A model generated the notes under the pieces. The model was not told the origin of the DNA, did no database searches, and was given only the letters and a program-made list of their open reading frames with translations. A program made the position numbers and the translations under genes. Shown one piece after another: positions 1-64,000 of a stretch of 64,000 bases of DNA; the stretch's first letter is position 1, and the number at the start of each line of letters is the position of its first letter. The stretch is from Lunularia cruciata (lineage: Eukaryota; Streptophyta; Marchantiopsida; Lunulariales; Lunulariaceae): assembly GCA_948567375.1 (NCBI GenBank), contig OX419755.1, forward strand, positions 25,932,517 to 25,996,516, given 5' to 3'.

Positions 1-314
1 AATAAAAATTAAAAAAATGTACGTTCCAAATTTCCTATCACTCTCAACTTTCATCCTCCCAAAGTAGCCATTTTCTTTACACATACCTTCTTGATTTGCT
101 AGGCTCAAGGAAAAGGTGTTACCGTTCCTTTGGATTGGGTTGATCATCCCATAAGTCCAATCTCAATCCTTCTTCCTCTAATATGAAGTCAACTTCTTTG
201 GGTCTACTCCAAACACATAATTCTTCTCTTTCCTTCTTCATTAGGCTTCAGTTTGGGTTCAACAATACACTTCTTCTTTAAAACTTATCAAAAACAAAAA
301 ATGTGGGTACCACA
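1..314 (-). mobile_element. CC-family element, 5' end (copy 1a)
   Basis: Minus-strand 5' terminus of the coiled-coil (CC) family. Its end, TGTGGTACCCAC, lies at 314 reading leftwards, followed by a roughly 310-bp leader that recurs at 1040-2071 (interrupted), 7345-7656 and 37341-37650. The rest of the copy lies beyond the left edge. It appears inserted into copy 1b, which resumes at 315. No coding part is in view. Confidence 0.6.
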
Positions 315-2071
315 ATTTGCTTTTTTTGTAGGTGAAATTACCTCATCTAGTTCACCTTCTCTCCCACAAACATTTGATGGAAGAACACCACTTGCTGCTT
401 TGTTAGGTAGGTGGTGTGCTATGGTTTCAGCATTGCCATTAGAGCCCAGATGATACCTTGCCTTATTGGGTCTTTATAACTATCCACCTTATATTTATTC
501 TTTGTGCAAGGAGCATTGAAAGAACCTCTAACCTTTAAAGTCTCTTATGTAGAATCACACTTCCAATAGAAGGTAACCCCGGATGCATCGGGAGCTTCTT
601 TCCCCATAACCAATCTCCAATCTGACTTGGTCCAACAAGCCATATTTCCTCTCTTTCCTTCTGCTTTAGGACCATCCTCACAATTGCTGGTAGTGATTTT
701 TGCTATGAAACCTGGAAAACTTAAATTCTAGTTGCACCCCAAAAACATGATCTAAAGCCTACTCAAGCCTTTGATCCTTGCCATTATATCCAACCTTTGA
801 ATTTTCGGTTCTCCTCCACAGGTGAAGGAACCTACCTACTACTCTTCATTGGCATCATGTGCATTTTGCTATATGGTTTCTCGGAAATCACTCTTACAAC
901 TCAACTCATAGGTATGACTCTTATGAGATAACTCCTAAGAGGGATAAGATATTGACTCAACATTGCAGAATTTGCTAGATGAAGTTGTGAGTTTATACTT
1001 CTATGATTCCCAATCATTCTTCAGTTGAACTTCAAATGTAAATCACCTTTGAGTGTCTTTCTTTTGTCATTGTCAATTTAATCTTACTCTTGAAGTAGAT
1101 ATTTTTTTTACATGTATCTTCTTGATTTATGTGGCCCAAAGAAAAGTTGTTATAGTGTCTTTGGATTGGGTTGATCACCCCAATGCAAAGCATCTCTTCT
1201 TTGGGTCTACCACCCTTTAAGTCCAATCCAAGTCCTTCTTCCTTTGACATAAAGTTGACTTCCTTAGGTCAGATCTGTGAGCCGGCCTGTCTCTCACTAA
1301 GGATGAACCTCTGATGGCTATTATGGTAGCGCACCATGGACTAAGAAGACAAGGAACCCCAACTCCATCATACTCCTCCAAGGCTAACACTCCAAGACTC
1401 AAGACATTGCTCACTAGAGAATTCAATGAGAGAGAGATCGTTGCAAATGATAGGATGATGAGTACCTCCTTACCCCTTGTTTATATATTTGTGAAATAAT
1501 AACGTACCAAAGTTACTAATTGCCATAGTAACTCAAGTTACTAGACTAAAAGTCAAGTAAAGTCAAAAAGTAGAAAGGAATATTCATTCACATGGGCATA
1601 TTCCACTAGCATGTGATCTTATCTTGACCCAACCACTAAGTCAAGGATTCCTTCACATGGGCTATCCTTGGACTATAGAAGAATCCAAAACAAAAAGGCT
1701 TGTAGGCCCAAGAGTTCTCAACTCTTTCCTCAAAGCCAAACACCTAAGAATAATACCAAGTCAACACACTAGAATCCAAAATAATGGTGCCTCTCTTTTC
1801 TACTTCCTCTAAAGTAAGGTCCCCTCTATCTTAGCTATGACTAAATTTAGCTAATCATGACTAATATAGAACCATCCTTTATCTCTATATAAATAATATC
1901 TCTCAAGTACTTGTAATACCAAGCTAAATATCACAATGCCACACACGTGCACAAATGGGTGTTACAAATCCAAACACATGATTCTTCTTTCTCTATTTGG
2001 CTTCAATTTGGCTTCAAAAATACACTTCTTCTTTAAAACTAATCAAAAACAAAAAAATTGTGGGTACCACA
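315..2071 (-). mobile_element. CC-family element fragment (copy 1b), split by a solo LTR
   Basis: Minus-strand CC copy with its 5' end TGTGGTACCCAC at 2071. The leader runs 2071-1967, is broken by the solo LTR at 1276-1966, and resumes 1275 to about 1040. Then about 0.7 kb of internal sequence (315-1040) matches the N-terminal coding part of the complete copy at 6600-7080 (shared stretches around 380-560 and 640-790). All frames are interrupted. Its 5' end is inserted in the gag gene of chromovirus B, which resumes at 2072. Confidence 0.6.
1276..1966 (+). mobile_element. Solo LTR of an unidentified family
   Basis: A block of about 690 bp breaks the CC leader: the leader reads up to 1275 and continues at 1967 with the same sequence order as the unbroken copy at 180-230. 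The block starts TGTGAGCC and ends GTTACA (TG...CA), with a TATA-like tctatataaataat near 1890, as in plant LTRs. The flanking 5-mers (agatc, aatcc) do not match well, so target duplication is not demonstrated. No coding sequence. Confidence 0.5.
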
Positions 2072-3471
2072 CACAAGTGGATGAACTAGCACTAATGGAG
2101 ATTGATGCCATCCAACACAAACCACTTGATATTGCATATCAATAAAATAGTGGTTGCTTTTATTGGACTTTGCATTGCCAAATGTCCAACTAAGAATGGA
2201 TGATCTTGCCACATTGCTCAAATGGAGTTCTTAGAGCATGAGGATCAAGGAAATATAGAGTTCCAATAGGAGATATCAAACAACTTATTGGGAACTTGAT
2301 TTATCTAAATGGGATTGGAGGCTTGATCTATGCAAGTGTGATTCACTGCCAAGTATGCTATCAAATTATGATGGTAAGATTTTGGTTAATAGTGAGAGTT
2401 TTATGAATTATATGTTTATATAATTAATAAAGGAATTATATATTCTTATCAAGTAGGAAGCAAATTGATGATGACAGATGGTAGAAAGGATTTTGCATTC
2501 TATACCTCACATTTTGTTATATTCAAGATTTGGAAGGAATATTTGGAGCTCCTTACACTACTATTTCATTTTAGGTTTTTCTTATCTTGAATTTCATAAG
2601 GTTCAATTTTATTAGGTCTGATGATAAATTCAACATAAGGTAATAATTATTGTTTAGATTGTTTGGCACCTTTGAGAAAGACGCCTAAGAAAAATCAATC
2701 AATTGTACAACATAAGGTAATAATTAATGTTTAGATTGTTTGGCACCTTTGAGTAAGACACCTAAGAAAAATCAATCAATTGTACAACATAAGGTAATAA
2801 TTAATTTTTAGATTGTTTGGCACCTTTGAAAAAGACACCTAAGAAAAATCAATCAATCTCAAGATGAAAGTTTATTAGTAAAAAAATTTTAGAATAAGCT
2901 TTGGAGGAAGATATTCATGTTTTTGCTATGTGGTCCAAGCTTAGTGTGTAAGGAGAATCTAATGAGGATAAGAATCCTCTAAAATCAATGGTTAATCAAA
3001 TAGTTTAGGAGCTTTTAGATGATCTTCCAAAGGAATTATCCTTTAATTGAGGTATGCATTCCAAGATTGAGTTATTGCTAAGTAGAACTCCAATGAGTAG
3101 ACTAATCTATTACCTCTCACCTAAAGATTTAGAAGAACTTTGAATGACATTGACCATATTGTTGGAAAAGGATTTCATACAACATAGTACATCTCCTTTG
3201 GGAGCACAAATACTATTTGTACCAAAGAAGTATGGAGTGTTTTAATTCTATATTGACTACCATGATGTTAATAAAAAACCCATGAAGAATATATATCACT
3301 TGCCTTGAATTGATGATTGATCAGATCAATTAAGTAGAGCACAATTCTTCTCAAAGTTAGATCTTTGAAGTAGCTACTACCAAATTCCAGTTGATTAAAA
3401 AGACATACAAAAGATTACCTTTGTATAAGGTATGCCATTTTGAATTCATTTTGCCTTTTGGGCTTATTAAT
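2072..3471 (+). pseudogene. gag-pol remnant of chromovirus B (gag end, PR, start of RT)
   Basis: Sequence parallels 59600-61050 of the better copy: the 'ATGGAGATTGATGCCATCCA' segment (2095), zinc-knuckle remnant, protease-like segment with LVN.. in place of the D-x-G active site, the 'cacctttgagtaagacacctaag' linker, RT entry 'acatagtacatctcctttgggagcacaaatact' (3180-3215) and the IDYH-like segment (3250). Stops and small indels occur throughout, so nothing is translatable. Confidence 0.8.
2631..2859 (+). repeat. 77-bp tandem triplication in the PR-RT linker of chromovirus B
   Basis: Three copies start at 2631, 2708 and 2785 (exact 77-bp period), each beginning caacataaggtaataatta and running through ttggcacctttga to aatcaatcaat. 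In the reference chromovirus the corresponding linker stretch (about 60225-60290) is present once, so the triplication arose in this copy or its lineage. Confidence 0.9.
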
Positions 3472-3856
3472 TGTAAAAGACCAAGGAGAAAAATAGGAGA
3501 ATGGAAGGTTGGAATAGAAAGTCATATTGGGAATGCTCAAGTGAAAGAAACTTTGAATGCTAGCATGAGCTTGGGCTTTGGTATTTATAGCAAAAGCAAC
3601 ATAAGGTTCTTGAGAAACTTCCAAGAAAGCTTCTCCTCAAAGTAGCCTTCTTGGAGTGCAAGCTAAGCTACACAAGAAGTTGCCAAGGAGGCTTTATACT
3701 AGAAGTTGTCTACTTGGAAAATAAGCTAAGCTAGCCATTAACTTGATATGCAAGTTATCTCATTATTGGAAGGTACCTAGAAGCTTCTCACTAAGAAACT
3801 TCAAAAGTGCTCTTAGAACATTCGACCAAGAAACTTCCTAGATGCTCTAGAACATT
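3472..3856 (-). repeat. 3' LTR of chromovirus A, distal piece
   Basis: Starts tgtaaaagacc (inverse of the LTR 3' end ...TTTTACA) and aligns with the inverse of 58270-58655, including the GAAGCTTC-rich core and the 'catttggagttt' segment. It ends at ...agaacatt, exactly where the CC element begins; the LTR resumes at 7657. Confidence 0.85.
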
Positions 3857-6800
3857 TGTGACAACCTGGCAAATATCACTTTTGCGGTAATTAGGTAAGT
3901 AAAGTTTGTTCCCGTAGACATACGATTTAGAATTGGTCAAATACAAAGTCAAATAGTAACAATCTCGGTTCTTCTTGGTTTTGTGTCTTTAATCTCTCAA
4001 GTAGAAACCACACCTAGAAGAGAGTAACAAGTATTGACTTGCAGCCTCATCACAACAATTTGTCACACATAATCACAACTCCATCAAATCTTTCCAAACA
4101 AGATTTATTGTGATGATTCAGGCTCTCCCAAAATGGCACTTCATTGCTAAACGACTTTGCCTCAAAATTGTGTTCTACTCCTCCACTAAAGGCACAACTT
4201 CTTTAATTGAAATTGCTTCACATCAACACTACGATGCACTCACAATTGCAGAATACTACCAACACTACAATTCTTCTCAAATTTGTCAAGGCATTGCTCC
4301 GATTGCACTTCACTCAAGATCACACACACATAGTAAAGATCAAGGCTATGGAATCCAACATCCAACATCCAACAAACACATTGACTTGCACTTCAGAATT
4401 CTCCAAACACTCACAATTACAAACACAAAGTTGATACCCACAATTAAGCTCAAGCGACGAGCACTGCTTCACAACACTTTGCTTTATCTATTCTCATAAA
4501 TTATGAGCATTGAACAACAACATACTACGAATGCAACCTTTAAATAATGAAGCACTTCAGCAATTAACTCACTTCCTAAACTGCTTCCTAACAACTTTAA
4601 CAACCTATAGATCTGAAATGACAATGCACCTCTTCATATCTGCCTCTTCCAATCTCAAAACTATTACTACTCCGATCCAATGTCTACCTCTTCCTTGGCT
4701 TCCAATCCTAATCCTGAAGTAACCTCATATACTAATCTATCCTCGGAATTCCCAACTATTAATTCCTTTACCAATTTTAACACTCCTTTTTGATATGCAA
4801 TTACACTAGTAGGTAATCTATCTAATTCCATATCTTCTAACCCACTCTTCTCTAATATCTCCAATGGTAACTCCAAAGATATTTGTACTCCTATGTCATC
4901 TACTTTGGGCTTTGCTCTTACATCCTTCTGAAGTTTATCCTATCTCCAACTTTACTAAATCTAATCGCATCATGATATTGTCTTCTACTTCCAGTATCTT
5001 CCTATCTACACGAGTTCTGAGACTAATCAGCAAGGCATTCAAATTGTTATCCTTTGCATTTCTCCTTGTTGTCTCTTGCACCAACAACTTCAACTTGTGC
5101 AATCTTGTTTCTTCAATTCTTACACTAGCTTTTATACTCAACATTGCATTCATCTTTGTGATAATCTCTTTCAATGGCTTGAGTCTCATCTTCCTCTCAT
5201 GTTCTTGATCTGCCAACCAATCTTCTTTGTACATTGCCAGTTCAGCCTTGAATTTGGCTTTCACAATCTCCTTCTCCTTCTCCATTTGAACAATCTTCTC
5301 TTCCAGACTATGAAGTAGCTCCCGTAATCTTTCTTCTTCCCTTTATCTCACTATCAACTCTCTTTGCTAGAGCCACTTCTTCTCTTCTACACTCTCCATC
5401 ACTCTATCAACCTCTTGCTCCTTCTCTGCTACTCTTGCCATAGCATGCATAATTTCTAATCATGAATCAGCAAATTGTTGTTTCAAGATTTCATACTCCG
5501 CTATCTGTCTTTCCCTTGCTATGACATTTTGCTCTATTACTTGCTCTCTAATTCTCACTTCCTTCTTTAAGTTTTCCATCACTTGATTTTGTACTATTGC
5601 ATCTACTCATAGTACTTCCCTCTCCTCCTCACCTCGGATTATACTCTTCTTCAACTCCTAGTTCTCTTTCTTTAATCTCGCTAACACCTACAAAATAGTC
5701 TTCACTTCTGGACACTTAGACTGCATCTCTTTCTTCTTCTGCTCCAACTTGGTTAAAAATGGGCATACAACCTCCCATAGATACTCTACTCCTTCACTCT
5801 GATTTACCTCAACTTGTGGACTTTTCTCCTTCTTTGCTTCTTCTTCACTTGAAACTTGCCTTCTCAGCCACAATGGCCTTATTGGGGTGGATTCTTTGCT
5901 CCCCAAACTTCCACTCTCCACTTCCCTTCTCTTACTCGGTCCCGCTTCATACTTTGCCTTCCTTTTGGGATGGACTCTTCTCTGAATGGTCACCCTCTTC
6001 TCCTCCTTCTCTAGAAATTCATCTTCTTGGCTCGGTTTACAATCTTCTGTGATCTCCATCTTTTCTTCTTCCTCCTCTGGTACCGGCTTCGTCTCCACAC
6101 CATCTTCACTCTCACTACTTGCTTCACCACTCTACAATATGATTTTAGGTTCTTCTTCCTTCTCCGAGTCTTCTGATTTGTACTCGGCTTCCCCTTTTGA
6201 TTCTTCACCTAATGATGCAATTACTACCAAGTCTTTCCTCAGGTTCATCTTCCTGGTCATCCGAGGTCTTGTTGCCCCCACTTCTTCTTCTTCTTCCCTT
6301 TGACTCCTCTTCTTTGACTTTGGAGTGTTCACTTTCAACTGCATGCTCTGCCTTCTCTACGTGTAGTACTTGTTACTGCTCTGTATCTGCAAGATGTATT
6401 GTTGCATAAACATCTCTTCTCAAATTGGAGTAGAAGTATGACACCATCTTGTGTCTCTTCATCGCATTCAGCAAATTCAGTCCCAAGAAGAAGTGGGCTG
6501 CAAACCACACAATGTAGTGTGGAGGCAACTTGTCCTGCAAGTTCCACACCATTTGTCTTGTACACTAATGAAAACACTTTGCACAATTGATTGGTTCCCC
6601 TACAAACATCCTATGAAAGAACACCGCTTGATGTTTCATCACGCAAGTAGTTTGCTCTGGCTTGAAGATAGCCATCATTGCACTTACAATGCCTCTCCTC
6701 ATAGGGTCCTTATAGCTCCTTATAACCATTCTTTGTATGCTTTGAAGAGAAGGCATCTCTCACTTCTTGGGTTTCTTCAACTACCTCTCTTTTCCCCAAG

Positions 6801-7656
6801 AATGTAGCTCCCTGCTCCTTACCCGCCTTCCTTTCAAGTACTAACCTCCAATCCAACTCTGTCCAACAAGCCAGATTTCCTCTCTTATCTTCTCCCTTGG
6901 GTCCATCGAGACATTTACTCTTGATGATCTTAGTCATGAAACCTGGAAAGCTAATGTTCCAGTTCCATGCCAGGAATATGATCCAAAGCTTGCTCAAGAC
7001 TTCAATTTTGGCTATCACATCTAATCTCCAAAGCACATGATTTCTCAATATGATTTCCAAGTTCTTCTTCCCACCTCCCATCTTACTCTCCTCTTCTCTG
7101 GGTTAGTGGCTACTCTTCCAACTGATTCCTAGACTAACTCTCTTGAATTCCTCTCAACACACCAGCGTGTCTCTTACTACACTTCCTTTCCCACGATCTC
7201 CCTCAGGACGACTCCTTAATGGTGATAGAAAATTACTTGTCATCTCTTTGTCTCTATCTTGATTCTTATAGTGGCATGGCTTCTTTGTCTTTCTTCATTT
7301 TGAGTTTCTACTGAGAAATCACACCTCCTTCTGCTCCTATCACTATCAATTTTCCCCCGCTCATAGGCCAGCCATTTTTGTGTGCGGTACCTTCTTGAAT
7401 GTCCAACTCCAAAGGAAAGTTATTACATTGTCCTCACCTCGGGTTGAGCACCCCCAAGCCAAAGTCTCCTTACTTCAGGTTGAATGCTGATAGGGCAAAT
7501 CCGAGTACTTCATCTTTTGACACAAAGTCACTTTACCTTGAGTTACAACTCGAAGACACCATTCTTTGCCTTCTGATGTTATACAAGCACAATATGACTT
7601 CTTTTGTACACTTCTTCTTCAAAAATAAGAAAAAAAACAAAAATGTGGGTAGCACA
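3857..7656 (-). mobile_element. CC element, complete copy with 5-bp target duplication
   Basis: Discrete 3.8-kb insertion in the 3' LTR of chromovirus A. Both sides carry ACATT (3852-3856 and 7657-7661). On the minus strand it starts TGTGCTACCCAC and ends ...GTTGTCACA, the ends also shown by copy 2 (37341-49361). It has no direct terminal repeats and no convincing inverted repeats beyond TGTG...ACC. Order: leader about 310 bp, a long degenerate reading frame (7081 to 4667) ending in a coiled coil, then about 0.8 kb non-coding. No RT, integrase or transposase is visible. Either a solo LTR of an unusually large LTR that carries a gene, or a non-autonomous element of another kind. Confidence 0.8.
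4667..7081 (-). pseudogene. CC-element acidic coiled-coil protein (degenerate)
   Basis: I do not recognise this protein. Reading leftwards: an N-terminal part with aromatic and basic character beginning MGGGKKNLEI (7081-6710), a middle part with MKHQAVFFHRMFVGEP and Cys residues (6756-6335), a strongly acidic stretch with EEEEE runs and basic clusters (6344-5688), then a long heptad-like Lys/Glu-rich segment (5640-4935) and an acidic tail ending VDIGSE before a stop at 4667. The same tail (VDIRSE) and stop occur in copy 2 at 39709. The frame is broken by several stops and shifts, and about 400 bp around 5290-5690 is readable only in pieces. The layout suggests a structural, gag-like role, but this is inference only. 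Confidence 0.55.
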
Positions 7657-8472
7657 ACATTCTTCAAATTCCTTATTGCAATTGGCTTATTTACTGTAAT
7701 ACTCCAAGGACAAGAAAAGAAGGAAAACATAGATTACACACTCAACATTTGGTGCTCCAAAGGAGCACCTTCTCTTTATTATATAGACAAAGAGGATCTC
7801 TCCAAGGAAGCTCCACCATAGGATTAGGCACACAGATAGGTGACATGTCATCAAGCTCCACCCTTGGATTACTTACTTGGATGGGTGACATGTTGGTCTA
7901 GGTCCTATCTGGCTGGTCAAACAAGCTTTGATTGGAGGGAATCTTCCTATAGGAGTCTCAAAATCATGTGAGTAAGGTATCGTTGGAAAGCTCTTGACAA
8001 GAAAAACCAGGGGGAGGGAAGGCCAGCCTTTCCTTTTGGGGGGGGGGGGAATCTGCACATTTTTTAGGCCTAATTCATCCATTTAGGCCTCCAAAGATTG
8101 CCTTCAAAGATTTCAAGCATATTTTGGTTCCTACTCTATTAGTAGAAGTCCACTTTTGGTGATACCTCTTTCTGATATGTTTATTCCATCATGTGCAACA
8201 TCCTTCCAGATGTTACCAAACCAATTCTCACCTTTAAATCATATGTCTAGGTATTGGTTCTAAGGTTCTCAAGTCTATTTTGGTTTTTGCTCTATTAGTA
8301 GAAATACTCTTTTGGTGATACTTCTATATGATCTTTTTGACCATCATGTATAACATCATTCTAGATGTTACCAAACCAAATTTCACATCTAGATCATATG
8401 GCTAGCTCTTGGTATTACATTTACTAACTTATTAACCTATGCTAATTTGTTTGCTTACTCCATATTATTACA
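7657..8472 (-). repeat. 3' LTR of chromovirus A, proximal pieces around solo LTR D1
   Basis: 7657-7694 (ttcaaattcctta..ggcttatttac) and 8425-8472 (taacttattaacc..tattattaca) together match the contiguous inverse LTR at 14060-14143, with the solo LTR D1 inserted between. Just right of 8472 lies a decayed polypurine tract (attcctccattgc, inverse) matching 63459-63471. Confidence 0.8.
7695..8419 (-). mobile_element. Solo LTR D1 with perfect TTTAC target duplication
   Basis: 725-bp insertion within the A 3' LTR, flanked by TTTAC at 7690-7694 and 8420-8424. Inverse ends are TGTAATACC...GTATTACA. It contains a tandem duplication of about 156 bp (8113-8268 and 8269-8419), each with 'ctctattagtagaa' and 'agatgttaccaaacca'. 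A run of 12 G lies at 8038-8049. Related copies are D2 (49575-50422) and D3 (11620-12202). No reading frame of note. Confidence 0.85.
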
Positions 8473-8479
8473 TATTCCT

Positions 8480-9700
8480 CCATTGCTAGTTAGTGATGTC
8501 CTTGTTTCCATGGAATCTTCTAACTCCTAGATGTCCATTTGTGTATTATGGAGATGAGAAAAGGGTTCTCATGTGGCATCATGAAGACGATATCCTTATA
8601 TTCCTTGTGTCATTAGTGGCCATGTTGGATATTGCAATGTGTAAGTATACAATCAACTTTGTATTCCTCATGATCATTGAGAAGGATGGGAGGAGGAGTG
8701 AATTGGACATGAGTGGAAAATGAAGATGGATTAGAAACAAAGAGTTTTTAACTTTGAAACATGGAAGATAGGATGGATCCATATATGACTATGCAAGGTA
8801 AGTTGATAGGAAACAAGAGAAATGATCTGAGTAGTATCAAATGGACCAATCCAATTAGGAGTAAGTTCAAAAACTTTGGTATCAAGTGGAAGAGAATGGT
8901 TACTAGAAGAAATCACAATCTTATCACCTAGTTGAAAGGTGAGATCATGCCAATGCTTATCAACATATAACTTTTCCCAATTTTGAGCAATGAGATGATG
9001 AGACTTGGCTTGGTATAGGGATTTAGATAATGTGGACAAGAAGGTGGAAGTATAAGGAATGTGAGAAGGTGAGGGACCAAGAAGGGAATCTAGAACAAGT
9101 GGGTCTTGCCTAAAATTAAGGAATAAGGGAGAGAGGCCAATACTTGCTTGCTTGGAATTATTATATGTAAACTCAATAACCACAGGACAAGTATCCTAGT
9201 TGGTATGGTAAAAATTGATAAAGGTAAAAATTATATATTCCAAGGTGCAATTTGTGCATTTGGTTTGCCCATCAATTTGAGTATGATAAGCCATAGACAA
9301 AGCAAGCTTGGTGCCAAGTAGCTTGAAGAGCACTTGCCAAAATTTACCAATGAATGAAGGATGATGGTCAGATATGAGAACCCTTGGTATCCTATGATGC
9401 TTGAAGATAATATCAAAGTAAATCTGGCTAGCATTGGTGCATACTTGATATCCATGATGAGTGCCAAGTGAATCTACTCACTAAGTTTATCAACAAATAC
9501 CACAATAGCAATATGACTCTGATCTATTTTGGGCAAGAATGTGATGAGGTCAAGACTAATATGTTCCCATTAGGCAATTGGAATGGGAAGGAATTAAATT
9601 AGTCCACCTGGTTTCTAGTTGTTGATCTTGTTGCATTGGCAACTCTTACAAGATCAAACAAACTCTCAAACTTCTTATGCCATGTTTGACCACCACCATT
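8480..9700 (-). pseudogene. Integrase C-terminus and chromodomain remnant of chromovirus A
   Basis: The minus-strand frame at 9183-8731 is open for 150 codons and includes FTYNNSKQASIGLSPLFLNF, NWIGPFDTTQIISLVSYQL and HPIFHVSKLK, typical of the Ty3/gypsy integrase C-terminal region. Farther on, 8730-8480 preserves pieces of the chromodomain in broken frames. Upstream, 9467-9231 holds the DRDPRF/HPQTDG-equivalent region with stops. Confidence 0.8.
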
Positions 9701-11480
9701 GATGCTAGAGGGTATTCAATGTTTTCCTCACATCTAAGTGACCAATGATTGGGTTAGTCATGGTCTTCTTGAAGCTGCATAAGTTAGAGGTCACCCATAG
9801 TTGAAACACAAATCTGGTACTCACAAAAAAAAGGCTCTCCTTGAAGGAAAAATTGTTATACTCCTTGTCATATACTACAAGACAACTTTGCACCAACTGA
9901 AAGATGGGTTCCTCTTTTAAATTAATCTTCAACTCTATGTGTACCTTTGACTCAATTGATACAATGGTGATTGTTGCTAACATGAGAGATTCAAGAAGAG
10001 TCTTCAAATCAAGACTTCATGATATGGCATCAAGAATGACATGGAACTTTCTAGGTTGTACTCAAGTGTAATGTCAATAAAACTATACTTATTCCTCCCA
10101 TTAATAATCTAGACTATTCATATGCTGCAAATGTAAGGTTTGCAACAAAGGTTTATGATTGATTTACATGGTCACTTGTTTTCCCAAGAGATAATGTCTC
10201 CATACCTTTATGGTGTACGGAATTGCCAATTGTTCTTGATCCCAAGTAGAATAATTTCCTTTTGTTGTGTTTAGTTGATGAGACACAAAGGCAATGAGAT
10301 GTAAACCATTTGGAAATTCCATTGCAACACCACTTCAATGACAAAGTTAAACGCATCAAAATCAACCGCACAAGGTAGTTGACGATCATATGGTTGGAGA
10401 TTAGGTTGTGAGGACACCATATGCTTAAATTTCTTGAATGCTCCTTTGTGCTATGAGATCCATGCAAAGCTTGATGTCTTTCCCAAGAGATTGATCAATG
10501 GTATGGCCATATGAACATAATAATGGATGAATAATGGGTAAAAACTTGCCAATCCATTAAATGCTCAAATTTCCATGGCATCCTTAGGATTAAGCCAATT
10601 GGTAATGGCCTTGATTTTCTCTCCTTCCATCTTGATCCTCTTTGATGACTTAATAAGTTAACCTCCTTTTGCCATAAAGCACATTTTGATTTCTTACAAT
10701 AAAACTTCCTTTGACATAGTCATCATAAGACTTCTCATATAGTGTTCTTATGTTCAACCTCTATCTTACTAGGATTAGGATGTCATCAAAGAACAACTCT
10801 ATGCATTGATCCAATAGCTCTTCTAACATCCAGTGCATTTGATCCATGAAAAAAATCAAAACATTAGTGAGCCCAAAAGGTAAAACTCTTTATTCAAAAT
10901 GCCCATATCTTATGCAAAAGGTAGTCCTTTGCAGATCCTCCTAATCAATGAGAAGTTTCTAATACCACTTTTCATATCAAACTTTGAGAAGTATTGTGCT
11001 CCACTTAATTGATCCAACAAGTTATCAATTTAAGGCAAGGGATATATATTCTTCATAGGTTTTGCTTATTAAGGCTATGGTAGTCAATACAAAAGCAAGG
11101 CCCTCTATCCTTCTTTGGTACAAAGAGTATTGGTGCTCCCCATGGGGACATACTATGTTGTATGAAATCCTTCTCTCACAATTTTGTCAATGTTCAAATT
11201 TCCTCTAACTCCTTTGGTGAGAGTTGATAGATAAGTCTACTCATATAAGTACTACCTAGAAATAGGTTAAACTTGAAAGGCATACCTTGATCTAAGGGTG
11301 ACCCCTTTGGAAGGACATCCAAAAATACATCCAAAAATCCTGGAACTATTTCATCAACCATTGACTTTTGATCTTCATCATAATCTCCTTGTGCAAGAAC
11401 TTTGATCCATATTGCAAAAAGAAGAGTACCTTCCTCCAAAGCTTACTCTACAATTACTATAATAACAAACTTCCCATCTT
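9701..11480 (-). pseudogene. RT-RNase H remnant of chromovirus A
   Basis: The minus strand shows the 'LPKG.PLDQGMPFKFNL' and 'LSPKELEEI' entry to RT (11440-11194), RT catalytic-region remnants around 10830-10750, the post-RT 'ATxWxxPKDA' segment near 10590, and the linker MLATITIVSIESKVHIELK (9960-9900). Frames are broken repeatedly. Confidence 0.75.
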
Positions 11481-11619
11481 AGGATTGATATTATTAGGTG
11501 TCAAAGAACCTAATTTATAATTCTTGGTGTTGCACTTGAATTTGTTGTTGGGTCCAATGAAATTGAACCTTATAACATTCAAGCCAAAGAAGACCTAGAA
11601 TGATATTGTAGTCTAAGAG

Positions 11620-12202
11620 TGCAATACCATTAGCTAGACATATTATCTAGAGGTAGAGATTGGCTTGGTAATATCTGAAAGGATTTTATATGATGTTCTA
11701 AGTAGATCAAATAGAGGTGTCACTAAAACAGTATTTCCACTAATAGGGCAGAGGTTTAAAACACCTTGAAAACTTCAAAGCTAATTTTGGAATCCCAATC
11801 GGATGAATTAGGCCTCAAAAATTTCAAGATCTTCCCCCTTCCAAGGAAAGAGGTGTTCTCTTCACCTCCCATGTTTGTCTCGTTGAGAGCTTTCCAATGG
11901 TAGCTCACCCATGCTATCTTGAGTTTCCTACAAGAAAATTTGCTAAAGATTCTCTCCAATCAAACTTGTTTGACCATAGATAGGACAAGGCTCAACATGT
12001 AACCCATCATCTAAGAGTGGAACTTGTTGACATATCATCAATCTATGTATTTGATCCAAGAGTGGAGTTCTCTTTGAAGGGATCCTCTTTGCTATATAAT
12101 AAAGATAAGGTGCTCCTTTGGGACATTAGAGTATTCAGCATTGAAGCCTTGTGTTTCTTCTCTTTTGTTTCTCTTGGGGGTTCTCCTATCCTTAGAACAT
12201 TG
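11620..12202 (+). mobile_element. Solo LTR D3 with perfect AAGAG target duplication
   Basis: 583-bp block interrupting the protease gene of chromovirus A. AAGAG flanks both sides (11615-11619 and 12203-12207), and the A protease sequence is continuous across it. It starts TGCAATACC (TGTAATACC in D1/D2) and ends near ...GAACATTG. It carries the D-family unit (tagaggtgtcactaaaacag) only once, whereas D1 and D2 have it twice. Confidence 0.8.
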
Positions 12203-12207
12203 AAGAG

Positions 12208-13660
12208 TGTGACTACAAATCTCATGTACTTAGAATATTCCTTCCCAATATTGAATGCAATAGGTGGTGAGGTTTGGAATGCAAAACACTTTCTACCATC
12301 ATCAATTTGTTACCTAATATTCACTTAATAGATACCTACTTCCTTTTCTAATTGCATGGACATGCAATTCTGAAAACTCCCAAAACCAACCAAATTTTAC
12401 AATCAGATATTATACTTTGCAAGTGAATTAAACTTGCATAAGTCTAGCCTTCAATCTACTTGGAACTAAATAGGTTCCAAATAAGTGGATTGATATCTCC
12501 TAAAGAGACTCTTTGTTTCCTTGATCATAATGCTACACAATGTCCATTTGGGTAACTTGTTGGGGTTATCCATGCAAGAATGGATATTCAACAGTGTAAT
12601 GTCCAATTTGGCAACGATAGAAGCAACCACCATTTAGTTATAACCACTCTTGGCTGCCATGCCAAGTAGTCTCTATTGGATGGCATCAATCTCTTTTGGT
12701 GCCAATTTGTCCATCCTTGCTTGGTGTATTTGCAAGTTCAGTGGAAGTTTAGGTCAAGACCAATTTGTGGGGTAACCAAAGAGTTAAAGCACTCAAGAAT
12801 CTATATGGCTTCTTCTAGATGCCTAGGTTTGCATATGATTACTTCCAATTTGGTGCACAATTACAAGCCTATCACAAACCAATCCAATGCTTTATCTTCT
12901 TGTATGTCCAGAATCAACATCATGGTGTTTTGGAATTGAGAAGTGTAATTTTTCACTAAATTTCTCCACCTCAATTTTCCAATCAATCTTGTGTAGCATG
13001 AGCAACATCATGGCTTGGAATCACCAATAACCATAATCTTGAATCTTGAATTTTTCCCATGTCAAAATTGGAGCAAGAAATTGCCATATAGTGTTTTCTA
13101 CTTAGAATTGCCACAATAATTTTAATGCTCCATCTAGTTGACTTGAAGCCAAGAGGATTTGTCTTCAATCATCTAGGAAATTTGTGGCTTCATAATAATA
13201 TTCACAATCAAACTTAGATTTCTCTATCACACCTAACCTGGTAGATTCTTGCCTTCAAAGACCTTTGCTTTTGGATGTTGGACACAATCTTCTCTTTCTT
13301 GAGATGTTGCTCTCTTTAATTGCTCTTGCTCTTGTCATTATCCATTGCAATCTCTCTTTTCCAACATTCAACTAATAGGTTTGATTTTTTACTGCATATC
13401 CATGATAATTTAAGCATTTCCACCATGATAACTACTCTATTAACTATATACTTGCAATTATCTAATTAAATGCAATACATTCATTGATCTTTGTAAGTTA
13501 TGATTGGCAGGATCAATGGTTCATTGGACAAGGTGATAAAATTCATAAAATTTTGGTCAAAGCAAGACGTGATGAACTCTTAGAAATGGTGCTTTAGTAG
13601 CTTACAAATACACAAGTCCCTATGGTTTGAGGAAGACTAATTTATTGATCCATTCTATTC
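12208..13660 (-). pseudogene. gag and start of protease, chromovirus A (degenerate)
   Basis: The minus strand aligns with 58930-60130. Identifiable parts are the gag core equivalent to KLWWRFRVE..LTWAEF (13170-12980), the zinc-knuckle region near 12640-12600, and protease downstream. No frame longer than about 60 codons survives. Confidence 0.7.
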
Positions 13661-13675
13661 CTACTTTGATACCAT

Positions 13676-14143
13676 TGTAAAAAATGGAAGAGAGAAATAA
13701 GAGAATGGAATTCAAAATGGAAAGTCATATTGGAAATGCTCAAGTGAGTGAAACTCTAAATGTCTTGCATGAGCTAGGGTTTGGTATTAATAGCAAAGCA
13801 ACACAAGGCTCTTGAGAAACTTCCAAGGAAGCGTCCTTCTCAAAGCCACCTTCTTGGAGTGCAAGCCAAACTACCCAAGAAGCTACCAGGGAAGCTTCCT
13901 ACTAGAAGTTGCCTACTTGGTGTACAAGATAAGTTAGCCATTAACTTGATATGCAAATTACTCAATTCTTGAAAGTTACCTAGAAGCTTCACACTAAGAA
14001 GCTTCCAAATTTCTTCTAGAACATTTTAACCAAGAAGCTTCCTAAATGCTTCTAGAATATTCTTAGAATTCCTAATTTCATTTGGCTTATTTTACTAACT
14101 TATTAGCCTCTGCTAACTTGTCTACAGACTTCGTATTATTATG
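13676..14143 (-). repeat. 5' LTR of chromovirus A
   Basis: 468 bp. Inverse start TGTAATAATACG is mutated at the first two bases (cataataatacg); the end is TTTTTTACA next to a primer site read as ATGGTATCAAAG. It contains several GAAGCTTC-type motifs (13860-14045). Confidence 0.85.
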
Positions 14144-16320
14144 CTAATGCTCTGGTAACTTTCATGGATCATGGACTTTCATTGGATGTTAGAAGGGCTA
14201 TTGAATTGATATACAATAGTATTCTTCAATGAAATTTTAATTTACTGTAAGGCAAAGGTAAGAAAATAAGAACCATGTACAAGAAATCTTAAGATAACTA
14301 CAAAAATGGAAGTTCTACTACAAGAAGTCCAAGTGTACCTTTTGGAAGAAGAAAGTTAGCTTTTTGGACCATAGGCTTTCAATGAAGGAGATTAAGATGG
14401 AAGAGGAGTCAATCAAAGCCGCTACCAATTGGCCTACTCCTAAAGATGCCATTAAATTTTAGAAATTTAATGAATTGGTGAGTTTTTATCAAATTTTCAT
14501 TCATTATTATACTCAAGTGGCCACATCATTGATTGATCTCTTGGAGAAGACAAGAAGATTTGAGTGGACCACCAAGCAGAAATTTTTTATTTAAACTTAA
14601 GAATAGTTTTTTTTCACAATGCATCCTCTAGCTATATGATACTCAACAACCTTGTATGGTTGATTTTGATGTTTTTAACTTTGCTATTAGAATTATGTTG
14701 CATCAAGAAGTCCCATATGGATTGCATCTAATTGCCTTTGTATCTCCAAGACTAAACACAAGATAAAAGAATTATTTAGCTTGATATCAAGAACAACTTG
14801 CAATGATACAATAAAGATATGGAGACATTATCTCTTGGAGAAATAAATAATTATGTGTATCAATCATAAACCCTTGTTGTAGACATTAAATTTGGAGTAC
14901 ATGAAGAGTTTGCAATGGGAGAGATACCTATACTTATTTGATATCAAACTTGAGTAAAAATTATGAAAGTTCCATATCATTCTTGATGCCCTAAACTATA
15001 CTTATTTGATATCAAACTTGAGTAAAAATTATGAAAGTTCCATGTCATTCTTGATGTCCTAAACTATACTTATTTGATATCAAACTTGAGTAAAAATTAT
15101 GAAAGATCCATATCATTCTTGATGCCTTAAACTATACTTCTTTGATATCAAACTTGAGTAAAAATTATGAAGTTCCATATCATTCTCTATGGCCTATCAT
15201 GACAACCTAATTTGAAGACTTTCCTTGAATCTTTCATAGAAGCAGCTATCACCATGGTATCAATTGACTCAAAGGTCAAAATAGAGTTCAAGATAATTTT
15301 ACAACAATATCTCTTCTTTCATCTCATGCAAAGTCATCTTGTAGCATATAAAAATAAGAATAATTTTTTTCATTCAAGGATAGACTTCTATTTTGCAAGA
15401 ACCAAATATATGTTCCAACTATAGTAGATCTATAACTTGTGCAACTTCAAGAAGCACATGACTTACCAATTGTTGGTCATTTGGGCATAGATAAAACCTT
15501 GAGTACCCTACAACATCAATGGTGAAGGCCAAACATGATAAAAGACGTCTAAGAGTTTGTCCAATATTGTGAGAGCTATCAATGCAATAAGGCTAGAATT
15601 TAGAACCAGATGGACTACTCCAACCATTCCCAATTTTATCTGCCCAATGAGAACATGTAAGTCTAGACCTCGTCAAATCATTGCCAAAGACAAATCAAGG
15701 TCATACAATAATTTTGGTGTTTGTTGATTAGCTTACCAAGTAGATTCACCTAGTATCTGATGTGGATACCATAGATTATCCAATGTTGGCCAATCTACTT
15801 CAATATGGTCTTCAAATACCATGGGATTCCAAAGGGTCTCATCTTTGATTGTGATCCTTGATTCATTGGTAAATTTGTCAAACACTTTTCAAACTTCTTG
15901 GCACCAAGCTTACCTTGTTTATAACATACCATACTAGAATTGATAGGTAAACTGAACAGGCAAATTGAACTTTGGAAGATATACTATGTGCTTTTGTTAA
16001 TGTTCACTACATTGATTAGAATACTTATCTTGTGGTTGTCAAGTTACCTAAAATAATTCCAAGTAAGCAAAAACAAGCTTCTTTCCTTTCTTTCTAAATT
16101 ATGGGCAAGATCCACTTATTCTATATTCTCTTTTTGCTCTACCACCATCTCATGTTCCTCATAATTTCACCTTCTTGTCCATGCTATCTACATCCTTACA
16201 CCAAGCCATGCCTCATCTTCTAGTTGCTAAAAATTGGCAAAAGAAATATACTCATGGCCATTATCATGATCTCACTTTTGAAATTGGTTACAATGTTATA
16301 CTTTCTTCTTGGAATCTTCT
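14144..16320 (+). pseudogene. pol remnant of chromovirus B (RT, RNase H, integrase)
   Basis: Continues the RT gene broken at 3471: KWKFYYKKSKCTFWKKKVSFL-like segment (14310-14370), PTPKDA (14435), WTTKQKFF (14565), VDFDVFNFAI (14655), then RNase H and, from 15480, integrase with a VGHLG-like start, zinc-finger remnant CESYQCNKA (15570), the SDRDP-equivalent and SFFPLFLNYG-like segment (16085). It is full of stops and resumes after the solo LTR at 16769. Confidence 0.8.
14928..15199 (+). repeat. 68-bp tandem array (about four copies)
   Basis: Copies begin at 14928, 14996, 15064 and 15132 (constant 68-bp spacing), each ctatacttattt..gatatcaaacttgagtaaaaattatgaaag..ccat.tcattcttgatgcc. The unit is the RNase H/integrase boundary sequence, present once in the chromovirus at about 61855-61920. 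Confidence 0.9.
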
Positions 16321-16768
16321 TGTAAATGACCAAGACCAAGGAAAGGAATAGGAGAATGGAAGATCAAGGTGATCAATCACTTTGGGACTCTTGAATGAGA
16401 GAAACTCCAAATGCCTAACATGAGTGTAGGCTTTGGTATTTATAAGGAAATATACAATGCTCTTGAGAAGCTTCTCAAGAAGCTTTCTTCTAGAATTTTT
16501 CTACTTGGTGTGCAAGCTAAGCTAGCCAGGAAGCTAAGCTATCCAAGAAGCTTCCTAAGAAGCTTCCTTCTAAAAGCCATCTACTTGGCGTGCAAGCTAA
16601 GCTAGCTAGGAAGCTTCACAAAAAGCTTCCTCCTTGGCATGCACATTACCCAACACTTAGAAGGTGCCAAGTAGCTTCCTAGATGTTTCTAGTATTTTCT
16701 TAGCTAATTTGGCCTATTTGCTACTTGTTAGTCTTGACTAACTCATCAGTAAGCTTCATATTGTTGCA
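16321..16768 (-). mobile_element. Solo chromovirus LTR inside the integrase of element B
   Basis: 448-bp inverse LTR (tgtaaatgacc...ttgttgca) between integrase segments that are contiguous in other copies (..cttcttggaatcttc|ctctatctcttgac..). The flanking 5-mers cttct and attcc are too diverged to prove a target duplication. It carries GAAGCTTC repeats like the other LTRs of the family. Confidence 0.75.
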
Positions 16769-17212
16769 ATTCCTCTATCTCTTGACACCCAAGTTTGTAA
16801 ACTTCCTCCTAATTTGGTAATTCCTTTTGATATTATTCATATCATTTCTCTTAGTGCCTACAAACTTTCACTTTGTAGTCACATGAAGATCCATCTTATC
16901 TTCCTTCTCTCAAAGTTAAAATCCTTATGTGTCTAATCCATCTTCTTTTCCTACTCATACATAACCTATTCCTCTTCTTCTTCCAATCTTTATTAATGAT
17001 TATGAATAATACTAAGTTGATTGTATACTTGCACATTATAAAATCCAACATGGCTGCCAATTATAAATTGAATATAAGATCCTTTGGAAATGGTACTCTC
17101 TACAAGATGCCACATGTGAATCTATTTCTCATGTCTAAAATACACAAGCAGCTAAAGGAAGTTTGAAAATTCTATAGAAACAAGGATATAACCAACTAGC
17201 AATGGGGGAATA
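16769..17212 (+). pseudogene. Integrase end and chromodomain remnant, chromovirus B
   Basis: Matches 63030-63471: 'LSLDTQVCKLPPNLVIPFDI', then a chromodomain remnant with VDCILAHY and ..DATCE (16985-17140), and the polypurine-like aatgggggaata ending at 17212. Confidence 0.7.
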
Positions 17213-17551
17213 TATAATAATATGGAGTTAGTTGAAGCTAAATAAATTTAACATGAAGTAGAAGTAGTATATATTTACAAAAATTTAAGAATATTCTAGA
17301 TACATCCTATAAGCTTTTAGGAACTTTCCAAGGATTTAGTAACTTGCATACTAAGTAAATGGTTACCTTAGCTTGTACTCCAATAAAGGTTGTTTCTAGA
17401 GAGAACCTTCCTTGGAAGCTTCTTGGGAGCTTGGTACTTAGGTTGCCTATAAATACCAAAGCCCAAGCCAAAGCTAAGCATTTGGAGTTTCACTCATTTG
17501 AGAGTTCCAATGTGATCTCTAATTCTCATATTCCTTCCTTGGTCTTGTACA
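17213..17551 (+). repeat. 3' LTR of chromovirus B
   Basis: Starts tataataatatgg just after the polypurine tract and ends ttggtcttgtaca. It contains the TATA-type 'cctataaatacc' at 17450-17461 and two eroded GAAGCTTC blocks. Shorter than the A LTRs, with internal losses. Confidence 0.75.
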
Positions 17552-18720
17552 TGTAGGTTACACATAGCTCTGCTCATAGTTATGGGCAAATGCAATCTCA
17601 TATAGCACAAGGTTAATGCATTATTAGTATATATTGGAGCATGGGCTCTAGTGGTCCTCCTTTTAGCCAATAGGTTCTTACATTAGGGATGTCTCTTTTT
17701 GTAAGAACCTATCATTATAGTTCATTCAAACACTTATGACTTTCAATCATCTCCTTGATTGGCTTGTGACCTATTACCAAGCCTAGCATGCATTTCATAT
17801 TCTATTTTTATTAACTGTGTATCCTTAGACTCTATGAAGATTTAGAAAGATCTTAGTGAATATATATACACTCACACCCTTACTAACATCTTCATTGATG
17901 CATTGGTATTTTGATAGAGCTAGGATCCTCTTTTGTGGAGGGAAAGGCTATGGAGCCTTACTCTAGGTCTCCTTTTTGATTAAGGACTTCTAATTTACAC
18001 TCAAGAGTTACAACAACTCTTGGATTGTGGTTGGGTCTTTCACATCCAATAGTTCTAGTGCTCCTTGACCAATGCACATCTGGTTCTATAAGTGATACAC
18101 AAGGTATATGCATTTTACATTGTGTAGTAGGTAAAGGGCTTAATAGAGTTCATGATACCATCCAAGATACAATGACACAATCCTACAAGATACATAAACT
18201 TAGGTTCAGATTGAGCAATGGTTGGATCTACTAAGACTAACTTCTCATCATGTGAAAGCGTGTATCATTACATTCATGAATGGTTGATGTACTTCCATGA
18301 CGTGATGGTTGCAAACCACCAATGATTAGTATGATTTGGCAAACAAGGAGCAAGAGTAGCAATCACCATTGCTCCACAAGGCACAAAGACCATTCCACAC
18401 CTCGGCTATCCTCCTATACCTTTGTACCTTTGCCTATTGAGATTTTATGTATCTTGATCACCATTTGGACAGTCTCCTCAAGGAAGTATACTGAGATTCC
18501 TTGTAGAAGAAGGGAGAATTAACTATCTCTCCAACCATATTCACATCCTACTGTAGATAGTGAATCTCCATCACTTTACAATACTCTCAAGCCTTGGATC
18601 TTCATAACAGCAATAGTAAGAGCACCCAACACAACTAGAGTTCTCTTTCCTCAATTACCAAATATATCATTGGAATCCCTCTACCAAGCAATTCACTTCA
18701 ATTGAAAATTACTTTGTTTT
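17552..18720. other. Undefined repeat-like DNA, no gene seen
   Basis: AT-rich, no frame over 70 codons with recognisable content and no match to the element families defined elsewhere in the window. It contains one 12-bp perfect inverted repeat (17670-17712). Probably remnants of another mobile element. Confidence 0.4.
17670..17712. repeat. 12-bp perfect inverted repeat
   Basis: ATAGGTTCTTAC at 17670-17681 and its exact inverse GTAAGAACCTAT at 17701-17712, with a 19-nt spacer. Confidence 0.8.
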
Positions 18721-19612
18721 TAGTTTTTTACTTTGTCATAAATTTTTGTTGCGTTCTTGTGTGACTTTGGGGGCCGTTTTACTGCTGTCGTTGTTATTTT
18801 CAGCCCTTTTGGAACCGGTGTACTCGCCCTCTCTATCTACCGCGCTTGTTGGTGCCTCCTACTCCTTTTCGTTTTATTTCGGGGTATTATACTGGGTCTT
18901 TGGCCCTTTTCCCATAACTAACACTACTAAATACCACTACTAAATACCAATTGACGAGGTTCAATGCTTTAATACACGTTTCTATTAAATGGAATGAATT
19001 GTAAGATATTCAATTAAAAGCTTCTGTATATTCGGTCCGTATAACACAGTTTTAATTATTTTACCTCTAATGTTTTATCCTTGTACGGGCTTGATGGGTT
19101 CTTCCCATCCTACGCTGGTCGCTCTTTTCGCCCTTTTCTCTGGTTTATCATGTACCATAATACCACTGAATTGAGGAAAGGAAAGATCACCAAATGCTTA
19201 CTGAAACATTGCAAAAGCTAAGCTCTTTGACCTGCATCGGCATTTTAACGGTGAGAGGTTGTTATTTCCAGGCACGTTCAGGAGTATTTACACCTCAGGA
19301 GTACTTGACATGATTAAGCCTCAGTTTCATCGAGCCGCAGTACTGTGTACTGTTTCACCGAATAGACAGAATTGGCTAGAAGCAGAAATTGCGAGGGGAC
19401 CTGACTTTCGTCAAGGGGAATCACCGTGTTCCGCATTTGTGATGAAGGATTCATTGATGCAAATCAGGTCTTGAATCAAGTCTTCTGATGAGGCTTTTGA
19501 GTTGAGTTGAGATGTTTGGCATTTAAAAAAAATGTGGACATGTGTCGAGCTAGGCTGCTGGAACTGTGGAATAACAGAGGTTTTGTTAATCAACGAGTAG
19601 GCTGTGGAATCG
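18721..19612 (+). promoter_or_regulatory. PMS1 upstream region
   Basis: Base composition changes near 18750 from AT-rich repeat DNA to more balanced, pyrimidine-rich sequence, consistent with promoter and 5' UTR. No clear TATA box close to the start. Short upstream frames (from 19259 and 19507) show no similarity I recognise. Confidence 0.4.
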
Positions 19613-22600
19613 ATGGCAGGAAAGACGATCAAGCCGATCGAGAAAGGTGCAATTCACAGAATCTGCTCAGGCCAGGTCGTTCTAGACCTTGCTACTGCCG
19701 TGAAAGAGCTGGTTGAAAATAGTTTGGATGCAGGGGCAACCAGCGTTGAAATTCGCCTTAAAGATCATGGGACGGAGCTCATTGAGGTTGCTGACAATGG
19801 TTCAGGGATATCTCCGGAGAATTATCAGGTGGGTTTTCTCTTTTCATACTTTCTGACTTCCGTAAGAATATTGAGAACGTTCGTAAGGAACCCCCACCCC
19901 CTATATTCTTAGGTTTAAAGGAAACATGGACTTATCTGAATGTGCACTTTACAATCTATACAATTCCTGCTGCTTTGGCACCTCCAAGTACAGGAGGGTG
20001 ATGGTATAGGAAGTGTAAAGGTCTGTTCCTACAATCCTGAATTTCCTTAGTGTAGTAACTTCAAGCATAAAGTTATAATCATCAGGATGTATCGAGAACT
20101 GTTCTAAAAAGGACGCTCTTTTGTACTGCTGTATCTTTGGGATTTGGGTTTGGATCCTTTGACTTTTTGAATCTCAAAAAGCAGGTATCTCAGTGTGGTA
20201 CGGCTAGACGAATTTTCAGGACGGTGTTTGTTGTTTCAGGCTTTGACTCTGAAATACCACACCTCGAAGATTTCAGAATTCGCTGACCTGCAGTCGTTGT
20301 CTTCCTTCGGCTTCCGTGGAGAGGCACTAAGCTCTTTGTGTGCGTTAGCGAATGTGAGCGTTATCACAAGAACGAAGGAGGAAGCTATTGCTACTCGCGT
20401 GGTGTACGACCACTCTGGCGTTATAACTTCAGAGGAGAAACTCGCTCGTGCCATTGGAACCACTGTTTCAGTAGCAAAGCTGTTTTCAACACTCCCAGTG
20501 CGCTTTAAGGAGTTCAATCGTAATATTCGGCGCGAGTATGGTCGTTTGTTGACTGTGCTGCAAGTAGGAATTTTTTCCAAGTTTTTGATGCCCAGACTGT
20601 TTTCGATACAAAGAGAAAGATGATTTTTGTGAGCTAATCTTTTTTTCTTTCTTCATAATTTTAACATCTTTCCTTCTCCTAGTACTCAATTATCGTGTGC
20701 GGGTTGGTGAATGAGATTGGGACTCTGATAACATTTTCTTTTCCAGGCGTATGCTTTAATATGCAAGGGTGTCAAGCTCCTATGCAGCAACCAAACAGGT
20801 CGTGGTGGGCGTACTACTGTATTGCAAACACAGGGTAGCTCCTCTATAAAGGACAACATCGTTACAATCTTTGGAACAAAAGCGGCTGCATGCGTGGAGT
20901 GGTTGGATCTTGCGATTAGCGAGAATTGCTTTGTGGAAGGTTTTGTTTCTAAAGCAGGTACTGGCTGTGGTCGAGCTTCAGGAGATCGCCAGTTTTTCTA
21001 CGTGAATGGTCGACCGGTAGATATGCCCAAAGTGGCAAAGCTGCTGAACGAACTGTACAAATCATTCAACTCTCTGCAGTATCCGATGATTGTTCTTAAC
21101 TTCATTCTTCCAACCACATTCTATGATGTGAATGTTACTCCTGACAAGCGTAAAATATTTCTTCACTCTGAAGGTGCACTGATGGTGGCACTTCGAGAGG
21201 CTTTGGAGAAAGTCTACTCTCCGAACAAGTACACGTATATGTTGAATACTCCGAAGAAGTTAACTATAGCTGGTGATGTTGCTTCTACTGATAAGTTGCC
21301 TATAAAGAAACGTATACACAAATGTGCTCATCCGGAAGCAGGTGACGAAAGTGATTCGGAGAGTGATAGTGAGAAAGTTACTGGCAGCGGGATGAAGCAT
21401 ACGAACGGAAATTGGAATAAGAGCCCTGTAGGGAGACAGTCAGACGATATTACCTCGTTTCAACGGAGTTCACTGGGCCTGTCAAACATCAAGAAGGGTT
21501 TAACAGACAAAGTTGGTATAAGTGCTGGGGCTGTTGGAGAGAGTATCCTGGCTGCACAGCCAGCAAGAAAGGTTCAAGCAACACTTACATCTTGTGTATC
21601 TAAAGGAAAGAGGAAGGCAGATCTCAAAGAAGGTTTGCTAAGTGAAGAGCCTCTTCTGAAGAAATTGTTCGAAGGAGTTGCAGCTGTCAAAAGTAGCAGC
21701 TCTATTAGTAGGGGAAAATATTCAAACGGCCTTGATGACTCAGAGGTTGAGGATGGTGATATAACAGGTCATGGTGCTCTGTATCAACATGCACGGGGGA
21801 CCCTTTCGGTGGAAAATACTTTTTCTTACAGTGCGGGAAGCGCCATTGTGCCCACATTTAGCACAAAGGTTGGTGTGATGCCGTTTGATTATACCTTAAG
21901 TTGTGCTTCTATAATGTAAAACAGGACATTTGCACTGCACAGGTCTTATAATCTTGACAGAATTTATTTTTTTCTTTCGTCCGTTGCACCTATGCAGGTG
22001 CAAGAAGAGAGAAGTTCAGATTCTGATTCAGTGGATACAAATGAGGACCATATGGCCCGGGAACTCTCCTCCGCCAACAGCTTCAAGGAAGCTTCTTCCA
22101 GTTGTAAACGCAGTGAGCTTGATCATAGCGGAGTGAAAGCCAACACGTCAGAGCCGGACTTCGAAACTGATACAGAAAACCACAGGTCTCCTCACGGAGA
22201 GCATTTTGAAGACATGGATCCACAAACCTGTATAATGCGTCCTTGTGCGAAGGTCGGTGAAGAAAAGTGTCGTCCACCGAGGTTAAATTTTGAACTTGTA
22301 GCAAATGAATTGGCAGAAATGAGGAGTAAATTAGCTGGATCGAAACCACCCTCAAATACTATTGGTGAAGGACGAATCTGTAGTTCACACAACGTAGGAG
22401 CTGACCTAAACGAAGTCATATCCCCCTTCAAAGCGAGAAGCTGCATTGTGGATGTGGAGGGGCCGCCTGACATCAGCCTCCCTTACCATCAAGAAGAGCT
22501 GGAAGAACCTGGATGTTCAACTTTAACAGTTGAATTCAATATCGAGAAATTGCGGAAGAACTTCAAACGCGTTTCCATTCTTCGAAGTATCATCAAGGAT

Positions 22601-24910
22601 ATAATCAGAAGACAGGAACTATCAAAAAGCAGCAGGTAACAGGAATCACAGGCACCATGCGATTTTCATTCGCTTAGTTGAAGAAGAAATGCTTTCTGGC
22701 AGTAGTGTAAGGCTCTGGCCCTCCATGTGAAGAACAACATCGGATACTTGAATATCCTGGATCTTGGTATCGTTTACTGAGATTTGTATAACTTCTCTGG
22801 AATTAGTTGTTTCACAGCTGCAACACTAGCTTCAAGTGGTCGTGAGAAAGAAGGAACAGAAAAGCAAACCGCACTAGCAGCAGCAACTAAGGAATTGGAA
22901 CGGATGTTCAACAAAGCAGACTTCAAGCGTATGCAGGTCAAGCCAAACACTCAAATTTGCTTTGACCTTCGTCAACATGTGCAACTGAAGTTTATTATTA
23001 GGATCAAAACTGCAAATGTTACCTGTTGTTACTCTCAGAGCTGATTCTGGAGATACTAAGTCTTTGCAATGAAGACTTTTCCTTGAAGATGCATCCTATT
23101 TGTGAAAGTAATGTGAACTTATTTTGGACTGTTGAAACAGGTGCTCGGTCAGTTTAACATGGGCTTCATACTGGCCAAGATTGATCAAGATATTTTTATT
23201 GTTGATCAGGTTCGTACTTCTGGAGTAGTGTAGGGTAAGAGGACTAGTTTGAGCTAGTTTAACTAGTTTGGCTATGGCTAAATCATGGCTGGCTAGGGGA
23301 CCAGTACGACCAGTAATTGTCGAAGTAAGTGGTAAATAATGTTTCAAAGGTTTATCTCTAGTCAATGTGCAATACAAGGCGTTCCTTGTGCCATCTATAA
23401 GAAATTGAGTTGTGCACATGACTTTTGCAATTGGTTTAGGAGTCTGTTACGTCGTCTTGCAGCATGCCTCAGATGAGAAATACAATTTTGAACGGCTTAC
23501 AAAGAGCACTGTCCTAAACCGACAACCACTTCTCAGGTGTGTCCATAGACGTTGTCTCTCGTGCATAATTGAAGAAGTTATTGTATGCGGTGCACTTTGG
23601 ATGCAATCAGGAACTCACCACACTACTTGAGTGTGACCTGTCTTTCATGGTTTTGGACAGGCCACTTCCTTTGGAGCTTTCAGCCGCAGATGAAATCACC
23701 GTTACAACACACGCGGAAGTTTTCAGGTGCTTCAGTACATCTGTCCTCAATCGATAGCTTATGCACCAAAACTGTTTCTTTCTCATGTATTCATTGTATG
23801 TTTACCTTGGGGACGATCGAATTGTCCGCATCCAGAAACTCTAGAACAAAGATTGAAGATCAACCAGAGGGACAGATTAACGCTCTCTATCTTAACCTGC
23901 CCGAAGTCAATGTTTTATGTGCTCAAAAAGGTATATCTACCTACTAATCGATAGGAGTTGAATCTACTTACGGACGATCAGTGTTCTTTACATCGAAAAT
24001 TTACACACATCGAAAATTTACACTCGGACTCTTCATATGTGTACTTAATCAGGAAGAACGGTTTTGACTTTCTTGAACTTGAAGATGCTCCAGTGGGCCA
24101 GAGACTACGGTTGTCAGCTATTCCTTTCAGTAAAAATATTACCTTCGGTGTTGGAGGTATGTCTGTTACTTCCCTCTACACACATGGTACACTTGAGATG
24201 TACAACGGGTTGTGTATTCCATTACTTAATGTTTTCTTTTACATTAATTTGTTAAGCTAGATATGTGCTGGAACATGGACTGTTAATTCCTGTTGACAGT
24301 GGTGAGCGTTTGACGGTATTGGGATCTCAACTGCAAATCAGCTTTACGCCAATCACCTTTCTGATCTCCTATTGCGCAGATTTTCAAGAGCTTATTTCCC
24401 TCCTTGCCGACGAGCCAGCTATGTCTTTTGGACCAGATTCTGGAGAATCTCATGACGATAATATCTCAGGACTATCACCAATGTCAAAATGGTTTCCTCG
24501 TCCTTCGCGTGTGAGGGCCATGCTGGCCTCACGAGCTTGCAGGTCCTCCACCATGATCGGTGACCCTCTCAGTAAAACGGAAATGGAGCGGGTAAGCAAA
24601 GCCTCATATATGCCGCCCTTTTGATTTAATCATGCTATTACTTTTTATATATATATACGTCCTCTAGCGAACGGGTTCCGTACACTTTTAAGAAAAGACA
24701 AAACTAAAAAGAGAAAGTAATATGGACCCGTGTATATTCTTTTGGTGTCTGATAACTTGTTGGTTCCTCAACTTCATCTCTTCACAGATATTATCACATC
24801 TCGCAGAGCTGGATTCTCCTTGGAATTGTCCTCATGGCCGTCCCACAATGCGGCACTTAGTGGACTTGGGCTCTTTGGGGAAGCATTTTTCTTCTACTCG
24901 TCTATCCTAG
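19613..24910 (+). CDS. PMS1: DNA mismatch repair protein PMS1 (MutL homologue, PMS2-type)
   Basis: Partner of MLH1 in the MutL-alpha endonuclease of nuclear mismatch repair. Eleven coding exons: 19613-19828, 20240-20563, 20747-21868, 21998-22635, 22807-22936, 23141-23209, 23463-23536, 23661-23726, 24053-24156, 24380-24591, 24788-24910. All junctions are GT/AG and in phase, giving 1025 residues. The N-terminal GHKL ATPase shows KELVEN (E32, N36), DNGSGI (61-66), GFRGEAL (96-102) and [11 protein letters not shown] long Ser/acidic linker follows (about 380-760). The C-terminal half has GQFNMGFI, the endonuclease motif DQHA-x2-E-x4-E (832-843, split by intron 6), SRACRSS and [14 protein letters not shown]. 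The ATG at 19613 starts [12 protein letters not shown]; an upstream in-frame GTG is not used. Longer than Arabidopsis PMS1 (about 920), mostly in the linker. The exon 5 acceptor was chosen because it keeps phase and the AATL..ALAAAT segment. Confidence 0.93.
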
Positions 24911-25952
24911 ATCAAAGTGTGCTGGTTGCACTGGATTTCCGAGGCTGTTTGTGTGCAATCTCTCTTCCTTCGAATTGTGTTCCAAGGCTTCCAACAAAAC
25001 GCGCTAAAGGTTCTCTGTATGAGTTGCTGACACGTTTTTAGTCTCATTATGGAGATTGATACACATTTACCATCTTATGGGAAGGCATCTTTAAGCTAAG
25101 ACTGCGTCAATCCTACTGATGTGTTCGACAATTTCATCGCTACAATGGCGGAGGTCTACAAAGTTATGTTACGAGCATGCTGTGTTCGATCGTCACCTTA
25201 TTGTGTACCTCACACAGAAGAACAGAAAGGCGACCACGTATAACACATGAAGGATTGTGTACCCAAGTTAACACTTCTCAAAAATCTGTACTTGTTTTGT
25301 CCGTTTGTCCCGGATTTGATTCCAACCTAACAGGAACTCCGGCTTCTACCTACCTTATTTAGAACTGTGTGGAAATTGTCTAAGTTCCAGATGGAAGCTA
25401 TGGTCGCTTGTGAACGCTCGGTGTGATCTATATTCTGTTGCTTTCAGCGATCGTCTCTATGTAACCAAGGATTTAGTTTATCCAAGGTTAAATAAGGTAT
25501 TTTGTACTTGGAACGACTGGCCCAAACGAACATCAAACCACCGCTAGTTTCTATAAATGTGACCAAGCAAACTGATTGTTTGTTACTCCAAGTTGACAAC
25601 TACATTCTTGAGATCGATAGAACCACCTGGTTAGTCCAAGTAAATTTTGTTGTAAAGAGATGACTGCAATTTATTTGCCACGTTCTTTAAACATTGTACG
25701 CTCTGATGGTTGATTAAGAATCGCTTGCACGTAACCAGGTCGAGATACTTCCGTCTTCTGGGACAGACATCTCACAAGGGGTGCAGAGAAGCGTTTCCTG
25801 TACAAGTAATGTCGTCAGATTGACAAGATTTCGATGGAAGACTTTGGAGGTTTTTCACCTAGTTCTCACTAGCTTCCCTGGCGCTGAGCTACAAGCGAGG
25901 TGTGTTTGATTACTGTGCTATCGTGACATGGAGGAGTAGCGGAAGGGCCGTC
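24911..25952. other. Convergent 3' flanks of PMS1 and the HPP gene
   Basis: About 1 kb between the PMS1 stop (24910) and the HPP stop (25953, minus strand). It should hold both 3' UTRs and terminators. No other coding segment is recognised, and I could not assign polyadenylation sites with confidence. Confidence 0.5.
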
Positions 25953-27723
25953 TCAAAATTTCCAGTTCTCTTTCAGCCATTGCACGGCTTCTTGCTGCAA
26001 AATTCACAGAAGTTACAATAATAGATTAAAGTGTAATTATGTTCTGTCCTCAACAAAACTTCTAGTAAGAATTGTAAGCATCTGCGCCAGCAAGGATTCG
26101 TTGAGTTGGCGAAGGTGATAACATAATCATCAGACCAGTTCAGAGCACACGCATTTTACAGCGCTCTCGTAAGAGCAGCACTACAATATTTTCAGTCTCC
26201 AGCTGAACAAGACAGAAGTCGGAATCAGCAGGAAGGCGTGAGTGGCCTCACCAGTAAAAATAAGAACAAGCAACCGACGACACCAGGGAACAGCACATAC
26301 CACCACCGCAATTGATGGAACTTAGGGGCATCGATCATGATAAGAGGCAAGCCTGCGGCTGCAAGCAAAGAAAGGAGCAAGATATCAATCTGGCTAGAAA
26401 CAAAGAAAACTGGACCCAGCCTCTCTGTGTGACATATCCACTCCTCTCTAAGAATGTTTCCTTCTGCAATCCAGTGAAAATGTATAGCTTACCTGGAGGA
26501 TGCAATGAGCCAGTGAATTGCATGAACGCAATAGCAGCTGATAAGGCCACTGCTCGAGCCACCCAGCCTGGTCCAAAAACTGCGAGCGCCACAACTCCTA
26601 CTGCCGCACAACCGAAATGGGAGACAAATACATTGTACTTCTGCAAAGAGACAGACACCCACCACACCTCGTCACAATCATTCTGACTACTATAAGCCAT
26701 GGTCGGCAAAATCAAAGCGTTTACATTTGCAGCTTCCAAGTATCAGTTACATTACACCACCTGTGACACTGGCGACTTTGGCGCAGCGAAGAGAAGAGTG
26801 CAGACGGCAGCAAAGGACCCAAGGGTGAAGGTCAAGCCCTTGGGAGCGAGCACGGCGTCGACGTACCCCATAGCTGCCATAGCCACAAACCCACCTGAAA
26901 TATTTACACACACTGTTAGCCATAACTATCAAATCCCGATAAATCCATGTTTTGAGTGTACTATATCCCGCTGCAGAAAAGGTCTCCTTCATATAAGGAC
27001 GGAATCTAGAATTCACAGCCCGAGCCCAGATATCTGCTAGGAAGTCAAGCTCAGATTGATGATGGACAAAGTTAGCGGAAAATTCACGCTTCCGAAGGGC
27101 CAAATTGAGTCTCTTCCCTCCTTCCTTGGTAGATTGCAGTTTTAAGCATGTTTCTATTCTTCACAGCATAAGAGTGCCGGTTCTTTCAGAGGCACATCAC
27201 TGCGATCGTCCAGTTTCAACAGTATAATTCTCGTTCTAATCACTTACAATTTAGTGAGAGATTTGCTCCCAGACTAATCTCACGCCCCTCCTTCCTCGCA
27301 GGACTTGATGAAATTTCGAATTTACGAGCCAGGTAGTCCTTCCACATTTACATTTAACGCCTCCAGTGTTTGAACGAAATGAAGGAACCGGAGGTCCACA
27401 ATCAAAAGAAAGTTATCTAACTGGAGAACGAAAAAGATCAGTTACTCCTCACCAGCAGACGGCCACACAATGTCGCTCAGGGTTGGAGGTGCCTGAGACC
27501 CATTAAGCCGTGCAAAAAATTCGCCAACACCAGCAGCAGGCTTCGACTCCGGAATTGGCACAGCGCCAGAGCTGCTGGCGCGGATGGGGATAACAGCAAG
27601 CTGCTTCTTGTTCCGCAGCAAAGCATTCGTTCCCAGTCCATGTCGAAATCGCAGCAGCTGGGCAGGAGGGGACATTACCATCCTGAGCCCAGTCACCTCG
27701 GTGATTGCAACTGAGAAAGCCAT
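25953..27723 (-). CDS. HPP-family integral membrane protein, plastid-targeted (NITR2-like)
   Basis: Five coding exons on the minus strand: 27723-27453, 26894-26761, 26640-26493, 26358-26252, 25994-25953. All are GT/AG and in phase, giving 233 residues. Residues 1 to about 60 are Ser/Arg/Ala-rich with few acids, as in a chloroplast transit peptide. The HPP domain follows: GGFVAMAAMGYVD, FAAVCTLLFAAPKSP (a hallmark), SHFGCAAVGVVALAVFG, AFMQFTGSLHPP (HPP at 182-184), then LPLIMIDAPKFHQLRWWYVLFPG and a QEAVQWLKENWKF tail. About five hydrophobic segments. Arabidopsis relatives include the chloroplast nitrite transporter NITR2;1, so nitrite movement across the plastid envelope is likely but inferred. 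Usual HPPGGA is here HPPAAG, with the exon 3/4 junction right after the motif. The ATG at 27723 is the first in frame. Confidence 0.9.
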
Positions 27724-28240
27724 GATCACAGCTGGAGAAGAAGAAGCACTTGGAGATGAACTTCTACGCAGCCAGTCAGGCAGTGCAATTTATTGCATGT
27801 TTATGGTGCAGTTCAATTGCGTTTAGGAGAGGAAGTAGAAGTCCATCTCTTCCACATTGTTGGATCGCCATCTCCTACTTCAAAGTTGACCGTCCCTATT
27901 CGATTGTTCACTGACTTCATCATAACGCGGCAGGCAATGTGAAGCGGCGAATGGACTGTTGAGACAGACAGAAGAGGCCCCCTTTCTCCATCCCGAGTAC
28001 CGGCAGCTCTTAATTGCAATCCTTCTATACCCTTTCCATTACTTCTTATTACTTTCTTGCTTATATCTATATAAATAAAAAAGACGTTAACACGTCCGCC
28101 AGTTGTACCAATGTGACTGTTGTCCATTATATTTTTCTCATATTGGAAGGAATCAGATATCCCGGACGGGGATTGCACCGAGAGGAAAATAAATTTAGAC
28201 GCAATGAATTGAAAAGTTGAAGAAACGGGGTTTACACGGA
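27724..28240 (-). promoter_or_regulatory. HPP gene upstream region
   Basis: Non-repetitive, moderately GC-rich sequence upstream of the HPP start; composition falls to AT-rich beyond about 28,230. An inverse TATA-like ttatatctatataaataaa lies at 28060-28080, roughly 340 bp before the ATG; its use is uncertain. Confidence 0.35.
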
Positions 28241-31200
28241 CACAACTTAAATGACAAGAAAATTAATGTATCCTCATGAAAATTTCTAGAACTAGTATGT
28301 GGGTCCAGGTTTCAAACCCAAAGGGTTTTATATTTCTGCTAAAGACCCTAATTTATTGGTGAATTAGTTATCCCTATGTGAAGATCTAGCTATCATGCAA
28401 AGAAATATAGTTTTATTGCGCACTCTTACAACAAATTATAAGCTGAAAGATAAAGTTTTCTATTGTAATTTAATAGCCTATTGTGAATTAATATAGTCCA
28501 TTTTTAATAGCAAGCTCAATCTAGTAAACAAAGAAGGGATAAATGCGGGTTATTTAAAACTCTACGCATCTAAGTAACGGAGTTTAACATGGATAGTTCA
28601 TTAATCATAACAAGTCATTACTATAAAAGGTTGAAATGTTTTGAATAGTTTACGAACTTCAAATGAGGGATACAAGGATGCTCAATAATTTGGCTCTAGG
28701 TCTTCTCTCTTTTCAGTTTTATTTTCAAGCAGTATTAATTTCAATATACGTTAATGGATCATTTCTTTGGGAGTTTATTCCATGAATTTTCTTAAATATA
28801 TTTATGGTGCCTCCCAATTAAAATTTCGATTATCTCATCAATTTTCTTTGAAATCTGATAACAACATATCTCTTTTCAATCTATCAGACACCTTTTTATC
28901 AGAGAACGGAATACTTTTAAATTGGATATCAATAATATGAAACTGTCTCATATTTTTATCATGTTTTACATTTTACTCGTCACACTACTCTAGGTAGTCA
29001 TGAACATTCAGAAACACATACTCTTAGATTTACGCATATCTCGAAAAATATGCCATTCAGTTTTAGTTTCAGTGAATTAATTTACAGTATGCATGAGTAT
29101 TTTCTTTCAAAGTTTTCCTAATAAAGTATTAAACTGTGCCTCTGGTTCTTATCTTAAGACAAGTAAACACTATTTTCAGACTAGTAAGTAAGAGACTTTG
29201 CATAATTTGACTAAAACCACTTTTATAGAATTCCATAAAACTAGCAATGTGATGCTTATTTTGCAACCCTTGCCCTTGCTGTCTCAAGTCCACTCTCATA
29301 AAAATTTAACACCAATAGAGATAAGTTTTCACGATAGAAATTATCAATGCAAGTGGAAGTACATATGTGTTTTATAATTTCTTTATTGATTTCACTGTTT
29401 CATGAGTTATATGAGGAGAGAAAAGACCGTAGAAAAAAATTGGTAGAGAAAGTAGTACAAAGAAAGTAAGAATATATTGAGAAATATTTGATAATTAGTT
29501 TAGAGTCTAAGGATGACTCAAAAGGTCAACATCTCATTGTCAATAGGTTGAGATAACATAATCTCAATGTTCAATCTAAAGAGAAAATTTGACTTGACTT
29601 AAGCTATATATTGGAATAGATAACAAAAAGAGAGTTTTAAGGTAAATTTAGAGTAAAAAGTGAATCTGAAGTAACATGATAGAATATGATAATAGAATAC
29701 AATATAGTTTGACTCCTTATTAAAGCATATTGGAATTTTCATTATTACAATGGGGGATTTGTCCTACAACTTTCACAATAAGGACATATGTAATTTTTAT
29801 TTTTTACTCCTTATAATTTTATCTTTTTTTTCATTAAATAAATTTGAGTTGATTATTTGATATACATATTCTAGATAGAATCTAAACAAGAGCAAACTTT
29901 TTGAGCAATAGATCATCCATATCTTATGAGTGTCTTCTTTAGTAACAAAGCTTCTAATTTTATAAACAATAAAGTTAATAATTTGGTGATAGTTAGAGAA
30001 AATTAAACATAAAGCTAGATGATTTCTTATATTTTGTGAATTAAAAAATTGTTATTATATTATAAAAATTTAGATTTTTTGAATTTTTTAGTTTCAATCA
30101 TAAGTATTAGTAACTCTAATAATTTATGTGCTTTTTCTTGAATGGGATAATGAATATATAAGGTAATTATTATCTACCATTACTGATGTTTTAAGACTAA
30201 TTTAAGTTAAACTGATTTAACATTTGAATGGCCTACATTTACTAGGTTTGTAGCACATAAATCACAAAATTCAATGGTAAAAATCTAATGATTCATTGAA
30301 ATTAAATTAAAAGATCTTTTATCAACACATGTATCTTTGATGTTGTGACCACGCAAACTCACATCAATCTTAGAAGCATATTTACTCATTGGTTATGGAT
30401 TCATAACCCCATTGATTCTTTAACCTTCTCCTTTGCTTTCTTCTTTTGTTTGCTTCAAAACTCAAACCCCATATATATTCCTTCCTCAATGTAAGATTCA
30501 AAGCAATCAATTATTTTATTATGAATTTTTTTTTGTATTACTTATTATTCTTCAATACATTGTAGCTCCATTGTTGCTTGGAGATAAAAAAAAGAATTCT
30601 TTTAATTTCAAGCTTCTTTTGTTGAGTCTATGTGATTGATGGTGTTGAGTTAGTGGTGTGAGTACCCTTAATGGACATAAGAGTGTCTTTGCTAGGTGTC
30701 ATCATTGAAAAAAATTATCTTCTACAAAATGAGCTTTCTTCTTTTTCTTATGCTAAGAGTTCCAAGTTGACACCTTTGGAATTTGAGCACTTATCCTTCT
30801 TATACTTGCTCTTAATATATCTATTATGTTATCTCATTGCAAGGGAGGTATGTGCTTTCATACCTTACTATATCTCTTTATTTTCTCATGTGAGGTACAC
30901 ATTTTTACAAAAAAATAAAATAAATTGTTTTATCTCTTTTTCATAAGGACATGGTAGAATAATTGCTTGTTAGGGGAAGGAAAACTTTTAGTTGAGTTTC
31001 CTTCAGAGGTGTCTATACATGCAATGGTACAAAGTGAACAAGTACAAAGCCAAATGCCTCTAAAGGAAGAATGCCAAAGGAGTCAAGTCCAAAGGGTGGT
31101 CAGAGTCAAAAAAGTCAAGTACAAAGGACCTTTAGACCCAAATATTTGTACAACAAATTTGAATGCACCACCACTTGGATAAATAACTCTACCAAAGACC

Positions 31201-34200
31201 GTTTGCATTTATCAAGGGGCTTGCATGTATAGAGAGTGATTCCCCTCTTACTAACTGAGACACCTTGGCTATAAAAATCAAGTGCACTTAGAGTAATTTC
31301 ACTTTCTACCCACATTCTCAATCTCAAAGCCAAAGAGCAAGTAGCCATTCAAATATTTGCGTTCTACATAATTTGCAAAATCCTTGGTAGTTATTTATTT
31401 TCAACATTAGCATTTGATAGAAAATATGGTGTTTTTCAAGAAACCCATGAGGAAGATTGTTGAATCCTTCCTTTATAACACAACTATACAAAAAATAGGC
31501 AATTTACTACAAGAGTGAGTTGATTTAAAGTAAGCAACTCTTTTTCTTGCACTAGAATTGAGAGTTGAGTGATTTTGCTAAGATCAATGAGATGAAGAGG
31601 AGAAGGGAAGAGTGAAAAGGACTTAAGAGGAAATACCTCCAATTGGAAAAGAAAATTGGTGAATTGTCCTCAAAGCAAATGGGGGTCCATATGGGATCAT
31701 GACTCTAAACACAAAGTTTGTGGCCATTGACAAGGAGGTGATTGATCAATTGCTACCTCCTTTGGAGAAAAGAGGTCCACCAACAATGAATCAAGAGTGT
31801 GCAATCATAAAGATTTAGCTCAAAGCACTTTTGTGGAGGCAATCATGAAACTATTTGAGCCAAAGAGTACAACCTGTCTAAACAACAACTAGGTGATCTT
31901 CTCAAAGTTCATGTATGGGAGTTCATAAATTTGGCAAACATATTTTACTTGCAAGCAAGGAGCTTGTAAATTGGGCAAAAAATTTTAGTTGCATGTGAGG
32001 AGGTTGCACAAAGAGTTCAAAGAAGATGGTAGAGAAATATACTTAGCCTCCTTTGCTATATATTTCTACATCTTTATATTACTAATTTGCTTACCAAATT
32101 GTATTACAAGCAATACTAATTTGCTTACCAAATTGTATTACAAGCAACTCCTCTTCGGTTTTCATCAGAATTTCTCAAAAATTATTTTAAATGAAAGATT
32201 GAAAGTTCTAAATGTGCAAATTGAACTTTTTTTCCAAGGTGGCAACTTGTATTTATTGTAGATCCTAAAAATCAAACCATATAAACATTAAATTTATTTG
32301 TTTTTTAAACATTGGAGCAATCCATTTCCCAAGCCATTAATGCACCAAGGACATGTGTGACATAACTTGGACACAGTTCCACATTGGCTCCAAATCAAAC
32401 CTGCCCGTGTTGGCCATAACCTGCCCTCAATTGCAGCTGAACTGTATGGCCCATCGCAAAGATGGATGTGGTTGTGTGGTTTGAATAGCTCATAGTCACA
32501 TAAGACCCAACTTACAAGCTATAATTTGGTAAAATTCATGCATTTGCTTCAATGGGGGAGTAAAATGGTGCACAATATTAGATTTTATAGAATAGTATTG
32601 ACTAAAAATGAAAATTGACCAAAACTGATTGTGTTGCAATTGCTCTTTAAGCATCATAAGCATGTTCAAATCTTGTAATTGTTGTTAGACTCAAATCTAT
32701 CATGGTAACTATTGTGTTCTTTCCTCAGATAAACTAACTATTTCTCTAATGTGCACTTTTTGCTATTGGATGTTAGAGTTTCTACTACCTTTGCTACTAA
32801 GGGGAGAGTGAACATGGAAGATATGATAACAAAACAAATTCTTGTGTTTGATGTGTTGGTCCTTTGAGCTTGATTATGTACTGGAGCTAATGCAAGTGAG
32901 TGCGTGTAAGACTATGAATGACTTTTGAACAACCTTCTTCTTATGTCTTTATTGTGTGACTAGAGTAATAAGATTGCTACTATTGAGTGGAATTGCGGCC
33001 ATGGTTGGGTCAGGTGAACTTCTAGAGTATTACATTATTGCTTTAGTATGTGAAGGAATGACCTTGTGATTTGAGGTTCTTGCACCTAGACTTAGCAAGA
33101 CCAAGCATAAACAAGAGGAGATTTAATCAGTAGCATAATGGAGTGTGCAATTCCTTAAGAGAATCATATGTAAGATTTATTTATGTCTTGATTCATATTA
33201 CATTTTAGCTGAAGGCTCCACAAATTGCCATTAGCACTTAGAACAAAGCCTTGCTTCATAGGGAAAGATGAATTGAATCTCATATCTACTCATGCTTGAA
33301 AATAGATTTCATCCTTCAATTATGATCTAAAAGCACTCAAGCTAGGAGTTGCAACCCAACAAGAATCAACCCTAAGTACAAGGTTATATATTGATGTTAC
33401 ACATATATAGATTTGAATGAAGATCAATTGCAATTGAGAGGCCTTGAATTAGAATGGTGATCGCAATAAATTTCTCATTGTAGCAAAACAAATAAAAGCA
33501 TCTTTGTAATCCAAAGGATGAATAATTAGGTGGACTTGGAGAAGTTTGAGGTGAAAATATTCCCACATATCTTGATACATTTCTATAACTTTCTAATTGA
33601 AATGTTTGATAAACTACTCCGTGCTTGAGAATGTTCTTGGTTTTAGCATCAACAAAAATTTTCAAATGCTTTTTGCAAAGTAATTTTTCACTTAACAAAC
33701 TATAGATGGGGATCATTATTTTGTGTGAGCAATGTTCTTTGACTATGGGCTTTTTCAATATAAACTATGTTGAGCATCTTGGGGCATACTAAGAATCTTG
33801 GTTATGCCTATAATTTTTTTTGATTTTTAGCCATTGTTATTTTCATGTCCACGGTGCAAATCACTTGGAGCATAACCGTTATGCTCCAATCCTGTCCAGT
33901 ATTAGCATCAAGTATCTCCTATATTCTTTCAACTTCCAAATGGCAGGTGATTGGGAAGGACTATTCCATTTTATGTTGAGGATAGGATTTGCAATAGTTC
34001 AATGTTCAAGTGTTGTATGGTTCTAAGGACAAGAAACTTTCTATGACTGGTTGCAATTTTTATAGCATATAGATATTGAACTTGGAGGCCTTAAAGGAGC
34101 AAGAAAATAGTGTATTTTAACAAAAAATAAATTGAGTAACTTTTCCTAGTCTTGAAGGAAATTATCTACAAGTGGATTGTTAGAGAATATCCTTATCTAT

Positions 34201-34993
34201 AATACTTCTTATTATTGATGTAGCATCTCATTCTTTGAGTTCATGCTTTTCATCAATGAACAAGCTAACTCAACCTTTGTAACTATTGTTTACTTTTAAT
34301 CTTGCCTCTACAAGACATGCACTTGAACAACATTAGAAACAAACCACCCATGTTGACTCTAAAAATTCTCCATGTATTTAGAGTTGGGTTCTCCAAAAGT
34401 TACAATTGAGATATGACATGGGTACAAGTCTTTAGTATAGAAAATTTAGAATGTAAATATATTGCATTTTTTTTGGTCAAGTCAAAGGGTCTAATAAAGA
34501 ATCATGACTATGTTATAATTTCTTTAGCAAGAGTTAGGTCTCTACTTTGACATTAAAAAGATGCATAACACATCTTTGGGTTTGTGTTGGATTGGACAAA
34601 ACAATTGGGATCCATGTTGTTTGAGCAAACAATAGATCAATCTACCCAACACAAATGGGACAATATATTACATCTACTCAATGATAGGTGACCAAAGATT
34701 GAATAAGACCTAATGGATGCTCTTGTGTTTGCACCATTCATGTTTGCAATAGCTACTCAACTCACTTTTGCTTGAGCATGCACATAGATCCCAAAAGACA
34801 TGGCATTGAGTAATTGCAATAGGAGGTTTTGACTTCCTCATAGGACTATTTAAAATCTACATTTTTTGTAGTTAAACTAGTGAGATAGGAAGAGGTTAGT
34901 GATATATACCAATTGCTTGTTCCTACTAGATACAAGATACTTGTACCACTTGCATTGAGATCTTTGGGGTAAATTTTAAATGGAGAAAGATGA

Positions 34994-34995
<2 letters not shown>
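28241..34995. other. AT-rich intergenic DNA, no gene recognised
   Basis: About 6.8 kb of strongly AT-rich sequence with stops in all frames. The longest frames (33384-33758 minus, 30671-30946 plus) have biased composition and no motif I recognise. A direct repeat of 'actaatttgcttaccaaattgtattacaagcaa' occurs at about 32080-32145 (two copies). Parts (31000-32000) look like decayed element coding sequence, but no family can be named. Confidence 0.4.

Positions 34996-35056
<61 letters not shown>
34996..35056. repeat. (AT)n microsatellite
   Basis: Uninterrupted AT dinucleotide run of about 61 bp. The open frame across it (poly Ile-Tyr) is an artefact. Confidence 0.97.
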
Positions 35057-35059
<3 letters not shown>

Positions 35060-35796
35060 GACTGAATTTTATGCTTTTCACCTCATGCAATTGGTATTCA
35101 CATAATCATAGTTTTTTCCATGGGATATTATTACTCCCTTCTAAGGTTTCGAATCACATCTTTATTTCTTGCTCACACAAACCAAATAATGCTTTTCTCG
35201 GCTTAATTTTTACAAATCTTGTCATAATACACATTCTCTTGTCTGATAAGTGTTTCATTTTCATTCAATTGTACATTGATGTAATTGCGAGGCTCTAGAG
35301 ACAACTAAGAGCTATTGTTGTGGAAACTCACAACATATTGATGTATCCATTGGTGTTGGAGTCCTTGTAGAAGGAGTTCTATTATCAGGTAAATAGCATA
35401 GTGTTACGATACAAACTACTTGATATTAGATTATGCATTTGATTGTATAGTTTTATGACTAGTATAGTTGGAATACATTGGAAGTAGATATATTAACTAA
35501 TTGCCTAGAATAAGGATTTTGTTTATGCTAATGAAATGCTATTTTTTTATCCTGCATGGTTTGGTTTGGAAATTTAAATCATGCCCAATCTGAGATATAT
35601 ATTATGCTATAACTTGACAAGTTCCTATACTACAGTACAAGAGTCAGTTGAACTATTACAATCCTTCCAATCTTCAGCTTTCCCTTGAAGACTTGAGAAC
35701 ACATTGACTATGAGTGTAATGAGTTGCCATAGATTGCTTGCCTTGTAATCCAACGTGTGCAATAATTCATTCCACATTGACAAAAGTCAATGATAT
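35057..35796. other. Intergenic DNA, nothing recognised
   Basis: AT-rich, no frame or repeat I can assign. The 5' terminus of the Helitron may lie here but I cannot place it. Confidence 0.35.
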
Positions 35797-37340
35797 ATGC
35801 TATTTACTTTCTTTTGGTTTTACCATCCTAAAATACCGCATGTGCAAAGATATTGGTACATTCTACAAAACGTTGCCCATAATGTGCACCTAATTTTAGA
35901 TTGCTATATTTTTGGACTTCCATTGCAATATAATCCACTACCACTTGCTCTTTGGGACAGCCCAATAGAGGACAATTATGTTGGAACAATGCATAAATCA
36001 TGCACCTATTGTGGAGCTCTACATTTTTCTTTTTCCCTTGGCTTCTCTTCTTGCTGCCAAAAGGATGAGGTTGTCCTCCCTCCCTACAAGATCACTACAC
36101 TCCTTAGTGACTACTATCTTGGAGATGATTTTAGGTCAAAAACTTCAAAGACAACATTTACCAAATCAATTTGGCCCTAGCCATGGTCACCTCAAAGGTA
36201 GCCATTAACAACCAAGGAATAGATTAGCTAAGGGCCAATTATTTCATCATTCATTATCAAATCTACCATGGAAGTGGAACCTTGGAACCGGATCTATGAA
36301 CCATTTCTTCTTATGCCAAAGTTTTGTTTTATGACATTGATCAGACTATGAGATTTAAATAGGTTTAGCTAAAAAATCCTCTTGTAATGTTGAAATCATG
36401 GAAGAACTCATAGAACACATCTTCATAGTTAATCCCTATGTCAAGTATTACAAGCTCATGGTTAAGGAAATGCGCTTGCTTCTTACTTCCAATCATAAGG
36501 AGGTTTGCATGCTCATCTACACTGACCGACACCAAGATCAGCATTGTTATAATGATGCAAGTGCTATTCACATTGCTAATAAATTTACCACCAACCCCTC
36601 TCCTGAGAACAAGAAAGAGGATAGTAAGTTCAATGTTTATCCTCACAAATTTTTTACTACAATGTATTGACAACATGCATCCAATCTTGGATCCACTAGC
36701 CTATCCTTTGCTATTCCCTCTTGGTGACTCTGAGTGGAACTTAAACATGAAAAAAATCCTTCTTGTGCACAAAAATACTAAACAAGTTGATATTGCAATA
36801 GTACATTGCCTATCATATGGCCATTTGTCCCAGCTTTAGTAATATTCATTTTGCACGAAAGATTATATGTAGTGGTATGTAGATAATTTCCTTTGCGTGC
36901 AGGTAGAAAGGTATCAATATTACCATTTTCACCAAGATAATCTTCATGCCAATACCTACAAAAAAATAATTGAATATGTCCACAACAAGGCCAAAGCAAA
37001 CAACCAAAATCTTGAAAAAATTGTCATACTTCTTGCTTTTCATAATAGAAGCCCAAAGAACATGCACACCAAGTATCAAGATGCCATGGTTGTTTTCCAA
37101 TCCTTTGGAAAGCCAAATTTATTCATTACATTTACTTGCAACCAAAATTGGACAAAAATCCCATCCAATCTTGGATCAAGACAAGCACTTAGATTCTAGC
37201 TTAATTTGGTTGCTCAAGTTTACAACGGCAAGCTCAATGCTCTTATGGATGATATTGAATGCAGCAAAAGTTTTGGCCAGGTCAATGTAATTATATATAA
37301 TAATGAATTTCAAAAGCATGGGCTACCACACTATCATATG
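35797..37340 (+). pseudogene. Helitron Rep-helicase, N-terminal part (broken)
   Basis: Readable in three frames with stops: zinc-finger-like CTYCGALHFSF..CC (35990-36060), NPYVKYYKLMVKEMRLLL (36430-36485), PSPENKKEDSKFNVYPH, DPLAYPLLFPLGDSEW (36690-36740) and the helicase-like N domain (36897-37199). The segment ending EFQKHGLPHYHM (37300-37340) contains the HxH-type residues of the rolling-circle nuclease (PHYH) before the CC insertion. Confidence 0.8.
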
Positions 37341-38099
37341 TGTGGTACCCACTTTTTTTTGTTTTGACAAGTTTTTGAAGAAGAAGTGTATTGTTAAGCA
37401 AAATAGAAGCCTAATGGCAAAAAAAGAGAATTGTATGATTGGAGTAAACTCAAAGAAGTAAACTTTGTGTCAAAGGACAAAGACTCAGAGCAAACTTGGG
37501 GGGTAGAACCAAAGTAAGTTTACTTCACATCGGGACAATCAACCCGATCCAAAGAACCCATAGCAACTTTCCTTTGGGTCCCACAAATCAAGAATGTATC
37601 ATTTAAAGAAAATGACTACTTTCAGAAAAGTTTAAACTTGAGAGTGATAGGATCAAATCACAAAAAATCTGTGAGTTGCAAGGAAAGATCAACTAAGGAA
37701 TGACTAAGAAGCAACATGTTGTCTTCTTTCATTAAATGTTCACAAGAAAGACAGTGAACTTTGCAAGGTGTTTTTACTTCCAAACCAGACAAATGATTAG
37801 GAACTAGAAGACAAGATGCCTCTACATTACTTTGTTCCATTTGCTGCTCATTTGTACCTTGGGTTGAATCTGCTCAACTCAAAAGAGAATGGTGTTATAT
37901 TTTCATCAGAACTTGCATTGAGAAGTAGATTTCGATGAGCCATACTATATCAAGATGATTTGAGGAAGTGATGAAGATTTTTCCAAGACAAGGAGAGAAT
38001 GAATTGAGGCAGTAGTTGTTCCAAGGCCGACGTTGAGGAAGAGAAATTGACCCAAGAATGTAGCTCCTCCGGTTCAATCAAGAAAGACAAGGAGACTAA

Positions 38100-39709
38100 A
38101 CCCAAGGTGTGAAGTGGTGGTGGATCCTTCATTTGAAGAAGAGTTAGAAGGAGAGGCTGAGAGCAAAAGCAAAGAATTGGAAAAAGAAGAAGAGCTCACA
38201 CTGCATAGTCAAGAGTCAAGCGGGAGTGATGGAGAGCCCAAAGTCCAACAGTCTATGGATAGAGAGGCTGAAGAAGAGGAGAAGGAGTTCCATGCCTAAA
38301 TTGAACTCATGGAAGGAGGAGATGGCCAGTACCTAGACCTGCCTGAGGAAGACATTCTAGAGGAGTAAGAGGAAGGACCCAGAATTGGTGTTCCCAAAGG
38401 AGACAAGAACAAAAAGGAATGTGCAATTGCAATTGCAGGACCAAGTTAGCAATTGAAGAAGAAGAAAGTTGGGACAAGTCACGTTGAAGATAAAAAGATT
38501 GAGACTTTAGGGTAAGGCTCCAGTCAAAGAAGTGCCAACCAAAGCCAAAAAAGAAAAAGAAAAAGAAAAATGAGAAATCAATGGAGTTACATCTCTATCA
38601 AAGATAATCTATCAGTTGTTATTGCAATTGTAGAAGAAGAGGAAGGAAATGAAAGAAGCATATCCAAAGGTAAAGAATGAGTTGCATGTGGTGTAACATT
38701 TGAATGAAGAAGTCTTGGAGTTAAAGAAGAAGGTAATCCAAGGAGAAGAGGAAGCCAAAGTACTTTGGGTTGATGCAATACTTTGGAAGCAGAGTTTGGA
38801 GAATTTGCAAGATTTTTAGAAGCATGGCAGTGTTTTAGAACGTCAAGAAGAAGAATTGAGAGCACAAAAGATGGCATTTGAGAAGCTGAAGGAAGAATTG
38901 ATGGATGCTCATCTAGAAGTAGTGGATTCCAAGGCAATTACTATTATGATGGAGCAAGAATTGGAGAGTTAGAGGTCAAAGGAAGCAGAGAAGGATCAAG
39001 CCTAGCAAAGAGAGTTAATGAATAGACATAGCAAGGAGGAGAGATTGCATGGTCTGACCATGAGTATGGAGGCTCAAATTATGTAGTACATGAAGGAGAA
39101 AGAAGCGTTGATAGCTAAGTTGAAGATAAAGTGAACGTGTTTTGGAATGAGTTGGACATTGAGCAAAAAAGGGAGAAGGTAGTTCCAAAGAGAAGATTGG
39201 AGTGGATAAGAGATATTGCTAAGAGGATGAAGGTGATGTTGAGTCTAATGTCCAAATGGAGGAAGCAAGATTGCACAAGTTCAAGTTGCTAGTGCAAGAG
39301 ATGAGGAAGAGACAAACAAAGGACACAAATATCAATGAATTATTGATTCACTTGAGAGATAGGGTAGATAGGAAAATGTTGGAGATACGAGACAATGTTT
39401 GTCTCAGATTAGATTTAGTGAGATTAGAACTAGATGAGCTTTGGAGTAATGTAAAGATAGTAGCAATACATAGTAGCAGAGGTAGGACTGTAGGTGTCTT
39501 TGATTGAGTTACCCAAGTCAACAAAAGAAGTTAGAGTAGAGAAGGAGAAGGTAGATAACATCATAATGACTTCAATTTTAGTTCAAACTGAAGATAAGAT
39601 AGAAATAGAAGAAGAGATAGTGGTGGTAGATGAACCCAAAGTGCAAGAAGTGATTGTAGTTACATTGTGTTTAGAAGCCAAAGTAGAAGTAGACATCAGA
39701 TCAGAGTAG
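38100..39709 (+). pseudogene. CC-element coiled-coil protein, copy 2 (degenerate)
   Basis: Acidic segment EEELEGEAESKSKELEKEEE (38140-38200), then Lys/Glu-rich helical stretches with stops (38560-39240), and a well-kept block EEARLHKFKLLVQEMRKRQ..INELLIHLRDRVDRKMLEIRD (39259-39400) that matches EETRLHKLKLLVQETTRRN..NALLISLRTRVDRKILEVED of copy 1 (minus, 5120-4990). Ends VDIRSE-stop at 39709. Function unknown. Confidence 0.6.
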
Positions 39710-39802
39710 TAATAATTTTGAAATCTGAAAGAAAAAATATGAAGAAGTGCAATGTCATTTTGGATCTGCATATTTGAAGTAGAGAATTAAAATGGTAGAT
39801 GT

Positions 39803-39896
39803 TGTGAGTATATACATCACTACATAACATGCATCGCTGTCAACATCATACACCATAGACACATGGCTCACACAGACCTAGACTCTAAAGTGCCAC
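39803..39896 (-). repeat. Extra LTR 5' fragment beyond the 3' LTR
   Basis: 94 bp matching the first ~100 bp of the 3' LTR (40354-40455) at roughly 80 percent by eye: both begin (minus strand) TGTGGCACTTTAGAGTC and end ATATACTCAC. It lies after the 3' LTR, and the same segment is missing from the outer end of the 5' LTR. Confidence 0.8.
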
Positions 39897-40455
39897 AATA
39901 ATCAGATTGTTGACAACACTCAAATCAACTCAACTCAGATCAATACTTGATTTGTCACTCTATAAACTGCCAACAACTATGCACTGATTATAGTCAAGTC
40001 ACACCCACTTCAGCTAAGAGAATCTAGGTGACGCTCACCGGCCTCTATCCACTATAGCTAGGAACTCAAAGGATCAACATCAGAGAATTGAGATCTCTGG
40101 AGTTGTACTTCAAAAGTATACCCTTGGACTTGAGCTAGGTCTAAAACCCTAATGGTCTCACTGACGGCACACTCAATGGTGCGAATGGTGTAAAGTGACA
40201 ATGAGCCCCACCATGAAGTCAATACCCCAAACACAAAATCTAACCATCAAAAAGTAGTCTATAAGTGAATGCTAAAATACCTCTAACTACTATCATTGCA
40301 ACTCCAATGTCCAAGCAATCTAGATGCAACATTACAAATGGTGTGATAGCTATCGTGAGTATATCTATCACTACACAACAAACATCACTATCAACATCAT
40401 ACACCATAGATACATAACTCACACAAAAGTCATACATAGACTCTAAAGTGCCACA
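39897..40455 (-). repeat. 3' LTR of the methyltransferase gypsy element
   Basis: On the minus strand it starts TGTGGCACTTTAG directly after the polypurine tract and ends ...CAATCTGATTATT. Its inner 452 bp (40348-39897) align with 48569-48118 without net length change. Confidence 0.8.
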
Positions 40456-40470
40456 ATTGCCCCCCTAGCT
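40456..40470 (-). promoter_or_regulatory. Polypurine tract of the methyltransferase gypsy element
   Basis: Minus strand AGCTAGGGGGGCAAT immediately before the LTR start TGTGGCAC; it marks the plus-strand priming site and fixes the LTR boundary. Confidence 0.7.
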
Positions 40471-40619
40471 GGCAGTTAGGTCCTTCTAACTCCAGATAGC
40501 CATCTACTCCAAGTATATGGTATACCCTATGATGGGCAAAGATCAAGAGGTCGGGTGCTATCGAGCCCCATCATTAGTTGCTTGTCTGCAATCATACCAT
40601 ATAAAGGATGAACTAGCTA

Positions 40620-40938
40620 TAGGTCAAGTATATCTAGGACATAACCACTATCCCTGAGGAATTACTGTGAGGGGAGGAGTCATACATGCCATATGCCATC
40701 CTCTCGAACAACTACCACACACTAACATAGTAGCTCTACCAAAAGAGCCATATAACATACACCTCAAGCCTACCCTTACAAGTGCTAAGCTTGGGTCCAT
40801 AGTACCATCAATGTTTGGAAGGTGGCATGGCACACAATTGTGCACATGATCTTTCCAAACAACACCATCACGTCCTTCTAACATAAGGACTCTAGATGGC
40901 AAAACCTCGCACACTCTCAAGATAGTGCAGCCTGTCAA
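40620..40938 (-). pseudogene. PHD finger domain at the pol C-terminus
   Basis: The minus strand reads VLMLEGRDGVVWKDHVHN, CVPCHLPNIDG, then GLRCMLYGSF..ATMLVCGSCSRGWHMACMTPPLTVIPQG-stop-WLCPRY. This is the PHD spacing: C-x2-[C], C-x2-C (VCGSC), H-x2-C (HMAC), then W-x-C-P-x-[C]. Two zinc-ligand Cys codons read Tyr (TAT) here and one codon before W is a TAG stop. PHD fingers bind histone H3 tails; placed after integrase, where chromoviruses carry a chromodomain, it could steer integration. That role is inference. Confidence 0.75.
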
Positions 40939-41049
40939 AACATCAAGTGTTGTCAGTGATGTCTATTGTAGATATACATAGTCACTTGGATGAAATTGAT
41001 GGACCAAGGGTCTATAACCTCCTCCTTGAATAGTAGCATAACGTAAGTT

Positions 41050-41861
41050 ATCCCTATGTTGAGCAATTACCAAGTTCTCAAAGGCCATCTACATCACTCT
41101 CCAAAAGATATTTGTCCGTTGAGAACATGCACTCACCCATACATTTGGATCATCCAAGTTCAAGACTATAGTAGCATCTTGATGAATGGCTGCAAGTAAA
41201 TCTGGATCTTGTCCATAGCATAGAAAGTAAGGAGAGAAGGATGTTAACGAGGTTTGTTGGCTGCCATCACCAAAACATATTGATGATGTCTCACAGTCAA
41301 TGGTAAAGGTCCAACAAAGTCCAAACTCCAACGGCAACCCAATCCCATGATAAATAATAGGTGTAACTGTGGTATATGGGCATTGAATGATGCTCTAACT
41401 CAATCAAAAACCACACATCTGGCCACAAACTGCTATACCTTGGTCTGCATACTGTGCCACCACTAGTGATTCTAAAGTAAGCTATATGTACGCTTTCCTC
41501 CAAAATTTCCTAGCTCCTCATGAGCATGACGGACCAACTGTAGTCTTTGAGATAGAAATGGTACTACTCTCACCCTACCATCCTCCCATACATGCAAAAG
41601 GTGTCTACCCTCCAATCTAAACCATCTAGCTTCCTGAAGAACACGGTCTTTCTCCTTGGCCCCAATTGTGCCATCCACAAGGCCAATGCAAAGATAGTCC
41701 ATCACTAAGACATCACCATGAATGTCTTGCTGAACTATATCAATATCTTCACTCTTTGGATCTATGACCTCAATAACTCCTCTTGTGTGCGTTGAGAGAG
41801 ATACTACTAAAGCCTCAAAAAATATACACAAAAAGGCCAATGCATGCCAACTTGGCACCAT
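41050..41861 (-). pseudogene. Integrase remnant lacking its catalytic core
   Basis: The minus strand has the pre-integrase segment (IGLVDGTIGAKEKDRVLQEA..RLEGRHLLHVWEDGRVRVVP), HHCC start RHAHEELGNFGGKRTYSLL (41540-41475), and the first strand of the core region (FTIDCETSS-like after a frameshift). It then jumps directly to SFSPYFLCYGQDPDLL (41245-41200) and the DDPNVWVSACSQRTN segment. The stretch that should carry the second Asp and the Glu of D,D-35-E is absent. Confidence 0.75.
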
Positions 41862-42052
41862 CTCCTCATCTATCTCACCATGCCAACGTGCTCTGGTTTG
41901 ATCCTACTGGCTAGGGCATGGGTTTCTACTCAACCCATCTGCATCACGGTTCACCACTCTAGGTCTGTGAACAACCATGAAATCATACTCTTGTAAAATC
42001 AAAGCCCATTGTGCAAGCTTCCTTGAAAGCTTGTTGGACTTCATCAACCACT

Positions 42053-42600
42053 TCAATGGCTGATGATCAATGATGAGAGTGAGGGGTTACCAAATAGGTA
42101 ACATTGGAAATGTGCTACTACCCAAACTGCTGCCAAGCACTCTCCCTCATATGAACTATACTTTGCCTCCACTGAATTCTTGGAGCGACTAGCATAGGCT
42201 ACCACAAACTCCTTCCCCTCATCATCATGTTGGGTGAGCACTGCTCCAAGCCCCAACATACTCCAATCGGTATGAACCTAAAATGGTTGTCCTCTGATTG
42301 GTCTCCTCAAAATAGGAGAATATGTCAACCTCTCCTTGAGCTCTACAAAAGCTCTCTCTTGCTCATCTCCCAACACTACTCTTGTGTAGGCTTGGTCAAA
42401 TTCATCAAGGCCTTAGCAATGGCACTAAATCCTCTAACATAGTAGGGATAGAAGTTTTTTAACCCAAGGTGAACTTGTGTAGCTCCTCAAGAACCTTCAA
42501 ACTCTCCGTCTTTCCTCTTTTGTAAGCTTGGGTCCAAGATCTGGCTCCCAAGTATCCTCTATAACTATCATAGGAGTGGAAGACGTACTGATTGGCTACA
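42053..42600 (-). pseudogene. RNase H and residual RT tail
   Basis: RNase H: MLGLGAVLTQHDDEGKEF, VAYASRSKNSVEAKYSSYEGECLA and VWVVAHFQCYLFG (42259-42100), with HQPLKWLMKSNKLSRKLA continuing to about 42000. Before it are only ERAFVELKERLTYSPIL (42365-42310) and a VLEELHKF..GFSAIAKAL junction (42500-42390) where the RT fingers, palm and thumb have been deleted; no [FY]xDD motif exists in this element. Confidence 0.75.
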
Positions 42601-42949
42601 ACACTGGACCCTTGGGAGCTTTAGTGTCATGCACCCAGCCACTAGAGGTCACAACCTCTATGTGAAAACTCACTCCACTCTGGTTGCAAGCTCCACACGT
42701 CCTCTAGTTGCATCCCAAGTGGACCAAGGGTGTAATCTAAGTAGCCCACGCTCATCTGGATGGACTCCAAGTAGACCACTCTCCCTAGTAGCTACTGGAT
42801 GTGTCCCAAGAATACCATGTCCACTCGATCCATCACTCCCAGCATGTGCCTATATCGTCTTGGTAGGCATAGGGCTCACAAGTGTCCGAGTTGTGATGCC
42901 TATCAAGCGCATCCTATGTTTCTTTGCCAAACCAAGGCTCACAATCCAG

Positions 42950-43900
42950 GTCAAACAATTCAGGTCCATAACCTGACCTAACACTTGACGCCTGAATGCC
43001 TCTAATACTACTAGAACAATGGTAATACCAGTGCAAAAACTCATCACCCGCTCTCTCTCATTGGCATTGGGCTCCACCAACTGTTGTAACTAAGAGTCCT
43101 AAACTAGTCCAGGTCCTCCCTCTCAAAAAGCATGAGAGCATAGGAAACTCATAAGTATGGGAAAAGCGGCTATAGGCTATCCAACTAGGTTCACCACTAC
43201 CATAGGTGACCTATCAGCCACTACCACCGTTTGAGATTGACGCCCCACATCCAAGATGTCATCAACAAGGATGTGGTCTAGTCGTTGAATCCCATCATAT
43301 GTACATTGTAGGACTTCTTTGGGTAAGAGGTTTTTCCACCAAAGACAAAGACAATGAGCCCATGATCCCACTTTGGTTGCATCCAACAATATAGTAGGTC
43401 CCATCCAAGAATGGACCTGATGTGTACTCGCCACCACTCTGGTGCAAGAATCACCCATCAAAGGAATGTTCTCCAAAAGGTAAGTTGGACAAACAACTGA
43501 TAAACCTAGAGATGTCGTAGTATTCGTAACATCTCCCAAAACACACTATAACGAGGATGTTGAAGACCCAAAGCTTGGCTAGCACATGTATGTCCCTAAC
43601 ATGGCCATCTAGAAATCACCAAGTGAATAGACCCATGTCTTTCCAGATCATGCACCCCCAATAAAGAAATGTCTACTGGTAGGGCCTTCTGGTAACCTTT
43701 GACTGTTGACATTGATAATAACTCAAGATACCGGTAGACCAAGTGTGCCACATGATGTAGAGAGACTTGCCTAACAATCTCATCTCTCTCTACATACAAG
43801 TACCTTTGTACTCGTATATCCACCTATAATACCGCAACTAGTTTGGTGCTAATCCCACCTAATAACTCTAATAGAGATATCCCTTCTATTGGATACTGCC
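42950..43900 (-). pseudogene. C5 cytosine DNA methyltransferase domain in a retrotransposon
   Basis: The minus strand carries, in family order: AdoMet motif I GISLLELLGGIS (43885-43850), motif II YLYVERDEIVRQV, motif III-like PVDISLLGVHDLE with HLVIS, catalytic motif IV WPC-stop-GH (Cys codon 43599-43601; the next codon, usually Gln of PCQ, is TAG), QALGLQHPRYSVFWEMLRILR, then after a frameshift motif VI YLLENIPL (about 43480-43456), VHSWMGPTILLDATKVGSWAH, motif VIII region AHCLCLWWKNLLP (Arg positions read Cys), LDxI..VGRQSQ and C-terminal ERERVMSF...RRQVLGQVMDLN (to 42958). Length about 315 residues fits a bare catalytic domain. It would methylate cytosine in DNA. It lies between protease and RT and is disabled in this copy by two stops and a frameshift. 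Confidence 0.88.
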
Positions 43901-44129
43901 AAGCAATGAGTGTGTCATCCAGAGGTGTCAAAGCAATCGACTCTGGAGGCTTATCCTCACACTCATCTCTTGATGGTACAAAGGCTCCACTCCAAGCCTA
44001 TTGCACCAACTGATTTGCATGTTGTTGCAATACCTCCCTTGAACTCCACAATGGAACATCCAAAGAGGAAGGAACAATCCCACTTGTACTCCAAATCCAA
44101 GTGATCTCCTCTGGTATTGGAGTATCCTC

Positions 44130-44640
44130 TACATGGGTGTTCCACTCCAACAAGTCACTAGGCCAAGTAACTGTACCATTGAAAGTTGAAACTGATGTTG
44201 CCATGGTCCCAGACCGTAGTGAGCCAAGACTGTCACTACTAAAGCATATTGGTAAGTGACATACCTGTCCCTCACCAGACAGCCAACCTGGTCTATAGGA
44301 GGTTGTCTCCTCCTAATAGTCAATATTGAAACCATGGGATACAACATTGCTCCCCCAACTAGCACATTGTATGACTCAACTATTATCGCAATAGCCTGAG
44401 CTCTTACCACCTAGCTATCAATCAGATGACCAGGCTGAACCTAGACAACAAGCTCCACACGTGTGATGTACTATGTCAAACCACCACCTAGAGATGTCTA
44501 GATCTGAAATGGACATCTCTCCACATCAATCTTCTATAACTCTAGACCGACTACTGCAACCTTCCCTAACATAATGGGTTGCACACCAGAGTCTAACAAG
44601 ACTCTCTAAGGTGTATAAACCTTCCTTGAAGGTCCTACCA
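44130..44640 (-). pseudogene. Retroviral-type aspartic protease of the methyltransferase element
   Basis: The minus strand reads RVLLDSGVQPIMLGK (about 44610-44565), with the canonical D-S-G active site, then VVGLEL and SYNVLVGGAMLYPMVSI (44375-44325), the usual second half of plant gypsy proteases. Stops occur between the two parts. Confidence 0.7.
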
Positions 44641-45479
44641 AGCAGAAAATCTCCCTCTGGTTATCCAATAGGAAAACACTAAGTGTGAACCATGCTCTCT
44701 CAAAGGCTGGTTTAGCTAGCAACTCCTCCAGTCTAGCCGCTGTTGCCTACCATAAACCACTGGTTGTTGAATGGATCCCATGCTCCGCAACCAAGTTAGC
44801 TCCACTATCAACCACCTCTACTTTAGTAGTAGGAAACGCATCATCCCTACTCTTACAAAGTGTGGCAGCCAATCGGAACATTGGGATTGGGTCAACTCCC
44901 AATGTAAACATGTCATTGGCTAAAAATAAAGGGCACCGCATAATCAACTGAGCCGCCCCCAACATCATGCTCAACTCAGTCTATGTAGTAGTAGGTAGCT
45001 GACTAGTAGGGAGTCCATCATGCACCCCATCACCACCTACCACACCTGCACTGGGATGTGTAGGAGCCATGGATATCATCTACAATACCTCAAATAGCAT
45101 GAAAGACAAGGGAAGTCTAACTCGTCTCTCAACCTCTCCTCTTAGTGGATCCAACTCCATGGATGCTCCTCTAGGCTCTGGAGCACGTACTGCACTCCTA
45201 TTCATTGTTGCAAATGCATCCACTTGTGCTACTCCGCACATGAAGTCCAAAGCATCTCTATCACCGGCATATGAGATAGAAGCCTCAGCACTCAAATCTG
45301 ATCGCCTCTAAGCAATGGCCATACTAGCCAATCTCTACTCCAATTGCTCAATCCAAGTTACCATAGTTGTATTAGAAGTAAGGGCAGGTACTTCACCTCT
45401 ACTAGGTGTAGATCCTCTACCACCTTGTCCTCCATGAACAGGAGCTCCTCTACTACCTGCCATAGCAGCCCTACCACTT

Positions 45480-46661
45480 TGTAACTCTGGGTGTAGGTCA
45501 AAGCACCGGTCACTAGTGTGACCAAATCTATGGCAATGCTCACATTGCCTCTGTGTTGGCTGTGATGCACTAGAGGTATCAAGTCCACTGCCCTATGTAC
45601 ACTCTCTCCTATGGTGAAGTCTACCACAAGTCCAACAAGCAACACCACCACTCACTGGCTATTGCTGACCTAAAAAGGAAGGTAAGGATCTAGCTCCACT
45701 AGGCCCTCCATAGGATCTAGGTTGTCCACCTTGTCCTCAAAAACCAGCTAGGCATGGTGCACTCTATTGCACTCTAGAAGAAGTAATAGTTGTGGATGAA
45801 GTCTCCCTACCAAATCCAGATGTCACCACCCTCTCCTCTACCATGTTGAGCTCAATACGCTCAGCCAAACCAAAGACCACTGCCAAAGTAAGCAAAGTAG
45901 CCTATAACAAAGTAGCATCACAAACTCTACGTCGCAACTCCCTATCTAATAGCCCATACCAAAACTAGACTGCTTGGGCCTTAGTAACTCCCTGAGTGAA
46001 ATTGATCATCTACCTCATGCAAGTGTATGCCTTGCGTAGGCTCTCTCCAACCTTCAGTTGGAACTCCTACAAGCTCCTCAGCTTGTCAGTCCATACTCTC
46101 TGGCAGTTCTACCTCAAACACTAGAAGAACTCCACCATGGGGTTAAACCCACAGTACCACACCACTTCCTGCAGCAATACCTCCACTTGTGGTAACACTA
46201 TCTCTAGCTAGTGCACTTCCACTAGCTCCACCAACACTACTTGAGCTAGAACTTGTGGGTACAGCCAATCTACTCCTAGAAACCAAGCTTGAAGTGATGG
46301 AGACATAGTTTAGAGACCAATATTGTCTCCATAACTCAATCTCCTCTAAATGAGCTCTCTTGAACTCATGGTAGTTGTCCATTGGTTGATCCTCCAAGTG
46401 TTGAAACAACTCCTTCCATGCCATGAAGGGTGTAAACAAAGTTGGGTTCCACATCTGTTGCAAATCACACCAACTATTGAACTCATGGATGAAGTCATCT
46501 AACTCAATGGTACCCACTATACTAGAATAACACCTAGGGCCTTTGGACGCCCCATAAATCTTGTCCATGTCCCACAACAATGGTCCGGATATGCCAAGTG
46601 CACTCTTAACTAAATCAGCTCTTGTATCAAACTCCAACTCAGAGTCAATCTTCTCCCTCAT
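45480..46661 (-). pseudogene. gag of the methyltransferase element
   Basis: The 172-codon frame 46661-46143 contains the gag core (MWNPTLFTPFMAWKELF..FKRAHLEEIELW). A Ser-rich linker follows, then broken frames with zinc knuckles CEHCHRFGHTSDRC (45546-45503; intact C-x2-C-x4-H-x4-C) and CWTCGRLHHRRES (about 45635-45600), where the last Cys is lost. Confidence 0.75.
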
Positions 46662-46669
46662 TGGGACCT

Positions 46670-48117
46670 AAGATACAGGCTGATACCAAGTGCCACTCTG
46701 AGTAAACCCACTATGTATTGCACAGCTATTTCCTCTAGAATCCCCAAAGAACTTTGTCGTGACAAAGTAATCGCAAATTGGAACCACAAAATGCAACCGC
46801 AAACCGCAACCGCAGGTACTCCACCAAGTGCCAACACCAACTGAGCACCACCAAGTGCCACCCATGGAACACCACCCGCTAATGTAACTCTAACTAAGGT
46901 CACTACACTAGGGGAAATGACTACTTATAACCTACCATCAAAACACACAGACCTACAGACCACACATGGTCTGTAGGTCATCACTTCCTGTCCCACCAAA
47001 GAGAACAAAGGTAGTCTGACTGGTCATCACTCTAGCCTCACTATCAAGAGCACACCAGAGCACCAATGCTCTAAATTTAGGGCGCCTCCCACAAATGTGG
47101 TGCACAAACATGAAGCAAAGAATAGAGGGGGTCTAATTACAAGAAATCTAAACAAAACCCTCCATCTCATAAGCAACACGGGACTGACTCTACCACCATT
47201 TGGCATTTGACATAAGAGAAGTTTGTATCTACGTCCTAAGCTACCAAGATCACCAAGAATGGGATCAAATTGCCTCTGCTAGCCAAAGCTACAAGTGCAT
47301 AGATAATAGTGGCATAGTCACTAGAACAACAAGTGAGTGTGGACCAGTTGGCTAAGGCATCAGTCTATGAACAAGAGATCTAGAGGTCAAACCTTGTTGC
47401 GCACAATCTAGCAAGATGGGCAAATTTTGCCAAATAATGACCAAGATCTACTCTAAACTAGCTAGCCTCATTAGCCCTTCTAGGCCTTTGTAGCCTCTCA
47501 TAGCCCTATACCTCAAAGCCTCAAAATGCCAAAATTCAGCCAAATGAGGTCTTTCTTCTTGCCACTTTGAACGCTCTCCAAATTTGGCAAAACTCCTCCA
47601 AATCTGCAAAACTCCTCCAAACTTGCAAAACTCCTCTAAATCTGGCTAACCAACAAAACTCCTCCAAATTTGGCCAAAATCTGATGTAAACTCCAACAAA
47701 AATCTGACATAAAATCTGATGTAAAACCTAAAGTTGGTGACCGCCAAATCCTCCGCTAACTCTTCACTTGAGCCAAATTGAAAAAACAAGTTTCTGCAAA
47801 TCACAAATTCACGAGGCTAGGTTCCCAACTCCATCTTCAATTTCACTTTCTGAGCCTAACTTGCAATAAATTGGTCTTGCTTTCACCTCTTGAGCTCAAA
47901 ATCACACCCATTGTTCAAAATTTGGTTCTTCTTTGCTCAAAAATTGGCCAGCGCTTCCGCATACCATTTATTTCACTGCCAAATCTACATCAATTGAACA
48001 AGCTTCTGCACACTAGGGAAAACTTGAGCTCCGATTGAGCTACCAACAATCAGCGAGTCTTGGAGATACCACCAACATTCTCAATTCCTACACCCGATTT
48101 CCCCCTGACTTCTTTGA
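46670..48117 (-). other. 5' untranslated region of the methyltransferase element
   Basis: No coding domain recognised between the 5' LTR and gag. A short repeat family aaactcctccaaat/cttgc occurs 4-5 times at 47585-47670. I could not match the bases after the LTR (minus strand TCAAAGAAGTCAGG) to a tRNA primer site. Confidence 0.4.
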
Positions 48118-48569
48118 TGTAGTCAAATTGTTTATAACACTTGAATCAACTCAACTCAAATCAATACTTGATCTGTCACTCTATAAACTGCCAACAATTG
48201 GGCACTGATTATAGTCAAGCCATACCCACTCTAGCTAAGAGAATCTAGGTGACGCTTGCCAGCCTCTGTCCACCATAACCAAGAACTCAAAGGCTCAACA
48301 TTAGAGAAGTGAGCTCTTTGGAGTTACACTTTGAAAGTATACCCTTGGACTTGAGCTAGGTCTAAAACCCTAACGGTCCCACTGACAACACACTCGACGG
48401 TGCAAACGGTGCAAAGTGACGGTGAGCCCCACTATGAAGTCAGTACCCCAAACACAAAATCTGACTATCAGAAAGTAGTCTGTAAGTGACTGCTAAAATA
48501 CCTCAGACTACTATCATTGAAACTCCAATGTCCAAGCAATCTAAATACAACACTACAAATGGCGTGACA
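48118..48569 (-). repeat. 5' LTR of the methyltransferase element, lacking its first ~100 bp
   Basis: 452 bp, minus-strand ends TGTCACGCC...GACTACA, aligning with 40348-39897. The TGTGGCACTTT segment that begins the 3' LTR is absent here; CC sequence starts at 48570. Confidence 0.8.
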
Positions 48570-49361
48570 TAGAAGATGATTTGTATCTGGAGATTTCTAT
48601 GAAGTAGTTGAAGTGTGAAGCCTACTTAAAGGAGTCATTTGCAATGATGTTGTTGTTTAGTCTTCATATTTTGGAAGTTGAGTAAAGAAAAGTGTTGTAA
48701 CTCAATGCTTGTTGTTTTAGCTTAACCCCAAGTTTAACAAGCTTAATTCAAGCTTAATTCTTGTGTGTGTTTGTGAGTGTTGGGAGAAGTTCAAAGTGCA
48801 AGTCTGATTGTGTTAGATGTTGGATTCTACATCTAATCTGATTTTGATGATTCAGTTCCTTCTTTGAAAGAAGATCTCTGATTTCATTCTCTATGTTTGA
48901 TCCTAAGTGGATAGCAATCAAAGCAATGCCTTGACAAATCCATGAGGAATTGTAATGTTGGTAGTATTTTAGATTTGTGAGTGCAGTGTTGGATTGATGC
49001 AAATAAATTTTGATTGAGGAAGTTGTGCCTTCAATGGAGGTGTGGAATGCAATTCCAAAGCAAAGTCATTTCATGGTGAAGTAGCCTTCTTTGAAAGAAC
49101 TGAATCATCAAAATCAAGATTGATTTGGGAAGATTTGAAGTATTGTGGTTTATGGGTGACATTTCATTGTGACAAGACTATGAATTTAGTGTTTGTTACT
49201 CTCTTTTGAGTGTGGTTTCTACTCAAGAGATTAAAGAAAAACTCAAGAAGAAATTATTGTTACATTGTACTTTGTATTTGACCATTTTTTACTCATATCT
49301 TTGTGAGAATGAATTGTTACTTGTTGATTACCGCAAAAGTGATACTTCTTGGATTGTCACA

Positions 49362-49574
49362 TGTTACTCATACTTGGGCCTAACTCAAAGTTGAACGGTT
49401 TAGAGCTCATTGACAAGGTTGTTGAGATTGAATTTCTAGATTGCACTTCAAAACTAGTGCTCTACAAGTGTGTCAAGACCCATTTGATTCATGGCCTATG
49501 TTGGAGCATTCATATCCAAGTCATGGTGCATGAATTTCAAATATAAAGAAGGTAGCACTACTTGTGCCAAGAAG
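49362..49574 (+). pseudogene. Helitron middle fragment between CC copy 2 and D2
   Basis: Reads (M)LLILG, LELIDKVVEIEF, YKCVKTHLIHG and continues to ..TTCAKK; these are the residues that follow the HYHM break at 37340. Confidence 0.75.
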
Positions 49575-50422
49575 TGTAATACCAATAACTAGACATGTAA
49601 TCTAGAGGTGAAAATTGGCTTGGTAACATTTGGAAGGATCTTATGTATGATGGGCTAGGTAGATCAGATAGAGGTGTCACTAAAAGAGTACTCCTACTAA
49701 TAGGTAGAGTTGAAAATAGCCTAAATTTGTACCATAAGCTAGACATATTATCTAGAAAATTGGCTTGGTAACATCTAGAAGGATTTTATGTATGATGGGC
49801 TAGGTAGATCAGATAGAGGTGTCACCAAAAGAGGACTTTTACTAATAGGGCAGGAGTCTAAAATAGCCCAAAAACTTTAGAGTCAATTTTGGATGCCTAA
49901 ACAAATGAATTAGTCCTTGAAAATGTGCAAAAACCCTCCTCTTCCAAATAAAGGAAAGGTTGGCCTTCCTTCCTCCCAGGTTTTTCTCATTAAGAGCTTT
50001 CCAATGGTACCTCACCCACGCAATTTGGAGATTCCTACAAGAAGATTCTCTAAAGATTCCCTCCAGTCAAAGATGGTTTGACCAACTAGATATGATCAAA
50101 ATCAACATTTCACCCATGCATGCAACTAATCTAAGGGTAGAGCTTGCTTACATGTCACCAATCCATGTATCTAATCCAAGGGTGGAGCTTCCTTCAGGGA
50201 GACCCCTTGGCTATAGAATACAGTCAAGGTGCTCCTTTGGGACATCAAAGATTGAGTGCAGACCTTTGTGTTTTCTCTTGTGTTTCTCTTAAGGTCTCCT
50301 ATCATTGGGAGATTACAAGAAGTTCCCTTAGCATTTTGAGTCCTTCACCAAGGAGAACAAGGATGGCGATGATATTTACAGTTGTTGAGACATAAGGAAC
50401 TCAATAGAAGTTGGGTATTGTA
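49575..50422 (+). mobile_element. Solo LTR D2 inside the Helitron
   Basis: 848-bp member of the D family: TGTAATACC start, end near GGGTATTGTA, with the tandemly duplicated unit (tagatcagatagaggtgtcac at about 49660 and 49805). Flanks agaag and gtgtt do not match. The right junction carries a short telomere-like repeat. Confidence 0.75.
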
Positions 50423-50440
50423 GTGTTTAGGGTTTAGGGT
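50423..50440 (+). repeat. Interstitial telomere-like repeat at the D2 / Helitron junction
   Basis: GTGTTTAGGGTTTAGGGTTT, about two and a half units of the plant telomere repeat TTTAGGG, exactly between the D2 end and the resuming Helitron frame. Confidence 0.75.
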
Positions 50441-51340
50441 TTGTGGTCCCAAAAAACCCTAGCCTCCTCCTCAAGTACAATGCCCACATCAATGTTGAGG
50501 TTTGTAAAATTTTGAAAAGCATAAAATACATCTACAAGCATGTCATGAAAGGCGGATATAAGTGTGCACCATCAAGATGTTTGGCAAGTCAAATCCCGCA
50601 TGAGATTGAAAAAATTTCAACTGCATTGTGGGTGAGATCTTTTGAGGCTACATGGTGACGTAGCTCTTTTCTAATGGATCACAACTCAGACATGATGATT
50701 TTGTTGGATTGCCATCTTGAGGGCCAACAAATAGTTTGAGTCTATCTAGGAAAAGAATAGGCAATTATGGCTCACCCAAACTCTAAGCTGTTGGCTTGGT
50801 TTTGGCTTAACACATGAAGGAGCCTAGCAGTTCTTGTACATGGAGATACCACTACATTACATCTGGAAAGGCAAGCATTGGGAGCCACATAAGTACAGAA
50901 TTGGAGAACTATGTCTCAGCTTTACATTGTCAATCCCAAGAATATTGAGCACTTTCACCTTCAACTTTTAGTCCTTCATATTTGAGGTGTCACAAGTTTC
51001 TTGGACCTTAGAACAATTGAAGAGGTGACTCATTTGACATTCCATGCTGATGTAGTGGCTCAAAACATTGTCTCCTTGACTAAAGAGCATTATAAGACTC
51101 TTTGAGGAGAAGAGTCTTGTTGCTCGTCAATTTTTTAATTTTTTGCCATCATTTTTGCCTTAAATGCACCCAACCAAGCTGACATAATTTGGCAATAATT
51201 TTCAAGTGCTATGATTGATGATTTCCTTGTTAACAGTATGCTGATTGCCAATGCAAAACATCATGTCCTGATGGAGATCAATGAGCTTTTGCTAGCACAT
51301 ATCACTTCATGTAAGAACCTCAAACTTCCCGGACAATGAT
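50441..51340 (+). pseudogene. Helitron helicase-region remnant
   Basis: VVPKNPSLLLKYNAHINVEVCKILKSIKYIYKHV..GGYK (50445-50560), QIPHEIEKISTALW, a VNPKNIEHFHLQLL / TSFLDLRTIEEV segment (50925-51030) and DDFLVNSMLIANAKHHVLMEINELL (51210-51290). Decays into unassignable sequence after about 51340. Confidence 0.75.
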
Positions 51341-52562
51341 TTTTGGTGATACTCTTCAACACTTAGTAAATATGCTTTTTATTTATTCATGAGTTTTTTT
51401 CTACATAGCTTTTTATTATGAACCAACTGTCATTACTAATATAGTATGAGAAAGTTAGTTACTCCATATCAAAGTGGCTCTTTTTAAGATTTTAAGCTTG
51501 TGTTTTGATTGTGGCCACAAGACCATACATGCAAAAGTTCTATTTGTACATAAGCTATCAAACTGGAAAGTTCAGGAGAAGACTATACATACATAGATTT
51601 TGTTTAGAAATCATCCATTAACTTGGAAAGTCGTGGAGCTTTTTCTGATATTAAAAATTCAGAATGGAGGAATTGTGGATTATAAAACTGAAGGTTAAAT
51701 TCATTTGTAATCATGCAAGGATGCATGGCGGAATTGCATTGCACTTTTGATTTGAAATCAACCTTCCCTAAGTTTCAGGATGAATAAGTGAATATATGTA
51801 GAGTCGCCTGAAAGAATTGCTACCTCCTCAAATTCGATTATTTTTCAGCGTAGGAAGAACTCCTCTTATTGCCGTGGATTTAATTCATGGCAAAAAGAGT
51901 GGATCCAACTAGGTCCATTCATATAGAAGTGTTTGAAGTAAGGCATAGACTCTTATTGGTGTACATACCCACATTTAATCACTTAATCAGTATGACACAA
52001 ATGTACGATGGAATACAGTCAGATAATGTTTTTGCTAAATCTAACTTAAGTGTTGAATTACAGTATGAGACTTATCGAGAATGTCGTATCTTTGCCAAAC
52101 CGCCAGCGCATAAAGCCTCGAAGCAAACAAGTACGGTGTGCAAATAAAATATATGTACAAAATCTACGGAAAAATTGGATTAAAATCTGCCTCTTGGCTC
52201 AGTCAATCTGTACATGAGAAAGCACCAGTCCAGTTTACATCATATTTAAGTAAGGGTTAGGATTCTGCTATCTAACCCACTAAGTTTCTACTCTCCTACA
52301 GTGAAATAATATCATCGAATATCTACCCTAAGAGCATACGTGTATATATGTGCGTATCTATATGTACATCTGAAAGTGACTCGCTCTTCCCATTAACCGC
52401 GCAAGTTTTATAACGGCTTACAGCAGAACAATGGACCAAAGTTAGAACACTGGTAATATACATGAATGTGATACTAATATACATGAATGTGAACAAAGTG
52501 CGTTTTGTCGTCGGGTTTTGGCATTCCTGTTGGATATGTTGAGAATAGTAAAATGTCCCCGT
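51341..52562. other. Intergenic DNA downstream of STAY-GREEN
   Basis: No gene recognised. Composition shifts to more balanced bases from about 51,900, which probably includes the SGR 3' UTR. An 18-bp direct repeat, 'aatatacatgaatgtgat/ac', lies at 52455-52495. Confidence 0.4.
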
Positions 52563-54637
52563 CTAAATTTGTTGCCCCCGTTGAGAATCCTCCTTTAATT
52601 TCAAGAATCTTTGAAGAGACTCTGGGATTGGCATGACAGTTTCATGACGAGAACAACATTGACATGGATCCACACATACTTCATCCGGTGAGAATTCATC
52701 CTTTATGTTGTTAAATCCTTTCTTGGTGGCGTCCATCTGAGGTGGTCTCTGTCATTTCAATTGCAAAAGAAAGTTATTAGGCTTTTATGTCACATGTACG
52801 CTCTAAGGCGCAAGTAATAAATGGCATAGAATGGAGTCCTAATGCAGGCAGGATATGGGTAAAGGACCACACCTTCGTAGCTTCAACAAGGGGACCCCAA
52901 TATTCCAACCGATTATACTGTTCTACATCTGAATGGAAATACACATACACCGGTGCAGTTTGCAGTTCAGGGTGTTTCTTGAACAATTCGGTGTCCCCAT
53001 GCAAGATTGCCTCCAGAACCTGCCAGATGGTGCACACTTTTTTAGCTTGCTGAAGCAAGCGTTATTTGTCTGTCAAGTAATATCTAAATTTCTAAATTTT
53101 GATGCACCAAACCAGAGCGTATAGCCAGAAAGATGAACTACTTCGGGTCCAAGCAAGTTTTACACTCAATGATTCATGTGTTTCTAAAGAACATACCATT
53201 GGTAGTTCCTTTTGGAAGATGAAAAAGCGGAGCTTCGCAATGAAGTAGTGAAGCCAGTTGCCTCCACTTATGTGACAGTGAACGTGCAGTGCGAGAACCC
53301 CTCTGGTCTTTCTCCATTCTGCCAAAACCTCGTCTCGTTGTAATCTGCTGTACCAGCCCATAAACTGCAATCCTTTTCAAGTCAGAACCAATTAGGGCTG
53401 TTTCATACCTTAAAGATTTGAATAGTAGTTTACACATTAAATAATTTGAAAACAAATGAGAACGATCAAAGTGAAATGGAATTTGAGCTGCAAAACTTTG
53501 CATATATATTAAGGTGCATGACATGTTCACAGGGTTGCACACAAAGATCAGAAATCTCAGATATATTCATGCTGCTGGATGCAACCTATCTGCAAATGCT
53601 GGAAACGCCTTTTACCTGACTCTTGTTGATTTCATCAGCAATAGCTAGCGTCAGTTGTGCGGTAACGTCACTGTGAGTTACTGTGTATATACGCGGATGC
53701 TCCACAACCTCTGCAGGCCCTTTCTTCCTTTCTCTTCCCAAAAGCAGCACCCGGAGCTTAGCTGCCTGAAATATAGCTGGGCCGATTAATCTAGCCTCCT
53801 GTATGACATCATATAGACGGACAATGAGACCATGTCGTTTCTCAATTGCACCCACAATATTTCATGGCAATTTCCTCTTTCAAGAACTCGCTCTCTGCTG
53901 TTAAGACTGATCTTTTTCTGCAGATTGGGTCCTCTTTCTGTTGACCTCTCTCACTGAATATTTGGCCAAGAAGCTCTTGCCAATACCGGGAGAGATGAGG
54001 AGGATGCTATTGCGGCTTCGTCCAGAAAAGGAGGATCCATCATTTAGTTTTTGATCAGATATGCTATGCTACATTTAGTTTGAATCGGATAGGTCGTCCT
54101 TTAGCTCTCTCATGTAACTTTGCCACATAAGAACGGTCCACGAGTCATATACTGTTCTTCCCAAGTCTCAGATACAACTCGATCTGTACTCCTATGCAAT
54201 TACGAGATCACAAGGAGAGAGATATGGTCCCTTACATTCTTCTGCTGAATAGTATAATTGAGTATAATTGAGTATAATACTGTAAGTATAATTGAGGTAC
54301 ATACCACAATAGGTACAGATTTTGAGAAGCCTTGTGGGCTCTCGACACTTTTACTTCGGCGTAATCTTTTGCAATTGTCCCTGTCCCAAAAGCTAGTTGT
54401 CAAACTGATTCCGCTCGTTGAAACCGAGGCCCTCTCTGCTCTTCTTGTTGCACCTGATTTGAAATTGGCGGGGCTCGCAACGCGTGCTGAACTGAAAGTT
54501 GAGCTGCATGAAGTACTCGTGACCGCTCCAGTCTGCGACCTTTCCCATATTTCCCTTGACTTGAATCCTCGCCATCTCGACGATTTTTGCACAGGAAGTG
54601 CAGCCACAAGACCGTGTGTCCCAGCAACAGCCATCAT
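52563..54637 (-). CDS. SGR: STAY-GREEN, chlorophyll a Mg-dechelatase, chloroplast
   Basis: Removes Mg from chlorophyll a to give pheophytin a, the committing step of chlorophyll breakdown, on thylakoids. Five coding exons on the minus strand: 54637-54305, 53798-53616, 53364-53197, 53019-52873, 52748-52563. All are GT/AG at phase 0, giving 338 residues. Residues 1-107 are Ser/Arg-rich (transit peptide and variable part). The SGR domain runs from VEARLIGPAIF (111) through YTVTHSD (149-155), LTLAIADEINKSQ, GWYSRLQRDEVLAEW, the His-rich LHVHCHISGG (198-207), FIFQKELP and VYVYFHSDVEQYNRLEYWGPL. The last exon adds the Cys-rich motif P-x3-C-x3-C-x-C-C (298-309), present in true SGR but not SGR-LIKE proteins; the usual following Phe-Pro is Ser-Arg here. 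An in-frame second ATG lies at 54634. Confidence 0.94.
54251..54294. repeat. Short tandem repeat in SGR intron 1
   Basis: The 10-bp unit agtataattg repeats at 54251, 54261 and 54271 (last imperfect), with another partial copy at 54285, ending about 10 bp from the intron 1 donor at 54304. Confidence 0.8.
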
Positions 54638-57600
54638 AAACCACCTTAATCACCACAGCCCCAATTTGTAACCCAAACCGAGTAGTACTATCACTTGTGT
54701 GTATTGTTTCACGTATGCTACTGACAAGTCCTCAAATCAAATCACATCAGCTGTACAAGTCTCATCACTGTACATTCAAAGTATACAGACTATATACACT
54801 AAATAGGAGAGGCAGGTAGTATATAATATCCTACTGTCAGTGAGTGAATATGAAATGAAAGAGAAGAATGAATGAACTGCTTTGGGGTCCTGGGAGACTA
54901 CTCAGAGCACCCACGAAGCAAGCAGTTCGTTCATCAGTTTAACGTTTAAGACAAGTTGGGGTTCCGTCCGTAACGTGTGTATTTTCTTGCACTCCACAGC
55001 AACTAGCTAGCACCAACCCATGGGCTCGTCACCTGGGCTGACCCTACTAGCACCGGTTTGAGGCCAATAGAAATCATGAGGAGCTGAGCTTCAGGGCCTC
55101 CCATTGCTATGGGAGGCGTGGTTGACTAAACCATTCACGTTCAGCTACTTCCACGCAACCAAGGATCGCACGTAACTGCTACAGAGAGGACCACCTCACT
55201 TTCAGAGTCTTCAGTAATCCTTGCTATAATCGTTTGTTCGTATCCACTTTATTAGTCTAGATTCCCCCTTCGGTTGTGTAGGAAGTTGTCTTGGCAAGTT
55301 TTGGAACAAACAGCTGGACGCTTGAAGTCGCTTGCTTGTGTGCACAATCACGTGGTGGGAATAATCTCTTCAGTATGCGTAAACTGCAGGAGGACCACTA
55401 ATAGTGCGTAGCATATGGCCCGGTCATGTACCGATGTGCTTCGAACCCTTTGAATTACTTGCGTAACTCAAACGTGCAATGGTTAAAATTTCTCGCTATG
55501 AACTATTTGAGTTCTTGCATATAGAGTGAGATGTCCAAGCATTGAATATGTTTCTGGAAGGGGTTTCCGCATGACAACCAAAGAGCATGTCACCACCCAT
55601 CGAGATTTGCACGCGCAAAGGCCTTTCAGAGTGAATCTTCCATCCCTGTCAAATTGAAAGCTTTAGTGCTTCAGAGAACATTAGTAAAGGAGTCTTGCTC
55701 TCTCCAAACGGTATTCGTAACCAGTACATTACTGGAGGCACATTCCCGCATGCGCAACCAACTACACAGAACCGTTGTCAAAACGAAATTACTGCCAGTA
55801 ACTCAAATCTTCATTTACCATGTTAGTCTCTGAAACCCACAAGGTCAGGGTAATGACTTCTGCGAGGTATTAGCAGTCTACGCGTTGAGGTCTTGCGTCG
55901 TAATCTCCAAAACCACTTACAACTCGTAACAAACTAGGTCCATTGAGTGCACGGTCTGCTCTCCCGAAATAGATTATTCTTCTTTCCGTAATTAATAAGG
56001 AGGATTTTTATTAAGTTTTTGGTATGCCCAAAACTAGTTCATGTATACATCCGTTCAGGATGTAAATGATTTTCTTTATTAAATTAAATTATATAATGAT
56101 AACAGAACATTTTTAAATTATATATAAATGGTATGTTAATTGTTCATAGATTTGAATCAAATTAAAATTATTATGTTTTATTAACTTGTATTGATATTTA
56201 TAATGAAACATTTTATAATGTATTACTTCACTAATATTTAAATGTACAAATCATTTTAAATCACTATTTAAATTTTCAGTATAAAATAAATATATCATGT
56301 TATTTATTATACTTTCTTTACAAATCTCCATTAACATGAATGACATGACTTAAATAGTGCATTACTTAAGATATAATGTCCTTCATAAAAAGGATAGTTA
56401 CCCATGATACCATTAAGGATATAATGTTTTTTATGACACGGAAAAGTAGATATTTCAATTTGAAGGAGTGTTGATATACTTTGTAGACAACTTGGTCCAA
56501 TGCAGATTTATGTTTTGTTTGAGATGATCATGTGACCATAGCAGATATTATGATTATGTAGTTTGGAGGTGTGATTACTCATCCTCTTAAAAGGGCAGCG
56601 AGCAAAATAATAACAAACAAGCTCTCTAAGTATAGGGTTATACAACAAGATAACCTCTTTGTTCTTCTAATTTTGGCGTTCTATGGAACAATGGATATGA
56701 ATTTTGATATATTTGTTAAGAAATGTACCAAAGTATATCATATTAGATGTAAGAGTATCATTTTCACTTTTCTACTTTATTATATACTTTAGATAATATG
56801 TGTTTATTGCTCTATAGACAACACAAGCCCCTTCTCTCTAGTTTGTATTAGAGTAATCACACTAAGTGATGCTTCTTCACAGCTCCAACAATATTATATA
56901 GACCATACTATTGTACTACTTGTATAGTTCAAATATCTTAGGTGCAATCTGACATGCATAGCTCAAATATCTTAGGTGTAGTAAGACAGATTTCTCATGC
57001 ATCTTTTGTGGTTTGTCAATATTTTACCTCTTATATCCTTGTGCAGCTTGATTGGTCTTTGTATCCTTCTTGTTATCCTTTGCAGTTTCCCTTTCTTCAT
57101 TACTTATAGGAAATAAAAAAATGTTATGATCACTCTCATGACAATCAAGGCCAACCATAAGACAATTAGCTTGCACTAAGAGGTTTTAGTTGGCTTTTTT
57201 TCTACCCATTGAAATTTGTAAAAAAAATGGAGAGGTCTGTAAAACCTTATAGGTAATATAATAGGAGTAAGTAAAATTTTACACAAAAATATCCATAGTC
57301 ATACAAAATTTTATGGACTGTGAAAAACATGATCCAAACAATTTTATGGGTTGTGGGTCGTAGAAGTTAAAGGTACAAGTAAAGTAGCGCATTTCAAGCA
57401 TAGATATTATGTGCTATTTACATGAGCAGCAAGTGTCCTATAACTTTGTACAACAGGTCCTTCAATTTTTTAAGTTGCCAAAAAGGAAATTGCTGTAAAT
57501 AAATTTACAGATCTACCAGTAGTTTCCTTTTCCAAATATTGAAAAGTTATGGGGTGATGATAAGCATGTCATCTTGATTACTCTTAATTATATGTACCAT

Positions 57601-58224
57601 GTCAAGGAAGAGATTCCACTTGGAAGATGTTAAAACAAGCTAAAGAGTGATGTGGAAACTTTTTGGTTCTTGTGGATTTGGTGGGAATTGCAAGTTTCAA
57701 AAGTCTGCAAGAAGTGCACTAGAGGGATTCTTGAGTTTTGAGGGAGAGTGAGCTTCTAAGTTATGAATTGGAGATTTTGAAGGGGAAATTTTCAAAATTT
57801 GAGTCCTTAGCAAGTTGAGAGTACTTAGTGAGTGTGTAAGTGGTGTAATGAATTGTAGATCTGACCAGAAATTTAAAATTTTTCCATGCTTCTTGAGAAG
57901 AGAGCTCTAGTGTTTTCACAATGGCAGATAGAAATTCAATGAGCTAGATTGATATGAAAGGTGAGAGAGAAGGTGGTATAGGACAGAGGATCAAGGTGGG
58001 AGGATTAGATGTTAGAAAAATGAGGAGAGAGAAAGGTGGCGGGATGGGGGGAAATGTAGAATTCTAAGTTTGTTAGAAAAAAGCTTTGGCTAGCACTCCA
58101 CTAAATGTAGTTGGTGCCAAGAGTACAAAGGGCAAAGAGTACAAGGGACTGTGAAGTTAATTTGACACGGCAGCATGAGAAATTTGGGAAGTCAACCTTG
58201 TCTCATATGTAGAGAGTATCATGG
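54638..58224. other. SGR upstream region and AT-rich intergenic DNA
   Basis: 54638 to about 55980 is balanced in composition and probably contains SGR promoter and 5' UTR. 55980-57150 is very AT-rich, including a 34-bp tandem pair at 56925-56992 (tag[tc]tcaaatatcttaggtg). 57150-58224 is less AT-rich with no recognised gene. A poly-purine-rich, repeat-like stretch leads into the chromovirus at 58230. Confidence 0.4.
55349..55354. promoter_or_regulatory. G-box / ABRE-like CACGTG upstream of SGR
   Basis: CACGTGGT at 55349-55356, about 710 bp upstream of the SGR start codon. In angiosperms SGR1 is activated through ACGTG-core sites by ABI5/PIF-type factors; the link here is by position only, and a 6-bp match can be chance. 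Confidence 0.35.
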
Positions 58225-58229
58225 ATATG

Positions 58230-58655
58230 TGTAACAATATGGAGTTTAGCGACAAAGTCAATCAAGCTCACAAAGTAGCACATAAGACAAATTAGCCTAG
58301 AATATTCTGGAAGTATCTAAGAAGCTTCTTGGGAAGCTTCCCGGTTAGCTTAGCTTGCACCTTAAGTAAGTAGCTTCTAGAAGGAAGCTTCTAGAAGCTT
58401 CCAACTAGCTTAGCTTACACGCCAAGTAGGCGGCTTCTAGAAGGAAGCTTCTTGAGAAGCTTCCTAGTTAACTTGGCTTGCACTCTAAGAAAGTGGCTTG
58501 AGGAAGATTCTTGAGAAGCTTCTCAAGGGCCTTGTATGCTAGCTATAAATACCAAAGCCAAAGCTCATGCTAGGCATTTGGAGTTTTCTCTCATTCAAGT
58601 GTCTCAATGTGAGTTTCCATTCTCCTATTTCTCTCCTCGGTTTTGGTCTTTTACA
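58230..58655 (+). repeat. 5' LTR of the chromovirus
   Basis: 426 bp, TGTAACAA...TTTTACA. Contains GAAGCTTC palindromes (58320-58530) upstream of a TATA box (TATAAATA, 58544-58551); transcripts would start about 30 bp further on. Confidence 0.95.
58320..58530 (+). promoter_or_regulatory. Cluster of heat-shock-element-like GAAnnTTC arrays
   Basis: At least seven GAAGCTTC-type palindromes. 58383-58402 reads gGAAgcTTCtaGAAgcTTCc, a perfect contiguous four-unit array of the heat-shock-factor site, and lies about 140-160 bp upstream of the TATA box. The same array is kept in the 3' LTR (63625-63644). Confidence 0.6.
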
Positions 58656-58668
58656 TTGGTATCAGAGC
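58656..58668 (+). promoter_or_regulatory. Primer binding site (initiator tRNA-Met)
   Basis: TTGGTATCAGAGC directly after the 5' LTR, complementary to the 3' end of plant initiator tRNA-Met. Confidence 0.93.
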
Positions 58669-58926
58669 AAGAATGGGATGGATGGATTTTATGGACCACC
58701 AAATCCACTTCCACCAAACCATTGGGACTTTCATGTCCAGATATTACCAAAGCATCGTTTCACACAATTCATCACCTCACGCTTTGGGCAAGATTTTCTA
58801 CATATGATCACAGTGTCAGAGGAATCCTTGATACTTCCAGTTGTAACTTATGGAGAACGGTGGACGTGTTGTATCTATGTGTTAATTAACTAGATAAATT
58901 GAGGGTAGTGGAATAGAGTAGTAGAG

Positions 58927-59760
58927 ATGGCGGCAATACCGGATGTTATCCTTGCAATGCAACAACAAATCGAGCATCTTACTCAATTGTTGGATGAACG
59001 GGACCAGCAACGACGAGAACAGATAGACAAAGTGCTAGTTCGAGATGGAGAAGATCGCATTCGATTTCCAAAACCCAAGGTGTTTGAAGGCAAGAATCTT
59101 CCAAGCACAGTGGAGAATTTTGTGTTTGACTGTGAATGTTACTTTGAAGCCACCAATCTTGAAGACGAGCGGAAACAAATTCTCTTGGCTTCTAGCCAGT
59201 TGGATGGTGTGGCAAAACTTTGGTGGCGATTCCGAGTAGAAAGAGCTAAGCAACAAATTGTTACACCGATTTTGACATGGGCAGAATTCAAGGATGCAAT
59301 ACTTGGTGGATTTCAGACTATAAATGTCACCCGAGCTGCACAAGATAAATTGGCGGAGTTGAGGCAGATTGGCTCAATGAGAAGCTATATCACACAATTT
59401 CAGAATATCATCATGCAAATTCCAGATCTCCAAGAAGGTGAAGTTCTGGATCAATTTGTGCAAGGATTGAAGTCACGAACTAGATTGGAGGTGACCATGC
59501 AAGAGCCACAGAATGTAGAAGAAGCCATGCAATTAGCTGAGCATTTTGATTCCTTAGTTGCAACAACTTGGTCTCGACCTCAACCTACACAAAACCTACC
59601 AGTACCACGAGTGGAAGAACTGGTACCAATGGAGATTGATGCCATCCAACGAAGACCACTTGGCACAGCAGATAGAGAAAGATTACGACAAAATAGAAGT
59701 TGCTTTTATTGTCGCCAAGTTGGACATCACATTGTTGAATGTCCACTTAGGAATGGGTGA
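58927..59760 (+). CDS. gag polyprotein of the chromovirus
   Basis: 277 codons, intact. N-terminal coiled-coil (MQQQIEHLTQLLDERDQQRREQ), then the retrotransposon gag core (FDCECYFEATN, VAKLWWRFRVERA, LTWAEFKDAILGGFQ, LRQIGSMRSYITQFQNII, FVQGLKSRTRLEV) and a C-terminal zinc knuckle CFYCRQVGHHIVEC (C-x2-C-x4-H-x4-C). It forms the particle that packages element RNA. The ATG at 58927 is the first good start after the primer site. It ends 4 residues after the knuckle, and pol begins in another frame. Confidence 0.93.
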   Translation: MAAIPDVILAMQQQIEHLTQLLDERDQQRREQIDKVLVRDGEDRIRFPKPKVFEGKNLPSTVENFVFDCECYFEATNLEDERKQILLASSQLDGVAKLWWRFRVERAKQQIVTPILTWAEFKDAILGGFQTINVTRAAQDKLAELRQIGSMRSYITQFQNIIMQIPDLQEGEVLDQFVQGLKSRTRLEVTMQEPQNVEEAMQLAEHFDSLVATTWSRPQPTQNLPVPRVEELVPMEIDAIQRRPLGTADRERLRQNRSCFYCRQVGHHIVECPLRNG

Positions 59761-59852
59761 CCTCGACAAGTTGCCCAGATGGAGTTTGTAGAATAGAATC
59801 ATCAGGGAAATGAAGAATCCCAATAGGAAATTTCAAGCCACCTACTGGGAGC

Positions 59853-60344
59853 TTGATTAGTTCCAATGGGATTGAAGGCTTGACCTATGCAAGTTTGCTT
59901 CACTTGCAAGGTATGATATCTAATCAAGGTTGTATGATTTTGGTTGATTTTGGAAGTTCAGAGAATTGCATATCTATGCAAGTAGCAAAGGAATTGGGTA
60001 TTCCTATCAAGCCAGTGATTGGAAGTAGTTTGATGATAGTGGATGGTAGAAAAGGTTTTGCATTCCGCACCTTGCATCTTGTTACCTTCAAAATTGGGAA
60101 GGAGTATTTGGAGTGTATGAGGTTTGTAGTGGCACCTCTACACTATGATATTATTCTAGGTCTACCTTGGCTTGAACGTCATAAGGTTCAATTTGATTGG
60201 ACCCGACATCAAATTCAAGTACAACACCAAGGTAGGAATTTCCAATTAGGTTGTCTGGCACCTTTGAGTAAGACACCTAAGAATAGTCAGTCCCAAGATG
60301 GGAAGTTTGTTGAGAAGGTAGCCATAGAGCAAATCTGGAAGTGA
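59853..60344 (+). pseudogene. Aspartic protease with altered active site
   Basis: Open frame with ILVDFGSSENCIS, where family members have D-S/T-G; the active-site triad reads D-F-G here. Further hallmarks are intact (GIPIKPVIG, LHYDIILGLPWLERHKVQFDW). It ends at a TGA (60342) within the first 60-bp linker repeat; RT continues in the same frame from 60345. Confidence 0.85.
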
Positions 60345-60470
60345 GATGAGTCCCAAGATGGGAAGTTTGCCAAGAAGAAAACCATGGAGCAAGCTTGGAA
60401 GAGAGATGAGTCCCTAGAAGGGAAGTTTGTTAATGAAGCAGCCATAGAGCAAGCTTTGGAGGAAGATAAG
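60291..60470 (+). repeat. 60-bp coding tandem repeat (3 copies) in the PR-RT linker
   Basis: Units start at 60291, 60351 and 60411 (tccc[ta]aga[ta]gggaagtttg). They encode SQDGKFVEKVAIEQIWK, SQDGKFAKKKTMEQAWKRDE and SLEGKFVNEAAIEQALEEDK, one 20-residue repeat per unit. The first ends in the TGA that separates PR from RT. Confidence 0.9.
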
Positions 60471-61442
60471 TCTGTATTTGTGGTGTGGATCAAGCCGATT
60501 GCACAAGAACAATTTGAGGAGGGCCAGGTGCCGCATCAAGCAACGATTGATTGGATAGTTCAAGCAACGGTTGATCGGATAGTTCAGGAGTTTGCAGATG
60601 TGTTTCCGGATGATCTGCCAAAGGGATTACCCTCTGATCAAGGTATGCCCTTCAAGATCAAGTTATTGCCAAGGAGTACTCCAGTGAGTAGACCAATCAA
60701 TCGGCTCTCACCAAAGGAGTTGGAGGAGTTGCAAACAACACTTACAGAGTTGTTGGAGAAGGATTTCATACGACATAGTACCTCTCCGTGGGGAGCACCG
60801 GTACTATTTGTTCCAAAGGATGGAGGACTTTGTTTCTGTATTGATTACCATGGGCTCAATAAGCAAACCGTGAAGAATGCATATCCCTTGCCTTGGATCA
60901 ATGACCTGCTTGATCAATTAAGTGGAGCACGCTACTTTTCCAAGCTAGATCTTTGTAGCGGCTATTGGCAAATTCCTATTGAAGGAGAAGACGTGCAAAA
61001 GACTGCCTTTCACACAAGGTATGGACATTTTGAGTGGAGAGTTCTACCTTTCAGACTCACTAATGCTCCAGCAGTCTTCATGGATCAGATGCATCGGGTG
61101 TTGGAGGGACTATTGGATCAGTCTGTGGTAGTGTTCTTAGATGATATCTTAATCTATAGTAGGACAGAGGCAGAACACAGGAATCATGTGCGAGAAGTCC
61201 TAAGACAACTACAACAAAGGAAATTTTACTGCAAGAAGTCAAAGTGTGCTTTTTGGCAGAAGAAGGTTACCTTCTTGGGTCATAAGATCTCATCAGAGGG
61301 GATCAAGATGGAAGAAGAGAAGATCAAGGCCATTACTGATTGGCCTACCCCAAAGGATGCTACCAAAGTACGAGCATTCAATGGATTGGCCAGTTTTTAC
61401 CGACGGTTCATCCACTATATGCTCACGTGGCTGCACCATTGA
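60345..61442 (+). pseudogene. Reverse transcriptase of the chromovirus (frameshifted end)
   Basis: The frame is open through the RT palm: DLPKGLPSDQGMPFKI, LSPKELEELQTTLTELLEKDFIR, SPWGAPVLFVPKDGG, CIDYHGLNKQT, FSKLDLCSGYWQI, TAFHTRYGHFEW and the catalytic VVVFLDDILIYS (61123-61158). Thumb and connection follow ([38 protein letters not shown]). A frameshift near 61418-61425 then moves RNase H to another frame. LPFGLTNAP is LPFRLTNAP here. Confidence 0.9.
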
Positions 61443-61924
61443 CTGACCTCTTGGGAAAGAACTTGAGCTTCCAATGGACCACCAAGCATGAAGAAACATT
61501 CCTGAAGTTAAAGCATATGGTATCTTTAAGACCCATTCTTCAACCATATGATCCTCAACTACCTTCTGTGGTTGATTTTGATGCTTCTAACTTTGCAATT
61601 GGAGCTGTGTTGCAACAGGAATTTCCAGATGGACTACATCCTATTGCCTTTGTGTCTCGCCAACTAAATACAGCTGAAAGAAATTACTCTGCTTGAGATT
61701 GGGAACAACTTGCAATGGTATATGCCACCAAGGTATGGAGGCATTATCTCTTGGAGAAACAAGTGATCATGCAAATTGATCACAAGCCATTGTTGCAGAC
61801 CTTACACCTAGAGCACATGAAGAGTTGACATCATCGATGGGAAGAGCAACTCCAATTGTTTGACATCAAACTTGAGTACAAACCAGGTCGGTTCCATGTC
61901 ATCCCTGATGCTCTATCATGACGA
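61425..61924 (+). pseudogene. RNase H of the chromovirus
   Basis: [56 protein letters not shown], stop (61694), DWEQLAMVYATKVWRHYLL, QIDHKPLLQTL, a second stop at the KS-HHRWEEQLQ point, YKPGRFHVIPDALS and a third stop (TGA for an expected Arg). Confidence 0.88.
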
Positions 61925-63230
61925 CCTGATTTGAAGTCTCTTCCTCTCATCGCGGCAGCAATTACGATGGTGTCAATTGATCCCAAGATTCATAACAAGT
62001 TTTGGTTAGCTCTTCAGCAAGATCCCTTCTTCCAAATGGTATATGGTCGGCTAACAACAGGTGACAAGGAGTACAACACCTTCTCCTTCAAGGAAGGCTT
62101 TCTATTCCATGCGGACCGGATCTATGTTCCAGCCAAAGGTGATCTTTGACTTGTGCGCCTTCAAGAAGCCCATGATTTACCCATCGCTGGTCACATGGGT
62201 GTGGACAAGACCTTGGGTACCCTCTAACGTCAATGGTGGTGGCCCAACATGACACGGGATGTTCAAGAATATTTTCGATCGTGTGAGAGCTGCCAACGTA
62301 ACAAGGCCAGCAACCAAAAGCCGGGTGGACTCCTTCAACCGCTTGCCGTTCCATTAGCTTGTTGGGAGCATGTGAGCTTGGATCTCATCACATCTTTGCC
62401 AAAGACAAAACAAGGACACACCGCTCTCGTGATGTTTGTGGATAAGCTTAGTAAGCAAATCCACTTGGCACCAACCTGTGATACCGTGGATGCTCCAACC
62501 TTAGCGCAAATCTACTTCAACAATGTCTTCAAGCATCATGGAATGCCATGCGTACTCATCTCCGACCGTGATCCTCGCTTTACCAAGAAGTTTTGGCAAG
62601 CACTCTTTCAGATACTCGGCACCAAGCTTGCTTTGTCCACGGCCTATCATCCTCAAACTGATGGAAAACCAAACGTGCAAATCATACATTGGAGGATATG
62701 TTGCATGCCTTTGTCAATGTCCACCATACCAATTGAGATTAATGTCTTGCTGTTGCCGAATTTGCCTACAACAATTCCAAACAGGCAAGCACCGGATTCT
62801 CTCCTTTCTTTCTCAATTTTGGCCAAGATCCGCTTGTTCCAGATTCTCTTCTTGCTCCCCCTCCATCTCAGGTTCCTCATACTTCCACATTCTTGACCAC
62901 TATATCCCAATCTTTCCAACAAGCCAAGTCTCACCTCCTTGTTGCTTAGAATCGCCAAAAACAATATGCGGACCACCATCGTTGAGATCTCACCTTTGAA
63001 GTCGGTGATAAAGTCATGCTATCTTCTAGTAACCTCCCTCTCCCACTTGATACCCAAGTTCGTAAACTTGCCCCTAATTGGATAGGACCCTTTGATATCA
63101 CCCAAATTGTCTCTCTTGTTGCTTATCATCTTGCCTTGCCTTGTCACATGCATATCCATCCTGTCTTTCATGTTTCCAAGTTGAAACCCTTTGTTCCTAA
63201 CCCCTCTTCCTTTTCCTCTTGAGTCCAACC
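61925..63230 (+). pseudogene. Integrase of the chromovirus (frameshifted in the catalytic core)
   Basis: Linker LPLIAAAITMVSIDPK, then after a stop at 62149 the HHCC finger (H residues lost to a frame change; CESCQRNKA intact at 62290), core with VSLDLITSLP (first Asp), LISDRDPRF (second Asp) and AYHPQTDGK. There a single-base loss near 62670 changes frame and removes the codon context of the catalytic Glu. The C-terminal part is readable in a third frame: GDKVMLSSSNLPLPLDTQVRKLAPNWIGPFDI, HPVFHVSKLKPF. Confidence 0.88.
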
Positions 63231-63450
63231 TCCCCCTCTTCCTATCTCTATCAATGATCATGAGGAGTACAAAGTTGATTGTATCCTTGCGCATTGCCAC
63301 ATTCAACGAGGCCGTCGCCAACATACGGAGTACAAGGTCCTTTGGAAAGGGTATCCCCTTCATGATGCCACTTGGGAACCTCTTTCTCACCTCCACAATG
63401 CACATACGGCCATCCAAGAATTCGAAGCTTCACTGGCAACAAGGACATCA
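63231..63450 (+). pseudogene. Chromodomain at the pol C-terminus
   Basis: EEYKVDCILAHC, RGRRQHTEYKVLWKGYPLHDATWEPLSHL and AIQEFEA form a complete chromodomain fold signature (Y/W..WKGYP..TWEP). It identifies the element as a chromovirus; such domains target integration to histone-marked chromatin. Confidence 0.9.
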
Positions 63451-63458
63451 CCAACTAG

Positions 63459-63471
63459 CGGCGGGGGAATA
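63459..63471 (+). promoter_or_regulatory. Polypurine tract of the chromovirus
   Basis: CGGCGGGGGAATA immediately before the 3' LTR; plus-strand priming site. Confidence 0.85.
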
Positions 63472-63869
63472 TGTAACAATATGGAGTTTAGCGACAAAGT
63501 CAATCAAGCTCACAAAGTAGCACATAAGACAAATTAGCCTAGAATATTCCTGAAGTATCTAGGAAGCTTCTTGTGAAGCTTCCTGGTTAGTTTAGCTTGC
63601 ACCTTAAGTAAGTAGCTTCTAGAAGGAAGCTTCTAGAAGCTTCCAACTAGCTTAGCTTGCACGCCAAGTAGGCGGCTTCTAGAAGGAAGCTTCTTGAGAA
63701 GCTTCCTAGTTAACTTGGCTTGCACTCTAAGAAAGTGGCTTGAGGAAGCTTCTTGAGAAGCTTCTCTAAAGCCAAAGCTCATGCTAGGCATTTGGAGTTT
63801 TCCCTCATTCAAGTGTCCCAATGTGAGTTTCCATTCTCCTATTTCTCTCCTCGGTTTTGGTCTTTTACA
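63472..63869 (+). repeat. 3' LTR of the chromovirus (28-bp deletion)
   Basis: 398 bp, same ends as the 5' LTR. It lacks the segment corresponding to about 58524-58552, which contains the TATA box. Confidence 0.93.
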
Positions 63870-64000
63870 ATATGGATATGATGGAGCACATTGCCTCAAG
63901 AAGTTTACTTAGCCTTGATTCCCAATCATCTCAAACTCTTGAATCTCTCAATCCTCTACAAAGGCCTCAATCTCCCCACCCTTTACACTCTGATCCAATA
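63870..64000. other. Flank right of the chromovirus
   Basis: Starts with the ATATG target duplication. An open stretch (MEHIASRSLLSLDSQSSQ...) continues to the window edge; too short to name. Confidence 0.4.

Follow-up and report, generated by a model that had tools for sequence, protein, structure and literature searches.

On the minus strand of the window analyzed here, a stretch of 64,000 nucleotides from Lunularia cruciata (contig OX419755.1, positions 25,932,517 to 25,996,516), lies a decayed gypsy-type element of 8,770 bp (48569-39800) that is an old, dead member of a large gypsy-type retroelement family with young members. That this family has a DNMT3-like methyltransferase as a resident gene is, in our assessment, nearly certain, and the best explanation as a whole, which joins the resident enzyme in a young family to a mechanism by which the element would mark its own DNA, seems fairly probable. 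In the window copy the methyltransferase occupies 43997-42853 (minus strand, as for all parts of the element), between the protease and the reverse transcriptase (RT), and its reading requires passing seven stops and one frameshift near 43490: the DNMT3-like N-terminal half (43997-43506) holds motifs I and IV and three stops, and the C-terminal half (43545-42853), in a different frame, holds motifs VI, VIII and X and four stops. The C5-methyltransferase motifs quoted in an earlier sequence-only reading were recovered on the minus strand in the order it had claimed, with LLELLGG near 43870, WPC up to 43599, LLENIPL and AHCLCLWW within the open stretch 43545-43180 and RRQVLGQVMDLN in 43089-42853; its placement of gag and protease on one side and of RNase H and integrase on the other was likewise borne out, gag, the CCHC region and protease lying upstream and RNase H and integrase downstream. 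The profile search that it had proposed failed for this copy, as Pfam PF00145 gave no match for the separate window pieces or for the reading joined with X, and returned only weak unrelated matches. The same joined reading matched 29 proteins with E values down to 4.9e-130, six of which (P0001-P0006) are listed with PF00145, the best protein match, P0001, at 6.2e-11; the named species among the 29 are bryophytes without exception, namely two Sphagnum, Calypogeia fissa, Riccia sorocarpa and Marchantia polymorpha. When P0001 was compared with the 566-Mb host genome, the assembly from which the window derives, 13,362 first-look candidates were obtained, and the best 111, which were scored, all had 72-74% identity, with E values down to 3.8e-178. 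Because of these two sets of matches, the methyltransferase similarity, judged by sequence, is far beyond chance. The enzyme has the unrearranged motif order I-IV-VI-VIII-X, and its best profile and fold match is DNMT3; since motif IV reads PCQ in the family, as opposed to PCN in animal DNMT3, we name it DNMT3-like only. PCQ is likewise present in the host gene classed as DNMT3, and some distant members carry WECQ in place of WPCQ at motif IV.

The remaining parts of the window copy were mapped with an unbroken relative, L001 (public contig CADCWO010000201.1), with which they are collinear. Tblastn with L001 gag placed this part at 46529-46164 (E 1.8e-6), inside an open stretch of 174 aa (46667-46146), followed by the decayed CCHC region and protease at 45643-44333 (L001 ORF1 residues 168-610), the methyltransferase at 44333-42907, an N-terminal stub of the RT region at 42556-42473, RNase H and integrase at 42397-41265, and the integrase tail with a PHD finger at 40633-41262 (L001 ORF2 residues 824-1033; PHD 8.2e-5). 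Within the Pol side, RNase H covers 42397-42089 (also Pfam RT_RNaseH_2, 1.3e-19 for 42056-42277), and the stretch from the end of RNase H to the start of the integrase covers 42080-41265. The window copy is dead because the RT core (L001 ORF2 residues 50-316, gap at 42473/42468) and part of the integrase core (residues 711-823, gap at 41265/41262) are deleted; in addition, two zinc-ligand cysteines of its PHD finger are gone relative to L001, as judged by eye. A polypurine tract, AGGGGGGCA, at 40466-40458 abuts the first of the downstream repeats, and a similar tract is present in L001.

The sequence-only reading had placed the methyltransferase inside a pair of LTRs, and a plain LTR pair was also our own assumption at first, but the repeats rule it out: they are split in a DIRS-like manner, A1-coding-B1-A2-B2. 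Repeat A1 (48569-48120) forms the 5' terminus, TGTCACGCC, and is identical to A2 (40348-39899) at 391 of 448 positions; B1 (40457-40351) is identical to B2 (39898-39800), which forms the 3' terminus CACAACA, at 91 of 107 positions; and a GC spacer (40350-40349) lies where the ends of B1 and A2 are fused. The element is flanked on both sides by the 4-bp duplication TCTA (48573-48570 and 39799-39796). In the other copies and in L001 the meeting point of B1 and A2 is conserved as CACGACA-GC-TGTCACG. The host copies sampled, 20 stretches of 10 kb taken down the list of the best 111 of the 13,362 enzyme matches, have ends TGTCACGCC and GCACGACA, of the TG...CA type, and 15 of the 20 show the complete A-coding-B-A-B arrangement. 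The five incomplete ones are L021 and L040 (B-A-B, no A1 in the stretch), L032 (A-coding-B-A, no B2 found), L035 (A2 truncated) and L022 (A-coding-B only). Exact 4-bp duplications were found by script in 15 of 18 other copies and by eye in a sixteenth (L037, CATG on both sides); in L032 and L035, where no B2 was found, duplications could not be scored. In L022 (C2:70829626-70839625) the second A-B is absent and a perfect 4-bp duplication, ACTT, is present, and this combination of a missing inner junction with a target duplication shows that an A-coding-B unit by itself can be inserted or remain behind. The integrase thus appears to use the start of A and the end of B, as though it cut a circular or tandem form where the ends are fused. 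Typical Ty3/gypsy features are present, namely the order PR-RT-RNase H-integrase, TG...CA ends and short target duplications, whereas two identical full LTRs at the ends are not, the split repeats standing in their place. Its combination of split repeats of the DIRS-like kind with integration of the DDE type is relevant to the question of how the ends of split-repeat elements are completed. No tRNA-Met primer site was found in L001, and the five matches in the window, a number expected by chance, all lie outside the element; an exact TGGTATCAGAGC primer site at 58657 is located just upstream of a second, better preserved gypsy element (58909-63534, plus strand) with gag, RT, RNase H, integrase and, by eye, an apparent chromodomain. 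Two 95-bp direct repeats, 93% alike and with starts 145 bp apart, are found at 49610-49849. The host genes PMS1 and STAY-GREEN, recognized in the window by the sequence-only reading, are resembled by eye by exons at 19601-23041 (plus strand) and 52780-53861 (minus strand), respectively.

The abundance of the family was estimated by word searches of the host genome, allowing up to two mismatches, which gave 1,888 matches for the junction, 3,399 for methyltransferase motif IV, 4,041 for motif I and 4,997 for RT, and none for reversed controls. Since the RT word is commoner than the methyltransferase words, some copies may lack the enzyme, or the methyltransferase words may have diverged or decayed faster. 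The order PR-DNMT-RT-RNaseH-integrase-PHD was found in 19 of the 20 stretches, which had been picked by enzyme match. A set of 30 exact junctions (C1 up to 28.6 Mb), chosen by the non-coding junction and hence blind to coding sequence, had an exact methyltransferase word in place in 26 cases (15 with motif IV, 24 with motif I) and an RT word, also exact, at the expected spacing in 25; when only the motif IV word was counted, 28 among 51 exact junctions (up to 53.8 Mb) had it, against one in the mirrored control. An enzyme-less subfamily, suspected from junctions with the RT word but without the first methyltransferase word, was discarded when a second word resolved most of these, leaving four of the 30. 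Motifs I, IV, VI, VIII and X, including WPCQ and EN(V/I)P, are found in every one of 23 copies, and 16 of these copies have no stop. The element family carries the methyltransferase as a resident gene, fixed in place in the copies read, and the refuting outcome named in the sequence-only reading, that other copies lack the segment, is contradicted by 26 of the 30 copies chosen blind. Among the relatives, P0186 and P0192 have a long frame before RT but no detectable methyltransferase, and these two, together with P0177, P0179, P0195 and P0196, lie inside the clade with the enzyme between RNase H and integrase and yielded no methyltransferase at E 1e-3, so that they represent losses or are too diverged.

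The coding order of the family is gag, protease, DNMT3-like methyltransferase, a UAG-CAR-YYA stop, then RT, RNase H, integrase and PHD finger. In L001, a contig of 9,285 bp with 127-bp identical ends, one frame (1,162 aa) encodes gag-CCHC-protease-methyltransferase and the next (1,047 aa) RT-RNase H-integrase-PHD, separated by UAG-CAA-UCA. Among the 20 copies, 19 have UAG followed by CAG-CCA (CAG-CUA in one), 18 codons ahead of the conserved start of the RT part; the twentieth, L036, was not found by the anchor of the script. The two frames share the same phase in L001, L017 and L019, and at 42612-42585 the window copy retains what we read as a probable erosion product of this site. As the stop lies between the methyltransferase and RT, the enzyme falls on the Gag side. 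UAG-CAR-YYA is the readthrough context of tobacco mosaic virus; if the stop is leaky here as well, as this motif suggests, the enzyme would be made with Gag and in excess of RT. The PHD finger ends Pol in both the window copy and L001, and its matches in solved structures include CHD4, PHF12, UHRF1, KDM5A and PHF21A, among which are readers of unmodified H3K4. No chromodomain was found among the Pfam matches of L001 ORF2 at E 0.01, the PHD finger being found instead. Chromoviruses are gypsy elements with a chromodomain after the integrase, and the family resembles them in having a chromatin-reading module at this position but differs in the module being a PHD finger. L001 carries an rve integrase domain; the family thus combines a DDE-type integrase with 4-bp duplications and lacks the tyrosine recombinase of the DIRS order. 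L001 is binned in a cyanobacterial MAG and P0058 in an Obscuribacterales bin, but a bacterial origin was rejected, as Streptomyces and phage enzymes score far lower. Since L001 carries retroelement domains from gag to PHD, misbinning is likelier than bacterial origin, and both are probably eukaryotic-type retroelement sequence misbinned in MAGs. Streptomyces and IMG/VR contigs with C5-methyltransferases (L002-L012) were found by IAGWPCQ-like or EPxADERE-like words.

The element is of a known kind, that of KnitGypsy-Dnmt3 from Klebsormidium nitens, described in the main text of the 2018 paper as a gypsy-type element with a Dnmt3-like enzyme under purifying selection (de Mendoza et al., 2018; PMC5890265). 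In both cases the enzyme lies between protease and RT, and P0183 (KFL_009030040), with the order PR-MT-RT-RH-INT, appears to be one of the KnitGypsy-Dnmt3 elements of that paper, whose Fig. 4c legend gives the repeats as DIRS-arranged. The features of this type found in our family are the enzyme upstream of RT in a gypsy coding part, the A-coding-B-A-B repeats and the common descent of enzyme and Pol, in agreement with the suggestion of the sequence-only reading that a C5-methyltransferase resides in a gypsy element of a plant, akin to the charophyte case; the thousands of word matches, the fixed position and the single clade shared with the Klebsormidium enzyme all speak for it. In contrast to KnitGypsy-Dnmt3, the window family resides in a land plant, has thousands of word matches and has its enzyme on the Gag side, ahead of a UAG-CAR-YYA stop; furthermore, a PHD finger ends its Pol, while the sequence of P0183 is partial at its end. 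The main text of PMC5890265 uses 'TSD' once, for SymbioLINE, and the words 'readthrough' and 'PHD' are absent from it. SymbioDIRS-Dnmt3 of dinoflagellates, as presented there, likewise combines a Dnmt3-like enzyme within the coding part with A-coding-B-A-B repeats but uses a tyrosine recombinase instead of a DDE-type integrase domain with 4-bp duplications, and its enzyme was active in yeast, whereas that of the window family is known from its sequence. The term 'KnitGypsy' occurs in a single paper of the open-access literature searched; the consulted text of Sarre et al. (2025; PMC12344493) mentions DNMT3 of streptophyte retroelements with reference to the 2018 paper, and that of PMC8616336 holds nothing on retroelement-borne DNMT. 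No earlier report of a land-plant gypsy element with DNMT3 was found in the open-access literature, preprints excluded, and within that scope, as far as searches show, the land-plant hosts, the presence of thousands of matches in a single genome, the 4-bp target duplications, the conservation of the fused-end junction, the Gag-side stop context, the PHD finger and the single clade where separate captures might be assumed are new.

The distance between A1 and A2 was 0.0044-0.035 in 15 copies, 0.131 in L035 and 0.144 in the window copy. As to selection across copies, a check suggested in the sequence-only reading, the methyltransferase pN/pS was well under 1, with 0.311 within 23 copies, 0.433 within 13 others (from 16 fetched by PF00145 score) and 0.358 between the two sets, values that lean low because the copies were picked by enzyme score and that derive from pairs with shared history. 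For the Pol parts, pN/pS was 0.348 for RT (18 copies) and 0.658 for the integrase (19 copies), the latter constraint being weaker than that on the enzyme. At sites where all aligned copies agree, C>T changes (either strand) in the window copy amounted to 22/64 at CHG, 9/34 at CG and 14/304 at CHH in the methyltransferase part (20 copies), 41/145, 17/50 and 44/746 in gag-PR (19 copies), and 15/39, 10/22 and 11/208 in RNase H-integrase (19 copies). This decay is the footprint expected from CG and CHG methylation, which host enzymes explain equally well; the window copy would have decayed via deamination at CG and CHG sites together with the two deletions.

With regard to origin, a lone methyltransferase fragment that landed by chance in a single gypsy copy would be compatible with a window copy that is broken and lacks a PF00145 match, but it is virtually inconceivable given the thousands of word matches, the fixed position and the sharing of the enzyme with liverwort, moss and algal elements, and it is refuted by the results for the 23 copies and the 30 junctions. 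In a quick tree of 25 rows, 17 retroelement enzymes, from Klebsormidium, Closterium, bryophytes and unnamed relatives, formed one clade (SH-aLRT 100) apart from host DNMT3, human DNMT3A pieces and DRM, the tree giving no clear branching order within the clade. The 17 comprise 16 of the 66 rows that passed the coverage filter, out of 174 enzyme matches, and P0183, which did not pass it; another tree of relatives kept 118 of 121 rows. By eye, the host C5 genes, which share the C5-methyltransferase fold, are DNMT3-like (L041, L044), DRM-like (L042, L055) and CMT-like (L043), and the element enzyme is unrearranged and separate from them in the tree; P0001 has 29-31% identity to L041, L042 and L055 and no match to L043 or L044. 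The placement beside host enzymes that the sequence-only reading had called for thus groups the element enzymes with that of Klebsormidium, and a single clade apart from the sampled host DNMT3 and DRM argues for one old capture. Separate captures of the respective host DNMT3, one per plant lineage, are rather improbable in this light, also because the RT-integrase parts are related too (P0183 and L001 ORF2 share 47% identity over 88%), although the tree was built without algal or other bryophyte DNMT3 genes and an acquisition in K. nitens independent of that in dinoflagellates is reported in the main text of the 2018 paper (de Mendoza et al., 2018; PMC5890265).

With regard to function, we tentatively propose that the element marks its own DNA, a mechanism whose chances we put a little short of even. 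A leaky stop would allow the methyltransferase to be made with Gag and protease at a high level and the RT-integrase part at a low level, and the protease would free the methyltransferase inside the particle, where it would add 5-methylcytosine de novo to fresh element DNA before or at integration. The new copy would enter the genome already marked, which may lower damage to the host or keep the copy from being recognized as DNA that is naked and foreign; the PHD finger that follows the integrase would read histone H3 and help to choose the site, and the fused-end junction B-GC-A would serve as substrate or template for making the integrase ends. In animal DNMT3A, according to the consulted text of PMC11021467, a reader of H3K4me0 (ADD) is coupled to the same fold. 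It is doubtful, but conceivable, that a single early capture in green plants founded a gypsy lineage, from algae to bryophytes, that packs a de novo DNMT3-like enzyme at Gag level and an integrase-linked PHD reader of H3, and so would reproduce within a particle the DNMT3 principle of reading H3 and writing 5mC, with a silent mark set before or at integration and the fused-end junction of the split repeats feeding a DDE integrase. Unlikely, though worth weighing, is an enzyme kept for another target, such as element RNA, tRNA, host chromatin near the insertion, or moderation of copy number in the interest of the host: some enzymes with a DNMT fold act on RNA, and motif IV is PCQ and not the PCN of animal DNMT3, yet profile, sequence and fold are nearest to DNMT3, DNMT2 is weaker by profile, and an enzyme made as part of the Gag-Pro product would be expected in the particle. 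The 2018 paper also considers methylation of RNA, in the case of SymbioLINE, and a slowing of retrotransposition; its discussion notes that retroelements without a methyltransferase gene move as well (PMC5890265), which counts against the proposed self-marking. The invariance of P139, C140, Q141, E183, N184 and P186 across 12 aligned relatives, and the presence of WPCQ, EN(V/I)P and motif X in every one of the 23 copies, make it quite improbable that the domain is kept for a non-catalytic job, for instance nucleic-acid binding in the particle, even though, as given in PMC5890265, the Klebsormidium domain produced no methylation in yeast, where DNMT3B also failed; this negative result likewise weakens the proposal of self-marking.

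Transposons are usually viewed as targets of host methylation. The present results reveal a land-plant genome with thousands of matches to a methyltransferase gene that is borne by an element itself. If the proposed reading is true, what has been a curiosity of one charophyte and dinoflagellates would become a lineage of long standing, young copies of which are present in a land plant, and the role of its enzyme could be tested with mutants and sequenced methylomes. Relatives occur from green algae to bryophytes, and an element with the potential to mark its own DNA thus looks old and long kept.
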